Assembly (NCBI GenBank): GCA_019115485.1
Contig: DXDM01000060.1
Location: 1-42,739, forward strand
DNA: 42,739 nucleotides
Direction of reading: 5' to 3'
Source: Candidatus Barnesiella excrementavium
GTDB taxonomy: Bacteria > Bacteroidota > Bacteroidia > Bacteroidales > Barnesiellaceae
The notes under the pieces are model-generated. The model was not told the DNA's origin, did not search any database, and saw only the letters and a program-made list of their open reading frames with translations. The position numbers were made by a program, and so were the translations under genes. Positions 1-42,739 of the stretch are shown piece after piece; the first letter of the stretch is position 1, and every line of letters starts with the position of its first letter.

Positions 1-29
1 TTGAATACTATTTTTCTATTACGTCTATC

Positions 30-43
30 GTTAAAATAGGTTA
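30..43 (+). repeat. 14-bp direct repeat, copy 1 (before glycosyltransferase start)
   Basis: The 14 bases gttaaaataggtta end 3 nt before the glycosyltransferase start. The identical 14-mer ends 1 nt before the typA start (1171-1184). Both copies are translation-initiation leaders. The repeat could be a shared ribosome-entry leader or the mark of a past duplication or rearrangement. The window starts just upstream, so more of copy 1 cannot be seen. Confidence 0.6.
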
Positions 44-46
44 CTA

Positions 47-1039
47 ATGGGTCCGTTTTTTTCTATTATTATACCTGTGTATAATGGGGAACAATGCATA
101 GGTCAATGTTTGGATAGCATATATGCGCAAGGTTTATTAGAAGATGATTTCGAGGTTATATGCGTGAATGATGCTTCAACAGACAATACATCAAAAGTAA
201 TTTTAGAGTATGGCCTGTCTCATAAAAATTTACGATTGATTACCCATGAAAAAAATCGTCGACAAGGTGCTGCACGTAATACAGGATTAAGAGCGGCCGC
301 AGGAGAATATATTTTGTATATTGATGCAGATGATGCCTTTATTTCTGATGCATTGCCCCAATTGAAAGAAGAATTGGAAAAGAATAGAGGGATAGACATA
401 TTGAGGTTTAATCATGTGATAGTTAAAAACGGGGAGGTCAAAGAATGTCGGACTCTTTCTGATAGCCAAGAGATAATGTCAGGACGAGATTTTATCAAAA
501 GAAATTCAATTCCGTGGGTACCTTGGCTATGTTCTTATCGTCGTCGGTTTTTGATTGAAAATAATTTGTCCTTTGTAGAAGATGTGCTGTTTGAAGATGC
601 TGATTATGTGATGAATTGTTTGTGTCAGGCAGGGAAAATGAAATATTATTCTCATTTAGTTATTAAGCATGTCTTAGGTATTATTCAAACAACAAATATT
701 AAGAATAATGAAGGGAAAATAAAAGATGTGTTTAAGCTATTAAGTCGAGTGAAGTCCCTTGTAATTAATGAAGAGAAAATAGATAAAGATTCCGCACGAG
801 TTATAATGGGGCATTATGCTTATATGTACAAGAGAAATATTCTTCGATATTGGTGGAGATTGCCATATAAAGATAGGAAAGAGTTGTTAATTCAGAATAA
901 GCCAATGCTACCGTATCAGGATAGATTGATTGCATTTATTGGAGCGTATCCTATGTTGTTTTTATGGTTAAGTGTTATTGCTAAGCCTTTTTTACCAAGT
1001 ATGAGACTTATTTATTTAAAGGTTAAAGGAAGGACCTAA
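47..1039 (+). CDS. Family 2 glycosyltransferase
   Basis: This 330-residue protein probably transfers a sugar from a nucleotide donor during surface polysaccharide synthesis at the cytoplasmic face of the membrane. The N-terminus has the GT-A start FSIIIPVYNGE (about residues 5-15), then VNDASTDNT, the RRQGAARNTGL loop and the metal-binding YIDADDAF (about 91-98). The C-terminal end has a hydrophobic amphipathic stretch (LIAFIGAYPMLFLWLSVIA) that may dock on the membrane. An in-frame stop lies 13 nt upstream of the ATG, so this start or a later one must be used. Base composition is clearly AT-rich compared with everything downstream, as is usual for capsule or O-antigen loci that move horizontally. 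The acceptor and sugar cannot be read from the sequence. Confidence 0.9.
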   Translation: MGPFFSIIIPVYNGEQCIGQCLDSIYAQGLLEDDFEVICVNDASTDNTSKVILEYGLSHKNLRLITHEKNRRQGAARNTGLRAAAGEYILYIDADDAFISDALPQLKEELEKNRGIDILRFNHVIVKNGEVKECRTLSDSQEIMSGRDFIKRNSIPWVPWLCSYRRRFLIENNLSFVEDVLFEDADYVMNCLCQAGKMKYYSHLVIKHVLGIIQTTNIKNNEGKIKDVFKLLSRVKSLVINEEKIDKDSARVIMGHYAYMYKRNILRYWWRLPYKDRKELLIQNKPMLPYQDRLIAFIGAYPMLFLWLSVIAKPFLPSMRLIYLKVKGRT

Positions 1040-1103
1040 TCTTTGAATGTTTGTTGGCTCATACTAAACGATGCGGAGTGATATATCATTTAAAAAAATA
1101 TAG

Positions 1104-1111
1104 TAACTTTG
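1104..1111 (+). promoter_or_regulatory. Promoter -7 box for typA
   Basis: TAACTTTG matches the Bacteroidetes sigma-ABfr -7 consensus TAnnTTTG. No clean TTTG is seen at -33. The implied leader is about 68 nt and ends with the second copy of the 14-bp repeat. Confidence 0.6.
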
Positions 1112-1170
1112 CACCTTGAAACGTAGAGGCCGATGCATGCGTAACTCGCGTTGCGTGGGTCATTTACTTG

Positions 1171-1184
1171 GTTAAAATAGGTTA
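1171..1184 (+). repeat. 14-bp direct repeat, copy 2 (before typA start)
   Basis: Identical to bases 30-43. It ends one base before the typA ATG and overlaps where a ribosome-binding site would be. Confidence 0.6.
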
Positions 1185-1185
1185 T

Positions 1186-2985
1186 ATGCAGAAAATCAGA
1201 AACATTGCGATTATCGCTCACGTCGACCACGGCAAGACGACGCTGGTGGACAAAATGCTTTTGGCCGGACACCTTTTTCGCGAGAACCAGAACTCCGGAG
1301 AGTTGATATTGGATAATAATGATTTGGAACGGGAACGAGGTATCACGATTCTCTCCAAGAATGTTTCTATTCGGTACAAAGATTACAAAATCAATATTAT
1401 AGATACTCCGGGGCACTCCGATTTCGGTGGTGAGGTGGAGCGTGTGCTCAACATGGCTGACGGCTGTCTGCTGCTGGTCGATGCCTTCGAGGGTCCCATG
1501 CCGCAAACCCGTTTCGTGTTGCAGAAGGCTATCGAGATAGGGTTGAAGCCTATCGTGGTTATCAATAAGGTGGATAAGCCGAATTGCCGCCCCGACGAGG
1601 TGCAGGAGATGGTGCTCGACCTCATGTTCAGCCTCGATGCCACCGAAGACCAGCTCGATTTCCCCACCATATACGGTTCGGCCAAGCAGGGCTGGTTCTC
1701 GACCGACTGGCGTAAACCGACCGACAACATTACCCCACTGCTCGATGCCATCATCAAATACATTCCCGAACCGCAACATCTCGAAGGTACGCCCCAGATG
1801 CTGATTACCTCGCTCGATTATTCGTCGTATGTAGGCCGTATCGCTGTGGGTCGTGTGCATCGCGGTGTGTTGAAGGAGGGCATGGAGGTTGCTTTGTGCA
1901 AGAAAGACGGCTCGACGGTGAAACAGCGCATCAAGGAGCTCGACGTGTTCGAGGGTATGGGCCGCACCAAAGTGCAGTCGGTAGAGTCGGGCGATATTTG
2001 CGCCCTCGTGGGTATCGAGAATTTCGAAATTGGCGATACCATTGCCGATGCCAATGAGCCTGAGGCGCTGCCTCGTATCGCCATCGACGAGCCCACGATG
2101 TCGATGCTGTTCACGATTAACGATTCGCCCTTCTTCGGGAAGGACGGTAAATATGTCACGTCGCGTCACATTGCCGACCGTTTGAAACGAGAGCTCGACA
2201 AGAATCTGGCTCTGCGTGTGGAGCGGGGCGACAGTGACGATGCCTGGACGGTCTATGGCCGTGGCGTGTTGCACTTGTCGGTCTTGATTGAGACGATGCG
2301 CCGCGAGGGTTACGAGTTGCAGGTAGGTCAGCCGCAGGTAATCATCAAGGAGATTGACGGGCAGAAATGCGAACCGGTCGAGTTGCTTACCATCAACCTG
2401 CCCGAGGAGTATGCCAGCAAGATTATCGATATGGTAACCCGCCGCAAGGGCGAGATGGTGTCGATGACCACGCAGAACGACCGCATACACATCGAGTTTC
2501 AAATTCCTTCGCGCGGCATCATCGGGTTGCGCACCAATGTTCTGACGGCTTCGGCTGGCGAGGCCATCATGGCACACCGCTTCCTCGAATATCAACCGTG
2601 GAAGGGCAATATCGATCGCCGTACCAACGGTTCGCTCATCGCCATGGAGTCGGGCACGGCCTATGCCTATGCCATCGACAAGCTGCAAGATCGCGGTCGT
2701 TTCTTCATCTTCCCGCAAGAGGAGGTCTATGCCGGTCAGGTAGTGGGCGAGAATGCCAAGGAGAACGACATTGTGGTCAATGTGACCAAGTCGAAGAAGT
2801 TGACCAACATGCGTGCATCGGGTGCCGACGACAAGGCTCATATCGTTCCGCCGGTTATTTTCAGCCTGGAAGAGGCGCTTGAATACATCAAGGAAGATGA
2901 ATATGTCGAGGTAACTCCCCATCACTTGCGCCTGCGCAAGATTATTCTCGACGAGACCGAGCGCAAGCGGGCCAACCGTTCCTGA
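1186..2985 (+). CDS. typA: Translational GTPase TypA/BipA
   Basis: A 599-residue ribosome-binding GTPase of the EF-G/LepA superfamily that supports ribosome assembly and stress or cold adaptation. The G domain is clear: AHVDHGKTT (P-loop, residues 11-19), the RGIT switch region, DTPGHSDF and NKVDK. EF-Tu-like domain 2, the EF-G-like domains and the BipA C-terminal domain follow ([36 protein letters not shown]). The ATG at 1186 gives the usual family N-terminus [14 protein letters not shown] at 1168 would add six residues not normal for the family. The gene has its own promoter and terminator, so it appears monocistronic. Confidence 0.97.
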
Positions 2986-3011
2986 GAAATCCATCAGACT
3001 TTTAGGATACA

Positions 3012-3054
3012 GAGAGGGGTGCGAAACTGGTTTCGTGCCCCTCTTCTTTTTTTC
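3012..3054 (+). terminator. Rho-independent terminator of typA
   Basis: A 15-bp stem (3012-3026 with 3031-3045, including G-U pairs) closes a 4-nt loop (ctgg) and is followed by a T-rich tail. It starts about 25 nt after the typA stop. Confidence 0.85.
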
Positions 3055-3140
3055 TGGGTTGGGGTGGCCGCCGGTTTGCCGAAAATTGAGTATCTTCACC
3101 GACGGGTTGGCCGGACAAGTCCCGGTACCGGAATGACTGT

Positions 3141-4109
3141 ATGGAGAAGAAACGTGCCAAGAACAACCGAACCGTGACGATTACCCCCGACGAGGTGGCG
3201 GCGTTGAGCCGCTCGATTACGCAGGCCGGGGCGATAACCGACGGTTTCGATTTCGACAACCGGATTATTCGGGGCGACCTCCTGACGGTGCTCGACCGTA
3301 TCCCCGATCACCTGGCCGATCTCATTATCGTCGACCCTCCCTACAATCTGTCGAAGAATTTCCACGGCGTGAACTTTCAAGCCCGTTCGCAAGAGGCCTA
3401 TCTGGACTATCTGCGCAGTTGGTTCCACCGGGTGTGCGAGAAGCTGAAACCTACCGGGTCGCTCTACCTGTGCGGCGACTGGCGATGCACCGCCGTCTTG
3501 CAGACGGTGATGGACGAGGAGCTTACGGTGCTCAACCGCATCACCTGGCAGCGCGAGAAGGGCAAGGGGGCCCGTCAGAACTGGAAGAACGGCATGGAGG
3601 ATATCTGGTATGGGGTGAAGGACAAACGTCACTACTATTTCAATGTCGAGGCGGTGAAGCAGAAGCGGCGGGTGCTGGCGCCTTACCGGCAGAACGGGAA
3701 ACCCAAGGATTGGGAGGAGACCGACCGGGGGAATTTCCGCCTCACCTATCCTTCGAATTTTTGGGACGATATCAGCATTCCCTTCTGGTCGATGCCCGAG
3801 AATACCGACCACCCTACGCAGAAGCCCGAGAAGCTCTATGCCAAGTTGATTCTGGCCTCGTCGCGCGAGGGCGACCTCGTCTTCGATCCCTTCCTGGGGA
3901 GCGGTACCGCGGCCGTGGTGGCCAAGAAGCTGAACCGCCGCTATCTGGGGGTGGAGCTGAATGAGGAGTATTGCCTGTGGGCGGCCAAGCGGCTAAGCCT
4001 GGCCGAGCGCGACCCGTCGATTCAAGGTTATGCCGACGGGGTATTTTGGGAGCGCAATACGCTGGCCGAGCAAAAAGCGCATACGGGGACGTCGACTGAC
4101 TGCGGTTGA
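3141..4109 (+). CDS. Solitary beta-class DNA methyltransferase (N6-adenine/N4-cytosine)
   Basis: A 322-residue AdoMet-dependent DNA amino-methyltransferase. Catalytic motif IV, DPPYNL (residues 65-70), precedes the AdoMet-binding motif FDPFLGSG (248-255). This order defines the beta class. HPTQKP (224-229) and VELNEEY fit this class. No restriction endonuclease, specificity subunit or phage gene is nearby, so it looks like an orphan methylase used for regulation or cell-cycle marking, or a decayed restriction-modification remnant. The target sequence cannot be predicted from the sequence. It converges on cdaA, with 23 nt between the stop codons. Confidence 0.88.
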   Translation: MEKKRAKNNRTVTITPDEVAALSRSITQAGAITDGFDFDNRIIRGDLLTVLDRIPDHLADLIIVDPPYNLSKNFHGVNFQARSQEAYLDYLRSWFHRVCEKLKPTGSLYLCGDWRCTAVLQTVMDEELTVLNRITWQREKGKGARQNWKNGMEDIWYGVKDKRHYYFNVEAVKQKRRVLAPYRQNGKPKDWEETDRGNFRLTYPSNFWDDISIPFWSMPENTDHPTQKPEKLYAKLILASSREGDLVFDPFLGSGTAAVVAKKLNRRYLGVELNEEYCLWAAKRLSLAERDPSIQGYADGVFWERNTLAEQKAHTGTSTDCG

Positions 4110-4132
4110 CGCCTTCTGTTGGCGCAGGGCAC

Positions 4133-4897
4133 TTAGTCGATAGCCTCCTGTACCAGCATGCGTTCCAGGTCCTTACCCGATATTTTGGTGGTGATTTTGC
4201 CGTTGTGGGCGAGTGAGATGTTACCCGTCTCTTCCGACACGACGATGGCCAGTGCATCGGTTACCTCGGTAATGCCCAGGGCCGAGCGGTGACGCAGTCC
4301 CATCGATTTGGGAATCTTGTTGTTGTGTGATACCGGCAAGATGCAGGCCGCGGCGGCAATGCGGTCGTTGGCAATGATGAGGGCTCCGTCGTGCAGCGGG
4401 CTGTTCTTGAAGAAGATATTCTCGATAAGCCGGGCGTTCACGTTGGCATTGATGGTGTCGCCGGTGTTCTTGTAGTTGTCGAGCGATACCCCCTGCTCGA
4501 TGACGATGAGGGCGCCTGTCTTGGTCTTGGCCATGTTCATGCAGGCATAGACGACCGGTATGATGTAGGGTTTTTCGCCCTGTTCCTTGTGTTTGAGGAA
4601 GAAGTTGAAAAAGAACCGCCATCGCTTGTGGGAGCCCAGTTGCACGAGAAACCGTTTGATTTCGTCCTGGAACAGAATGACGAGAATGAGCAGACCCACG
4701 CTCATGAACTTGTCCATGATGGAGCCGATGAGCCGCATGTCGAGTATCTGTTTGACCACAATCCATACCCCCACGAAGGCCAGCACCCCGGTAAAGATGC
4801 TTATCGTACCCGACTCCTTCATCATCTTGTAGAGGGTGTAGAGCAGCAGGGCTACGATGAGTATGTCGATGATGTCTTTTATGCCGAATGAAAACAT
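4133..4897 (-). CDS. cdaA: Diadenylate cyclase CdaA (c-di-AMP synthase)
   Basis: Makes cyclic di-AMP from two ATP at the membrane. The 254 residues hold three N-terminal membrane helices (about 8-24, 32-50, 65-77), then the DisA_N catalytic domain with both signatures: DGA (170-172, in SPLHDGALII) and RHR (202-204, in GLRHRSALGI). The ATG lies 1 nt after the folP stop, so the two are co-transcribed and probably translationally coupled. No YbbR/CdaR regulator or GlmM gene is adjacent, unlike in Firmicutes. Confidence 0.95.
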   Translation of the reverse strand: MFSFGIKDIIDILIVALLLYTLYKMMKESGTISIFTGVLAFVGVWIVVKQILDMRLIGSIMDKFMSVGLLILVILFQDEIKRFLVQLGSHKRWRFFFNFFLKHKEQGEKPYIIPVVYACMNMAKTKTGALIVIEQGVSLDNYKNTGDTINANVNARLIENIFFKNSPLHDGALIIANDRIAAAACILPVSHNNKIPKSMGLRHRSALGITEVTDALAIVVSEETGNISLAHNGKITTKISGKDLERMLVQEAID

Positions 4898-4898
4898 G

Positions 4899-5765
4899 TT
4901 ATTCTGTCGATTGTAAGGTTTTGGAAACTAGGTTGATTGTCTCGACGGCCGCTTTGACGTCGTGTACCCGCAAGATGTGAGCCCCTCCCAGCAGGGCCAG
5001 CGTGTTGAGCACTGTGGTGCCGTTGAGACTCTCGTCGGGCGTCGAGCCCAGCAGTTTGTATATCATCGATTTGCGTGAGATACCTACCAGCAGGGGCAGG
5101 CCGATGCGCGCAAATTCGTCGAGCCGGTTCATGAGCCGGTAGTTGTCGTCGAGGGTTTTGCTGAACCCGAAGCCCGGGTCGATGATGATGTCGTTCACCC
5201 CGAGGCTTTCGAGCCGGGCGATGCGCTCGGCAAAGTAGTAGAGCATTTCGGCGATAAGGTGGTCGTAGTGCGTTTGCTGCATCATCGTCTGGGGCGAGCC
5301 CTTCATGTGCATGAGGATATAGGCCGTTTTGAGTTCGGCCACGGTCTCGAACATGTGCGGATCGAGTTCGCCGCCCGAGATGTCGTTGATGATTTGTACC
5401 CCGTATTCCCGCACGCAGCGGGCGGCCACATCGGCCCGGAAGGTGTCGACCGATACATGGGCCTGCGGATAGAGCCGGCGAATGATTTCGAGTCCTGTGG
5501 CCAGGCGGCGCATCTCCTCGTCGGGGGTGATGTCGGTAGCCTGAGGCCGTGATGAGTAGGCGCCGATGTCGATGATGTCGGCCCCCTCGTTGACCATCTG
5601 GCGTACCCGGGCGGCAATCTGCTCTCGTTCGGGAGTGCGGCTGCCAGCATAAAATGAGTCGGGGGTTACGTTGAGAATACCCATAACCAGGGGCTTCGAC
5701 AGCGAAAGGAGTTCGCCCCCGAGATTCAACGATAGTGGTTTTCTCTGTACGTTCCGAAACATCAT
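4899..5765 (-). CDS. folP: Dihydropteroate synthase
   Basis: Condenses p-aminobenzoate with dihydropterin pyrophosphate in folate synthesis; it is the sulfonamide target. The first signature MGILNVTPDSF is at about residues 28-38, followed by DIGAYSSRP, IINDISGG, IDPGFGFSKT and the substrate-binding VGISRKSMI. About 288 residues, normal length. An ATG at 5765 or 5762 begins the protein; a GTG at 5771 is possible but less likely. It is the first gene of a folP-cdaA operon, an arrangement common in Bacteroidetes. Confidence 0.95.
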   Translation of the reverse strand: MMFRNVQRKPLSLNLGGELLSLSKPLVMGILNVTPDSFYAGSRTPEREQIAARVRQMVNEGADIIDIGAYSSRPQATDITPDEEMRRLATGLEIIRRLYPQAHVSVDTFRADVAARCVREYGVQIINDISGGELDPHMFETVAELKTAYILMHMKGSPQTMMQQTHYDHLIAEMLYYFAERIARLESLGVNDIIIDPGFGFSKTLDDNYRLMNRLDEFARIGLPLLVGISRKSMIYKLLGSTPDESLNGTTVLNTLALLGGAHILRVHDVKAAVETINLVSKTLQSTE

Positions 5766-5845
5766 ATACACAATCTCTTACAGCTCCCGGAGGCATTGCC
5801 GAGCGATTCGGCTTGCCTCGGTGTCGATGGACTTCTTTAATTAAG

Positions 5846-5853
5846 CGAAGATA
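5846..5853 (-). promoter_or_regulatory. Possible -7 box for folP-cdaA
   Basis: TATCTTCG on the minus strand fits TAnnTTTG except for one base (TTCG). It lies about 80 nt upstream of folP and downstream of the preceding transcription unit's terminator. No -33 TTTG was found. Confidence 0.4.
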
Positions 5854-5887
5854 ACTCTTTTTGTTGAATGGTGCGGTATGATTTCGG

Positions 5888-5911
5888 CAAAAACTTTGCT
5901 GCGGCAGCAAG
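5888..5911 (-). terminator. Terminator of the symporter operon
   Basis: On the minus strand a 6-bp stem (ttgctg/cagcaa) with a 3-nt loop is followed two bases later by five Ts. It lies about 32 nt after the stop of the small membrane protein gene. Confidence 0.6.
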
Positions 5912-5942
5912 CCTTTACTCTCGGACGGTCGGCAAGGGGGTG

Positions 5943-6233
5943 TTACTCTTCGCGGGGAACCGGGTCCAGCTTTTTAGGCTGTCGGGGTTCTCGTGCGGTA
6001 GATGAGCGCTTCTTCCCGTCCTTGGGCTCTCTCTCACGGAGCGAATTGCCAAACTCCTTCAACTCTTGTTGAAAGGACGCTTGCTCGGTGGTATTGGTTT
6101 CACTCTCCCGTGCCGGCAGGTATTGCCGGACGAGACGTGTCCCGATGAGAAGCACCAGGACGATGGCCAGCCACAGGGTAGCCCGCCGTTCACCCTTCGA
6201 GAGGTTGAAGTAGGAGTCGTGCCGCAGAGCCAT
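5943..6233 (-). CDS. Short membrane-anchored protein, N-terminus like Bacteroidales helix-hairpin-helix (ComEA-like) proteins
   Basis: A 96-residue protein of unproven function. It begins MALRHDSYFNLSKGERRA and has one membrane helix (about residues 18-33, LWLAIVLVLLIGTRL), then a charged, low-complexity tail ending KKLDPVPREE. The N-terminal SKGERR-plus-helix pattern recalls Bacteroidetes helix-hairpin-helix proteins of about 300 residues (from memory). Here the protein stops before any HhH repeat, and too little room remains before folP for one. The ATG follows the symporter stop by 1 nt, indicating coupling. It may be a truncated relative or an unrelated small accessory protein. Confidence 0.6.
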   Translation of the reverse strand: MALRHDSYFNLSKGERRATLWLAIVLVLLIGTRLVRQYLPARESETNTTEQASFQQELKEFGNSLREREPKDGKKRSSTAREPRQPKKLDPVPREE

Positions 6234-6234
6234 G

Positions 6235-7578
6235 TCAGATGATACCGAATCCCGACAGGAAGATGAGTATGATGATAATCGGGGCAATATACTTGATGCA
6301 GAAGAAGATGGCGCTGAACAGCGGCTCGTGCAACTTGTTGCGGTTGGTGAGCTCCTCGCGTGAGATATTCTTCTTCAAGAACCAGCCGATGAAGATGCTG
6401 ATGAGCAGCCCGCCCATGGGTAGCAAGATGATGGCCGAGAAGTAGTCGCAGGCGTCGAAAAGGGTTTTCCCGAAGATGCGAATGTCGCTCCACGAACCTA
6501 TCGACAGCGAACAGATGGTGCTGAGCACGGCGATGACGAGCATCATGACGCGCGTGGCTTTCTGGCGGCTCATGTTCATGTAGTTGATGAGGAAGGCGAT
6601 GGAGACCTCGAAGAGCGATACCGTCGAGGTGAGCGCCGCCACCGTGAGCAGCAGGAAGAAGAGTGTAGACCACAGGGCCGATACGGGCATCTGGTTGAAG
6701 ACGTTGGGTAGCGTGACAAACACCAGGTCGGGACCCGCTACGGGGTCGAGTCCGCAGGAGAATACGGCCGGGAAGATGATGACGCCGGAGAGTATGGCCA
6801 CCGAGGTGTCGAGTATGGCCACCGTCGTGGCCGTCTTAATCAGGTGGGTCTTGGCCGTGAAGTAGGAGGAGTAGGTGATGAGGATACCCATGCCCAGACT
6901 CAGCGAGAAGAAGGCTTGCCCCATGGCCCGTATGATGACTTGCGGGGTAATCTTGGAGAAGTCGGGGTGCAGGAAGAAGGAGAGTCCTTCGCCCGAACCT
7001 GGCAGGGTGAGCGAGCGCACGCAGAAGACAAGCAGTATGACGAAAAGCAGCGGCATGAGTATGTTCGACATCTTCTCGATACCCTTCTGTACCCCTCGCG
7101 ACAGAATAATATAGTTGATAAACAGGAAGATATAAGTCCACAGTAGCGGGCGGAAATCACTTTGGATAAAAGTATTCTGCTCGGCTCTGAATTCGGCGGC
7201 GGTCTTTCCCGTCAGGTCGTTGGTGAAGGCGCGGAAGAGGTATTCGAGGGTCCAGCCCGAGATGACCAGGTAGTAGCCCAAGATGAGTACCGAGGCCAAT
7301 ATGCCGATGTAGCCTATATAGTGCCAGCGGCTGCCGGGACGTAGTTTGCGGAAGGCATCGACCGTGTCGCTCTTGGAGCGCCGTCCGATGATGAACTCGG
7401 CACACATGACCGGTATGCCCAATATCAGTACACACAAAATATAAACTATCAGAAAGGCACCACCGCCGTTCATGCCGGCTTCGTAAGGGAAGCGCCAGAT
7501 GTTACCTAAGCCTACTGCCGAACCCACTGTGGTGGCGATAATGCCCAGTTTGGTTGCAAATTTTACTTGTTCTCCCAT
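6235..7578 (-). CDS. Sodium-dependent transporter, neurotransmitter:sodium symporter (SNF/NSS) family
   Basis: A 447-residue multi-spanning inner-membrane symporter that probably couples Na+ entry to amino-acid uptake. The family TM1 signature is clear (GSAVGLGNIWRFPYEAG, residues about 19-35), with the GGGAF loop next. TM6 unwinding and TM8 regions follow (SLSLGMGILITYSSY; LLTVAALTSTVSLFEV). Length fits the bacterial LeuT-like family. Substrate cannot be told from sequence alone. It is the first gene of a two-gene unit with the small membrane protein. Confidence 0.93.
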   Translation of the reverse strand: MGEQVKFATKLGIIATTVGSAVGLGNIWRFPYEAGMNGGGAFLIVYILCVLILGIPVMCAEFIIGRRSKSDTVDAFRKLRPGSRWHYIGYIGILASVLILGYYLVISGWTLEYLFRAFTNDLTGKTAAEFRAEQNTFIQSDFRPLLWTYIFLFINYIILSRGVQKGIEKMSNILMPLLFVILLVFCVRSLTLPGSGEGLSFFLHPDFSKITPQVIIRAMGQAFFSLSLGMGILITYSSYFTAKTHLIKTATTVAILDTSVAILSGVIIFPAVFSCGLDPVAGPDLVFVTLPNVFNQMPVSALWSTLFFLLLTVAALTSTVSLFEVSIAFLINYMNMSRQKATRVMMLVIAVLSTICSLSIGSWSDIRIFGKTLFDACDYFSAIILLPMGGLLISIFIGWFLKKNISREELTNRNKLHEPLFSAIFFCIKYIAPIIIILIFLSGFGII

Positions 7579-7604
7579 TTCGGTTTTATCTCAAAATACA
7601 ACTG

Positions 7605-7638
7605 CAAAAGTATAAAATTTAAATTTATTCATTTGCAA
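7605..7638 (-). promoter_or_regulatory. Promoter of the NSS symporter
   Basis: On the minus strand the -7 box is TACTTTTG (7605-7612) and TTTG lies at 7635-7638. The spacer is 22 nt, slightly long. The implied start is about 20 nt upstream of the ATG. Confidence 0.65.
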
Positions 7639-7744
7639 AAAGTGTCGATAAAAAAGAGTTTGACCTGTTTTTATATAAAAATGTAATTGTTGCAAATCCG
7701 TGTGGCCGGGCGTAATCTTGGTGATTCTGGGTCGGTTGCGCTCG

Positions 7745-7776
7745 TTTGGTTTTGCCGGAGGTAAGCATTATCTTTG
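7745..7776 (+). promoter_or_regulatory. Promoter of the VanZ-like gene
   Basis: TTTG (7745-7748) and TATCTTTG (7769-7776) are 20 nt apart, the ideal Bacteroidetes -33/-7 arrangement. The implied leader is about 75 nt. It is divergent from the symporter promoter. Confidence 0.75.
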
Positions 7777-7858
7777 CACACAATCGACCAAAAAGGAATC
7801 ACCTCGGTCGACCTTTTGAAAGAGAAATATGTTTTATCCTTAAAAGAGTCAGAAACGT

Positions 7859-8287
7859 ATGCGTTTTTTCAAGATTTGGCCTTTTGTTCCCACCCTGTTT
7901 GTATTCCTGGTCATCGCCTATCTCTCACTGGCCAGGGATCCGATACACGCCGATAGGATACACCTTTTTGAAGGGGCTGACAAAGTGGTACATGGCTGCA
8001 TGTACCTGGGACTGGTTGTGGTGGGGTGTTACGATATGTATCGTCTGGGATTTCGGTTTACCCCGCGACGACTGGCGCTGTGGCTGTTTGTGGCGATAGC
8101 GTGGGGCGGAGTGATGGAGTTGTTGCAGGGGGCGATGGGGCTGGGACGCAGTGCCGATTGGTTTGATTTCCTGGCCAATAGCTGCGGAGCGTTGTCGGGG
8201 CTTCTGTTGGGTGTATGGGGGATACCGCGGCTTTTCCGCCGGTACAAGGGGAAGCTTCTATTCCATGTCGTCGATGATTTCCGCTAA
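7859..8287 (+). CDS. VanZ-like family membrane protein
   Basis: A 142-residue integral membrane protein with about four helices and the VanZ-like signature: a charged loop before helix 2 (ADKVVHGCMYLGL) and WGGVMELLQ in helix 3, followed by ADWFDFLANSCGALSG. VanZ-like proteins are common; the founder gives low-level teicoplanin resistance but most members have no known role. Its last 30 nt overlap the end of the convergent MerR gene. Confidence 0.85.
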   Translation: MRFFKIWPFVPTLFVFLVIAYLSLARDPIHADRIHLFEGADKVVHGCMYLGLVVVGCYDMYRLGFRFTPRRLALWLFVAIAWGGVMELLQGAMGLGRSADWFDFLANSCGALSGLLLGVWGIPRLFRRYKGKLLFHVVDDFR

Positions 8288-8596
8288 TTCGTCCCGTATG
8301 GCTTGGAGCCGCTCCACCACCTGTTGGGTGCGGGTCACACTCTCCCGTTTGTTTTTGAGTATCTGTTTGGCGCCTTCGATTTTGAGTTTGCGCTCTTTGA
8401 GCAGGTAGTGAATGAGTTTGATCTCTTCGATGTCTTTCTGTGAATAGTAGCGGGTACCCTTGGGCGACCGTTTGGGCTTGATGGTCTTGAACTCCGACTC
8501 CCAGTAACGCAGCAGCGACTGGTTCACGCCGAGCATATCGGACACCTCGCCGATGGTATAGTAGAGCTTTTGTCTTTCGGGTTCTGTCTCTTTCAT
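8258..8596 (-). CDS. MerR-family transcriptional regulator
   Basis: A small DNA-binding regulator of about 112 residues. The MerR winged-helix segment is clear: LYYTIGEVSDMLGVNQSLLRYWESEF, then RYYSQKDIEEIKLIHYLL and a C-terminal helix that could dimerise. No effector domain or metal-binding cysteines are present. The ATG at 8596 lies just after the M23 gene; a GTG at 8626 would overlap that gene and add an unusual N-terminus. It is probably co-transcribed with the M23 gene (16 nt gap). The 3' end overlaps the convergent VanZ-like gene by 30 nt. Confidence 0.88.
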   Translation of the reverse strand: MKETEPERQKLYYTIGEVSDMLGVNQSLLRYWESEFKTIKPKRSPKGTRYYSQKDIEEIKLIHYLLKERKLKIEGAKQILKNKRESVTRTQQVVERLQAIRDELAEIIDDME

Positions 8597-8612
8597 GCGA
8601 TTCCGTATTTGG

Positions 8613-9584
8613 TTAGTCCATGACACGTCCTTGATTCTCGGCCAGTTGAATCATGCGGTCGTAGTCTTCGGGCGACAAGTCGAAGAAATAGTAGTTAATG
8701 GGGTTCTCGGGTTTGCCCTTGTAAAGTACCTCGTAGTGCAGGTGCGGGCCGGTCGATTTTCCGGTGTTGCCCACCTCGGCAATCTCCTCTCCGCGAATCA
8801 CCTCCTGACCCTTGCGCACCAGAATCTTGTTCAGGTGGGCATAGCGGGTTTTGTAATCATAGCCGTGGTCGATAACGACGGTGTTGCCATAGCCCTGTTG
8901 CCAGCCGGTTTCAACCACACGGCCGTTGCCCGTGGCATAGACGGGGGTACCGATGTTGGCGGCAAAGTCCATGCCCTCGTGAAACTTGGTGGTTTTGTAT
9001 ACCGGGTCCACGCGGTAACCGTAACCCGAGGCGGTACGCTTCAAGTCCTTGTTGGCCACCGGCTGTATGGCGGGCAGGTGCTTGATACGCTCCTCCTGTC
9101 CCTGGGCCAGCTTCACGAGCTCGTTCATCGAGTTGCACTGCACATACACCTGCCGGGTGAGGTTGTCGACCTTTTGCGAGGTCGATACCACCAGTTGGGC
9201 GTCGCTCATTTTCAGCAGGTCGGCATATCGGCTGGGGTTATAGATGCCGTTATCGCGCACCTCGGCATTCACCGGTTCGGCTTGCAGCACCACCCGGTAC
9301 ATGTTGTCGTCGCGCTGTTGCAGGTCGCTCATGACGGCCAGGGCGGCGTCGACCCGTTTGGAGAGCAGTTTGTATTGGGTTTTCATCTGTTCGTTTTCCA
9401 GTTTCAGAATCTCCTCTTTGGGGGAGCCCAGCCAAAAGTAGAAACCGGCCACGAGCGCAATACTGATGAGCCCTCCGATGAGCAGGTGCCGCAACACAAC
9501 GGCGATGCGCTGGCGGAGGGAGGGGTATACCCGTTCGTAGGTCAGTGTCTTGGGATTGTATATGTAGAAAACTTTTTTGCTCAT
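8613..9584 (-). CDS. M23-family (LytM) peptidoglycan endopeptidase, membrane-anchored
   Basis: A 323-residue zinc metallopeptidase of the periplasm, likely cutting or regulating cutting of peptidoglycan cross-links. It has a cytoplasmic N-terminus, one membrane helix (about residues 32-50) and a coiled-coil segment (KEEILKLENEQMKTQYKLL onward). The C-terminal LytM domain has both zinc motifs: HEGMD (HxxxD) and HLHYE (HxH). The ATG at 9584 gives MSKKVFYIYNP, typical of Bacteroidetes relatives; upstream in-frame codons look non-coding. Intact motifs suggest an active enzyme. Confidence 0.92.
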   Translation of the reverse strand: MSKKVFYIYNPKTLTYERVYPSLRQRIAVVLRHLLIGGLISIALVAGFYFWLGSPKEEILKLENEQMKTQYKLLSKRVDAALAVMSDLQQRDDNMYRVVLQAEPVNAEVRDNGIYNPSRYADLLKMSDAQLVVSTSQKVDNLTRQVYVQCNSMNELVKLAQGQEERIKHLPAIQPVANKDLKRTASGYGYRVDPVYKTTKFHEGMDFAANIGTPVYATGNGRVVETGWQQGYGNTVVIDHGYDYKTRYAHLNKILVRKGQEVIRGEEIAEVGNTGKSTGPHLHYEVLYKGKPENPINYYFFDLSPEDYDRMIQLAENQGRVMD

Positions 9585-9695
9585 TGATATATCGAACAGC
9601 CCTTTCCTGTGTGTATATGTCGGGAAAATGCTCAAAAAAAGATGTTATTGAACATTTTTTTGTCTGCACATGGGCACAAAAATAATAATTTGAGC

Positions 9696-9703
9696 TATTT
9701 TTG
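9696..9703 (+). promoter_or_regulatory. Promoter -7 box for alaS
   Basis: TATTTTTG fits TAnnTTTG. The -33 position holds only TGGG (9671-9674). The implied leader is about 90 nt. Confidence 0.5.
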
Positions 9704-9799
9704 CAAATTGTTTTTGGTAATATTAATATACCATGTCGGCGATTTCTGTTTCGATAACGGAGCGGCTGCGCCACAGGAACTTAATTTAATTCAATTGTT

Positions 9800-12418
9800 A
9801 TGCTTACAGCAAAAGAGATTCGTGAATCTTTTAAGGATTTTTTCAGGGAACGGGGTCACCAGATTGTACCTTCGGCTCCCATGGTCATTAAGGACGACCC
9901 TACATTGATGTTTACCAATGCGGGCATGAACCAGTTTAAGGATATTATCCTGGGCAATGTCCCTGCCAAGTACAAGAGAGTCGCGGATTCACAGAAATGC
10001 CTGCGTGTGAGCGGGAAGCACAACGATTTGGAAGAGGTAGGTCTCGACACCTATCACCACACGATGTTTGAGATGCTGGGCAACTGGTCGTTTGGCGACT
10101 ATTTCAAGAAAGAGGCCATCAACTGGGCCTGGGAATATCTGGTCGATGTGTTGAAAATCGACCCCGACCGTCTCTATGCCACCGTATTCGAAGGCTACGC
10201 TCCCGAAGGGCTCGAACGCGACAACGAGGCAGCCTCTTACTGGGAAGCTCATCTGCCCAAGGAGCACATCATCAACGGTAACCGCCACGACAATTTCTGG
10301 GAAATGGGCGATACGGGTCCTTGCGGTCCCTGCTCCGAAATCCATATCGACCTGCGTAGCGATGCCGAGCGTGCCGAAGTCGATGGCCTTACCCTGGTCA
10401 ACCAGAGCCACCCGCAAGTAATTGAGATATGGAACCTCGTGTTCATGCAATACAACCGCAAGGCCGACGGTTCGCTCGAACCGCTGCCTGCCCGGGTAAT
10501 CGATACCGGTATGGGCTTTGAACGCCTCTGTATGGCGTTGCAGGGCAAGACTTCGAACTACGATACCGACGTGTTCCAGCCTATCATCAAGGAGATTGGC
10601 CGCCTGTGCGGCAAGACCTACGGCGATGACCCCAAGGTCGATGTGGCCATGCGTGTGATTGCCGACCATATCCGCACGATTGCCTTCTCGATTACCGACG
10701 GTCAGTTGCCGTCGAATGCCAAAGCCGGTTATGTAATCCGTCGTATCCTGCGCCGGGCCGTGCGTTACGGGTATACCTTCCTCGGACAGAAGCAGGCTTT
10801 CCTCTACAAGTTGCTCGATGTGCTTATCGAGACAATGGGCGATGCCTATCCCGAATTGAAAGAGCAGAAGGTGCTCATCGGCAAGGTAATCAAGGAGGAG
10901 GAAGATGCTTTCCTGCGCACTCTCGAAACCGGTATCAAACTGCTCGACAAGGTGATGGCCGAGGCTCAGGCTGCCGGCAAGAACGAGATAAGCGGCCTTG
11001 ATGCCTTTACCCTTTATGATACCTATGGATTCCCGCTCGACCTGACCGAACTCATTCTCAAAGAGAAGGGGCTGGGAGTCGACCTCGCCGGATTCGATGC
11101 GCAGATGCAACAGCAGAAGGAGCGTGCCCGCAACGCCGCTGCCGTGGAGACGGGCGACTGGGTGGTGCTGCGCGAGGGCGAACCCGAATTTGTGGGTTAT
11201 GACGAGTTGGAGTGCGACTGTCACATCTTGCGTTACCGCAAGGTGAAACAAAAATCGCGCGAATATTATCAAATCGTACTTGACCGCACCCCGTTCTACG
11301 CCGAGATGGGTGGCCAGGTAGGCGATACGGGTAAACTGATTTCGGCCAACGAGACGGTCGAGATTCTGCAAACCAAACGGGAGAACAACCTGAGTATTCA
11401 TATCGCCGAGCAGATGCCCGAGGAGGTAACGGCTCAGTTCCATGCCGTTATCGACAAGGAGGCCCGTCAGGCCACGGCCTGCAACCACTCGGCTACCCAC
11501 TTGCTGCACGAGGCTTTGCGCGAGGTGCTGGGTACGCATGTCGAGCAAAAAGGTTCGTATGTGTCGCCCCAGTCGTTGCGTTTCGACTTCTCGCACTTCA
11601 AGAAGGTGACCGACGAGGAGTTGCGTCGGGTCGAGATGCTGGCCAACCGCAAGGTACGTGAGGCTATTCCGCTGGACGAGCGTCGCAACGTGCCTATTGC
11701 CGAGGCTAAGGCGATGGGCGCCATGGCCCTTTTTGGTGAGAAATATGGTGAAGAGGTGCGGGTAATCCGCTTCGGCTCGTCGGTTGAGTTGTGTGGCGGT
11801 ACCCACGTGGCCAATACCGGTAACATCGGTATGATTAAGATTGTATCCGAGAGCTCGATTGCCGCCGGTATCCGTCGTATCGAGGCCATCACCGGAGCCC
11901 GTGTCGAGGAGACGATGAACTCGTTGCAGGACTCGCTCAAAGAGATTGCTACGCTCTTCAATAATGCTCCCAATCTGATGCAGGCCATTCACAAGGCTAT
12001 CGACGAGAATACCGAGTTGCGCAAGCAGGCTGAGGAGTATGTAAAAGAGAAGATGGTTTCGATGAAAGACCGCATGATCAAGACGGCCGAGAATGTCGAG
12101 GGGTTGAAGCTGATTCGCTTCGTAGGCCCCATGCCGGCCGATATGGTAAAGGGCATTGCCTTCCTGTTGCGCAACGAGGTGACCGAAGGGCTGGCTTTCG
12201 TGGCTGCAACCAAAGACAACGATAAACCGTTGCTCACGGTCATGTTCAGCAACGACGTCGTAGCCGACGGCAAGAATGCCTCGGCCATTGTGCGCGAAGC
12301 TGCCAAACTGATTCAGGGTGGCGGTGGCGGACAGCCCTATTTCGCCCAGGCTGGCGGTAAGAATGCCGAGCACCTGTCCGATGCCTTGGAAAAGATGGTT
12401 TCGTTGGTTGTGGGATAA
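9800..12418 (+). CDS. alaS: Alanyl-tRNA synthetase
   Basis: Charges tRNA-Ala and edits mischarged Ser/Gly. The 872 residues cover the full family length. The class II catalytic core begins with [14 protein letters not shown] and contains [10 protein letters not shown] and [13 protein letters not shown]. The editing domain has [11 protein letters not shown] and [13 protein letters not shown], with the metal-binding His/Cys residues present. The C-Ala end has the glycine-rich [15 protein letters not shown]. It is monocistronic with its own terminator. Confidence 0.98.
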
Positions 12419-12446
12419 CACTCTTCCGCAAACCTGACAATGATAT

Positions 12447-12483
12447 AAAGCGCTCCTGTTCCGTCGAACGGGAGCGCTTTTTT
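12447..12483 (+). terminator. Rho-independent terminator of alaS
   Basis: A 14-bp stem (12447-12460 with 12467-12480, one G-U pair), a 6-nt loop (ccgtcg) and a run of six Ts overlapping the stem end, 30 nt after the stop. Confidence 0.9.
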
Positions 12484-12555
12484 GTTGGGATACGTCTTCG
12501 GGAATTTTCGGGTTTGGTTGTAGGTGGAGAATGGGGGCTACCGGAACGGCTCCGT

Positions 12556-12598
12556 AAAAAAACGAGCGGCTTCCACGGGAAAGTGGAAGCCGCTCGTT
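12556..12598 (-). terminator. Rho-independent terminator of the DJ-1/PfpI gene
   Basis: A perfect 16-bp stem (12561-12576 with 12583-12598) and a 6-nt loop. On the minus strand a run of seven Ts follows. It lies about 20 nt after the stop of the DJ-1 gene. Confidence 0.9.
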
Positions 12599-12618
12599 TA
12601 TGCGTTTTATTTCTGCGG

Positions 12619-13164
12619 TTACAGCAGCATGGCCGCTCTCACCTCCTTGGCCTTCTCTTCTCCGGCAATTTGGGAGATGATGGCCGTGGCGAAGGGGATA
12701 GCCGCCGCCGGGCCCTTACCCGTTGTGATGTTGCGGTCTACGGTCACGAGTTCGCCGGTGATGGTAGCGCCTGTGAGGAATTGCTCGAATCCGGGATAGC
12801 AGGTAGCCTTGTAACCGTTGAGCAGCCCGGCCTGGCCCAAAACCGAAGGAGCTGCACAGATGGCTGCGATGTGCTTGTTGGCGGCAGCGTGGCGTTGCAG
12901 CAGCGACACGAGGGGTTTGCATTCGCCCAAGTGTTTGGTACCGGGCATTCCGCCGGGCAGGACCAGCCATTCTACATCGTCGGCCGACAGCTCTACCCAG
13001 GTGCAGTCGGCGGTTATGGTTACTCCGTGAGAGCTCTCGACTTGAAGGTTGCGCGAGATGGAAACCGTGGTGATGTCGATACCGGCACGCCGCAACATGT
13101 CTACGACCGTGAGGGCTTCCAATTCTTCAAATCCTGTAGCGAGAAATAGATAAACAGTTTTCAT
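12619..13164 (-). CDS. DJ-1/PfpI family protein (YajL/ThiJ-like)
   Basis: A 181-residue cytoplasmic protein of the DJ-1 superfamily, associated with oxidative-stress protection and claimed glyoxalase/deglycase activity. The reactive cysteine sits at the nucleophile elbow in AAICAAPSVLG (Cys103). The conserved glutamate lies in GFEELEA (residues 11-17). LVLPGGMPG precedes the active site as in the family. It has its own terminator and a 145-nt upstream gap shared with the OmpA gene's terminator, so it is probably transcribed alone. Confidence 0.93.
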   Translation of the reverse strand: MKTVYLFLATGFEELEALTVVDMLRRAGIDITTVSISRNLQVESSHGVTITADCTWVELSADDVEWLVLPGGMPGTKHLGECKPLVSLLQRHAAANKHIAAICAAPSVLGQAGLLNGYKATCYPGFEQFLTGATITGELVTVDRNITTGKGPAAAIPFATAIISQIAGEEKAKEVRAAMLL

Positions 13165-13251
13165 TATTCCGATTTTTTTATTGTCAATAAATTAGTAGGA
13201 GCTCATGACAAAATCTCCGGCACACAGTATGCAACACGTCCGGTCGAAATC

Positions 13252-13290
13252 GTTTGAAACAGGCCGGAAGCACAGTCGCTGTCCGGCCTG
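13252..13290 (-). terminator. Likely terminator of the OmpA-like gene
   Basis: A perfect 9-bp stem (13260-13268 with 13282-13290), whose inner part can pair further. On the minus strand it is followed by a weak T-containing tail. It starts about 20 nt after the stop codon. Confidence 0.6.
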
Positions 13291-13309
13291 AGTGATGAGC
13301 TTATGGCGC

Positions 13310-14023
13310 TTAAAGCGTTCCGGCCTCGGCCTGTTGGATCATCTGCTGGCTGGCATAGAGATAAACCTCTACGCGGCGATTTTCCTGACGGCCGGCCTCA
13401 GTCGAATTGTCGGCTACGGGATTGGCTTCGCCCATACCCTCGACCGTCTTGATTTGGGTCGACGATACGCCGCAGCCCAACAGATAGCTGGCTACGCTTT
13501 GAGCACGTTCCTGCGACAGGTTCAGATTCTTTTGGTAGCTTTGCTCGGCAGTCGAGTTTTTCCACCCCTGATTGTCGGTGTATCCATAGATGGCGACGTC
13601 CATGTCGCGGTTCTGGTTGAGCACGTTGTTGGCAAATTTGCTCAGAGCTGCTTTGGCCGAAGCACTGAGTGTAGAACTGCTCGTCGAGAAGAGGATCCCC
13701 GAGTCGAAGGTCACCTTCACGGCTTGCAGACCGTTGTTGTCGGTTACCTGCTCTACCTGTGCGCCTTCGACCTGTTTGGCCTCCTCGGCAGCTTTATCCA
13801 TTTTCTTGCCGATGAGAGCTCCGGCGGTTGTACCTACGGCAGCACCTACGGCAGCACCGATGGCAGCGCCTTTCCCTTTTCCGAAGATGGCACCCAATCC
13901 GGCACCTACGGCAGCACCGCTACCGCCACCGATGAGGGCACCTTTACCGGTGTTTGACATGTTACAGCTTGTCAGTAGCATACCGGCTACCAAGATACAA
14001 GACAGGACTTTCATGCATTTCAT
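13310..14023 (-). CDS. OmpA-family outer-membrane lipoprotein with glycine zipper
   Basis: A 237-residue envelope protein that probably links the outer membrane to peptidoglycan. It has a lipoprotein signal ending in LLTSC (lipid-modified Cys about residue 20). A glycine-zipper segment with repeated GA/AVG follows (about 27-72, GALIGGGSGAAVGAGLGAI). The C-terminal OmpA-like domain has YGYTDNQG, LSQERAQSVASYLL and AGRQENRRVEVYL, the residues that contact peptidoglycan. There is an internal second Met three codons in. Confidence 0.93.
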   Translation of the reverse strand: MKCMKVLSCILVAGMLLTSCNMSNTGKGALIGGGSGAAVGAGLGAIFGKGKGAAIGAAVGAAVGTTAGALIGKKMDKAAEEAKQVEGAQVEQVTDNNGLQAVKVTFDSGILFSTSSSTLSASAKAALSKFANNVLNQNRDMDVAIYGYTDNQGWKNSTAEQSYQKNLNLSQERAQSVASYLLGCGVSSTQIKTVEGMGEANPVADNSTEAGRQENRRVEVYLYASQQMIQQAEAGTL

Positions 14024-14050
14024 ATCATCTGGGTTTTAGAATTTGCTTTA

Positions 14051-14058
14051 CAAAAGTA
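14051..14058 (-). promoter_or_regulatory. Promoter -7 box of the OmpA-like gene
   Basis: TACTTTTG on the minus strand, 27 nt upstream of the ATG, fits TAnnTTTG. No -33 TTTG is visible. Confidence 0.55.
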
Positions 14059-14337
14059 CGAAAAAAATCGATACGGTATTTGCTAATATTTATAATAAAT
14101 GAGTGGGAAAATTGTTTGCTCCTGGCGGAGTTTCGGAAAAATATTTATCATTGCCCGGCCAGGGGGTGATAAGAGATCTCTCTGTTTGAAGCCGAAAAGA
14201 CTGAATGTGTGATAATAACCGGGGGAGGACGAAGAACGTTTTTTACTCGTCGCCCGGCAAGTGTGATGATGCAAAAGCGGCGGTGAGCCGCCCATGAGAC
14301 TGAAATATATAGCATTTTTAGGTATTTATTTTTTTTA
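14059..14337. other. Non-coding interval with several hairpins
   Basis: About 280 nt between divergent genes with no convincing ORF or clean promoter. Three foldable segments are visible. The first is 14145-14172 (ttatca/tgataa closing, inner ccc/ggg). The second is 14219-14257 (ccggg/cccgg and gacga/tcgtc around a T-rich loop). The third is 14279-14292 (ggcgg/ccgcc). They may belong to a structured 5' leader of the following operon or to a small RNA. No known RNA family is recognised. Confidence 0.35.
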
Positions 14338-14352
14338 ATGTTGAAAGAACGA

Positions 14353-14829
14353 ATGAGAAAGAAAAGATTTCCCTGTATGGTAGTTCTTGCCTGTGGTTTG
14401 TGGCTGGCCGTGTCGGCTCAGAACCCGGGTTACCGGTGGTACATGAATACCGATACGGGTGTGAGTGTAGCCATGGACGAGGTCGATTATCTGTTGCGGA
14501 GCGACGGTTCGGCCGAGTTTTCAATAGTCGTTAAACAAGGCAACCCCGTGGTGGGTGTGCATCGGGTGACATTCGACAAGAAACAGGCCACCGGTATCGA
14601 GACGGAGGCTGTCGAGCAGGTGCGGCTCTACCCCAATCCGGTACAGGAGATGCTTCGTATGAGCGGACTGAGTGCGGGGAGTGTGGTGGAAATTGTGGCG
14701 CTCGACGGACGTGTGGTCAAGCGTGTCGAGGCGTCGGGCAGCGATTTGTCGATACCGGTAGCCGATTTGTCGTCGGGAAGCTATCTGCTCCGAACGGCAA
14801 ACACCACGCTTAAATTCATAAAACGATAA
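14353..14829 (+). CDS. Small secreted protein with T9SS type A sorting domain
   Basis: A 158-residue exported protein with a signal peptide (basic start MRKKRF, hydrophobic core, cleavage near SAQ at about residue 22). A short middle region follows (WYMNTDTGVSVAMDEVDYLL). The last ~70 residues form a type IX secretion C-terminal domain: LYPNPVQEMLRM, then VEIVALDGRVVKR, LSSGSYLLR and the basic end FIKR. The protein would cross the outer membrane by T9SS and be anchored or released. It has almost no cargo besides the sorting domain. An ATG at 14338 is an alternative start, but 14353 has gaaag spaced properly upstream. Only 22 nt separate it from the next gene, so the two are probably an operon. 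Confidence 0.82.
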   Translation: MRKKRFPCMVVLACGLWLAVSAQNPGYRWYMNTDTGVSVAMDEVDYLLRSDGSAEFSIVVKQGNPVVGVHRVTFDKKQATGIETEAVEQVRLYPNPVQEMLRMSGLSAGSVVEIVALDGRVVKRVEASGSDLSIPVADLSSGSYLLRTANTTLKFIKR

Positions 14830-14851
14830 CCTTTACAAACCCAAAAATCTG

Positions 14852-16060
14852 ATGAAAAAGTTTTTATTATCCATATTGTGTGCATTGACAATCGTCGCCG
14901 TGCGGGCTCAGTTTGTCGTAGAGAAACAAGACGGAACCCCGGTGGCGGTCGAAGGTGATTTGCATTTTGCCAAAGATGCTGCGGGCGAGAACTGGTCGGT
15001 GGGCGAAACCTATGACCCCGATTTGGATTTGAGTTTGATCGGTAGCATCGAGGCTAAAAGCGAGTCGACCGACCCTTTTGCCGGCAAGACCTGTTGGGTG
15101 TATGGCGTGAAGGCTCCCGATTTCCCGGGGAAAGAGAATGTGAAGAGCTACGCACCGGCGGTAGACCACTTCCCGGCCGGGGAGTGGCTGCGCTACGATT
15201 ATGAGAGCATAGGGGTCGACTTTGAGAAACAGCAACTCACCTGGTGCGATACGTGCGGCTGGTACGACTGCAACAAGACTTATGAGTATGACAAAGCTCC
15301 CGACGGCAGTATGTGTTGGGCCGCTTCGGCTTCCAATTTGCTGCACTGGTGGCTTGTGCAGAACAAGAAATATGTCGAGCGGTACGATGAGCTCTATGGG
15401 CAGCCCTACGACTTTGCCCGTCCGTCGGAGGTCTATAAGGCTCCTAATCCGGGCGACTATGCCAGCAACAAGAGTGAAATATTCAACTTCTTTATTTCCA
15501 GCTTCCAAGACCGGTCGGGGTGGGAAGGTGGCGGAGTCAACTGGTTTATCAGCGGTAACTCGACCAATATTTCGGCTCCCTTCCGCGACCCCAATATGGA
15601 AAATACTTTCCACGGCTTCTTCTCCGAAGTATTTTCTCCGAACGATGTGATTATCGAGGATAGCCGCAACATGTCCAAGGAGAATTTCAATGCGATGATA
15701 AAACGGGCTTTTACCGAGAACAAGGCGATAGGTTTTACAGCCTATAAATTTGTTTCGGGTGGCGAGAGTCTGCACGCCATGACCATTTGGGGCGCCGAGT
15801 TCGACGAGGAGGGGTATGTGTCGCATATCTATTATTGCGACAACAACCTGGTGGATCAAGATGCCAACGGGGCCGCTATTATTCGACTCGGTATTACCTA
15901 TGATGAGAATCCGGCAATTCCTTCCATGGGCGACGTGGCGTATACCATTCAATTGCCTAAACCTTTTGGCGGGTCGCGGAGAACGTCCCTTATCACGGCG
16001 CTCGTTCTGGTCGACTTGCGTCAGGATATATGGAAAAAGGCGTTGGGTGAGGTGGAATAG
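14852..16060 (+). CDS. Secreted IdeS/Mac-like cysteine protease (peptidase family C66)
   Basis: A 402-residue protein with a signal peptide (residues 1-19, cleavage after RA). From about residue 80 it matches the streptococcal IgG-cleaving protease IdeS in order: WVYGVKAPDF, GWYDCNKTY, MCWAASASNLLHWW, IFNFF, VNWFISG, LHAMTIWGAEFD, YYCDNN and QDIW. The papain-like catalytic set aligns: Cys155, His308 and Asp330, plus Lys142 equal to the IdeS oxyanion-hole Lys84. Asn332 stands where IdeS has its second Asp (286). About 60 residues lie between the signal and the domain, and about 20 extra residues precede the GWYD motif. There is no T9SS domain, so it is predicted to reach the periplasm unless carried further. 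The fold and protease call come from remembered IdeS sequence; the substrate is unknown and IgG cleavage is not implied. Confidence 0.85.
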   Translation: MKKFLLSILCALTIVAVRAQFVVEKQDGTPVAVEGDLHFAKDAAGENWSVGETYDPDLDLSLIGSIEAKSESTDPFAGKTCWVYGVKAPDFPGKENVKSYAPAVDHFPAGEWLRYDYESIGVDFEKQQLTWCDTCGWYDCNKTYEYDKAPDGSMCWAASASNLLHWWLVQNKKYVERYDELYGQPYDFARPSEVYKAPNPGDYASNKSEIFNFFISSFQDRSGWEGGGVNWFISGNSTNISAPFRDPNMENTFHGFFSEVFSPNDVIIEDSRNMSKENFNAMIKRAFTENKAIGFTAYKFVSGGESLHAMTIWGAEFDEEGYVSHIYYCDNNLVDQDANGAAIIRLGITYDENPAIPSMGDVAYTIQLPKPFGGSRRTSLITALVLVDLRQDIWKKALGEVE

Positions 16061-16099
16061 GTTCAAACCGCCTGTTTACCCGGACCCGAACTTACGAAT

Positions 16100-16144
16100 A
16101 CGACGGGGACTCCTTGCTGGAAAGGAGTCCCCGTCGTTTCTTTA
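16100..16144 (+). terminator. Rho-independent terminator of the IdeS-like operon
   Basis: A perfect 16-bp stem (16100-16115 with 16122-16137), a 6-nt loop and a T-rich tail. It lies 40 nt after the stop. Confidence 0.88.
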
Positions 16145-16245
16145 AGGCGTGCAATTTTTTTCTCGTTTCGGGCTTGAACGGGTAGATAAACGATAGCTCG
16201 ACTCGACTAATCGGGTCAAATGGTTACCAATTCAAGATTTTCTTC

Positions 16246-16253
16246 TATCTTTG
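16246..16253 (+). promoter_or_regulatory. Promoter -7 box of the aroC operon
   Basis: TATCTTTG fits TAnnTTTG exactly. The -33 position holds TGGT (16221-16224), a poor match. The implied leader is about 29 nt. Confidence 0.6.
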
Positions 16254-16288
16254 TGTAGTATATATGTCTACCCAATAGAAACGGCACG

Positions 16289-17362
16289 ATGAATACGATA
16301 GGCAATCTTTTTACCCTCACCTCGTTTGGCGAGTCGCACGGCCCGGCCATCGGGGGGGTGGTCGACGGTATGCCCGCGGGGATACCCGTCGACATGGAGT
16401 TTATACAGCAGGAGCTTGACCGGCGCCGGCCGGGACAGTCGTCGATAGTGACTCCCCGCAAGGAGAGCGACCGGGTGGAGTTCCTCTCGGGCGTCTTCGA
16501 GGGGAAGACGACCGGTACACCCATCGGCTTCGTGGTGTGGAATGAGAATCAACACTCTTCCGACTACGACAACCTGCGCGACCTTTACCGCCCCTCGCAT
16601 GCCGATTATACCTACCAGCGCAAATATGGTTGCCGTGACCATCGGGGCGGGGGCCGCTCGTCGGCCCGCGAGACGATAGCCCGCTGTGTGGCCGGGGCGT
16701 TGGCCAAACTGGTGCTCCGCCACCTGGGTATCGAGGTGTGGGCCTATACCTCGCAGGTGGGTGAGCTTTCGTTACCCGGCGATTACCGCAGTTACGACCG
16801 GGCCGAAATCGAGAAGAATGCCGTGCGCTGTCCCGATGCCGAGATGGCCCGCCAGATGGAGGCTTGTATCGCTCGGGTGAAGGCCGAGGGCGATACCGTG
16901 GGTGGAGTCATTACCGGGGTCATCAGCGGGGTACCCGCAGGATTGGGCGAGCCGGTGTTCAACAAACTGCACGCCGCCCTGGGCAGTGCCATGCTCGGTA
17001 TTAACGCCGTCAAGGGGTTTGAGTATGGCATGGGCTTTGCCGGAGCCCGGTGCCGGGGTTCGCAGGTAAACGATGTATTCGAGTCGCACGACGGGCGCAT
17101 CATGACCCGCACCAACTACTCGGGCGGGATACAGGGAGGCATCTCCAACGGCGAGGATATCTATTTCAGGGTAGCCTTCAAGCCGGTGGCTACCTTGCTG
17201 CGCGACATCGAGACGGTCGATACCAAGGGTAATCCCGTCGTGTTGACGGCCAAGGGGCGTCACGATCCCTGCGTGCTGCCACGCGCCGTGCCTGTGGTCG
17301 AAGCCATGGCGGCGATGGTGATACTCGACTATTATCTGCTGGCACAGAGTCATAAACTATAA
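16289..17362 (+). CDS. aroC: Chorismate synthase
   Basis: Last step of the shikimate pathway: converts EPSP to chorismate using reduced FMN. Family signatures are present in order: [18 protein letters not shown] (residues 14-31), [30 protein letters not shown] (~103-132) and the C-terminal [10 protein letters not shown], with [18 protein letters not shown]. 357 residues, normal length. It is first of a likely three-gene operon with the dipeptidase (14 nt gap) and the radical SAM gene. Confidence 0.98.
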
Positions 17363-17376
17363 AAAACATACGATAT

Positions 17377-18735
17377 ATGGATACGAGAAAGTATATAGCC
17401 GATCATCGTGATCGAATCTTCGACGAGTTGTTTTCGTTGTTGCGCATTCCCTCGATAAGCGCCTTGCCCGAACATCGGGACGACATGTTGCGCTGTGCCG
17501 ACCGCTGGCGCGAGTTGCTCCTGGCCGCCGGTGTCGACCGGGCCGAGGTGATGCCTACATCGGCTTCGCCGGTGGTCTTTGCCGAGAAGGTGGTCAACCC
17601 CGACTATCCCACGGTGCTGGTTTACGCCCACTACGACGTGATGCCGGTCGAACCGTTGGAGTTGTGGCACACCCAGCCCTTTGAGCCGGTTATCCGCGAC
17701 GGACGCCTGTGGGGCCGTGGTGCCGACGATGACAAGGGACAGGGCTTTATCCAGTTGAAGGCTTTCGAGATTGCCGTGCGCGAGGGGCTGTTGCGTTGCA
17801 ATGTGAAGTTTTTGATTGAAGGGGGCGAGGAGATTGGTTCGCCCGGAGTCGAGGAGTTCTGCAAGACGCACCTCGATTTGTTGCGCTGCGATGTGATTCT
17901 CGTCTCCGATACCAGTATGGTGGGGCTCGATACCCCGTCGATTACGACCGGTCTGCGCGGTCTGGCCTACTGGGAAATCGAGGTGACCGGCCCCAACCGC
18001 GACCTGCACTCGGGTATCTTCGGCGGTACCGTGGCCAATCCCATCAACGAATTGTGCAAGATGCTGGCCGGGGTGGTCGACGGCAACGGCCGTATTGTTA
18101 TCCCCCATTTCTACGACGATGTGGAGAATGTCTCGGCCGAGGAGCGGGCCATGCTGGGTGCCGTGCCTTACGACGAGGTCAAGTACAAGCAGGCTATCGA
18201 GGTGGACGAGCTTTCGGGCGAGACGGGCTTCTCGCCGTTGGAGCGCACGGCCATTCGACCCACGTTCGACATCTGCGGCATTTGGGGCGGCTATACGGGC
18301 GAGGGTGCCAAGACAGTGTTGCCCTCGAAAGCCTATGCCAAGGTGTCGTGCCGCCTGGTTCCTCACCAGAATCACGAGAAGATTTCGCAGATGTTCATCG
18401 ACTACATCGAGTCGGTGGCTCCCCGCAGCGTGAAGGTGAAGGTGACTCCCATGCACGGGGGTGAGAGCTATGTGTGCCCCATCGACCTGCCCGCCTACAA
18501 GGCTGCCGAACAGGGGTATGCACTGGCCTTCGGGAAACAGCCGTTGGCCGTGCGCCGCGGAGGCAGTATCCCCATTATCGCCACCTTTGAAAAGGTGTTG
18601 GGCGTGAAGTCGGTTTTGATGGGCTTCGGTCTGGAATCGGACGCCACCCACTCGCCCAACGAGAATTTCCTGATGGAGATGTATGAGAAGGGCATCGTGG
18701 CCGTGGTCGAGTTCTACAACCGGTTCGGGCATTAA
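17377..18735 (+). CDS. M20-family dipeptidase
   Basis: A 452-residue zinc metallopeptidase, likely cytosolic, hydrolysing dipeptides or acyl amino acids. The metal ligands and catalytic residues sit in VYAHYDVMPV (H, D), RGADDDKGQG (bridging Asp) and IEGGEEIGSPG (catalytic Glu and ligand). DLHSGIFGG belongs to the dimerisation/lid domain. LESDATHSPNE supplies the last His. It matches dipeptidases annotated in Bacteroidetes next to various genes. The substrate is not predictable. Confidence 0.93.
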   Translation: MDTRKYIADHRDRIFDELFSLLRIPSISALPEHRDDMLRCADRWRELLLAAGVDRAEVMPTSASPVVFAEKVVNPDYPTVLVYAHYDVMPVEPLELWHTQPFEPVIRDGRLWGRGADDDKGQGFIQLKAFEIAVREGLLRCNVKFLIEGGEEIGSPGVEEFCKTHLDLLRCDVILVSDTSMVGLDTPSITTGLRGLAYWEIEVTGPNRDLHSGIFGGTVANPINELCKMLAGVVDGNGRIVIPHFYDDVENVSAEERAMLGAVPYDEVKYKQAIEVDELSGETGFSPLERTAIRPTFDICGIWGGYTGEGAKTVLPSKAYAKVSCRLVPHQNHEKISQMFIDYIESVAPRSVKVKVTPMHGGESYVCPIDLPAYKAAEQGYALAFGKQPLAVRRGGSIPIIATFEKVLGVKSVLMGFGLESDATHSPNENFLMEMYEKGIVAVVEFYNRFGH

Positions 18736-18741
18736 AGCGGT

Positions 18742-19665
18742 ATGGATACGAAGCGTTATCGCGACTTCGCTGATTTTCTGAACGAACATTTCGACGGCAA
18801 GGTGCAGAAGATTTCGCTGCATGCCGGCTTTACCTGTCCCAACCGCGACGGCAGTATCGGGGTGGGGGGCTGTACCTATTGCAACAACCAGACGTTCAGC
18901 CCCGACTATTGCCACACCGGCAAGAGCATCACCCGCCAGCTCGACGAGGGGGTTGCCTTCTTTGCCCGCAAATATCCCACGATGCGCTACCTGGCCTATT
19001 TCCAGGCCTATACCAATACCTATGGCGAGCTTGAAGCGTTGAAACGCAAGTATGAGGAGGCTTTGGCTCACCCCGGGGTGGTGGGTATCATTATCGGCAC
19101 GCGGCCCGACTGCATGCCTGCCGACCTGCTCGACTACCTGGCTGACCTCTCCCGCCGTATCTTCGTGTTGGTGGAGTATGGGGTGGAGAGTACCAGCGAC
19201 GAGACCTTGCGACGCATCAACCGGGGACACGATTTTGCTGCTTCGGCCGACGCCATTCGTCGCACCTCGGCGGCCGGGGTACTCGTGGGAGCTCACATGA
19301 TATTGGGACTGCCGGGCGAGAGTCGGGAGCTGATGCTCGAACACGCCCGCCGTCTGTCGCAACTCCCGCTCGATACCCTCAAATTGCATCAGTTGCAGTT
19401 GATACGGCATACCCGCATGGCCCGCGAGTATGAAGCGAGGCCGCAGGATTTCCATCTTTACGGGGTCGACGAGTATATCGACCTGGCTATCGATTTTGCC
19501 GAGCGGCTCACATCTCGTATTGCCATCGAACGGTTTGTGTCGCAATCGCCGGACGAATTGCTCATCGCTCCCCGCTGGGGGCTTAAAAATCATGAGTTTA
19601 CCGCCCGCCTGTTGCGGCGCATGCGTGAGCGTGATGCGTGGCAGGGACGGTTGTGTGACGAGTGA
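18742..19665 (+). CDS. Radical SAM protein, TIGR01212/YhcC family
   Basis: A 307-residue iron-sulfur protein of the YhcC family. The cluster cysteines are Cys32, Cys44 and Cys47 in CPNRDGSIGVGGCTYC, with the long spacing typical of this family rather than CxxxCxxC. Other family features are FQAYTNTY, GTRPDC, VEYGVES and GAHMILGLPGE. Function is not firmly known. It starts 6 nt after the dipeptidase stop, so it is co-transcribed with aroC. Confidence 0.93.
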   Translation: MDTKRYRDFADFLNEHFDGKVQKISLHAGFTCPNRDGSIGVGGCTYCNNQTFSPDYCHTGKSITRQLDEGVAFFARKYPTMRYLAYFQAYTNTYGELEALKRKYEEALAHPGVVGIIIGTRPDCMPADLLDYLADLSRRIFVLVEYGVESTSDETLRRINRGHDFAASADAIRRTSAAGVLVGAHMILGLPGESRELMLEHARRLSQLPLDTLKLHQLQLIRHTRMAREYEARPQDFHLYGVDEYIDLAIDFAERLTSRIAIERFVSQSPDELLIAPRWGLKNHEFTARLLRRMRERDAWQGRLCDE

Positions 19666-19682
19666 GGCCGAGCTGGGTAGGG

Positions 19683-21521
19683 TTAGAATTCGGAGAGGAA
19701 TTTGATTAAATCCTCTTTCTCGGAGAGTCCCAGTTTTTTGCGCAGTCGGTTTCGTCCCGATTCGATGCTGCGTACCTCTTTGAAGGTGATGGCGGCAATC
19801 TCCTTGGTCGACAGTCCCAGCCTGAGCAGAGCACACAGGTGCTGGTCGTTGGTGGTGAGATCGGGGAAGCGTTCCGAGAGCTTTTCGAAGAACGAGTCGT
19901 GCACGTTTTCAAACCTGAATCGGAACTCGTTCCAGTTGTTCTTGGCGTTGTACTGGTTGATTTTCGAGATGATTTCTTTAACGTGTTTGCGTTTCTCGCT
20001 CTCTTTGACATTGATTTCGAGGAGCAGCTTTTTCATCTCTTCATTCAGTCGCTCGATGTAGTTTTCGTTTTGTACCGATTGAATGGAGAGCGATGTCATC
20101 TCTTTTTTCTGTTGCATGAGTTGTTCGTTTTGGGAGGCAATAAGCTCTTCCAACTGCTCTTTCTCCTGTTCCTTTTCGTGCAGTTTGCTGTCGAAACTGC
20201 GGTAAGACTCTTGCCACGACTCCTCTTTGGCCGCCCGTTTGCGGGCCGAGGAAACCCGGTTGCGCAACAAGGCGGCGAGCAGGCTGGCAATGATGATACC
20301 CAGCAGGGTGTAGATGACGGCATTTCTCTTTCGCTCCTGTCGGGCTGCAAGCGCTTCGCGGTGGTTGCGCTCCTGTCCGGCCAGATACATCTCTTCGATA
20401 TTGGCAAACTGGTGCTTGCTCTCCATTTCGGACAAGGAGTCCTTGATTGCTACGGCCGAGGAGAGATAGTCGTATGCCTTGTCAAACTCTTTTTTCTCGG
20501 CATAGATTTCGGCGAAGGAGTTCAGCAGCCTCACCTGCTCCTTCTCGCTGTGGCAGATGTCGGCCTGTTGTTTGGCCTTTTGGAGGGCGGTTAACGCCTC
20601 GTCGGAGCGGTTGAGGTGGCGATATATCTGGGACAACAGCCGGTAGGTGTAGATGAGAAAGAGGTTTTGTCCCTTCTCCTTCTGGTATTTCTCCACCTCC
20701 TGAATGATTTTCAAGGCCAACAGCGGTTCGTTGCGGTTGAGGTAAATCGAGGCGATACTCTGCTGCATGAGCATAATCATGTCCTTGTCCTTTTGGGCGT
20801 CGAGTTGGTGCAGCGCCAGGAAGGCATATTCCAGCGCCTTGTCGTGGTTGTTTTGCTTGGCATAGGTGACAGCCAGGTTGTTGTAGTTGACAAAGAGTTT
20901 CCGCTTGTCTTTGCGGGCCTCGTTGATTTGTATCGCTTTGTTGAAAAACGTGTCGGCCTGTGCATACTCTTTCTGGTTTTGGGACGAACTGCCCAGGTTG
21001 TTGTAGATGATGGCCGTCATGTCGTCCATATGATACTTTTTGGTCTCTGCCAGTGCGCTGAAATAGAGGTTGATGGCTGGGGCCGACATACCCAGCGATT
21101 GATAGGCCGAGGCTTGAATCAGAGCCAGGTTTACCCGGGTCTCCTTTTGTGCAATTTGCTCGGGAAAGTTGTCTTGCAGGAACCGGCGGGCGAGTTTCGT
21201 GTACTCGATGGTTGCATTGTATAACCCGCTCTCACTGAGCTTGACGGCTATGTCGTATAGGCTGGCGATAACGGTCGAGTCGGGCAGTGCGGTTGTTTGC
21301 AGCCGTGTGACGGTCGAGTCGAGTTGGGCCGACAGTTGGGCGTTGGCAGGCGTGTCGGTAGTGCGGTGGTCGATTCGGTATATTTGGTGTGCCTCGTTCA
21401 GGAATTGTTTGAGTTGACTTTGGTAGTTTCGGGACCAGCCGTTGAGGGAAGTAAAACCGGATAACAGGATTATATATAGGATAAATGTCAATAAACGGCC
21501 GATTCGATAGGATTCCCTCAT
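19683..21521 (-). CDS. Membrane TPR protein with C-terminal LuxR-type HTH
   Basis: A 612-residue putative membrane-bound regulator. It has a signal or anchor helix (about 8-25), then TPR repeats (about 80-380; e.g. AIIYNNLGSSSQNQKEYAQADTFFNKA). A second membrane helix follows (about 396-412, AVIYTLLGIIIASLLAALL). A long coiled coil (about 430-510) leads to a C-terminal helix-turn-helix (LRLGLSTKEIAAITFKEVRSIESGRNRLRKKLG). This layout is common in Bacteroidetes and is thought to sense and then regulate, but targets are seldom known. It is divergently arranged from the large T9SS protein gene, so regulation of that gene is a reasonable guess, not shown. Confidence 0.85.
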   Translation of the reverse strand: MRESYRIGRLLTFILYIILLSGFTSLNGWSRNYQSQLKQFLNEAHQIYRIDHRTTDTPANAQLSAQLDSTVTRLQTTALPDSTVIASLYDIAVKLSESGLYNATIEYTKLARRFLQDNFPEQIAQKETRVNLALIQASAYQSLGMSAPAINLYFSALAETKKYHMDDMTAIIYNNLGSSSQNQKEYAQADTFFNKAIQINEARKDKRKLFVNYNNLAVTYAKQNNHDKALEYAFLALHQLDAQKDKDMIMLMQQSIASIYLNRNEPLLALKIIQEVEKYQKEKGQNLFLIYTYRLLSQIYRHLNRSDEALTALQKAKQQADICHSEKEQVRLLNSFAEIYAEKKEFDKAYDYLSSAVAIKDSLSEMESKHQFANIEEMYLAGQERNHREALAARQERKRNAVIYTLLGIIIASLLAALLRNRVSSARKRAAKEESWQESYRSFDSKLHEKEQEKEQLEELIASQNEQLMQQKKEMTSLSIQSVQNENYIERLNEEMKKLLLEINVKESEKRKHVKEIISKINQYNAKNNWNEFRFRFENVHDSFFEKLSERFPDLTTNDQHLCALLRLGLSTKEIAAITFKEVRSIESGRNRLRKKLGLSEKEDLIKFLSEF

Positions 21522-21546
21522 AGTTTTGCGCTTGTGATGTGTATGA

Positions 21547-21554
21547 CAAAGGTA
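21547..21554 (-). promoter_or_regulatory. Promoter -7 box of the TPR regulator gene
   Basis: TACCTTTG on the minus strand, 25 nt before the ATG, fits TAnnTTTG. No -33 TTTG is seen. Confidence 0.55.
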
Positions 21555-21874
21555 GCAAATATTTATAATTTATTATTTTGTTGGGTGGCGAAATATGAAT
21601 CTTTTATGGCCCTTTCTCCTGATTTCCCTTTTTTTACTTTGTCGGGTATGACGAAAACGGAATTATAATCATTTGGTTGTTAGTATAATATAATTGTATG
21701 CCGTAGTGTTTTATCCATTTAATTTCAAATTGCAGTAGTTGACTGGGGGAATAAAACTTTATGCTTTATAAGATTTTGGTTTCTTTTGTGAGAAATCAAT
21801 TAGACTTGTGAGAGGAAGATTTGATATTCTAATGTAAGCTATATTTTATTTTGGTTCACTAAATGGTTGTTTGT
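21555..21874. other. AT-rich divergent intergenic region
   Basis: About 320 nt, strongly AT-rich compared with its neighbours. It must hold the promoter of the large T9SS gene, but no exact TAnnTTTG is found on the plus strand. TTACTTTG near 21635 misses one base. No ORF or stable hairpin stands out. Confidence 0.4.
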
Positions 21875-24800
21875 ATGAAAAAGATTTTACTTTTTGCTAC
21901 GATGGCTCTTCTGAATGTGAGATTCGGCTTCGCCGAGTTGCACGAAACATTCGACGGCGGAGTCTTTCCTCCCGAGGGGTGGACGACGACTTGCAAACCG
22001 AGTACGTTGAGTGATCACCCGCAATGGAGTTCGACTGACGACATCAATCAGTTCATATTCGGTTATTCCACGGGCGGCTATGCCGCTTATTCCAAAGCCG
22101 GTGGATTCGGCGATGGGTTGGAGACCGACTCCTGGCTGGTAACCCCTCGGGTAACCGTTGAATCGGGACAGTATTTGCACTTTATGTTGGGAGCAAACTG
22201 GGCAACGAATGTGGCTGAAAACGAACGGGCGTTCGAGGTGCTTGTCTCTCAATCGGATACGGCACGGGCTAACTTCACGGATACCTTGATGTGTATCTCG
22301 CCGCAGGGGGTATTGCCTTGGGGTGCTTATGCCCTGGATTTGTCGAAATATGCCGACAAGCCGGTTTATATCGCATTTCATGAACGGGGTCATGGCGGAT
22401 ATTCCTTTGTATTCAATTCGACCTACGTGGACGATGTGGCCATCGATGCATATGCAGGTCCCGATGTGGCCATACATGAAGTGCTGGCAACGGGTAGTGC
22501 TTGTGATACGGAGCAGCCCATACAGGTACAGGTTGTCAATACCGGTTTGTCGGTAAGTTCCTATCGGCTGAACTATCGGCTAGGCGACGGTGAAACCGTG
22601 TCGGAGACGGTTACCGAACCTTTGCTCGCCGGTGAGAATCGGACCTATCAGTTTGCACAGAAGGCTCTGTGTGTGACGGGTGAGACCAGTGAGATAACAG
22701 CTTGGGTTGATGGTATCTCCAACGATTTGAATCTGGAAAACGACACGTTGGAAACCGAGGTTGAGGTGAGACCCTCGATTGATTATCCTTATCAGATGAC
22801 TACGGAGAACATGATTACCGATTTCTCGAGTTCCTCTACTTCTATGCGGGCTGCCTATTGGGCATACAGCCCTGAGAACGAGGCTTGGGTATGGGTACCG
22901 TATAATGGGAAAACGGCTTTGCTGAGAAGTAACTGTATCTCTTTGCCGGCCGGGCCTATCCGGGTGGAGTTTGAGTACATGTCGAGTTACGACTTTACCA
23001 TGACGGTCAAGACGGGTTATTTTGTAACCAAGGAGTATGTGACGGTGGGCGTATCGGACAATCTGCCGGCTTCGGGAACGGAATTTGTCAAGGGTTCGAT
23101 AACCTGTAATATTGCTGAGGCCGGTCTGGTTTCGCTGGCTTTTGAATCGGACTGTCTGGCTCAGGTGGCTGTGCGGAATATCAAAATCGCTGATTCGTAT
23201 GAAGATGTGATTGCCGAACAGATAACATCGCCCAAGTTGTCGGCCAAGTTGGTCAATGGTGCGGTGACGGTTTCGGCCCTATTCAAGAACGGAGGCAAGA
23301 CGGTTCAGAACCATGTCCCGGTCTATTACCAGGTCAATGACGGCGAAGTCGTATCGGGTGAAATCGATGCCTTGGCTGCCAACGAGAGTAAGGAGTATAC
23401 TTTCCCGACGGCGGCCGATTGGAGCACCCCGGGTGAGAAAGTCTTGAAGGTGTGGTCGGCCATGTCGGGCGACGGTGACTTGTCGAACGATACGTTGACG
23501 ACCCGGGTTCAGGTCTATACGGCCCGTACCTTCCCGCACAACATGGGCTTCAACGAAGACTCTTCGGACGTAATCTACTGGGCGTCCTATAATCCCGACC
23601 AAGACGGGGTATATTGGGAACCGATTCTGAAAGCTGCGGCCGGTTTGGCCAAAGAGGGTAGCGGTATCGGATACATCGATTCGTATTCAGGTATTACACA
23701 CAACGACTGGTATATCAGTCCGGCTATCTCGATGCCCAAAGGCAAGGCTCGAATCTCGTTCTACTATGCTACCGTATATTCTACGGGCGAAAGCTCTTTG
23801 AAGGTCTACATGGGCCGGAGCGACGATCCCGACAGTCTGACAACTCTCCTGTGCTCCTATCCGGTGGACAAGGTGAACCAATATCGTTGTGGATATGCCC
23901 AATTCGATATACCCGAAGCCGGTAACTACTATTTCGCCTTTTACAACGAGGGTACGGGCCGTAACATCATACTCGACGATGTGCGTATCGATGCTGCCGA
24001 AGATGTGGCCATGTCGTCGGTAGAACTGGATTGTGCCGATGGATTTAATTTGAGTGAGGCCGCCGTAACGGTACAGGTTGTCAATCTGGGCGTTTCGCCG
24101 CAAGAGAATCTGACACTTTCCTATGAGATGAACGGTAACGGTTCGCCTGTGTCGGAACTTTATGAAGGTCCGTTGGCTCCCGGTGATACGGTTACCTATA
24201 CCTTCACCCAGAAGGCCGATGTGTCGGCAGTCGGTACCTACACCTTCCGCGGTTATGTGAAGAGTTCGGTCGACACCGACAGTTACAACGATACATTGCC
24301 GGGAGCTTCGCTACAACACTGGGCCAACGCCACGATTCCGTATAAAGAGAATTTTGAAGATGCCACGACTGACCAGTACTGGGCATTGAAGTCGTTGTCG
24401 GGTGCCAGTCTGGTGATTTCCCACTCGGCGTCTAGTTCCAGTTCGGCCTATGACGGCTCGGGATTGCTGGGTTGCAGCGGTCAAATGCAGGCCGACGTTG
24501 ATACCTGGGCCCGGTCGCAGTGCATTGATATTCCGGCCGGAGAGTATGAGTTCTCGATGTTCTATCGTACCATGATGAATCAACCTGCATCGCCAAATAC
24601 TACGCTCTCTTTCGTACAACGGTTCAGAGTATACCTCACGGCCGACCCCGACGACATGACCAATGCCATTTTGCTGTATGACAACGACAGCGTGATTGTG
24701 AAGGAGAAACATTATGCCAAACTTTTGGTACCGGTTACGGTCGACAAGGACGGTGCCTACTACATTGTCATCAACTGCTATTCGCCCCAGGGGAACGGTT

Positions 24801-25564
24801 GCCTTTACCTCGACGATATCGAGTTGGCACCGGTAGCCGAGGCGGGGACAACACTCCCGTATCGCTCCGATTTCGAGTCGAACGAGAGCGAGTGGTACCA
24901 TTACAGTCCGGCCTCCAACATCGAACAGTGGAGTGCCGAGACCGAAGGTGGGGAAACTTTCATGCAGACGCAATATTTCTATGACTACGGAATGGAGTCC
25001 AGTGGTATTGCCGGCCTCTATGTGGCTCCCTCGGTAGCTCTGTCGCAAGGCGACTCGGTGCGTGTGACTATCGATTACGAAATCATGATCGACGACCCTG
25101 CAAGCGACCACGGACAGAACATGACGGTTTACATGGCCGATAAAGATGTACCCGATGCTTATACCACCCCGGTGGTTTGCGGTGATGTGATTGGCGACCG
25201 GAGTCAGGTTTCGGGAGTCGTGGCTATTCCCCAAGACGGTATCTATTACTTCGGTGTGAAACCTTACTGCCCGCAGGAGACTTCGGCTACCCAGATGCGG
25301 TTGTTTGCCTTCGATATGGAGCGTGTCAACAGCGTGTCGGGGGTAGAGTCGGTCGAGAACCCGTCGTCGTTCTTCTTTGACGGAGAGCGGTTGCATATCC
25401 TGGGCGACTATATCGAGGTAACCCTCTACGATTGCCGCGGTGCCGCCACGGGAAGCTATCGTGACGAGTCGGTTATCGACCTGGGTAACCTGTCCTCGGG
25501 AGTCTATATTGTGCGACTGTTGACCGGTACGCAGGTTGTTACAGGCAAGATTATGGTTCAATAA
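21875..25564 (+). CDS. Large T9SS cell-surface protein with repeated choice-of-anchor J-type domains
   Basis: A 1229-residue secreted protein. Signal peptide residues 1-20 (MKKILLFATM start). It has several jelly-roll modules of the cleaved-adhesin/choice-of-anchor J kind, recognised by a start like ETFDGGVFPPEGW, DSWLVTPR or WYISPAI, and an end like YVDDVAIDA, ILDDVRIDA or LYLDDIELA. Between them are CARDB-like beta domains (VQVVNTG; VQVVNLG). The last ~75 residues are a type A sorting domain (LYDCRGAATGS, LSSGVYIVRLL, GKIMVQ). An ATG at 21863 is possible; 21875 gives a proper signal peptide. Such modules bind carbohydrates or proteins or accompany gingipain-like proteases; no catalytic domain was seen here. 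Confidence 0.85.
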   Translation: MKKILLFATMALLNVRFGFAELHETFDGGVFPPEGWTTTCKPSTLSDHPQWSSTDDINQFIFGYSTGGYAAYSKAGGFGDGLETDSWLVTPRVTVESGQYLHFMLGANWATNVAENERAFEVLVSQSDTARANFTDTLMCISPQGVLPWGAYALDLSKYADKPVYIAFHERGHGGYSFVFNSTYVDDVAIDAYAGPDVAIHEVLATGSACDTEQPIQVQVVNTGLSVSSYRLNYRLGDGETVSETVTEPLLAGENRTYQFAQKALCVTGETSEITAWVDGISNDLNLENDTLETEVEVRPSIDYPYQMTTENMITDFSSSSTSMRAAYWAYSPENEAWVWVPYNGKTALLRSNCISLPAGPIRVEFEYMSSYDFTMTVKTGYFVTKEYVTVGVSDNLPASGTEFVKGSITCNIAEAGLVSLAFESDCLAQVAVRNIKIADSYEDVIAEQITSPKLSAKLVNGAVTVSALFKNGGKTVQNHVPVYYQVNDGEVVSGEIDALAANESKEYTFPTAADWSTPGEKVLKVWSAMSGDGDLSNDTLTTRVQVYTARTFPHNMGFNEDSSDVIYWASYNPDQDGVYWEPILKAAAGLAKEGSGIGYIDSYSGITHNDWYISPAISMPKGKARISFYYATVYSTGESSLKVYMGRSDDPDSLTTLLCSYPVDKVNQYRCGYAQFDIPEAGNYYFAFYNEGTGRNIILDDVRIDAAEDVAMSSVELDCADGFNLSEAAVTVQVVNLGVSPQENLTLSYEMNGNGSPVSELYEGPLAPGDTVTYTFTQKADVSAVGTYTFRGYVKSSVDTDSYNDTLPGASLQHWANATIPYKENFEDATTDQYWALKSLSGASLVISHSASSSSSAYDGSGLLGCSGQMQADVDTWARSQCIDIPAGEYEFSMFYRTMMNQPASPNTTLSFVQRFRVYLTADPDDMTNAILLYDNDSVIVKEKHYAKLLVPVTVDKDGAYYIVINCYSPQGNGCLYLDDIELAPVAEAGTTLPYRSDFESNESEWYHYSPASNIEQWSAETEGGETFMQTQYFYDYGMESSGIAGLYVAPSVALSQGDSVRVTIDYEIMIDDPASDHGQNMTVYMADKDVPDAYTTPVVCGDVIGDRSQVSGVVAIPQDGIYYFGVKPYCPQETSATQMRLFAFDMERVNSVSGVESVENPSSFFFDGERLHILGDYIEVTLYDCRGAATGSYRDESVIDLGNLSSGVYIVRLLTGTQVVTGKIMVQ

Positions 25565-25579
25565 TTTCAGGTAACTCGA

Positions 25580-25622
25580 AGAGGGTGTGTATGCTTCTCC
25601 TGGAAGCATACGCCTCTCTTCT
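25580..25622 (+). terminator. Hairpin between the two T9SS genes, possible terminator/attenuator
   Basis: A perfect 9-bp core stem (gtatgcttc/gaagcatac), extendable with G-U pairs and a one-base bulge to the gagg/cctc ends. A short pyrimidine-rich tail (ctcttcttt) follows. It lies 16 nt after the first stop and ends just before the next gene. It could reduce read-through rather than stop it fully. Confidence 0.5.
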
Positions 25623-25637
25623 TTAATTGATATTCAG

Positions 25638-27386
25638 ATGAACAAGATATATTTTACGGGGCTCGTCATGGCATGGAGCTTGGGAGTTTCGGCACAGCCG
25701 ATTTATGAGTTGTCTCCGATAAAATCGTTGCTGTATGAGCGTCCGTTGACATCGAGCTCTGTTTGTTATTCGACGGCGGGTGAAGCCCTGCCCTATATCG
25801 AGGATTTTGATTCGCCGGAATCGTCGACCGGTTTACCCGCGGGGTGGAGTGTGTCCGATGAGAGTACTACGGCTCGATTTACCATGCAGGTCAATGCGTT
25901 GAGTGGAATCACGGCTCATTCGGGCCAATATTATCTCGTGTCGGGACCCGATGCAAGCGGACAGGCCCGCGATGCCTGGGCTTTCTCTCCGGCATTTGAT
26001 TTGGTGGAGGGCAATTCTTATTATATAGCCCTCTATTGTGTTGCCCCGGGATATAAGGGGACGGCCGACCAGTTCGAGGTTACGGTCGGTCGGGAGGCTT
26101 CGGTTGCGGCACAGACGCAATGCCTCATCGACAAATCGGGCGATCAAGCTGCTATATACACAGAGTGGGTCAAAATAGAAGGGGTGTTTACCCCCGAGGA
26201 GACCGGTGAATATTATTTTGCCATACATCATTGCACGCCGGCGGGGACGACCGGTAATGCGGTGGGCTTCGACGATTTTACCGTGTCGGCAGAGCCTATT
26301 GTAGACAGACCTGTGGTTGAGCCTTATTTCACGGGTGGTCTCTGGTCGTTTACGGCCGATACGGTGTATGTAGGCGATTCGGAGCCTTTGAATTATGGTG
26401 TGACGGGACAGAATGTCGATACCTACCAGTGGGAGTTCGGCCCTGATGCTACCCCTGCATCGGCTTCGACGGCCTTGGCTTCGGTGGTCTATGTTACCGA
26501 CGGAGTGAAGCAGGGCATTGTGACGGCTTCCAATGAAAACGGGTCGGTGAGCGATACGTTGGAAACGGGGGTCGTACACCTGTCGCCTGCGGTACAGGAC
26601 TATGTGTGCAACCGGCGTAAATCGGACGTCTTGACTACTTATCAAGTGAGTGAGTATGGCTTCATGTTGGGGCTGAATGCCAATTATAGCACGATAGCCG
26701 AGAAATTTACTCTCCCCGACCAGGCCAAGGGTGAGGTCGACGAGGTGGTTATCTACACCTATCTCTATGCCTTGGAGGCAGCCAATCAGGAAAAGAATAT
26801 GGTTTTGAGCCTCTATGACGAGGCTTCCGATGGGCTGCCGGGCAATCTGATAGCCTCTTTCTCGGGAGTGATGAAAGATGTTTTTGGAAGTGAAAATTCG
26901 GTGGGCCGTTTCAGTACTGCAGTTTTCCCGTCTGTTGAGGTAAACGGCAGTTTCTTCGTGGTTTTAACCTTCCCCGAGATTACTCCCGATGCCAACAACA
27001 TGCTCGGACTGGTCTCTACGCAGAGCCGCAGCCACGACGACTGTACGGCTTATGCCAACTATCAAGGGCGATGGTATCCGATGAATGCTCTTTACAGTGG
27101 AGCCAATCTCTCGTCGTTGATTTCTCCGCGGTATACCTATGTGGGGACTTCGGCGGTTCGCTCTGTCGAGGGCAATACGGCTCTCTCGCTGGTAACGGAC
27201 GGAGAGTCGTTGCAGATACGGGGCAGCGTAGTGGGCGAGCTTTATCGTGTGTTCGACCTTTCGGGGCGTATCGTGGCCTCGGGTCAGACCGACGAGAACG
27301 TGACTGCCGTATCGCTGTCGGAACTCTCACGGGGGGTATATGTTGTTTGCGTCGGCAACCGTACCGTGGGTAAGATTGTGCGATAG
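25638..27386 (+). CDS. T9SS surface protein with choice-of-anchor J and PKD-like domains
   Basis: A 582-residue secreted protein. Signal peptide residues 1-19 (cleavage at SAQ). A choice-of-anchor J-type module follows at about 50-222 (YIEDFDSPES ... AVGFDDFTV). A PKD/Ig-like segment (about 250-320, DTYQWEFGPDATP) comes next, then a beta region with VLSLYDEASDGLPGNLIAS. The C-terminal T9SS type A domain has YRVFDLSGRIVASG, LSRGVYVVCVG and the basic end GKIVR. The ATG at 25638 was chosen because upstream codons overlap the hairpin and do not encode a signal peptide. Probably co-expressed with the 1229-residue protein before it. Confidence 0.84.
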   Translation: MNKIYFTGLVMAWSLGVSAQPIYELSPIKSLLYERPLTSSSVCYSTAGEALPYIEDFDSPESSTGLPAGWSVSDESTTARFTMQVNALSGITAHSGQYYLVSGPDASGQARDAWAFSPAFDLVEGNSYYIALYCVAPGYKGTADQFEVTVGREASVAAQTQCLIDKSGDQAAIYTEWVKIEGVFTPEETGEYYFAIHHCTPAGTTGNAVGFDDFTVSAEPIVDRPVVEPYFTGGLWSFTADTVYVGDSEPLNYGVTGQNVDTYQWEFGPDATPASASTALASVVYVTDGVKQGIVTASNENGSVSDTLETGVVHLSPAVQDYVCNRRKSDVLTTYQVSEYGFMLGLNANYSTIAEKFTLPDQAKGEVDEVVIYTYLYALEAANQEKNMVLSLYDEASDGLPGNLIASFSGVMKDVFGSENSVGRFSTAVFPSVEVNGSFFVVLTFPEITPDANNMLGLVSTQSRSHDDCTAYANYQGRWYPMNALYSGANLSSLISPRYTYVGTSAVRSVEGNTALSLVTDGESLQIRGSVVGELYRVFDLSGRIVASGQTDENVTAVSLSELSRGVYVVCVGNRTVGKIVR

Positions 27387-27447
27387 TTTTTTGTGAAGTC
27401 GGGGTGCGGACTTCGCTTTGAGAGGATTGTTCGCTCCCGGGGAAATA

Positions 27448-27500
27448 ACGTGCGAGCCCTATCGGCGCTGCGAGAGCGGCCGGTAGGGCTTGCGCGTTTT
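27448..27500 (+). terminator. Terminator after the T9SS gene pair
   Basis: A long stem of about 19 bp (27448-27466 with 27479-27497, three G-U pairs), an inner gct/agc mini-stem and four Ts. It lies about 60 nt after the stop. It may also serve the convergent queF gene, though no T-run follows on that strand. Confidence 0.65.
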
Positions 27501-27557
27501 ATGGTAGGGCGACGGGCAGGACAACAAGGCTGCTCGTCGTTTCGCTTTCCTCTTGTT

Positions 27558-28013
27558 TTACCGGTGGCTTTGCAACCGCTGGCGAGCCATCTGCTCATAC
27601 TCGGTGCCAGGTCGTCCGTAGTTGCAGTAGGGGTAGATGCTGATGCCGCCTCGGGGCGTGAAGAAGCCGGTCACCTCGATGTATTTGGGCTCCATGAGTT
27701 TGATGAGGTCCTTCATGATGATGTTCACGCAGTCTTCGTGAAAGGCTCCGTGGTTACGGAAACTGAACAGGTAGAGTTTCAAACTCTTGCTCTCGACCAT
27801 GCGCTCGCCGGGAATGTAGTCGATTTGTATGGTGGCAAAGTCGGGCTGCCCGGTGATGGGGCAGAGGCTGGTAAACTCGGGGCAGTTGAAGCGCACCCAA
27901 TAGTCGTTTTCGGGGTGTTTGTTGGTGAAGGTCTCCAACACCTCGGGGGCATAGTCCTGCCGATAGGTAGTCTTATGCCCCAGCAAAGTTAATTGCGGTT
28001 CTTTCGATTCCAT
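27558..28013 (-). CDS. queF: NADPH-dependent 7-cyano-7-deazaguanine reductase
   Basis: Reduces preQ0 to preQ1 in queuosine biosynthesis. A 151-residue single-domain (unimodular) QueF. The thioimide-forming Cys51 and the acid Asp58 sit in [11 protein letters not shown]. The QueF signature [22 protein letters not shown] follows. It starts 9 nt after the yhhQ stop, so the importer and reductase are one operon. Confidence 0.96.
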
Positions 28014-28022
28014 AGTGGCGTA

Positions 28023-28706
28023 TTATTGTAACTCTTTTATCTTGAATATGTTGTAGGATACCTGTCGGTCGTAGACGTCGCTGCCATCGATACGCTTGAC
28101 CAGTCGCACCACTCGTACGGTGACCGGCAGAATAATGATTTCGTAGGCGGTTTTGAGACAGGCCTGGGTGACGATGAGGATTATCAGTTCATTGACCGGA
28201 ACCACGCCCCCGAAGGCGATGGGGAAGAAGAGCAGCGAATCGGCACTCTCGCCCACGACGGTCGAGGCGATGGCCCGCAGCGAGAAGTGTTTGCCGTTGC
28301 TCGATATCTTCATCTTGCTCATTACATAAGCATTGAGAAACGAACCGGCCAGAAAGGCGATGAAGCTGGCCAGCAAGATGCGGGGCGTGGAGGAGAAGGT
28401 GGCCTCGAAGGCGCTTTGCCCTTCCCAGAACGGAGCCGAGGGCAAGACGATGGCCAGTTGGATAAAGAGGACGGCCAGCAGATTCATGAGGAAGCCCAGC
28501 CAGATGATGAGCCGCGCCTTGCGGTAGCCCCACACCTCGGCGATGCAGTCGTTGATGATGTAGGAGATGGGAAAGACGATGAGTCCGGCGGTTGCGGTGA
28601 TGCCTCCGAGTGAAACCATCTTCACTTCGAGCAGGTTGGAACAGATGAGGCAGACACAGAATACGACGCCCATCACAAGGAAGGGCAGAGATACGGTACG
28701 GTTCAT
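28023..28706 (-). CDS. yhhQ: Queuosine precursor transporter (YhhQ family)
   Basis: A 227-residue inner-membrane protein with about six helices, of the COG1738/YhhQ family that imports preQ0/preQ1 or queuine. Typical features are SNLLEVKMVSLGGITATAGLIVFPISYIINDCIAEVWGYRKAR, AFEATFSSTPRILLASFIAFLAGSFLNAYVMSKMK and ESADSLLFFPIAFGG. Its first position in an operon with queF supports import of a deazaguanine precursor. A preQ1-like aptamer ends 5 nt before its ATG, suggesting feedback control. Confidence 0.94.
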   Translation of the reverse strand: MNRTVSLPFLVMGVVFCVCLICSNLLEVKMVSLGGITATAGLIVFPISYIINDCIAEVWGYRKARLIIWLGFLMNLLAVLFIQLAIVLPSAPFWEGQSAFEATFSSTPRILLASFIAFLAGSFLNAYVMSKMKISSNGKHFSLRAIASTVVGESADSLLFFPIAFGGVVPVNELIILIVTQACLKTAYEIIILPVTVRVVRLVKRIDGSDVYDRQVSYNIFKIKELQ

Positions 28707-28711
28707 GATTT

Positions 28712-28741
28712 CTTGTTTTTTACGTGGTGTTCAAGCACACG
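28712..28741 (-). ncRNA. Candidate preQ1-I riboswitch aptamer of yhhQ-queF
   Basis: Read 5'-3' on the minus strand this 30-nt stretch fits the preQ1-I H-type pseudoknot. P1 is CGUG/CACG (28741-28738 with 28726-28723). L1 is UGC. P2 is UUG pairing with CAA, extendable to CUUG/CAAG (28735-28732 with 28715-28712). L2 is AACAC, ending in the C that would pair with preQ1. L3 is UAAAAAA. The class consensus is P1-UUC-P2-CUACAC-P1'-AUAAAAAA-P2'. P1 here is 4 bp rather than 5 and L2 is one base short. The P2' strand lies 5 nt before the AUG, so ligand binding could hide the ribosome entry site. Confidence 0.72.
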
Positions 28742-28792
28742 GGAGGAACTTTTTCAGAGGTCCCTCGCTGGGTTATACATAATTTTCGGGCG

Positions 28793-28824
28793 CAAAGATA
28801 AGACCTTTTTTGTACAATAGCAAG
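28793..28824 (-). promoter_or_regulatory. Promoter of the yhhQ-queF operon
   Basis: The minus-strand -7 box TATCTTTG (28793-28800) is preceded 20 nt upstream by CTTG (28821-28824; consensus TTTG). The implied leader is about 80 nt and contains the preQ1 aptamer. Confidence 0.65.
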
Positions 28825-28880
28825 CCCGGCTGAGGGAGGGGGCGACCATCGGGTTGGAACGTGTCGTTATGAAAGAGTGG

Positions 28881-28930
28881 AAAAACATGCGGGGGGAGGC
28901 TGCCTGTTATCGAGAGCAGTCTCCCCCGCG
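28881..28930 (-). terminator. Probable terminator of the CorC-like gene
   Basis: A GC-rich stem (28890-28904 with 28916-28930) with one bulge, a 12-nt loop, and on the minus strand a five-T run a few bases later. About 25 nt after the stop. Confidence 0.65.
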
Positions 28931-28956
28931 GGTATGTGTGGCGGTGAGTTGAGCGG

Positions 28957-30237
28957 TTAATCCTCCTCCTGAGGCATGTCGTGTTTGTGGACCAGCACCT
29001 TGTCGATGCGGGCCCCGTCCATGTCGACGATTTCGAGGGTGAAGCAGAGCCAGTCCACCTTTTCGCCCTCGGTGGGAATGTGTTGCAGAAGTTCGAGAAT
29101 GAGACCGCTCAACGTGTTGTAGTTGAACTCCTGGTAGCGGTCGGTCATGTCGTAGTGGTCGAGGAAGTCGTAGAAGGAGCATTGCCCGTCGATGAGGCAC
29201 GAGCCGTCTTCGCGGGTGACAATGTCGGCCGACGGTCCGGCCGAGGCCGAGCCTACCAGGGCTCCCAACACGTCGCTGAGGGTGACGATGCCCTCGATGC
29301 TGCCGAACTCGTCGGTCACCAGTCCGTAGCGGTGATTCTCGGTGCGCAGCCGCTCCATGGCGGTATATACGCTCATGTTCTCGGGCAGGAAATAGGGTGT
29401 CTCGGCCACCTCTCTGATGTTGAAAGAGGGGTCGTCGATTTTGGCGAAAAGGTCTTTCAGTGCCACGATTCCGATAATGTCGTCGAGGCTGTCCTCGCAT
29501 AGCGGATAGACGGCGTGCAGGTCGTGAATGATTTTCGATTTGAGGGTGGCATTGTCGTCCTGCACGTCGAGGCATACCAGGTCGCTGCGGTGGGTCATAA
29601 TCGACGAGATGTTGCGGTCGCCCAGGTTAAATACCCGCTCGACAATATCCTGCTCCACCTCCTGCACGCTGCCGTCCTCGGTACCTTCGCGCACGATAGC
29701 CTTGATTTCGTCTTCGGTAATGGCCTCTTTTTGTGAAGAGAGCCCCAGGAACTGGCACACTCCGGCTGTGCTCTTGGTGAGAATCCACACGAAGGGAGCG
29801 GCGATAAACGAGAGCCACGTCATGGGGCGTGATACGATTTTGGCCACCCGTTCCGAGGCCACCATACCGATGCGCTTGGGCACCAGTTCGCCGATGATGA
29901 GGGTGAGGTAGGTGACGATGATAACGATGATGGCTTTCGATATGCTCAGGGCATAGGGTTCCAGCGCCGGGCTATGAGCCAGCACGCCGGCCAGGTCGCC
30001 GGCCAGTTTGTCGCCCGAGTAGAGACCGGTAAGGATACCGATAAGGGTGATGCCTATTTGTACGGTAGAGAGAAATCGGTCGGGGTCTTGCGAAAGTTTC
30101 AGGGCCGACTGGGCGGCTTTGCTCCCCTTTTTAGCGCTGTTTTCGAGTTTGACTTTACGGGCCGAAACCAAGGCGATTTCGGACATAGAGAGTACTCCGT
30201 TGCACAGAATAAGGAGTACTATAATGAAGATTTCCAT
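28957..30237 (-). CDS. CNNM/CorC-HlyC family membrane protein (DUF21-CBS-CBS-CorC)
   Basis: A 426-residue inner-membrane protein of the family once called hemolysin C, now linked to Mg2+/Co2+ handling. The DUF21 transmembrane domain covers about residues 1-150 (MEIFIIVLLILCNGVLSMSEIALVSARK; GELVPKRIGM). Two CBS modules follow (SSIMTHRSDLVCLD; PYFLPENMSVYTAMERL ... HRYGLVTDEFGSIEGIVTLSDVLGAL). The C-terminal CorC_HlyC domain covers about 340-420. Full length. Transcribed alone. Confidence 0.93.
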   Translation of the reverse strand: MEIFIIVLLILCNGVLSMSEIALVSARKVKLENSAKKGSKAAQSALKLSQDPDRFLSTVQIGITLIGILTGLYSGDKLAGDLAGVLAHSPALEPYALSISKAIIVIIVTYLTLIIGELVPKRIGMVASERVAKIVSRPMTWLSFIAAPFVWILTKSTAGVCQFLGLSSQKEAITEDEIKAIVREGTEDGSVQEVEQDIVERVFNLGDRNISSIMTHRSDLVCLDVQDDNATLKSKIIHDLHAVYPLCEDSLDDIIGIVALKDLFAKIDDPSFNIREVAETPYFLPENMSVYTAMERLRTENHRYGLVTDEFGSIEGIVTLSDVLGALVGSASAGPSADIVTREDGSCLIDGQCSFYDFLDHYDMTDRYQEFNYNTLSGLILELLQHIPTEGEKVDWLCFTLEIVDMDGARIDKVLVHKHDMPQEED

Positions 30238-30537
30238 GTGAGAATTAAAAAATTACAGGTCGAAGATACTGAAATAAATCCGTAATCGGAGGGAATTGTG
30301 AAATGCAGGATATGTTTTTATTTTTATTTAGTTAAATTAACTATCCAATAAGGGCGCTTAATTTCGAGGAGAATCCTGTTTGGTTGTACGGCTCATGACG
30401 AACGGTATAAAAACCGTTTTCCGAATTGAATAAATAGCTGCAAATGCGTCGGAAATAGAAAAATAAATGCGATATTTGCATCGCGTAATCCCCGGCAACT
30501 CTCCCCGGACTACTTTTATTTGCGAAAAAAAGAGGCT
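30238..30537. other. Long AT-rich divergent intergenic region
   Basis: About 300 nt upstream of both the CorC-like gene and HU. A weak -7 box TATCTTCG for the CorC-like gene lies at 30261-30268 (minus). A small hairpin aacggt/accgtt lies at 30401-30418. Nothing else is recognised; no ORF is supported. Confidence 0.35.
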
Positions 30538-30573
30538 TTTGCTTTTTTAGATGGGCAAAAAGCTATATATTTG
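30538..30573 (+). promoter_or_regulatory. Promoter of HU
   Basis: The -7 box TATATTTG (30566-30573) is exact. TTTG at 30538-30541 is 24 nt upstream, longer than ideal. The implied leader is about 50 nt and AT-rich, as expected for a highly expressed Bacteroidetes gene. Confidence 0.65.
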
Positions 30574-30627
30574 CAGTCCAAAAAATTAAAAACAATATAT
30601 TAGTACATAATTATAATTTATACAAAA

Positions 30628-30900
30628 ATGACAAAGGCTGACATCGTAAACGAAATTTCTAAAAACACAGGAATTGAAAAAGCTGTTGTTCTTGAAACCG
30701 TTGAAAAATTTATGGAAACCGTTAAGGGTTCTTTGGCAAAAGGTGAAAACGTATATCTGAGAGGCTTCGGTAGCTTCATCGTGAAGAAAAGAGCCCAAAA
30801 GACGGCACGCAATATTTCCAAGAATACGACAATTATTATCCCGGCCCACAACATTCCCGCTTTCAAGCCGGCCAAAACGTTCATGGGCGAGGTAAAATAA
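30628..30900 (+). CDS. hup: HU-family nucleoid DNA-binding protein
   Basis: A 90-residue HU/IHF protein that bends and compacts DNA. The start MTKADIVNEISKNTG, the VYLRGFGSFIVKKRAQKTARN arm and the proline-containing end of the DNA-binding arm (IIIPAHNIPAFKPAKTF) are characteristic. Codon use is more AT-rich than its neighbours, which suits high expression. It is followed after 48 nt by the 29-residue AURKAIP1/COX24-like gene and then RNase G. Confidence 0.96.
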   Translation: MTKADIVNEISKNTGIEKAVVLETVEKFMETVKGSLAKGENVYLRGFGSFIVKKRAQKTARNISKNTTIIIPAHNIPAFKPAKTFMGEVK

Positions 30901-30948
30901 GTGCGAAAACAACACAATTAAATATTAATCTTTAAAAACATATTCGTT

Positions 30949-31038
30949 ATGCCGAGTGGAAAGAAAAGAAAAGGCCACAAGATGGCTACTCACAAACGTA
31001 AAAAAAGATTGAGAAAGAACAGACATAAGAAGAAATAA
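30949..31038 (+). CDS. 29-residue AURKAIP1/COX24-domain protein (ribosome-associated type)
   Basis: A tiny, very basic protein: MPSGKKRKGHKMATHKRKK, then RLRKNRHKKK. It matches from memory the AURKAIP1/COX24-domain peptides annotated next to HU and RNase G in Bacteroidetes. The mitochondrial relative is ribosomal protein mS38, and a small actinobacterial ribosomal protein (bS22) is also related, so a role in the small ribosomal subunit is likely. Too short for most gene finders, but the reading frame is intact and 48 nt after HU. Confidence 0.85.
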   Translation: MPSGKKRKGHKMATHKRKKRLRKNRHKKK

Positions 31039-31067
31039 TGTCTGTCTGCTCAATGAATGACAGCACA

Positions 31068-31116
31068 CAAAGAACAAATTTAATGCATTTCAAGGAGGCA
31101 TTGGATTTGTTCTTTG
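31068..31116 (+). promoter_or_regulatory. 19-bp stem-loop in the RNase G leader / intergenic hairpin
   Basis: Arms 31068-31086 and 31098-31116 pair over 19 bp without bulge (two G-U pairs), with an 11-nt loop. It starts 30 nt after the 29-residue gene and ends about 125 nt before the RNase G start. The trailing sequence is only weakly T-rich (gctttatcg). It may be an imperfect terminator, an mRNA-processing site, or a leader through which RNase G controls its own message. Confidence 0.6.
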
Positions 31117-31241
31117 CTTTATCGACACGAAATTATACCCTCGAAAGGGGGAATAAAATGTATTCGGCGGAATGGCTGTGTGGGTGCACAACGATGCGCA
31201 GGCATGCCGCTTGACAAACAGTAATCTATAAATCACAATTT

Positions 31242-32816
31242 ATGACCAGCGAACTTGTAGTAGATGTACAACCCAAAGAGATTTCTATTGCACTGCTCGA
31301 GAACAATCGATTGGTCGAGCTCCAAAAGGAGGCCCGAAACATATCGTTTTCGGTGGGCGACATCTATTTGGGCAGGGTCAAGAAGCTGATGCCGGGACTC
31401 AACGCTGCGTTTGTCGATGTAGGTTACGAAAAGGATGCTTTCCTGCACTATCTCGATTTGGGCACTCAGTACAACTCGAGCGCCAAGTTTTTGAAACAGT
31501 CGCTTGCCGACCGCAAGCGGGTGTTGTCACTCCCCAAGTTCAATCTGCTGCCCGATATTGAAAAGGACGGCACGATTAACGACGCCTTGAAGGTGGGTCA
31601 GGAGGTTCTGGTACAGATTGCCAAGGAACCCATTTCGTCGAAAGGCCCGCGATTGACGGCCGAAATCTCTTTTGCCGGCCGTTTCCTGGTACTGATACCT
31701 TTCTCGGACAAGGTATCGGTTTCGCAGAAAATCAAGTCGAACGAGGAGAAGCTCCGCCTCAGGCAGTTGATACAGAGCATAAAGCCCCGTAACTTCGGGG
31801 TGATTGTGCGCACGGTTGCCGAGGGGAAACGGGTGGCCGAGTTGAACAACGAGCTCAAAACGTTGGTCAAGTGTTGGGAAGATATGTTGGTGAAGTTGCA
31901 AAAAGCGAAACTCCCCTCGCTCGTTTATGAAGAGACAGGACGCACCGTGGGGTTGTTGCGCGACATTTTCAGCCCGTCGTTTGAGAATATCTATGTCAAC
32001 GACAAGGAGACCTTCAATCAGATTCACAACTACGTGAGTCTCATCGCTCCCGACCGCAAGGATATTGTCAAACTGTATGAGGGCGAATTACCCATATTCG
32101 ACAACTTTGCCATTACCAAGCAGATAAAATCTTCGTTAGGAAAAACTGTCTCATTCAAAAGCGGAGCGTATGTCATTATCGAGCATACCGAGGCGTTGCA
32201 CGTGATTGATGTGAATAGCGGCAACCGCTCAAAAGCCTCCTCCGACCAGGAGAGCAATGCCCTCGATGTGAACATGAACGCGGCCGAAGAAATTGCCCGG
32301 CAACTGCGGTTGCGCGATATGGGCGGAATTATCGTGATCGATTATATAGATATGGACGAGGCCGAGAACCGTCAGAAACTGTATGATCGTATGCGCGAAC
32401 TGATGGCCAACGACCGTGCCCGGCACAACATCTTGCCGTTGAGCAAGTTCGGGTTGATGCAAATCACCCGCCAGCGGGTGCGTCCGGCCCTTGATATCAT
32501 TACCAGCGAAGATTGTCCGACTTGCCACGGTAAAGGCACCATTCCTCCCTCCCTGCTCTTTACCGATTTGTTGGAGTCGAAGATTCATTACTTGGTGTAT
32601 AAGTTGAAAATCAAGAAGTTCACTTTGCACGTGCATCCTTTCGTAGCGGCTTACATCAATCAGGGGGTCTTCTCTCTGAAAATGAAATGGCGCTGCAAGT
32701 ACACCTTCCAGATGAAGGTGATTCCCAATCAGTCGCTCGCTTATCTCGAATATAAGTTCTTCGATGCCGAGAAAAACGAGATTGACCTGAAAGAAGAGAT
32801 TGAAATCAAGAAATGA
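31242..32816 (+). CDS. rng: Ribonuclease G/E family endoribonuclease
   Basis: A 524-residue RNase E/G catalytic core that cuts single-stranded, AU-rich RNA and processes rRNA and mRNA. The N-terminal S1 domain is at about 36-130. The catalytic metal-binding aspartates are Asp323 (VIDVNSGN) and Asp367 (VIDYIDMD). The zinc-link cysteines are Cys425 and Cys428 (CPTCHGKG). It lacks the long RNase E scaffold tail and is close to RNase G in length. It sits downstream of HU and the 29-residue protein, a known Bacteroidetes order. Confidence 0.95.
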   Translation: MTSELVVDVQPKEISIALLENNRLVELQKEARNISFSVGDIYLGRVKKLMPGLNAAFVDVGYEKDAFLHYLDLGTQYNSSAKFLKQSLADRKRVLSLPKFNLLPDIEKDGTINDALKVGQEVLVQIAKEPISSKGPRLTAEISFAGRFLVLIPFSDKVSVSQKIKSNEEKLRLRQLIQSIKPRNFGVIVRTVAEGKRVAELNNELKTLVKCWEDMLVKLQKAKLPSLVYEETGRTVGLLRDIFSPSFENIYVNDKETFNQIHNYVSLIAPDRKDIVKLYEGELPIFDNFAITKQIKSSLGKTVSFKSGAYVIIEHTEALHVIDVNSGNRSKASSDQESNALDVNMNAAEEIARQLRLRDMGGIIVIDYIDMDEAENRQKLYDRMRELMANDRARHNILPLSKFGLMQITRQRVRPALDIITSEDCPTCHGKGTIPPSLLFTDLLESKIHYLVYKLKIKKFTLHVHPFVAAYINQGVFSLKMKWRCKYTFQMKVIPNQSLAYLEYKFFDAEKNEIDLKEEIEIKK

Positions 32817-32840
32817 TGGCTCCCCGGAGCCTCGGGTTAT

Positions 32841-32874
32841 AGCGGAACCACCACCGGTGGTTCCGCTTTTTGTT
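32841..32874 (+). terminator. Rho-independent terminator of rng
   Basis: A perfect 12-bp stem (32841-32852 with 32856-32867), a 3-nt loop and a run of five Ts overlapping the stem end. 24 nt after the stop. Confidence 0.9.
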
Positions 32875-32944
32875 TCAGGGCGCTTTGCCGTTTTTTTCTG
32901 CCTTTTGTCCTTTTCGGTCCCCTGGGGTACACTTGTCCCTGCTC

Positions 32945-32989
32945 CGAAACAGAACAGCCCTGCGCGGTCTTCTTCGACGGCAGGGCTGT
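32945..32989 (-). terminator. Probable terminator of the GSCFA-murF/alr operon
   Basis: A perfect 10-bp stem (32954-32963 with 32980-32989). On the minus strand a weak T-containing tail (ttctgtttcg) follows. About 30 nt after the stop. Confidence 0.6.
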
Positions 32990-33019
32990 GATAAGGTTGC
33001 GGGAAGTAGCCGATGCGTG

Positions 33020-35488
33020 TTACTCCCGGTAATAGATGCGTTTTACGCGGGTCGATACCGAGGTGAGAATCTCGTAGGGAATGGTGCCGAGAGTCTCGGC
33101 AATCTCGGTCACGGGCAACTGTTCGCCGAATATTTCGACCCGGTCGCCGGGCTGGCAGTCGATGTCGGTCACGTCGATCATGCACACGTCCATACAGATA
33201 TTGCCTACGATGGGTGCCCGTTTGCCGTTTACCACTACGCACCCTTTGCCGTTGCTCAAATGGCGGTCCAGACCGTCGGCATAGCCGATGGGAATGGCAG
33301 CGATGCGAGAGTCGCGGGTGAGCATCCCTTTGCGGCCGTAGCCCACTGTCTCACCGGCAGCCAGCGACTTGATTTGGAGAATGGTGGTCTTCAAGGTGCT
33401 CACCGTCTCGATACCGCAGGGGTCGTCGATGGGCGAGACTCCGTAGAGTCCGATGCCCAGCCGCACCATGTCCATCTGGTATTCGGGGAATCGCAGAATG
33501 CCGGCCGTGTTGAGTATGTGGCGCAGTATCTTGTGCTTGGAGTGTTGTTGCAGGTAGTCGGCACAACGGGTGAAGGTGTCGATTTGCTGGTGCGAAAATT
33601 GGTCGAAGCGGGGCTCGTCGCTACCGGCAAAGTGCGAGAATACCGAGCGGGCGAGCACGACTGTCTGGTCGTTGAGTATGTCGACCACTTGGGGCATGTC
33701 CTTCTCTTCAAAGCCGAGCCGGTGCATGCCCGAGTCGATTTTGATGTGCACGGGATAGCCGGCCAAGCCCAGTTTCTCACCCTCGGCGATGATAGCCTTC
33801 AACAGTTCGAAGCTGTATATCTCGGGTTCGAGGTAGTAGCTGAACAGGGTGCGGAAACTGCTCATCTCGGGGTTCATCACCAGGATAGGCATGGTGATGC
33901 CTGCCTTGCGCAGTTCGGCCCCTTCGTCGGCTACGGCCACAGCCAGAAAGTCGGCGCCGCGGTCTTGCAGCGTCTTGGCCAGTTCGTAGGAGCCGGCACC
34001 ATAGCCGAAGGCCTTGACCATGCAGATTACTTTGGTCTGAGGACGCAGTTTCGACTTGAACAGGTTATAGTTGTGGACGATGGCGTCGAGGTTGACTTCG
34101 AGAATTGTCTCGTGCTGTTTCAGTTCGAGGGTCTCGGAGATGAGTTCGAAATGGAACTCACGGGCTCCCTTAATCAATATCAGTTCGTTGTGGAAATCGG
34201 CCGGATCGAACTGGGCGAGGAAACTCTCGGTCGAAAGGTAGAACTCCTTTTCGAGGTTGAAGAGGTAGGCGTTGTCCGAGATGACCGGCCCGATGCCGAT
34301 GAGCCGCTCAATACCCTTGTGCAGAATGACGTCGGCCACTTTGCGGTAGAGACTGGCGGGAGGAAGTCCCGTCTGATAGATGTCGGAGAGTATCAAGGTG
34401 CGTCGCATGCCCTTGGCGGCAGCGCGGCGGTTCTGAAAGTCGAGAGCGATGGTGAGCGAGTTGATATCGGAGTTGTAGCTGTCGTTAATGATGAGGCAGC
34501 TGTTGATACCCTCCTTTACCTCCATACGCATGGCTACCGGCGTGAGACGGGCCATGCGCTCGGCGATGACTTCGGGCGGCCGGTTGTAGTAGAGCATCAC
34601 GGCCAGGCAGTGTATGGCGTTCTCAATCGAGGCCTCCTCGACAAAGGGTATGGTGAAGCTGCTGTGGTATTGCAGGTAGGTGTACTCGATTTTGGTCGAA
34701 TCGCTTCCCTTGGTAATCTTGGAGATGTAGAGCGGCTTGTCGCGGTCTTTGCGCGACCAGGCAATCTCGCGACAGCCGAAGCAGAGCTTTTCGACACACT
34801 CGCAGATGAGTCTGTTGTCGCCGTCGTAGATGATACAGTCGCAGGCTTTCAGCAAGATGAGCTTTTCGAGGCACTTTTGCTGGATTGTCTGGAATCCCTC
34901 CTGGTGAGCTTCGCCGATGTTGGTAATCAGTCCCAACGTGGGCTTGATAATCTCTTCGAGATGTATCATCTCGTCGGGTTGGGAGATACCGGCCTCGAAG
35001 ATGGCCATCTCGGTTTTGGGCCCGATTTGCCACACCGAGAGCGGTACGCCTATCTGTGAGTTGTAGCTGCGGGGCGAGCGCACGGTGTTGTAGTCGGGTT
35101 GGAGCAGTTGGTAGAGCCACTCCTTGACGGTGGTCTTGCCGTTACTGCCCGTGACTCCGATAACCGGGATATTGAACCGGCGACGATGTGTCGCAGCCAG
35201 TTGTTGCAGGGCGGCGAGTGTATTCTTGACGACGATGAAGTTGGCTCCCGCCATCTCCTCTTCGCCGGGAATGGGGTGTTCGACCACAAAGTCGCGTACC
35301 CCCTTGCGGTAGAGCTCTTTGATGTAGCGGTGCCCGTCGTTCCGTTCGGTCACCAGGGCGAAGAAGAGCGTCTCTTCGGGGAAGGTGAGCGACCGGCTGT
35401 CGGTGAGCAGCGCGGTGATGATATGATCTTGATATTCCCTTTTCCGGGCTTTGACGATGGTAGCAATTTCGGTAGTCGTGTAGTTCAT
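33020..35488 (-). CDS. murF-alr: Bifunctional MurF ligase / alanine racemase
   Basis: An 822-residue fusion that supplies D-alanine and builds the peptidoglycan pentapeptide. Residues 1-455 are MurF (UDP-MurNAc-tripeptide:D-Ala-D-Ala ligase), with P-loop GVTGSNGKTT (111-120), NIGEAHQEGF and INDSYNSD. Residues 456-822 are alanine racemase, with the PLP lysine Lys492 in CMVKAFGYGAGS, SGMHRLGFE, LNTAGILRFP and VGYGRKGML (catalytic Tyr). The fusion is standard in Bacteroidetes. The ATG overlaps the GSCFA stop (ATGA), so the two genes are translationally coupled. Confidence 0.96.
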   Translation of the reverse strand: MNYTTTEIATIVKARKREYQDHIITALLTDSRSLTFPEETLFFALVTERNDGHRYIKELYRKGVRDFVVEHPIPGEEEMAGANFIVVKNTLAALQQLAATHRRRFNIPVIGVTGSNGKTTVKEWLYQLLQPDYNTVRSPRSYNSQIGVPLSVWQIGPKTEMAIFEAGISQPDEMIHLEEIIKPTLGLITNIGEAHQEGFQTIQQKCLEKLILLKACDCIIYDGDNRLICECVEKLCFGCREIAWSRKDRDKPLYISKITKGSDSTKIEYTYLQYHSSFTIPFVEEASIENAIHCLAVMLYYNRPPEVIAERMARLTPVAMRMEVKEGINSCLIINDSYNSDINSLTIALDFQNRRAAAKGMRRTLILSDIYQTGLPPASLYRKVADVILHKGIERLIGIGPVISDNAYLFNLEKEFYLSTESFLAQFDPADFHNELILIKGAREFHFELISETLELKQHETILEVNLDAIVHNYNLFKSKLRPQTKVICMVKAFGYGAGSYELAKTLQDRGADFLAVAVADEGAELRKAGITMPILVMNPEMSSFRTLFSYYLEPEIYSFELLKAIIAEGEKLGLAGYPVHIKIDSGMHRLGFEEKDMPQVVDILNDQTVVLARSVFSHFAGSDEPRFDQFSHQQIDTFTRCADYLQQHSKHKILRHILNTAGILRFPEYQMDMVRLGIGLYGVSPIDDPCGIETVSTLKTTILQIKSLAAGETVGYGRKGMLTRDSRIAAIPIGYADGLDRHLSNGKGCVVVNGKRAPIVGNICMDVCMIDVTDIDCQPGDRVEIFGEQLPVTEIAETLGTIPYEILTSVSTRVKRIYYRE

Positions 35489-36474
35489 ATCTGATTGATT
35501 CTTGTGTTTAATTCTGCAATTTCATGGGCGATATTGATATAGGGATAGGCCTGCCCGAAGCGCACGACCCTGTCGAGCGTGTTTTGCAGGAACGCCTTGT
35601 AGCCGTCGGTATCGCCGGTATTGGGCCGATGGGCCATGGCGGTGTATAGTTTGTACCATTGTGTGGCAATCTCGCGGCTCTCGGGGGTGAGATATGCCTC
35701 GGTGAGCAGTTCGCTGATGTAGGTGATGGCCGAGGCTGAGGGGTGGGTCAGGTCGGTGTCGTAGAAACGGTAGTCGCGCAGGTCGTCCATCAGAATTTCG
35801 TAGGAGGGGAAGTAGTCGCAGATGTGGCTCTCGTGTTGCAGCCGGTCGATGGCCAGCAGCAGGGTCGCCTTGCTCAGTTGGTTGCCGTGCGCCCCGTCAC
35901 TGAGGTGGCGTATGGGACTCACCGTGAAGAGCAGCCGGCATGCGGGCAGATGGCTCTCGATGTGACGGACGATGGGGAGCCAGCGTGCCACGATGGCATC
36001 GACCGTGAGCAGCTCCCGGTCGAAGAGCGCGGCCGGTTGCTTGTGACAGTTGGCCACCACCTCGCCGCTTGTTTTGAGGCGGTAGATGTAGGCACTCCCC
36101 CAGGTGATGATGATGCGGTCGGTCACCGGCAGGCGGTCGTGTGCCCATGCCAGCCGGCTGTTCATTTCGGCCAGGGCCTCGTCCCGGTCGCGTCGCGAAA
36201 AGCGCGAGTGGTGGTCATAGCTGTGCCACAGACCGTTTGCCGGGAACAGGTCGTCGGGGGTGAAGCTGTCGCCTGTGACGATACGCTCCCAGTTGCGGGC
36301 AATGGACTCGGGGTTGTACAGGGTACCGAAGGGGTTGATGTCGACATCGAACTTGCGTTGTTGCAGCCACACCCCTATGTTCTCGACAAAGCATGAACCT
36401 ATCAGCAACAGGTGTTGCCGGTGATCCAGGTAGCCGAGGTGTCGCGGCGGTTCGATGACGGTTCTGAAATTCAT
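35485..36474 (-). CDS. GSCFA-domain protein
   Basis: A 329-residue protein of the GSCFA family, named for the motif seen here as GSCFVENIG (about residues 26-34). Related to SGNH/GDSL hydrolases; the serine lies in this block, ITWGSAYIYR follows, and LTHPSASAI may carry the Asp-x-x-His-like end. The substrate is unknown; an acyl- or acetyl-ester of the envelope would fit its coupling to MurF-Alr. The ATG at 36474 gives MNFRTVIEPP, typical of the family; 36486 would add four residues. Confidence 0.88.
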   Translation of the reverse strand: MNFRTVIEPPRHLGYLDHRQHLLLIGSCFVENIGVWLQQRKFDVDINPFGTLYNPESIARNWERIVTGDSFTPDDLFPANGLWHSYDHHSRFSRRDRDEALAEMNSRLAWAHDRLPVTDRIIITWGSAYIYRLKTSGEVVANCHKQPAALFDRELLTVDAIVARWLPIVRHIESHLPACRLLFTVSPIRHLSDGAHGNQLSKATLLLAIDRLQHESHICDYFPSYEILMDDLRDYRFYDTDLTHPSASAITYISELLTEAYLTPESREIATQWYKLYTAMAHRPNTGDTDGYKAFLQNTLDRVVRFGQAYPYINIAHEIAELNTRINQI

Positions 36475-36496
36475 GACCAAGCACAATTTGCACCTT

Positions 36497-36504
36497 CAAA
36501 AATA
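36497..36504 (-). promoter_or_regulatory. Promoter -7 box of the GSCFA-murF/alr operon
   Basis: TATTTTTG on the minus strand, 22 nt before the ATG, fits TAnnTTTG. A TTTG (36529-36532) lies 24 nt further, which is long. Confidence 0.55.
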
Positions 36505-36587
36505 ACTATTTTCTTATCGAATACACGACAAATTAACATCTGAAAAAATAAAAAAATATAACATGATGGTAAAATAACCATGCTTTT

Positions 36588-36619
36588 CTTGTAAAAATAC
36601 CAAAAATGAATTATATTTG
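36588..36619 (+). promoter_or_regulatory. Promoter of the three-gene unknown operon
   Basis: CTTG (36588-36591; consensus TTTG) and TATATTTG (36612-36619) are spaced exactly 20 nt. The implied leader is about 60 nt. Divergent from the GSCFA promoter. Confidence 0.65.
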
Positions 36620-36688
36620 CACAACCTGTTTTGCTTAGGTGCCCTTCTGGCACCCTGTTTTGTAGCTCTTCCTGCAATATAGAGAGTT

Positions 36689-37093
36689 ATGGAGTTATAT
36701 TACAAGGAAGAACGAGACCGCGATTTGTACGAGGCCTACAACAAAGTATTCAAATCGCTGGGCATGGCTGCTCTGGATACCCCTCGGGAGAAGGTAGTAC
36801 ACCGGGTGGTCTATTCGGTAGCCCCCCGGTTTTACATCAGTTATGAAGAGGCGCGGCGGAATGTGAAGCGCATCATGAGCGGCCGTCCACCCCGTTGCAT
36901 GTCGGCTGTTCGCACCGAGATGTACAACGACCTGGCCAATCTTCTGGCCGGGTATCTGCGCCGTCGGCCGCGTGCCAGTTTCAACGAGGCACTTGGTGCG
37001 GTGCTGGCCGAGAAACCGGCGCCGCGCTTTTATCTGTCGGAGCGCTCAGCCTTACTTATTATCTATCGCATGCAGCGGGGAGGTGCCTCATGA
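36689..37093 (+). CDS. Protein of unknown function, first of a coupled trio
   Basis: A 134-residue soluble, very basic protein, not recognised. Rich in Arg and mostly helical by eye. It contains an internal similarity: VVYSVAPRFYISYEEARRNVKRIMSGR and VLAEKPAPRFYLSERSALLIIYRMQRG share the pattern A-P-R-F-Y-(I/L)-S-x-E-x-A, with a Met-Arg-Gly-like end. This suggests two tandem ~45-residue copies of one module. No signal peptide or known catalytic motif. The stop overlaps the next start (ATGA). Confidence 0.75.
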   Translation: MELYYKEERDRDLYEAYNKVFKSLGMAALDTPREKVVHRVVYSVAPRFYISYEEARRNVKRIMSGRPPRCMSAVRTEMYNDLANLLAGYLRRRPRASFNEALGAVLAEKPAPRFYLSERSALLIIYRMQRGGAS

Positions 37094-37551
37094 GACGCCT
37101 GTTCCGTTGCCTCTGTCTGCTGCTCTTGTTGGCTGAGGCAGCCGGTTGCAAGAGTACCCGGCAAAGTGCCGCTTCGCAGTACGAGCGTTTGGCCGGCGAG
37201 GAGGTCCGTAATCTGACTGCCGTTTTCGACTCGGTGCGGCGCAGCGAGTTGGAGGGGAACACCCGTTGGGAGTGGACCCAGCTCGACTATTCGCTCGATA
37301 CCCTGCTGTCGTCTGCCGGGTCGCCTCGGCTGCGGGTGACCCGCCTCACCCGCACGGCCTCGGTGGCAACCCGTCACGAACAGGCTGTGACCGATTCGCT
37401 GGTTGGCCGGTCGGCCGGACAGGTGCGCGCGGCGAAGGAGGAGTCGGCCCGGGAGTCGCGGCAGAGCCGCACGACGGGTCTCGCGCCCCTTTGGATTATG
37501 GGGGCATTGGTAATTGTCATATCGTTTATTTATATCATAAAAAGGAGATGA
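37090..37551 (+). CDS. Putative lipoprotein with C-terminal membrane helix
   Basis: A 153-residue protein of unknown function. The N-terminus MRRLFRCLCLLLLL ends in the lipobox-like AAGC (Cys20). A charged, Arg/Glu/Ser-rich middle is predicted mostly helical. The last 25 residues form a membrane helix with a basic end (LWIMGALVIVISFIYIIKRR). A lipid anchor at one end and a helix at the other would let it bridge membranes or loop in the periplasm, a little like phage spanins (weak analogy). Starts inside the previous stop (ATGA) and its own stop overlaps the next ATG in the same way. Confidence 0.75.
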   Translation: MRRLFRCLCLLLLLAEAAGCKSTRQSAASQYERLAGEEVRNLTAVFDSVRRSELEGNTRWEWTQLDYSLDTLLSSAGSPRLRVTRLTRTASVATRHEQAVTDSLVGRSAGQVRAAKEESARESRQSRTTGLAPLWIMGALVIVISFIYIIKRR

Positions 37552-38054
37552 AAGAGATGAAAGATGAGAAAAGAGTGTGGGAAACGGTTCTGTTTTCGTT
37601 TTCCGAAGATCAGATTTTGCGGGAGTTGACGGCCGAGAGTTCTTATGTGGCCAAGAGTTTGGTGGGCACGGCCGAGTTGCAGCCGGGGTGGAGTCGCTCC
37701 ATCATTGTGAGCGAGGAGGAGCGCCCCTTCCTGGGCCGTTGGCTTTCCGATGTCCGCGACGAGATGACACGGGCTTTGTCGGCTTATCTGTCGGACGACT
37801 TTGCCTCGACCGAGAGCAACGTGGTCTTTGCCGTCGTTCTGCCCGAACATCGGGCACAAGGGCTCGATGAGGCCATTTGTCACCAGCTCGAACGCGCTAT
37901 CGTGCACTATCTGCTGGCGCAGTGGTTCGCCACCAAACTGCCCGAAGAGAGTACCCGCCGACTGTTGCAGTATCAGGGAGCCCTCTCGGCTGTCAAGAGC
38001 GACATCGGGCTGGCCCGCAACCGTCGTCCGCACCGCCCGACCAACTATTTTTGA
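37548..38054 (+). CDS. Protein of unknown function, last of the coupled trio
   Basis: A 168-residue soluble protein, not recognised. Mixed helical with a conserved-looking core: LFSFSEDQILRELTAESSYVAKSL, WLSDVRDEMTRALSAYL and a basic C-terminus ending RRPHRPTNYF. Two starts are possible: 37548 (ATGA overlap with the lipoprotein gene) or 37557, which has the good ribosome site aaaggag at proper distance. Such a strong Shine-Dalgarno is unusual in Bacteroidetes. The layout of three tightly packed unknown genes recalls prophage remnants, but no phage hallmark gene is present. Confidence 0.75.
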   Translation: MKEMKDEKRVWETVLFSFSEDQILRELTAESSYVAKSLVGTAELQPGWSRSIIVSEEERPFLGRWLSDVRDEMTRALSAYLSDDFASTESNVVFAVVLPEHRAQGLDEAICHQLERAIVHYLLAQWFATKLPEESTRRLLQYQGALSAVKSDIGLARNRRPHRPTNYF

Positions 38055-38060
38055 ACACAG

Positions 38061-38099
38061 CGAGGGGGAGACCGGCCGGTTGGCGGGTTCTCCCCCTCG
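38061..38099. terminator. Hairpin between convergent genes
   Basis: A perfect 11-bp stem (38061-38071 with 38089-38099) with a 17-nt loop, between the convergent trio and slyD-like gene. T-runs are poor on both sides, so efficiency is uncertain. Confidence 0.55.
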
Positions 38100-38119
38100 T
38101 GTTAATGGTGTGGGGCCGA

Positions 38120-38683
38120 TTAGTGGCAGCCGTCGCAGCAATCGCCGCAGCCGTCGCCGCAACCTCCGTGGTCGTGACCGCAACCGCAGCCACAGCTGTG
38201 GCGGGGGTGCAACTCCTCTTCGGTGGCATCGCGCACGAGTTTCACTACGCCCACGTAGTGCAGGTTCTCACCAGCCAACGGGTGGTTGAAGTCCATGAGC
38301 ACCTTGTCGTCCGATACTTTCAGCACCGAGCCGTTGATGCGGTAGCCCTCGGCGGTCATCATGGGCACGGTATTGCCCTCGAATACGGTCTGGTCGTCGA
38401 ATTTGCCGTCGACCATGAAGATATCCTTGTCGAGTTCAATCACGTGCTCTTCGTTGCGTTCGCCGAAAGCCTCGTCGCAGGTGAGCACGAAGTCGAACTT
38501 GTCGCCCTCTTTGAGGCCGTCGAGCCGCTTCAACATGGCGGGGAGGATATTCGGGTCTACACCGTAGACAAACTGGTCGGGCAGTTCGTCGGTGGCACGC
38601 ATCATCAATGTCTCTTCCGGTTCGCCTGCGCCTGCATAGAGGTCGTAGGTGAGAACCACAAATTTACCGGGTTTGATTTCCAT
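38120..38683 (-). CDS. SlyD-like FKBP-type peptidyl-prolyl isomerase with metal-binding tail
   Basis: A 187-residue cytoplasmic prolyl isomerase and chaperone. The FKBP part begins KPGKFVVLTYDLYAG. The insert-in-flap region follows (DFVLTCDEAFGER ... VMDFNHPLAGENLHYVG), with DFNHPLAG the SlyD signature. The last ~28 residues are extremely rich in metal ligands (HPRHSCGCGCGHDHGG, then CGDGC, CGDCC and a final CH): 8 Cys and 5 His, as in nickel-binding SlyD. It may store Ni/Zn or deliver it to metalloenzymes; no nickel enzyme lies in this window. Confidence 0.92.
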   Translation of the reverse strand: MEIKPGKFVVLTYDLYAGAGEPEETLMMRATDELPDQFVYGVDPNILPAMLKRLDGLKEGDKFDFVLTCDEAFGERNEEHVIELDKDIFMVDGKFDDQTVFEGNTVPMMTAEGYRINGSVLKVSDDKVLMDFNHPLAGENLHYVGVVKLVRDATEEELHPRHSCGCGCGHDHGGCGDGCGDCCDGCH

Positions 38684-38744
38684 AAGGTTTCTGTATCGTT
38701 AAAGGGTTAATATTTATCTGAGTTGGCATGTACAACTGTATGGC

Positions 38745-39446
38745 TCATCGGTCGTAGAACTTGCGGTTGTACTCTTTGAGCAGTTTTTTCACGTTGAAGT
38801 AGAATCCCTCGATTTTGAGGGGGTTGCTCTCGATGGCGATGTAGTCGAAATAGGGTTCGACAAAGACAAATTCGGTGGCGGTGAATCCCTGTCGGTTGAC
38901 GATGTTGTACTCGTCGGTAGGGTAGATGACATACCAGGCGGTCTCGGGGGCCTTACCGTCGCCGGTCGAGAGTATGGCTTGAATGAGTCCTTTAAGGCGG
39001 TATTCCCATACGTCGGCCTCGCGGTTCTCGCCCTTTTGGCGCAGGCCGTATACAAGGAAGTTGATTTGGCGCAGGTCGAGGGGAATGTCGGCGAGAATCT
39101 GCCGGGCATATTTGATAATCGAGTCACACTCCGATTCGGTGTGTACGGTTTGCAGATACATCTCTTCGATGTGTTTGGGAACCTCGACCATGCGGTAGGG
39201 GTTGTAATCTTCCTGACAGGCATACCCCAGGTAGAGATGGCGGAACTCGGTCAGGTTCATGGTGGTGTCGTTGCCGAGGTACTCTTTCAACAGGTCGGGG
39301 TAGTAGTAGGGGGAGCGGCTGTCCCTGACGGCCTCTTCGATTTTCTCCATGTCGGGAATCTCGAATGTGGCGGGCTCGGCGGCTTGGAGTTGCCGGCAAC
39401 TCAGGCCGAGGAGGAATATGAGAAGAGTAGTATAAAAATGTTTCAT
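38745..39446 (-). CDS. DUF4919-type exported protein
   Basis: A 233-residue protein with a signal peptide (residues 1-22; a Cys at 17 lies within it, so a lipoprotein is less likely). The mature part has SPYYYPDLLKEYLGNDTTMNLTEFRHLYLGYACQEDYNPY and the later YVIYPTDEYNIVNRQGF and FYFNVKKLL. These fit the Bacteroidetes DUF4919 family as remembered. Function unknown. Its promoter region contains a perfect inverted repeat. Confidence 0.8.
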   Translation of the reverse strand: MKHFYTTLLIFLLGLSCRQLQAAEPATFEIPDMEKIEEAVRDSRSPYYYPDLLKEYLGNDTTMNLTEFRHLYLGYACQEDYNPYRMVEVPKHIEEMYLQTVHTESECDSIIKYARQILADIPLDLRQINFLVYGLRQKGENREADVWEYRLKGLIQAILSTGDGKAPETAWYVIYPTDEYNIVNRQGFTATEFVFVEPYFDYIAIESNPLKIEGFYFNVKKLLKEYNRKFYDR

Positions 39447-39482
39447 CGCTTACGGTTGCAGATTTTGTCGGGTTTGCAGCCC

Positions 39483-39499
39483 TTTTCCCTTGGGGAAAA
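39483..39499. repeat. Small hairpin in the DUF4919-type gene leader
   Basis: ttttccc and gggaaaa pair around the loop ttg. It lies in the leader of the DUF4919-type gene, 37 nt upstream of its start and a few bases downstream of the 17-bp inverted repeat in transcript order. Confidence 0.5.
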
Positions 39500-39507
39500 T
39501 GGATTAA

Positions 39508-39549
39508 TTGTTTATCAAAATGAGCCGTCGGACTCATTTTGATAAACAA
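39508..39549. repeat. Perfect 17-bp inverted repeat at a promoter
   Basis: Arms 39508-39524 and 39533-39549 are exact reverse complements, with an 8-nt centre. The outer end overlaps the minus-strand -7 box TATCTTTG of the DUF4919-type gene, so the repeat covers the expected transcription start. It could be an operator for a dimeric repressor, a 5' mRNA stem-loop or a terminator for phoU (no T-run). Confidence 0.7.
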
Positions 39550-39554
39550 AGATA
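39547..39554 (-). promoter_or_regulatory. Promoter -7 box of the DUF4919-type gene
   Basis: TATCTTTG on the minus strand fits TAnnTTTG exactly and overlaps the inverted repeat. The only nearby TTTG (39569-39572) is 14 nt upstream, too close for the usual -33. The leader would be about 95 nt. Confidence 0.55.
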
Positions 39555-39647
39555 GGGTTTTCTTCCGACAAAAAGTTACTTTTTTACCGTAAAAGATGAT
39601 AAAACATTTTAGACCGATTCTTCTGCGGCGGTTGGCCGGAACAGCTT

Positions 39648-40316
39648 TTAGCCCTGCTTGCCGGCGTGTTTCAGGATTTTGGCGTCGAGGTAGAACACAA
39701 TCTCTTCGGCAATGTTGTTGCAGTGGTCGCCGATGCGTTCGAGGCGGCGGATAATGCTTATCAGGTTGAGGCACTCCACGGCTCTCTCGGGGAACTGTTG
39801 CAGATACTCGGCAATGATGGGTACGGCTGCGTGGTTGAGTTCGTCCACCCGGTTGTCTTTGTTGAAGACGGCAATGGCTTCGGACGATTTCTCCTCGATG
39901 AGGGCGGCCTGGGCCTGGGCCATCATGGCTTTGACGATGTCGAGCATCTCTTTGATACCGGTCTTCTCGAACAGTTCCGACTCGATGTTCACTTCGGGGT
40001 AGTCGATGACAAAGCGGGCGATGCCGTCGCAGAAGTCGGCAATGCGTTCGAGGTTGTTGCTCGTTTTCATCATGGCCAGGGTGAATCGCAGGTCGAGGGC
40101 TACGGGGTTGTAGAGCCCGATGATGTCTTCGCAGTCGCTGTCGATTTTCAGTTCAAAGGCATTGACTCTCTTTTCGCGGTAGGTGACCTCGTGGGCCAGC
40201 TCCTTGTCCATGGAGAGCAGGGCTTCGCCGGCGCGGTTGAGTTGTGAGTTGACCAGGTCCCACATTTCGAGGACCTCTTTTTTCAGGTCGTCGAGTTCTT
40301 TTTCAATGTATATCAT
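39648..40316 (-). CDS. phoU: Phosphate signalling complex protein PhoU
   Basis: A 222-residue helical regulator that inhibits phosphate uptake and Pho signalling when phosphate is plentiful. It has two three-helix PhoU repeats, each with the metal-binding pattern: ALDLRFTLAMMKTSNNLERIADFCDGIARF (about 71-100) and LISIIRRLERIGDHCNNIAEEIVF (about 186-209). No pstSCAB or phoR-phoB genes are in the window; the upstream gene is an FKBP lipoprotein separated by a terminator. Confidence 0.95.
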   Translation of the reverse strand: MIYIEKELDDLKKEVLEMWDLVNSQLNRAGEALLSMDKELAHEVTYREKRVNAFELKIDSDCEDIIGLYNPVALDLRFTLAMMKTSNNLERIADFCDGIARFVIDYPEVNIESELFEKTGIKEMLDIVKAMMAQAQAALIEEKSSEAIAVFNKDNRVDELNHAAVPIIAEYLQQFPERAVECLNLISIIRRLERIGDHCNNIAEEIVFYLDAKILKHAGKQG

Positions 40317-40429
40317 GTTTGCAGTAGATTAGACGTAAATGGTTTATATGTTTGTTCTCTGTATGCGATTCCTATTTTAACGGAACAAAGAAAAGCGGTT
40401 GTTGTTTCCTTGTCGTTACATCGGTTTTA

Positions 40430-40437
40430 CAAATATA
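40430..40437 (-). promoter_or_regulatory. Possible -7 box of phoU
   Basis: TATATTTG on the minus strand fits TAnnTTTG. It lies just after the upstream gene's terminator and gives a leader of about 105 nt. No -33 TTTG at proper distance. Confidence 0.45.
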
Positions 40438-40449
40438 TGACAAAATAGG

Positions 40450-40489
40450 GGTAAATAAAAACGGCTGCTCTTGAAAGACAGCCGTTTTT
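40450..40489 (-). terminator. Terminator after the glyS-lemA-FKBP operon
   Basis: An 11-bp stem (40457-40467 with 40479-40489), an 11-nt loop, and T-runs on both strands (five Ts on the minus strand). It begins about 25 nt after the FKBP stop. Confidence 0.85.
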
Positions 40490-40514
40490 TGTGTATCGTG
40501 AGAAGGGGTTGCCT

Positions 40515-41066
40515 TTACTCGTGGACCGGTTTTTCCAGCCCGGGGATAGCTACCAGCTTCATGTCGAAGACCAGCGTGGTGTAGGGGAGAATCAACGACG
40601 ATACCAGTTGGGCGCCGTAACCTAATGTCTGGGGAATAATCACCCGGCAACTGTCTCCAACCTTCATCTGTTCGAGTGCTACAATCCACCCCTTGATGTT
40701 GTCGTCTACCTGCGTGCGGAAGATGCTGTCGGTTTTCAGGTAGGACGAGTCGAAGGGGGTGCCGTTGTAGAGCATGCCTTTGTAGATGACGTCGACCGTG
40801 CTGGTCTGGTAGGGCGACTGGGCATCGCGGTTGAGGCTGGTGTCGTTGTAGTATTTCATCAAGACGTAGATGCTTCGGTCCCAGCTGGGTACTACCTTGG
40901 TGTAGACGGGATTCCCGTCGGCATCCTTGGCTCCGAGCTGTTCGATAAACCAGGCGTCGTTGGTGTCGCGCCACTCCTCATACTGGGTCCAGTAGTTTTC
41001 GCTCTCCTTGCAGGAGATGATTCCTACGAGGAGACAGATTAACAGGAAAACAGGTAACTTTTTCAT
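40515..41066 (-). CDS. FKBP-type peptidyl-prolyl isomerase lipoprotein
   Basis: A 183-residue envelope prolyl isomerase. Lipoprotein signal with lipobox GIISC (Cys about 19). The FKBP domain is at about 85-175: VDVIYKGMLYNGTPFDSSY, WIVALEQMKVGDSCRVIIPQTLGYGAQ and TTLVFDMKLVAI carry the aromatic pocket residues, although the usual GxxxxxxxG bulge differs slightly. It lies 18 nt after lemA in the same operon. Confidence 0.9.
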   Translation of the reverse strand: MKKLPVFLLICLLVGIISCKESENYWTQYEEWRDTNDAWFIEQLGAKDADGNPVYTKVVPSWDRSIYVLMKYYNDTSLNRDAQSPYQTSTVDVIYKGMLYNGTPFDSSYLKTDSIFRTQVDDNIKGWIVALEQMKVGDSCRVIIPQTLGYGAQLVSSLILPYTTLVFDMKLVAIPGLEKPVHE

Positions 41067-41084
41067 AATAAACGGGGCTATTGA

Positions 41085-41663
41085 TTAAAATTCCACGACA
41101 GGGGCTTTTGCGGCGCTCTCCTCGGCCTTGAATTGCGGTTTGGGGTCGAACCCGAACAGCTTGGCGGTGATGAGAGCCGGGAACTTGCGTATCTTCTGGT
41201 TATAGGCGTTCACTGCATCGGTATAGCGCGAGCGCTCGGTAGCGATGCGGTTTTCGGTACCTTCGAGCTGGGCCTGCAATTCCAGAAAGTTCTGGTTGGC
41301 TTTCAGGTCGGGATAGTTCTCGGTGATGGCCAGGAGTTTGCCCAGGGCACTCGACAATTCGCCCTGTGCCTCCTGGTATTTTTGCAAGTTCTCTTCGGTG
41401 AGGTTGGCCGGGTCGACGGTAATTTGCGTCGCTTTGGCGCGGGCGGCCACCACGGCTTCGAGCGTTTCGCTTTCGTGTGAGGCGTATCCCTTGACGGTGT
41501 TGACAAGGTTGGGCACCAGGTCGGCTCGCCGTTGATACTGGTTTTCTACTTTCGCCCACTGCGCGTTGATATTCTCGTCGGCTTCAACGATGCTGTTGTA
41601 GCTGCACGAAGAGAACGAGGCAGCAATGACGATTGCAAAAAGAACTCGAACGAAATTTCTCAT
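41085..41663 (-). CDS. lemA: LemA family protein
   Basis: A 192-residue helical-bundle envelope protein of unknown biochemical role. The N-terminus has a lipoprotein-like signal (SFSSC). The family core is clear: YNSIVEADENINAQWAKVENQYQRRADLVPNLVNTVKGYA and ITENYPDLKANQNFLELQAQLEGTENRIATERSRYTDAVNAYN. 18 nt before the FKBP gene and 24 nt after glyS, so it is in the same transcription unit. Confidence 0.95.
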   Translation of the reverse strand: MRNFVRVLFAIVIAASFSSCSYNSIVEADENINAQWAKVENQYQRRADLVPNLVNTVKGYASHESETLEAVVAARAKATQITVDPANLTEENLQKYQEAQGELSSALGKLLAITENYPDLKANQNFLELQAQLEGTENRIATERSRYTDAVNAYNQKIRKFPALITAKLFGFDPKPQFKAEESAAKAPVVEF

Positions 41664-41687
41664 ATCGAATGGATTAATGGGTTGGTT

Positions 41688-42690
41688 TTATTCTGCTACT
41701 TTCTTTAACAAGGATTTCAGACTTACCTGCTCGCCGATGAGGCTCTGCAACTGGTCGATGGCCACGCGTTGTTGCTCCATGGAGTCGCGGAAGCGAACGG
41801 TTACGGTATGGTCTTCGAGCGTCTGGTGATCGACGGTGACGCAGAAGGGGGTACCGATGGCGTCCTGACGGCGGTAGCGCTTGCCAATCGAGTCCTTCTC
41901 GTCGTACTGGCAGTTGAAGTCGAAGCGCAGCGAATCGATGATTTCGCGAGCCTTTTCGGGCAGACCGTCCTTGCGTACCAGCGGCATCACGGCAACCTTC
42001 ACCGGAGCCAGCGGAGCCGGCAAGCGCAGCACGACGCGGCTCTCGCCGTTGTCGAGCGTCTCTTCGCAGTAGGCGGCAGCCATCACGCTCAGGAACATGC
42101 GGTCTACACCAATCGAGGTCTCGATTACGTAGGGGGTGTACGATTCGCCCAGTTCGGGGTCGAAATATTGTATCTTCTTGCCCGAGAATTTCTCGTGGTT
42201 GCCCAGGTCGAAGTTGGTGCGCGAGTGGATACCCTCTACCTCCTTGAAGCCGAAGGGCATCTCAAATTCGATGTCGGTGGCTGCATTGGCATAGTGGGCC
42301 AGCTTCTCGTGGTCGTGGAAGCGGTATTTCTGGTCGCCCAGACCCAGAGCCTTGTGCCATTTCAAGCGGGTCTCTTTCCATTTTTCAAACCATTTGAGCT
42401 CTTCGCCCGGACGTACGAAGAACTGCATCTCCATCTGCTCGAACTCCCGCATGCGGAAGATGAACTGACGGGCTACGATTTCGTTACGGAAGGCCTTGCC
42501 AATCTGTGCGATACCGAAGGGAATGCGCATGCGGCCCGTCTTCTGTACGTTCAGGAAGTTGACAAAGATGCCCTGAGCCGTCTCGGGGCGCAGGTAGACC
42601 TTCATCGAACCGTCGGCGGTCGAGCCCATCTCGGTCGAGAACATCAGGTTGAACTGACGCACCTCGGTCCAGTTGCGCGTTCCGGAGATC
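41688..42690 (-). CDS. glyS: Glycyl-tRNA synthetase, 3' part (cut by contig end)
   Basis: The C-terminal ~333 residues of the alpha2-type (eukaryote/archaea-like) GlyRS that charges tRNA-Gly. Motif 2 and neighbours are visible: KVYLRPETAQGIFVNFLNV, IGKAFRNEI and RQFIFRMREFEQMEMQFF. The motif 3 region (SIGVDRMFL) and the anticodon-binding domain follow (VAVMPLVRKDGLPEKA). The gene is incomplete: authentic coding ends near SGTRNWTEVRQF, and upstream bases are sequencing adapter. Residues read from the adapter should be discarded. First known gene of the glyS-lemA-FKBP operon. Confidence 0.96.
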
Positions 42691-42739
42691 GGAAGATCGG
42701 AAGGAGCACACGTCTGAACTCCAGTCACTGATGCAACCG
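42686..42739. other. Illumina TruSeq adapter contamination (not genomic)
   Basis: From 42686 the sequence reads agatcgga, then agatcggaag at 42694-42703, an extra g, and the remainder of the TruSeq read-1 adapter (agcacacgtctgaactccag, then tcac) to 42728. The last 11 bases would include index sequence. It is read through from library adapter at a contig edge. Translated on the minus strand it yields the well-known false N-terminus MTGVQTCA. Confidence 0.97.

What the first reader, a model, noticed from the sequence alone, without database searches (positions are those of the whole stretch)
14852..16060. IdeS/Mac-like immunoglobulin-protease homologue in a Bacteroidales genome
The 402-residue protein aligns with streptococcal IdeS over nearly its full catalytic domain. 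Conserved blocks come in the same order, and all key residues have counterparts: Cys155, His308, Asp330, and Lys142 equal to IdeS Lys84. IdeS-type enzymes are known mostly from Streptococcus, where they cut IgG or IgM and help evade immunity. A copy in a probable gut commensal, with a distinct N-terminal extension, an insertion before GWYD and Asn in place of the second Asp, could be a new branch acting on other host or microbial proteins. The alignment is from memory of IdeS, so the exact degree of identity is unknown.
Basis: partly seen in the sequence, partly recalled or inferred. Interest (0 to 1): 0.85.

Follow-up and report, generated by a model that had tools for sequence, protein, structure and literature searches.

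The report
Gut protease with separate export tag
A gut-type bacterium encodes a protein-cutting enzyme of the same family as a streptococcal antibody-cutter, and right in front of it sits a tiny gene that looks like a separate export tag, an arrangement seen here with several unrelated enzymes.

Summary
Window 14852-16060 encodes a 402-aa secreted Mac/IdeS-family (Pfam PF09028) cysteine-protease homologue with Cys155, His308, Lys142 and Asp330 in place. An immunoglobulin substrate is unproven.

The unexpected part is the gene in front, 14338-14829: a 163-aa protein of signal peptide, ~65-aa core and type IX secretion (T9SS) tail. The protease has no tail. Relatives of the small gene were found at 30 places. 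In all 28 with readable downstream sequence a cargo gene follows (25 intact, 3 decayed): Mac-1 protease, transglutaminase-like, C10 peptidase, GH43 or unknown. None of the 25 intact cargos has a detectable tail. The protease's N-terminal module recurs on unrelated cargos; in 19 genomes it was found only behind such a gene (16 of 16). The partner tree follows cargo class, not genome.

Best reading: a split T9SS substrate, with the small protein supplying the sorting signal in trans. Pairing is shown; trans-delivery is inferred.

The parts
14338..14829 (+). P0002: 163-aa small protein, signal peptide + ~65-aa core + type A T9SS tail (proposed carrier / export tag)
   Evidence: PF18962 E 5.5e-8, TIGR04183 E 5.9e-8; core family A6
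14431..14616 (+). core of P0002 shared by the small-partner family
   Evidence: A6 alignment of 19 cores, positions D25 and F30 of the core invariant
14626..14826 (+). T9SS type A C-terminal sorting domain of P0002
   Evidence: TIGR04183 E 6.2e-8 at these bases in the whole-genome search
14852..16060 (+). P0001: 402-aa Mac/IdeS-family cysteine protease homologue, no T9SS tail, no lipobox
   Evidence: PF09028 E 1.2e-19; no TIGR04183 row; no tail by own tail HMM; no lipobox by rule
14852..14908 (+). predicted Sec signal peptide of P0001 (residues 1-19, by eye and a hydropathy rule)
14909..15076 (+). N-module (QFVVEKQDGT...), proposed docking module
   Evidence: same module on transglutaminase-like, ~552-aa unknown and, weakly, GH43 cargos
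15254..15904 (+). Mac-1 catalytic domain
   Evidence: PF09028 match in G000:C55 coordinates = window
15275..15277 (+). Lys142, equals IdeS Lys84 / T-Mac Lys379
   Evidence: 51 of 53 rows; alignment
15314..15316 (+). Cys155, catalytic cysteine
   Evidence: 53 of 53 rows
15773..15775 (+). His308, catalytic histidine
   Evidence: 53 of 53 rows
15839..15841 (+). Asp330, equals IdeS Asp284 / T-Mac Glu583
   Evidence: 51 of 53 rows
15845..15847 (+). Asn332, equals IdeS Asp286 / T-Mac catalytic Asn585
   Evidence: 48 of 53 rows
16100..16137 (+). strong intrinsic-terminator-like hairpin (16 pairs) behind the two-gene unit
   Evidence: consensus match only

Best explanation
P0001 is a secreted papain-like cysteine endopeptidase of the Mac/IdeS family. 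It is made together with P0002, encoded 22 bases upstream. Both cross the inner membrane by Sec. P0002 is little more than a ~65-aa core and a T9SS tail; it binds P0001 through P0001's N-terminal module and lends it the T9SS sorting signal, so that the pair leaves through the T9SS and the rest of P0002 anchors or releases the protease at the cell surface. There the protease makes a limited cut in a large host protein; complement-like or other immune proteins are at least as likely as immunoglobulin. Shown by sequence: family membership, catalytic residues, the fixed pairing, the tailless cargos, the shared N-module, a T9SS translocon gene. Inferred: binding, trans-export, surface location, activity, substrate.
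For: Mac-1 identity and residues. The P0002 core family was found at 30 places; at all 28 with enough downstream sequence a cargo gene follows on the same strand: 25 intact, starting -4 to +52 nt after the partner's stop, and 3 decayed (G005 frame-broken, G003 remnant, G315:C54 truncated). Cargos are unrelated: Mac-1, Transglut_core, Peptidase_C10, GH43 and two unknown types sorted by eye. Of 25 intact cargos 24 have a signal-peptide-like start and 0 a lipobox. A tail HMM made from 40 other tails of the own genome finds the tail in 19 of 19 partners given and 0 of 26 cargos (25 + L069); Pfam gives PF18962 over its cut-off in 0 of 18 cargos scanned. Control: of 40 of the 50 other T9SS-tail genes of the own genome, 8 have an ORF >=100 aa starting within -30..+60 nt and 5 a signal-like one; all 25 intact pairs would pass that window. 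The N-module HMM from Mac-1 cargos hits the transglutaminase-like cargos at 1.8e-11, 6.1e-9, 1.3e-8 and the ~552-aa type at 3.6e-7 to 2.2e-2. In 19 genomes the N-module occurs at 16 places, all directly behind a P0002-type gene (13 of the 16 built the model). The partner tree needs 3 changes for four cargo classes, the least possible (24 of 26 rows; shuffled mean 12.2), but 12 for genome (shuffled mean 11.1). Partnered Mac-1 catalytic domains are not one clade (p-AU 0.0039) although the five partners in the tree are. SprA_N E 2.3e-198 and 51 tail matches in the own genome. Look-alike: in Cruoricaptor a tailless Mac-1 protein starts 8 nt after a 276-aa Cleaved_Adhesin + T9SS-tail protein.
Against: No experiment and no structure. 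T9SS cargos of human-pathogen Bacteroidetes are said to invariably carry the CTD themselves (PMC8545088, start of abstract in a listing). 12 of the 28 cargo genes show no N-module match (10 of the repeat type, the C10 peptidase, one remnant), so how they would dock is open. P0002 core and N-module could not be shown to be related (hhalign probability 8.6%). 5 of 40 ordinary tail genes also have a signal-like gene close behind. The C10 cargo has one sub-threshold internal PF18962 row (15.2 bits against 27). Co-transcription is inferred from spacing and a terminator-like hairpin. Signal peptides were judged by a simple rule. T9SS genes were checked in the own genome only (SprA_N and tails).
Confidence: 0.5

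Rival explanations
1. P0002 is a dedicated inhibitor or chaperone of its neighbour, like the potempins that precede Tannerella KLIKK proteases or the Bfi proteins beside Bacteroides C10 proteases.
For: Similar gene order and size: KLIKK protease genes are directly preceded by genes for small inhibitor lipoproteins (PMC7296668, passages); small ORFs lie within 35 bp of B. fragilis C10 protease genes and two pairs are co-transcribed (PMC2873492, passages). The partner tree follows the cargo. P0002 has a weak lipobox-like VLAC inside its hydrophobic stretch.
Against: The same small family precedes a GH43 arabinanase-like enzyme, transglutaminase-like proteins and unknown repeat proteins, which one inhibitor family would hardly serve. 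Here the small protein has the T9SS tail and the cargo has none; that KLIKK proteases carry the tail themselves is recalled.
Confidence: 0.2
2. The two genes are only co-regulated. P0002 is an ordinary small T9SS protein, and P0001 is periplasmic or leaves in outer-membrane vesicles.
For: P0001 has a plain Sec-type signal. A tailless extracellular enzyme of Sporocytophaga was taken to point to vesicles (PMC6247017, passages).
Against: The pairing holds at 28 of 28 places with unrelated cargos; the N-module was found only behind P0002-type genes (16 of 16); after signal and tail P0002 has only about 65 residues for any function of its own.
Confidence: 0.2
3. It is an immunoglobulin-cutting enzyme as in Streptococcus, here acting on gut or bird antibodies.
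For: Same family and active-site residues as IdeS and the streptococcal IgM protease. Two genomes of the window's genus are chicken-caecum isolates, An55 and An22 (PMC6069880, passages).
Against: The best PDB hit in the single-sequence search, T-Mac, does not cut IgG (PMC11833123, passages). The pairwise match to IdeS covers only residues 134-332. Specificity cannot be read from the sequence.
Confidence: 0.2

Closest known systems
T-Mac (C-terminal half of TDE0362, 'dentipain', Treponema denticola)
   Same: Best PDB sequence hit (E 1.2e-19); Cys/His/Lys and the Asn of the triad
   Different: T-Mac sits behind Big domains and an Ig-like N-120 domain (PMC11833123, passages); P0001 has a short N-module and a separate T9SS-tailed partner
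IdeS / Mac-1 and IgM protease of Streptococcus (MEROPS C66: label from the finding, not looked up)
   Same: PF09028; conserved blocks in the same order; Lys84, Cys94, His262, Asp284 have counterparts
   Different: Asn at the Asp286 place; insertions; Gram-negative envelope; substrate unknown
Fimbrillin-like + Mac-1 proteins of gut Bacteroidales (e.g. own second copy, L001)
   Same: Aligned rows are about 33-44% identical to P0001, with the same C-terminal end
   Different: PF13149 domain before the protease (6 of 7 Bacteroidales proteins scanned) and often a lipobox (26 of 53 rows by a crude rule) instead of N-module plus P0002
T9SS type A cargo proteins
   Same: P0002 has the TIGR04183/PF18962 tail
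   Different: The enzyme itself has no tail; the tail sits on a separate 163-aa protein
Potempin/KLIKK and Bfi/C10 gene pairs
   Same: Small gene immediately beside a protease gene
   Different: Those small proteins are described as inhibitors; the P0002 family precedes non-proteases too and carries the T9SS tail itself

Membership tests
Mac/IdeS cysteine proteases (PF09028) | Pfam profile match over the curated cut-off | tested here: met
   71 bits against 20.3
Mac/IdeS cysteine proteases (PF09028) | catalytic Cys and His and the active-site Lys | tested here: met
   Cys155 and His308 in 53 of 53, Lys142 in 51 of 53 rows
Mac/IdeS cysteine proteases (PF09028) | acidic pair Asp284/Asp286 as in IdeS | tested here: inconclusive
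   Asp330 present, second position Asn332 as in T-Mac
Mac/IdeS cysteine proteases (PF09028) | papain-like fold superposing on IdeS | not testable with these tools
Mac/IdeS cysteine proteases (PF09028) | cleaves immunoglobulin (true of IdeS, not of T-Mac) | not testable with these tools
   needs enzyme assays
T9SS type A cargo | C-terminal sorting domain on P0002 | tested here: met
   PF18962 5.5e-8, TIGR04183 5.9e-8
T9SS type A cargo | C-terminal sorting domain on P0001 | tested here: not met
   no row at E<=1; none with own tail HMM
T9SS type A cargo | T9SS translocon in the genome | tested here: met
   SprA_N E 2.3e-198 in a 2503-aa frame; other Por genes not tested
Potempin-like protease inhibitors | small lipoprotein | tested here: inconclusive
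   P0002 has a T9SS tail; a weak VLAC motif lies inside the hydrophobic stretch, and several relatives have no such Cys (by eye)
Potempin-like protease inhibitors | serves proteases | tested here: not met
   the family also precedes GH43 and transglutaminase-like genes
Potempin-like protease inhibitors | inhibits its neighbour | not testable with these tools
   needs enzyme assays

The most novel reading that the evidence does not exclude
Some gut Bacteroidales run a modular 'export tag in trans': a family of small proteins (about 150-170 aa), each just a core and a T9SS tail, docks onto and exports tailless proteins encoded right behind it. The same delivery unit has been combined with proteases of at least two Mac-1 lineages, a C10 peptidase, transglutaminase-like proteins, a GH43 and unknown repeat proteins. 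T9SS substrates would then need the sorting domain in the complex, not in the chain, which could explain T9SS-dependent proteins that have no CTD.
Probability: 0.45. Interest if true: 0.82.

Novelty: new variant of a known kind. Interest (0 to 1): 0.66.

Why it matters
T9SS cargos are said to invariably carry their CTD (PMC8545088, start of abstract in a listing), yet proteins without a recognizable CTD depend on T9SS in Flavobacterium columnare by an unknown route (PMC9936825, passages). A genetically paired tag and cargo gives a concrete, testable mechanism and a sequence handle (P0002 core, N-module) to find such cargos. It would also offer a modular way to display enzymes on commensals. 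For the protease itself, it adds a partner-delivered branch to a family of host-immune proteases that is scattered through gut Bacteroidales.

Tried and rejected
Homology between P0002 core and N-module: not shown. Phages: no match to P0001 in 50,697 records. Plasmids: one match of 31% identity in 72,556 records. Places rejected as P0002 family because the match is short or inside a long frame: G075 (2104-aa frame) and G186 (578-aa frame, partial match); what lies behind them was not examined. Two places could not be judged (G692:C34, contig ends; G693:C51, contig edge, not fetched). Three other small T9SS-tail ORFs of the own genome have no P0002 core (L180-L182). Viral contigs, phrogs and padloc were not searched.

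Papers: searches for a T9SS tag in trans or CTD-less cargo (listings show 15 of 360, 1 of 1, 10 of 72 and 12 of 18 papers) and for IdeS-type enzymes of gut Bacteroidales showed no title or abstract start describing this pairing. The library lacks most subscription papers, so absence from print is not shown. Papers opened were seen as found passages only.

Limits of the controls: 40 of 50 other tails of the own genome were used (3 more looked at as L180-L182, 7 not fetched). The control window was -30..+60 nt; the pair scripts allowed up to +120 or +100, but the 25 intact pairs lie within -4..+52. The reciprocal N-module search reuses 13 of the 16 places it finds. Cargo classes for the two unknown types were sorted by eye. 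In the partner tree the C10 row lies inside the repeat-type group and the GH43 row (a long branch) inside the ~552-aa group; both were left out of the class count. The ~552-aa and transglutaminase-like partner clades have moderate support (91/90, 89/75). L142 is a long branch in the Mac-1 tree, hence the separate AU test, for which nine rows of A3 were dropped (five divergent D-S-D rows, four near-copies); that test shares the model's long-branch weakness.

Full report
Observation. The ORF at 14852-16060 + is real and complete. It is a Mac-1/IdeS-family protein by curated profile (PF09028, 71 bits against a cut-off of 20.3) and by PDB sequence comparison (T-Mac E 1.2e-19, IdeS E 2e-16, IgM protease E 7.9e-13). 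In an alignment of 53 rows Cys155 and His308 are invariant, Lys142 and Asp330 are in 51 rows and Asn332 in 48; the five other rows read D-S-D like IdeS (three Akkermansia MAGs, one unnamed bacterium, one Bacteroidales MAG). In T-Mac the Asn at that place is the triad residue and Glu-583 is in the Asp-284 position (PMC11833123, passages), so the D-N-N motif is compatible with activity. The fold could not be tested because structure prediction was off.

Organism and distribution. The window is contig C55 of a 2.68-Mb, 60-contig genome. Mac-1 genes occur in 5 of 9 genomes of the genus (within the 41), 10 of 393 sampled Bacteroidales and 2 of 296 sampled across the phylum, both Bacteroidales. A scan of species genomes with patterns from Bacteroidales rows found 185 encoding stretches; of the 79 loci kept about 52 bear Bacteroidales names (my count), most of the rest Akkermansia, plus Capnocytophaga, Cruoricaptor, a spirochaete and others. 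Of seven Bacteroidales proteins scanned, six have a fimbrillin-like PF13149 domain before the protease; 26 of 53 full ORFs carry a lipobox by a crude rule, many others having an uncertain start. The own genome has such a second copy.

The neighbour. P0001 starts 22 bases after P0002 (14338-14829) and is followed by a 16-pair terminator-like hairpin at 16100-16137. An OmpA-family gene on the other strand and aroC flank the pair in the window, L022 and L024, but not in L023. P0002 is a signal peptide, about 65 residues of core and a T9SS type A tail. P0001 has a Sec-type signal, a ~55-residue N-module, no lipobox and no tail.

Is the pairing more than chance? In the loci held, P0002-type genes sit directly in front of each Mac-1 gene that carries the N-module: window, L022, L024, L023, L016/L141 and, with a truncated partner, L007/L142. 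Searching the P0002 core alone, without reference to cargo, gave 13 of 393 Bacteroidales genomes with a match, 12 after one was rejected (18 accepted places), 4 of 9 genomes of the genus, 9 of 9 of family f22 and 1 of 296 across the phylum, the own genome. All told 30 places; two lie at contig ends. At the 28 others a cargo gene follows on the same strand: 25 intact, -4 to +52 nt away, and 3 decayed. Cargos: Mac-1 (7: window, G005 frame-broken, G006 twice, G393, G049, G003 remnant), transglutaminase-like (3), a GH43 arabinanase-like enzyme (1), a C10 peptidase with its PF13734 prodomain (1), an unknown type of 551-555 aa (6, one truncated) and an unknown repeat type (10); the two unknown types were sorted by eye. 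Of the 25 intact cargos 24 look signal-bearing (L142 has an uncertain start) and none has a lipobox. None has a tail by the own tail HMM, while 19 of 19 partners given do; Pfam agrees for the 18 cargos scanned, the only PF18962 row being internal and below cut-off in the C10 cargo. As a control, 40 of the 50 other T9SS-tail genes of the own genome were examined: 8 are followed by an ORF of at least 100 aa within -30..+60 nt, and 5 by a signal-like one.

The N-module. An HMM of the five Mac-1 N-modules finds the module at the start of 9 of 21 other cargos: transglutaminase-like (1.8e-11, 6.1e-9, 1.3e-8), the ~552-aa type (3.6e-7 to 2.2e-2) and weakly GH43 (1.2e-3). In 19 whole genomes it occurs at 16 places, all directly behind a P0002-type gene, none elsewhere (13 of those places built the model). 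The repeat-type and C10 cargos give no match, so they must dock otherwise if they dock at all.

Evolution. In the partner tree of 26 rows, four cargo classes (24 rows) need 3 changes, the least possible (shuffled mean 12.2); the seven genomes with two to four pairs need 12 (shuffled mean 11.1). So each partner travels with its cargo type. The C10 row falls inside the repeat-type group, whose repeats that cargo also carries, and the GH43 row, a long branch, inside the ~552-aa group. The five Mac-1 partners form one group (95/92), yet the partnered Mac-1 catalytic domains fall in two places and holding them together is rejected (p-AU 0.0039). The simplest reading is that one delivery unit was joined to two Mac-1 lineages. 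P0001 and P0002 are under purifying selection (window against An55: dN 0.071, dS 0.619 and dN 0.236, dS 1.06); against L024 they are less conserved (68% and 62% identity) than aroC (90%) or ompA (95%).

Mechanism. After removal of signal and tail, P0002 keeps only about 65 residues. An enzymatic role of its own is unlikely; a carrier, anchor or inhibitor is likely. The inhibitor rival has good precedents (potempins, PMC7296668, passages; Bfi, PMC2873492, passages) but does not fit a family that also precedes GH43 and transglutaminase-like genes. The carrier reading explains the tailless cargos, the tailed partner, the shared module and the co-inheritance. It addresses a stated puzzle: F. columnare proteins without recognizable CTDs that seem to need T9SS (PMC9936825, passages). 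A further look-alike in a Cruoricaptor MAG (a Cleaved_Adhesin + tail protein 8 nt before a tailless Mac-1 protein) suggests the principle may extend beyond the P0002 family; it is one case.

Substrate. T-Mac cuts complement factors and not IgG (PMC11833123, passages); the streptococcal PDB entries are IgG and IgM proteases. I give about 0.2 to immunoglobulin, about 0.3 to complement or another immune protein, and the rest to other targets. These are judgements.

Verdict. The protease is a new member of a known family. The pairing is a new variant of T9SS cargo organisation; its trans-export function is inferred and not shown.

Noticed in passing
G000:C31, locus L144:4661-6538 (-) with 273-1502 (-) and 2026-3321 (+): The own genome's second Mac-1 gene (fimbrillin-like) lies near a tyrosine recombinase and a Mutator transposase and is near-identical in two same-genus genomes (by eye); the An22 copy has a near-identical Mac-1 domain in Alistipes Marseille-P5061 and a MAG labelled Eubacterium: recent transfer.
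   Followed up: partly
L041, L042, L057: Another fimbrillin-type Mac-1 gene has a near-identical Mac-1 domain (branch lengths near 0) in chicken-caecum isolates of three families: Alistipes An66, Barnesiella An55, Muribaculum An289.
   Followed up: partly
L101 (NZ_OY725919.1): A Bacteroides finegoldii plasmid carries an IdeS/Mac-family gene next to a transposase gene.
   Followed up: no
L072-L099 (Akkermansia rows): Akkermansia MAGs hold many divergent Mac-1 copies, several loci with two or three, and two inside stop-to-stop frames over 3,200 aa, L076 and L082; the three Akkermansia rows in A3 keep the D-S-D motif of IdeS, one of them with Glu for the active-site Lys.
   Followed up: no
L069:4357-8774: Cruoricaptor MAG: Cleaved_Adhesin + T9SS-tail protein directly before a 1192-aa reprolysin + Mac-1 protein without a tail.
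   Followed up: partly
L129, L131, L133-L135, L138, L172, L173, L178, L179: Partnered secreted proteins of the unknown repeat type (often around 'SAFQGYPDEEW'); the six scanned (L129, L131, L133, L134, L135, L138) gave no Pfam row.
   Followed up: no
window 21863-25564 and 25587-27386: Two large secreted proteins with T9SS-tail matches in tandem, over the TIGR04183 cut-off but under the Pfam cut-off; the first has CARDB domains.
   Followed up: no
G003:C23 (L143) and G005:C45 (L022): In two Barnesiella genomes the pair is decayed: a remnant of both genes in one, a frame break in the N-terminal part of the protease in the other; intact copies exist elsewhere.
   Followed up: no
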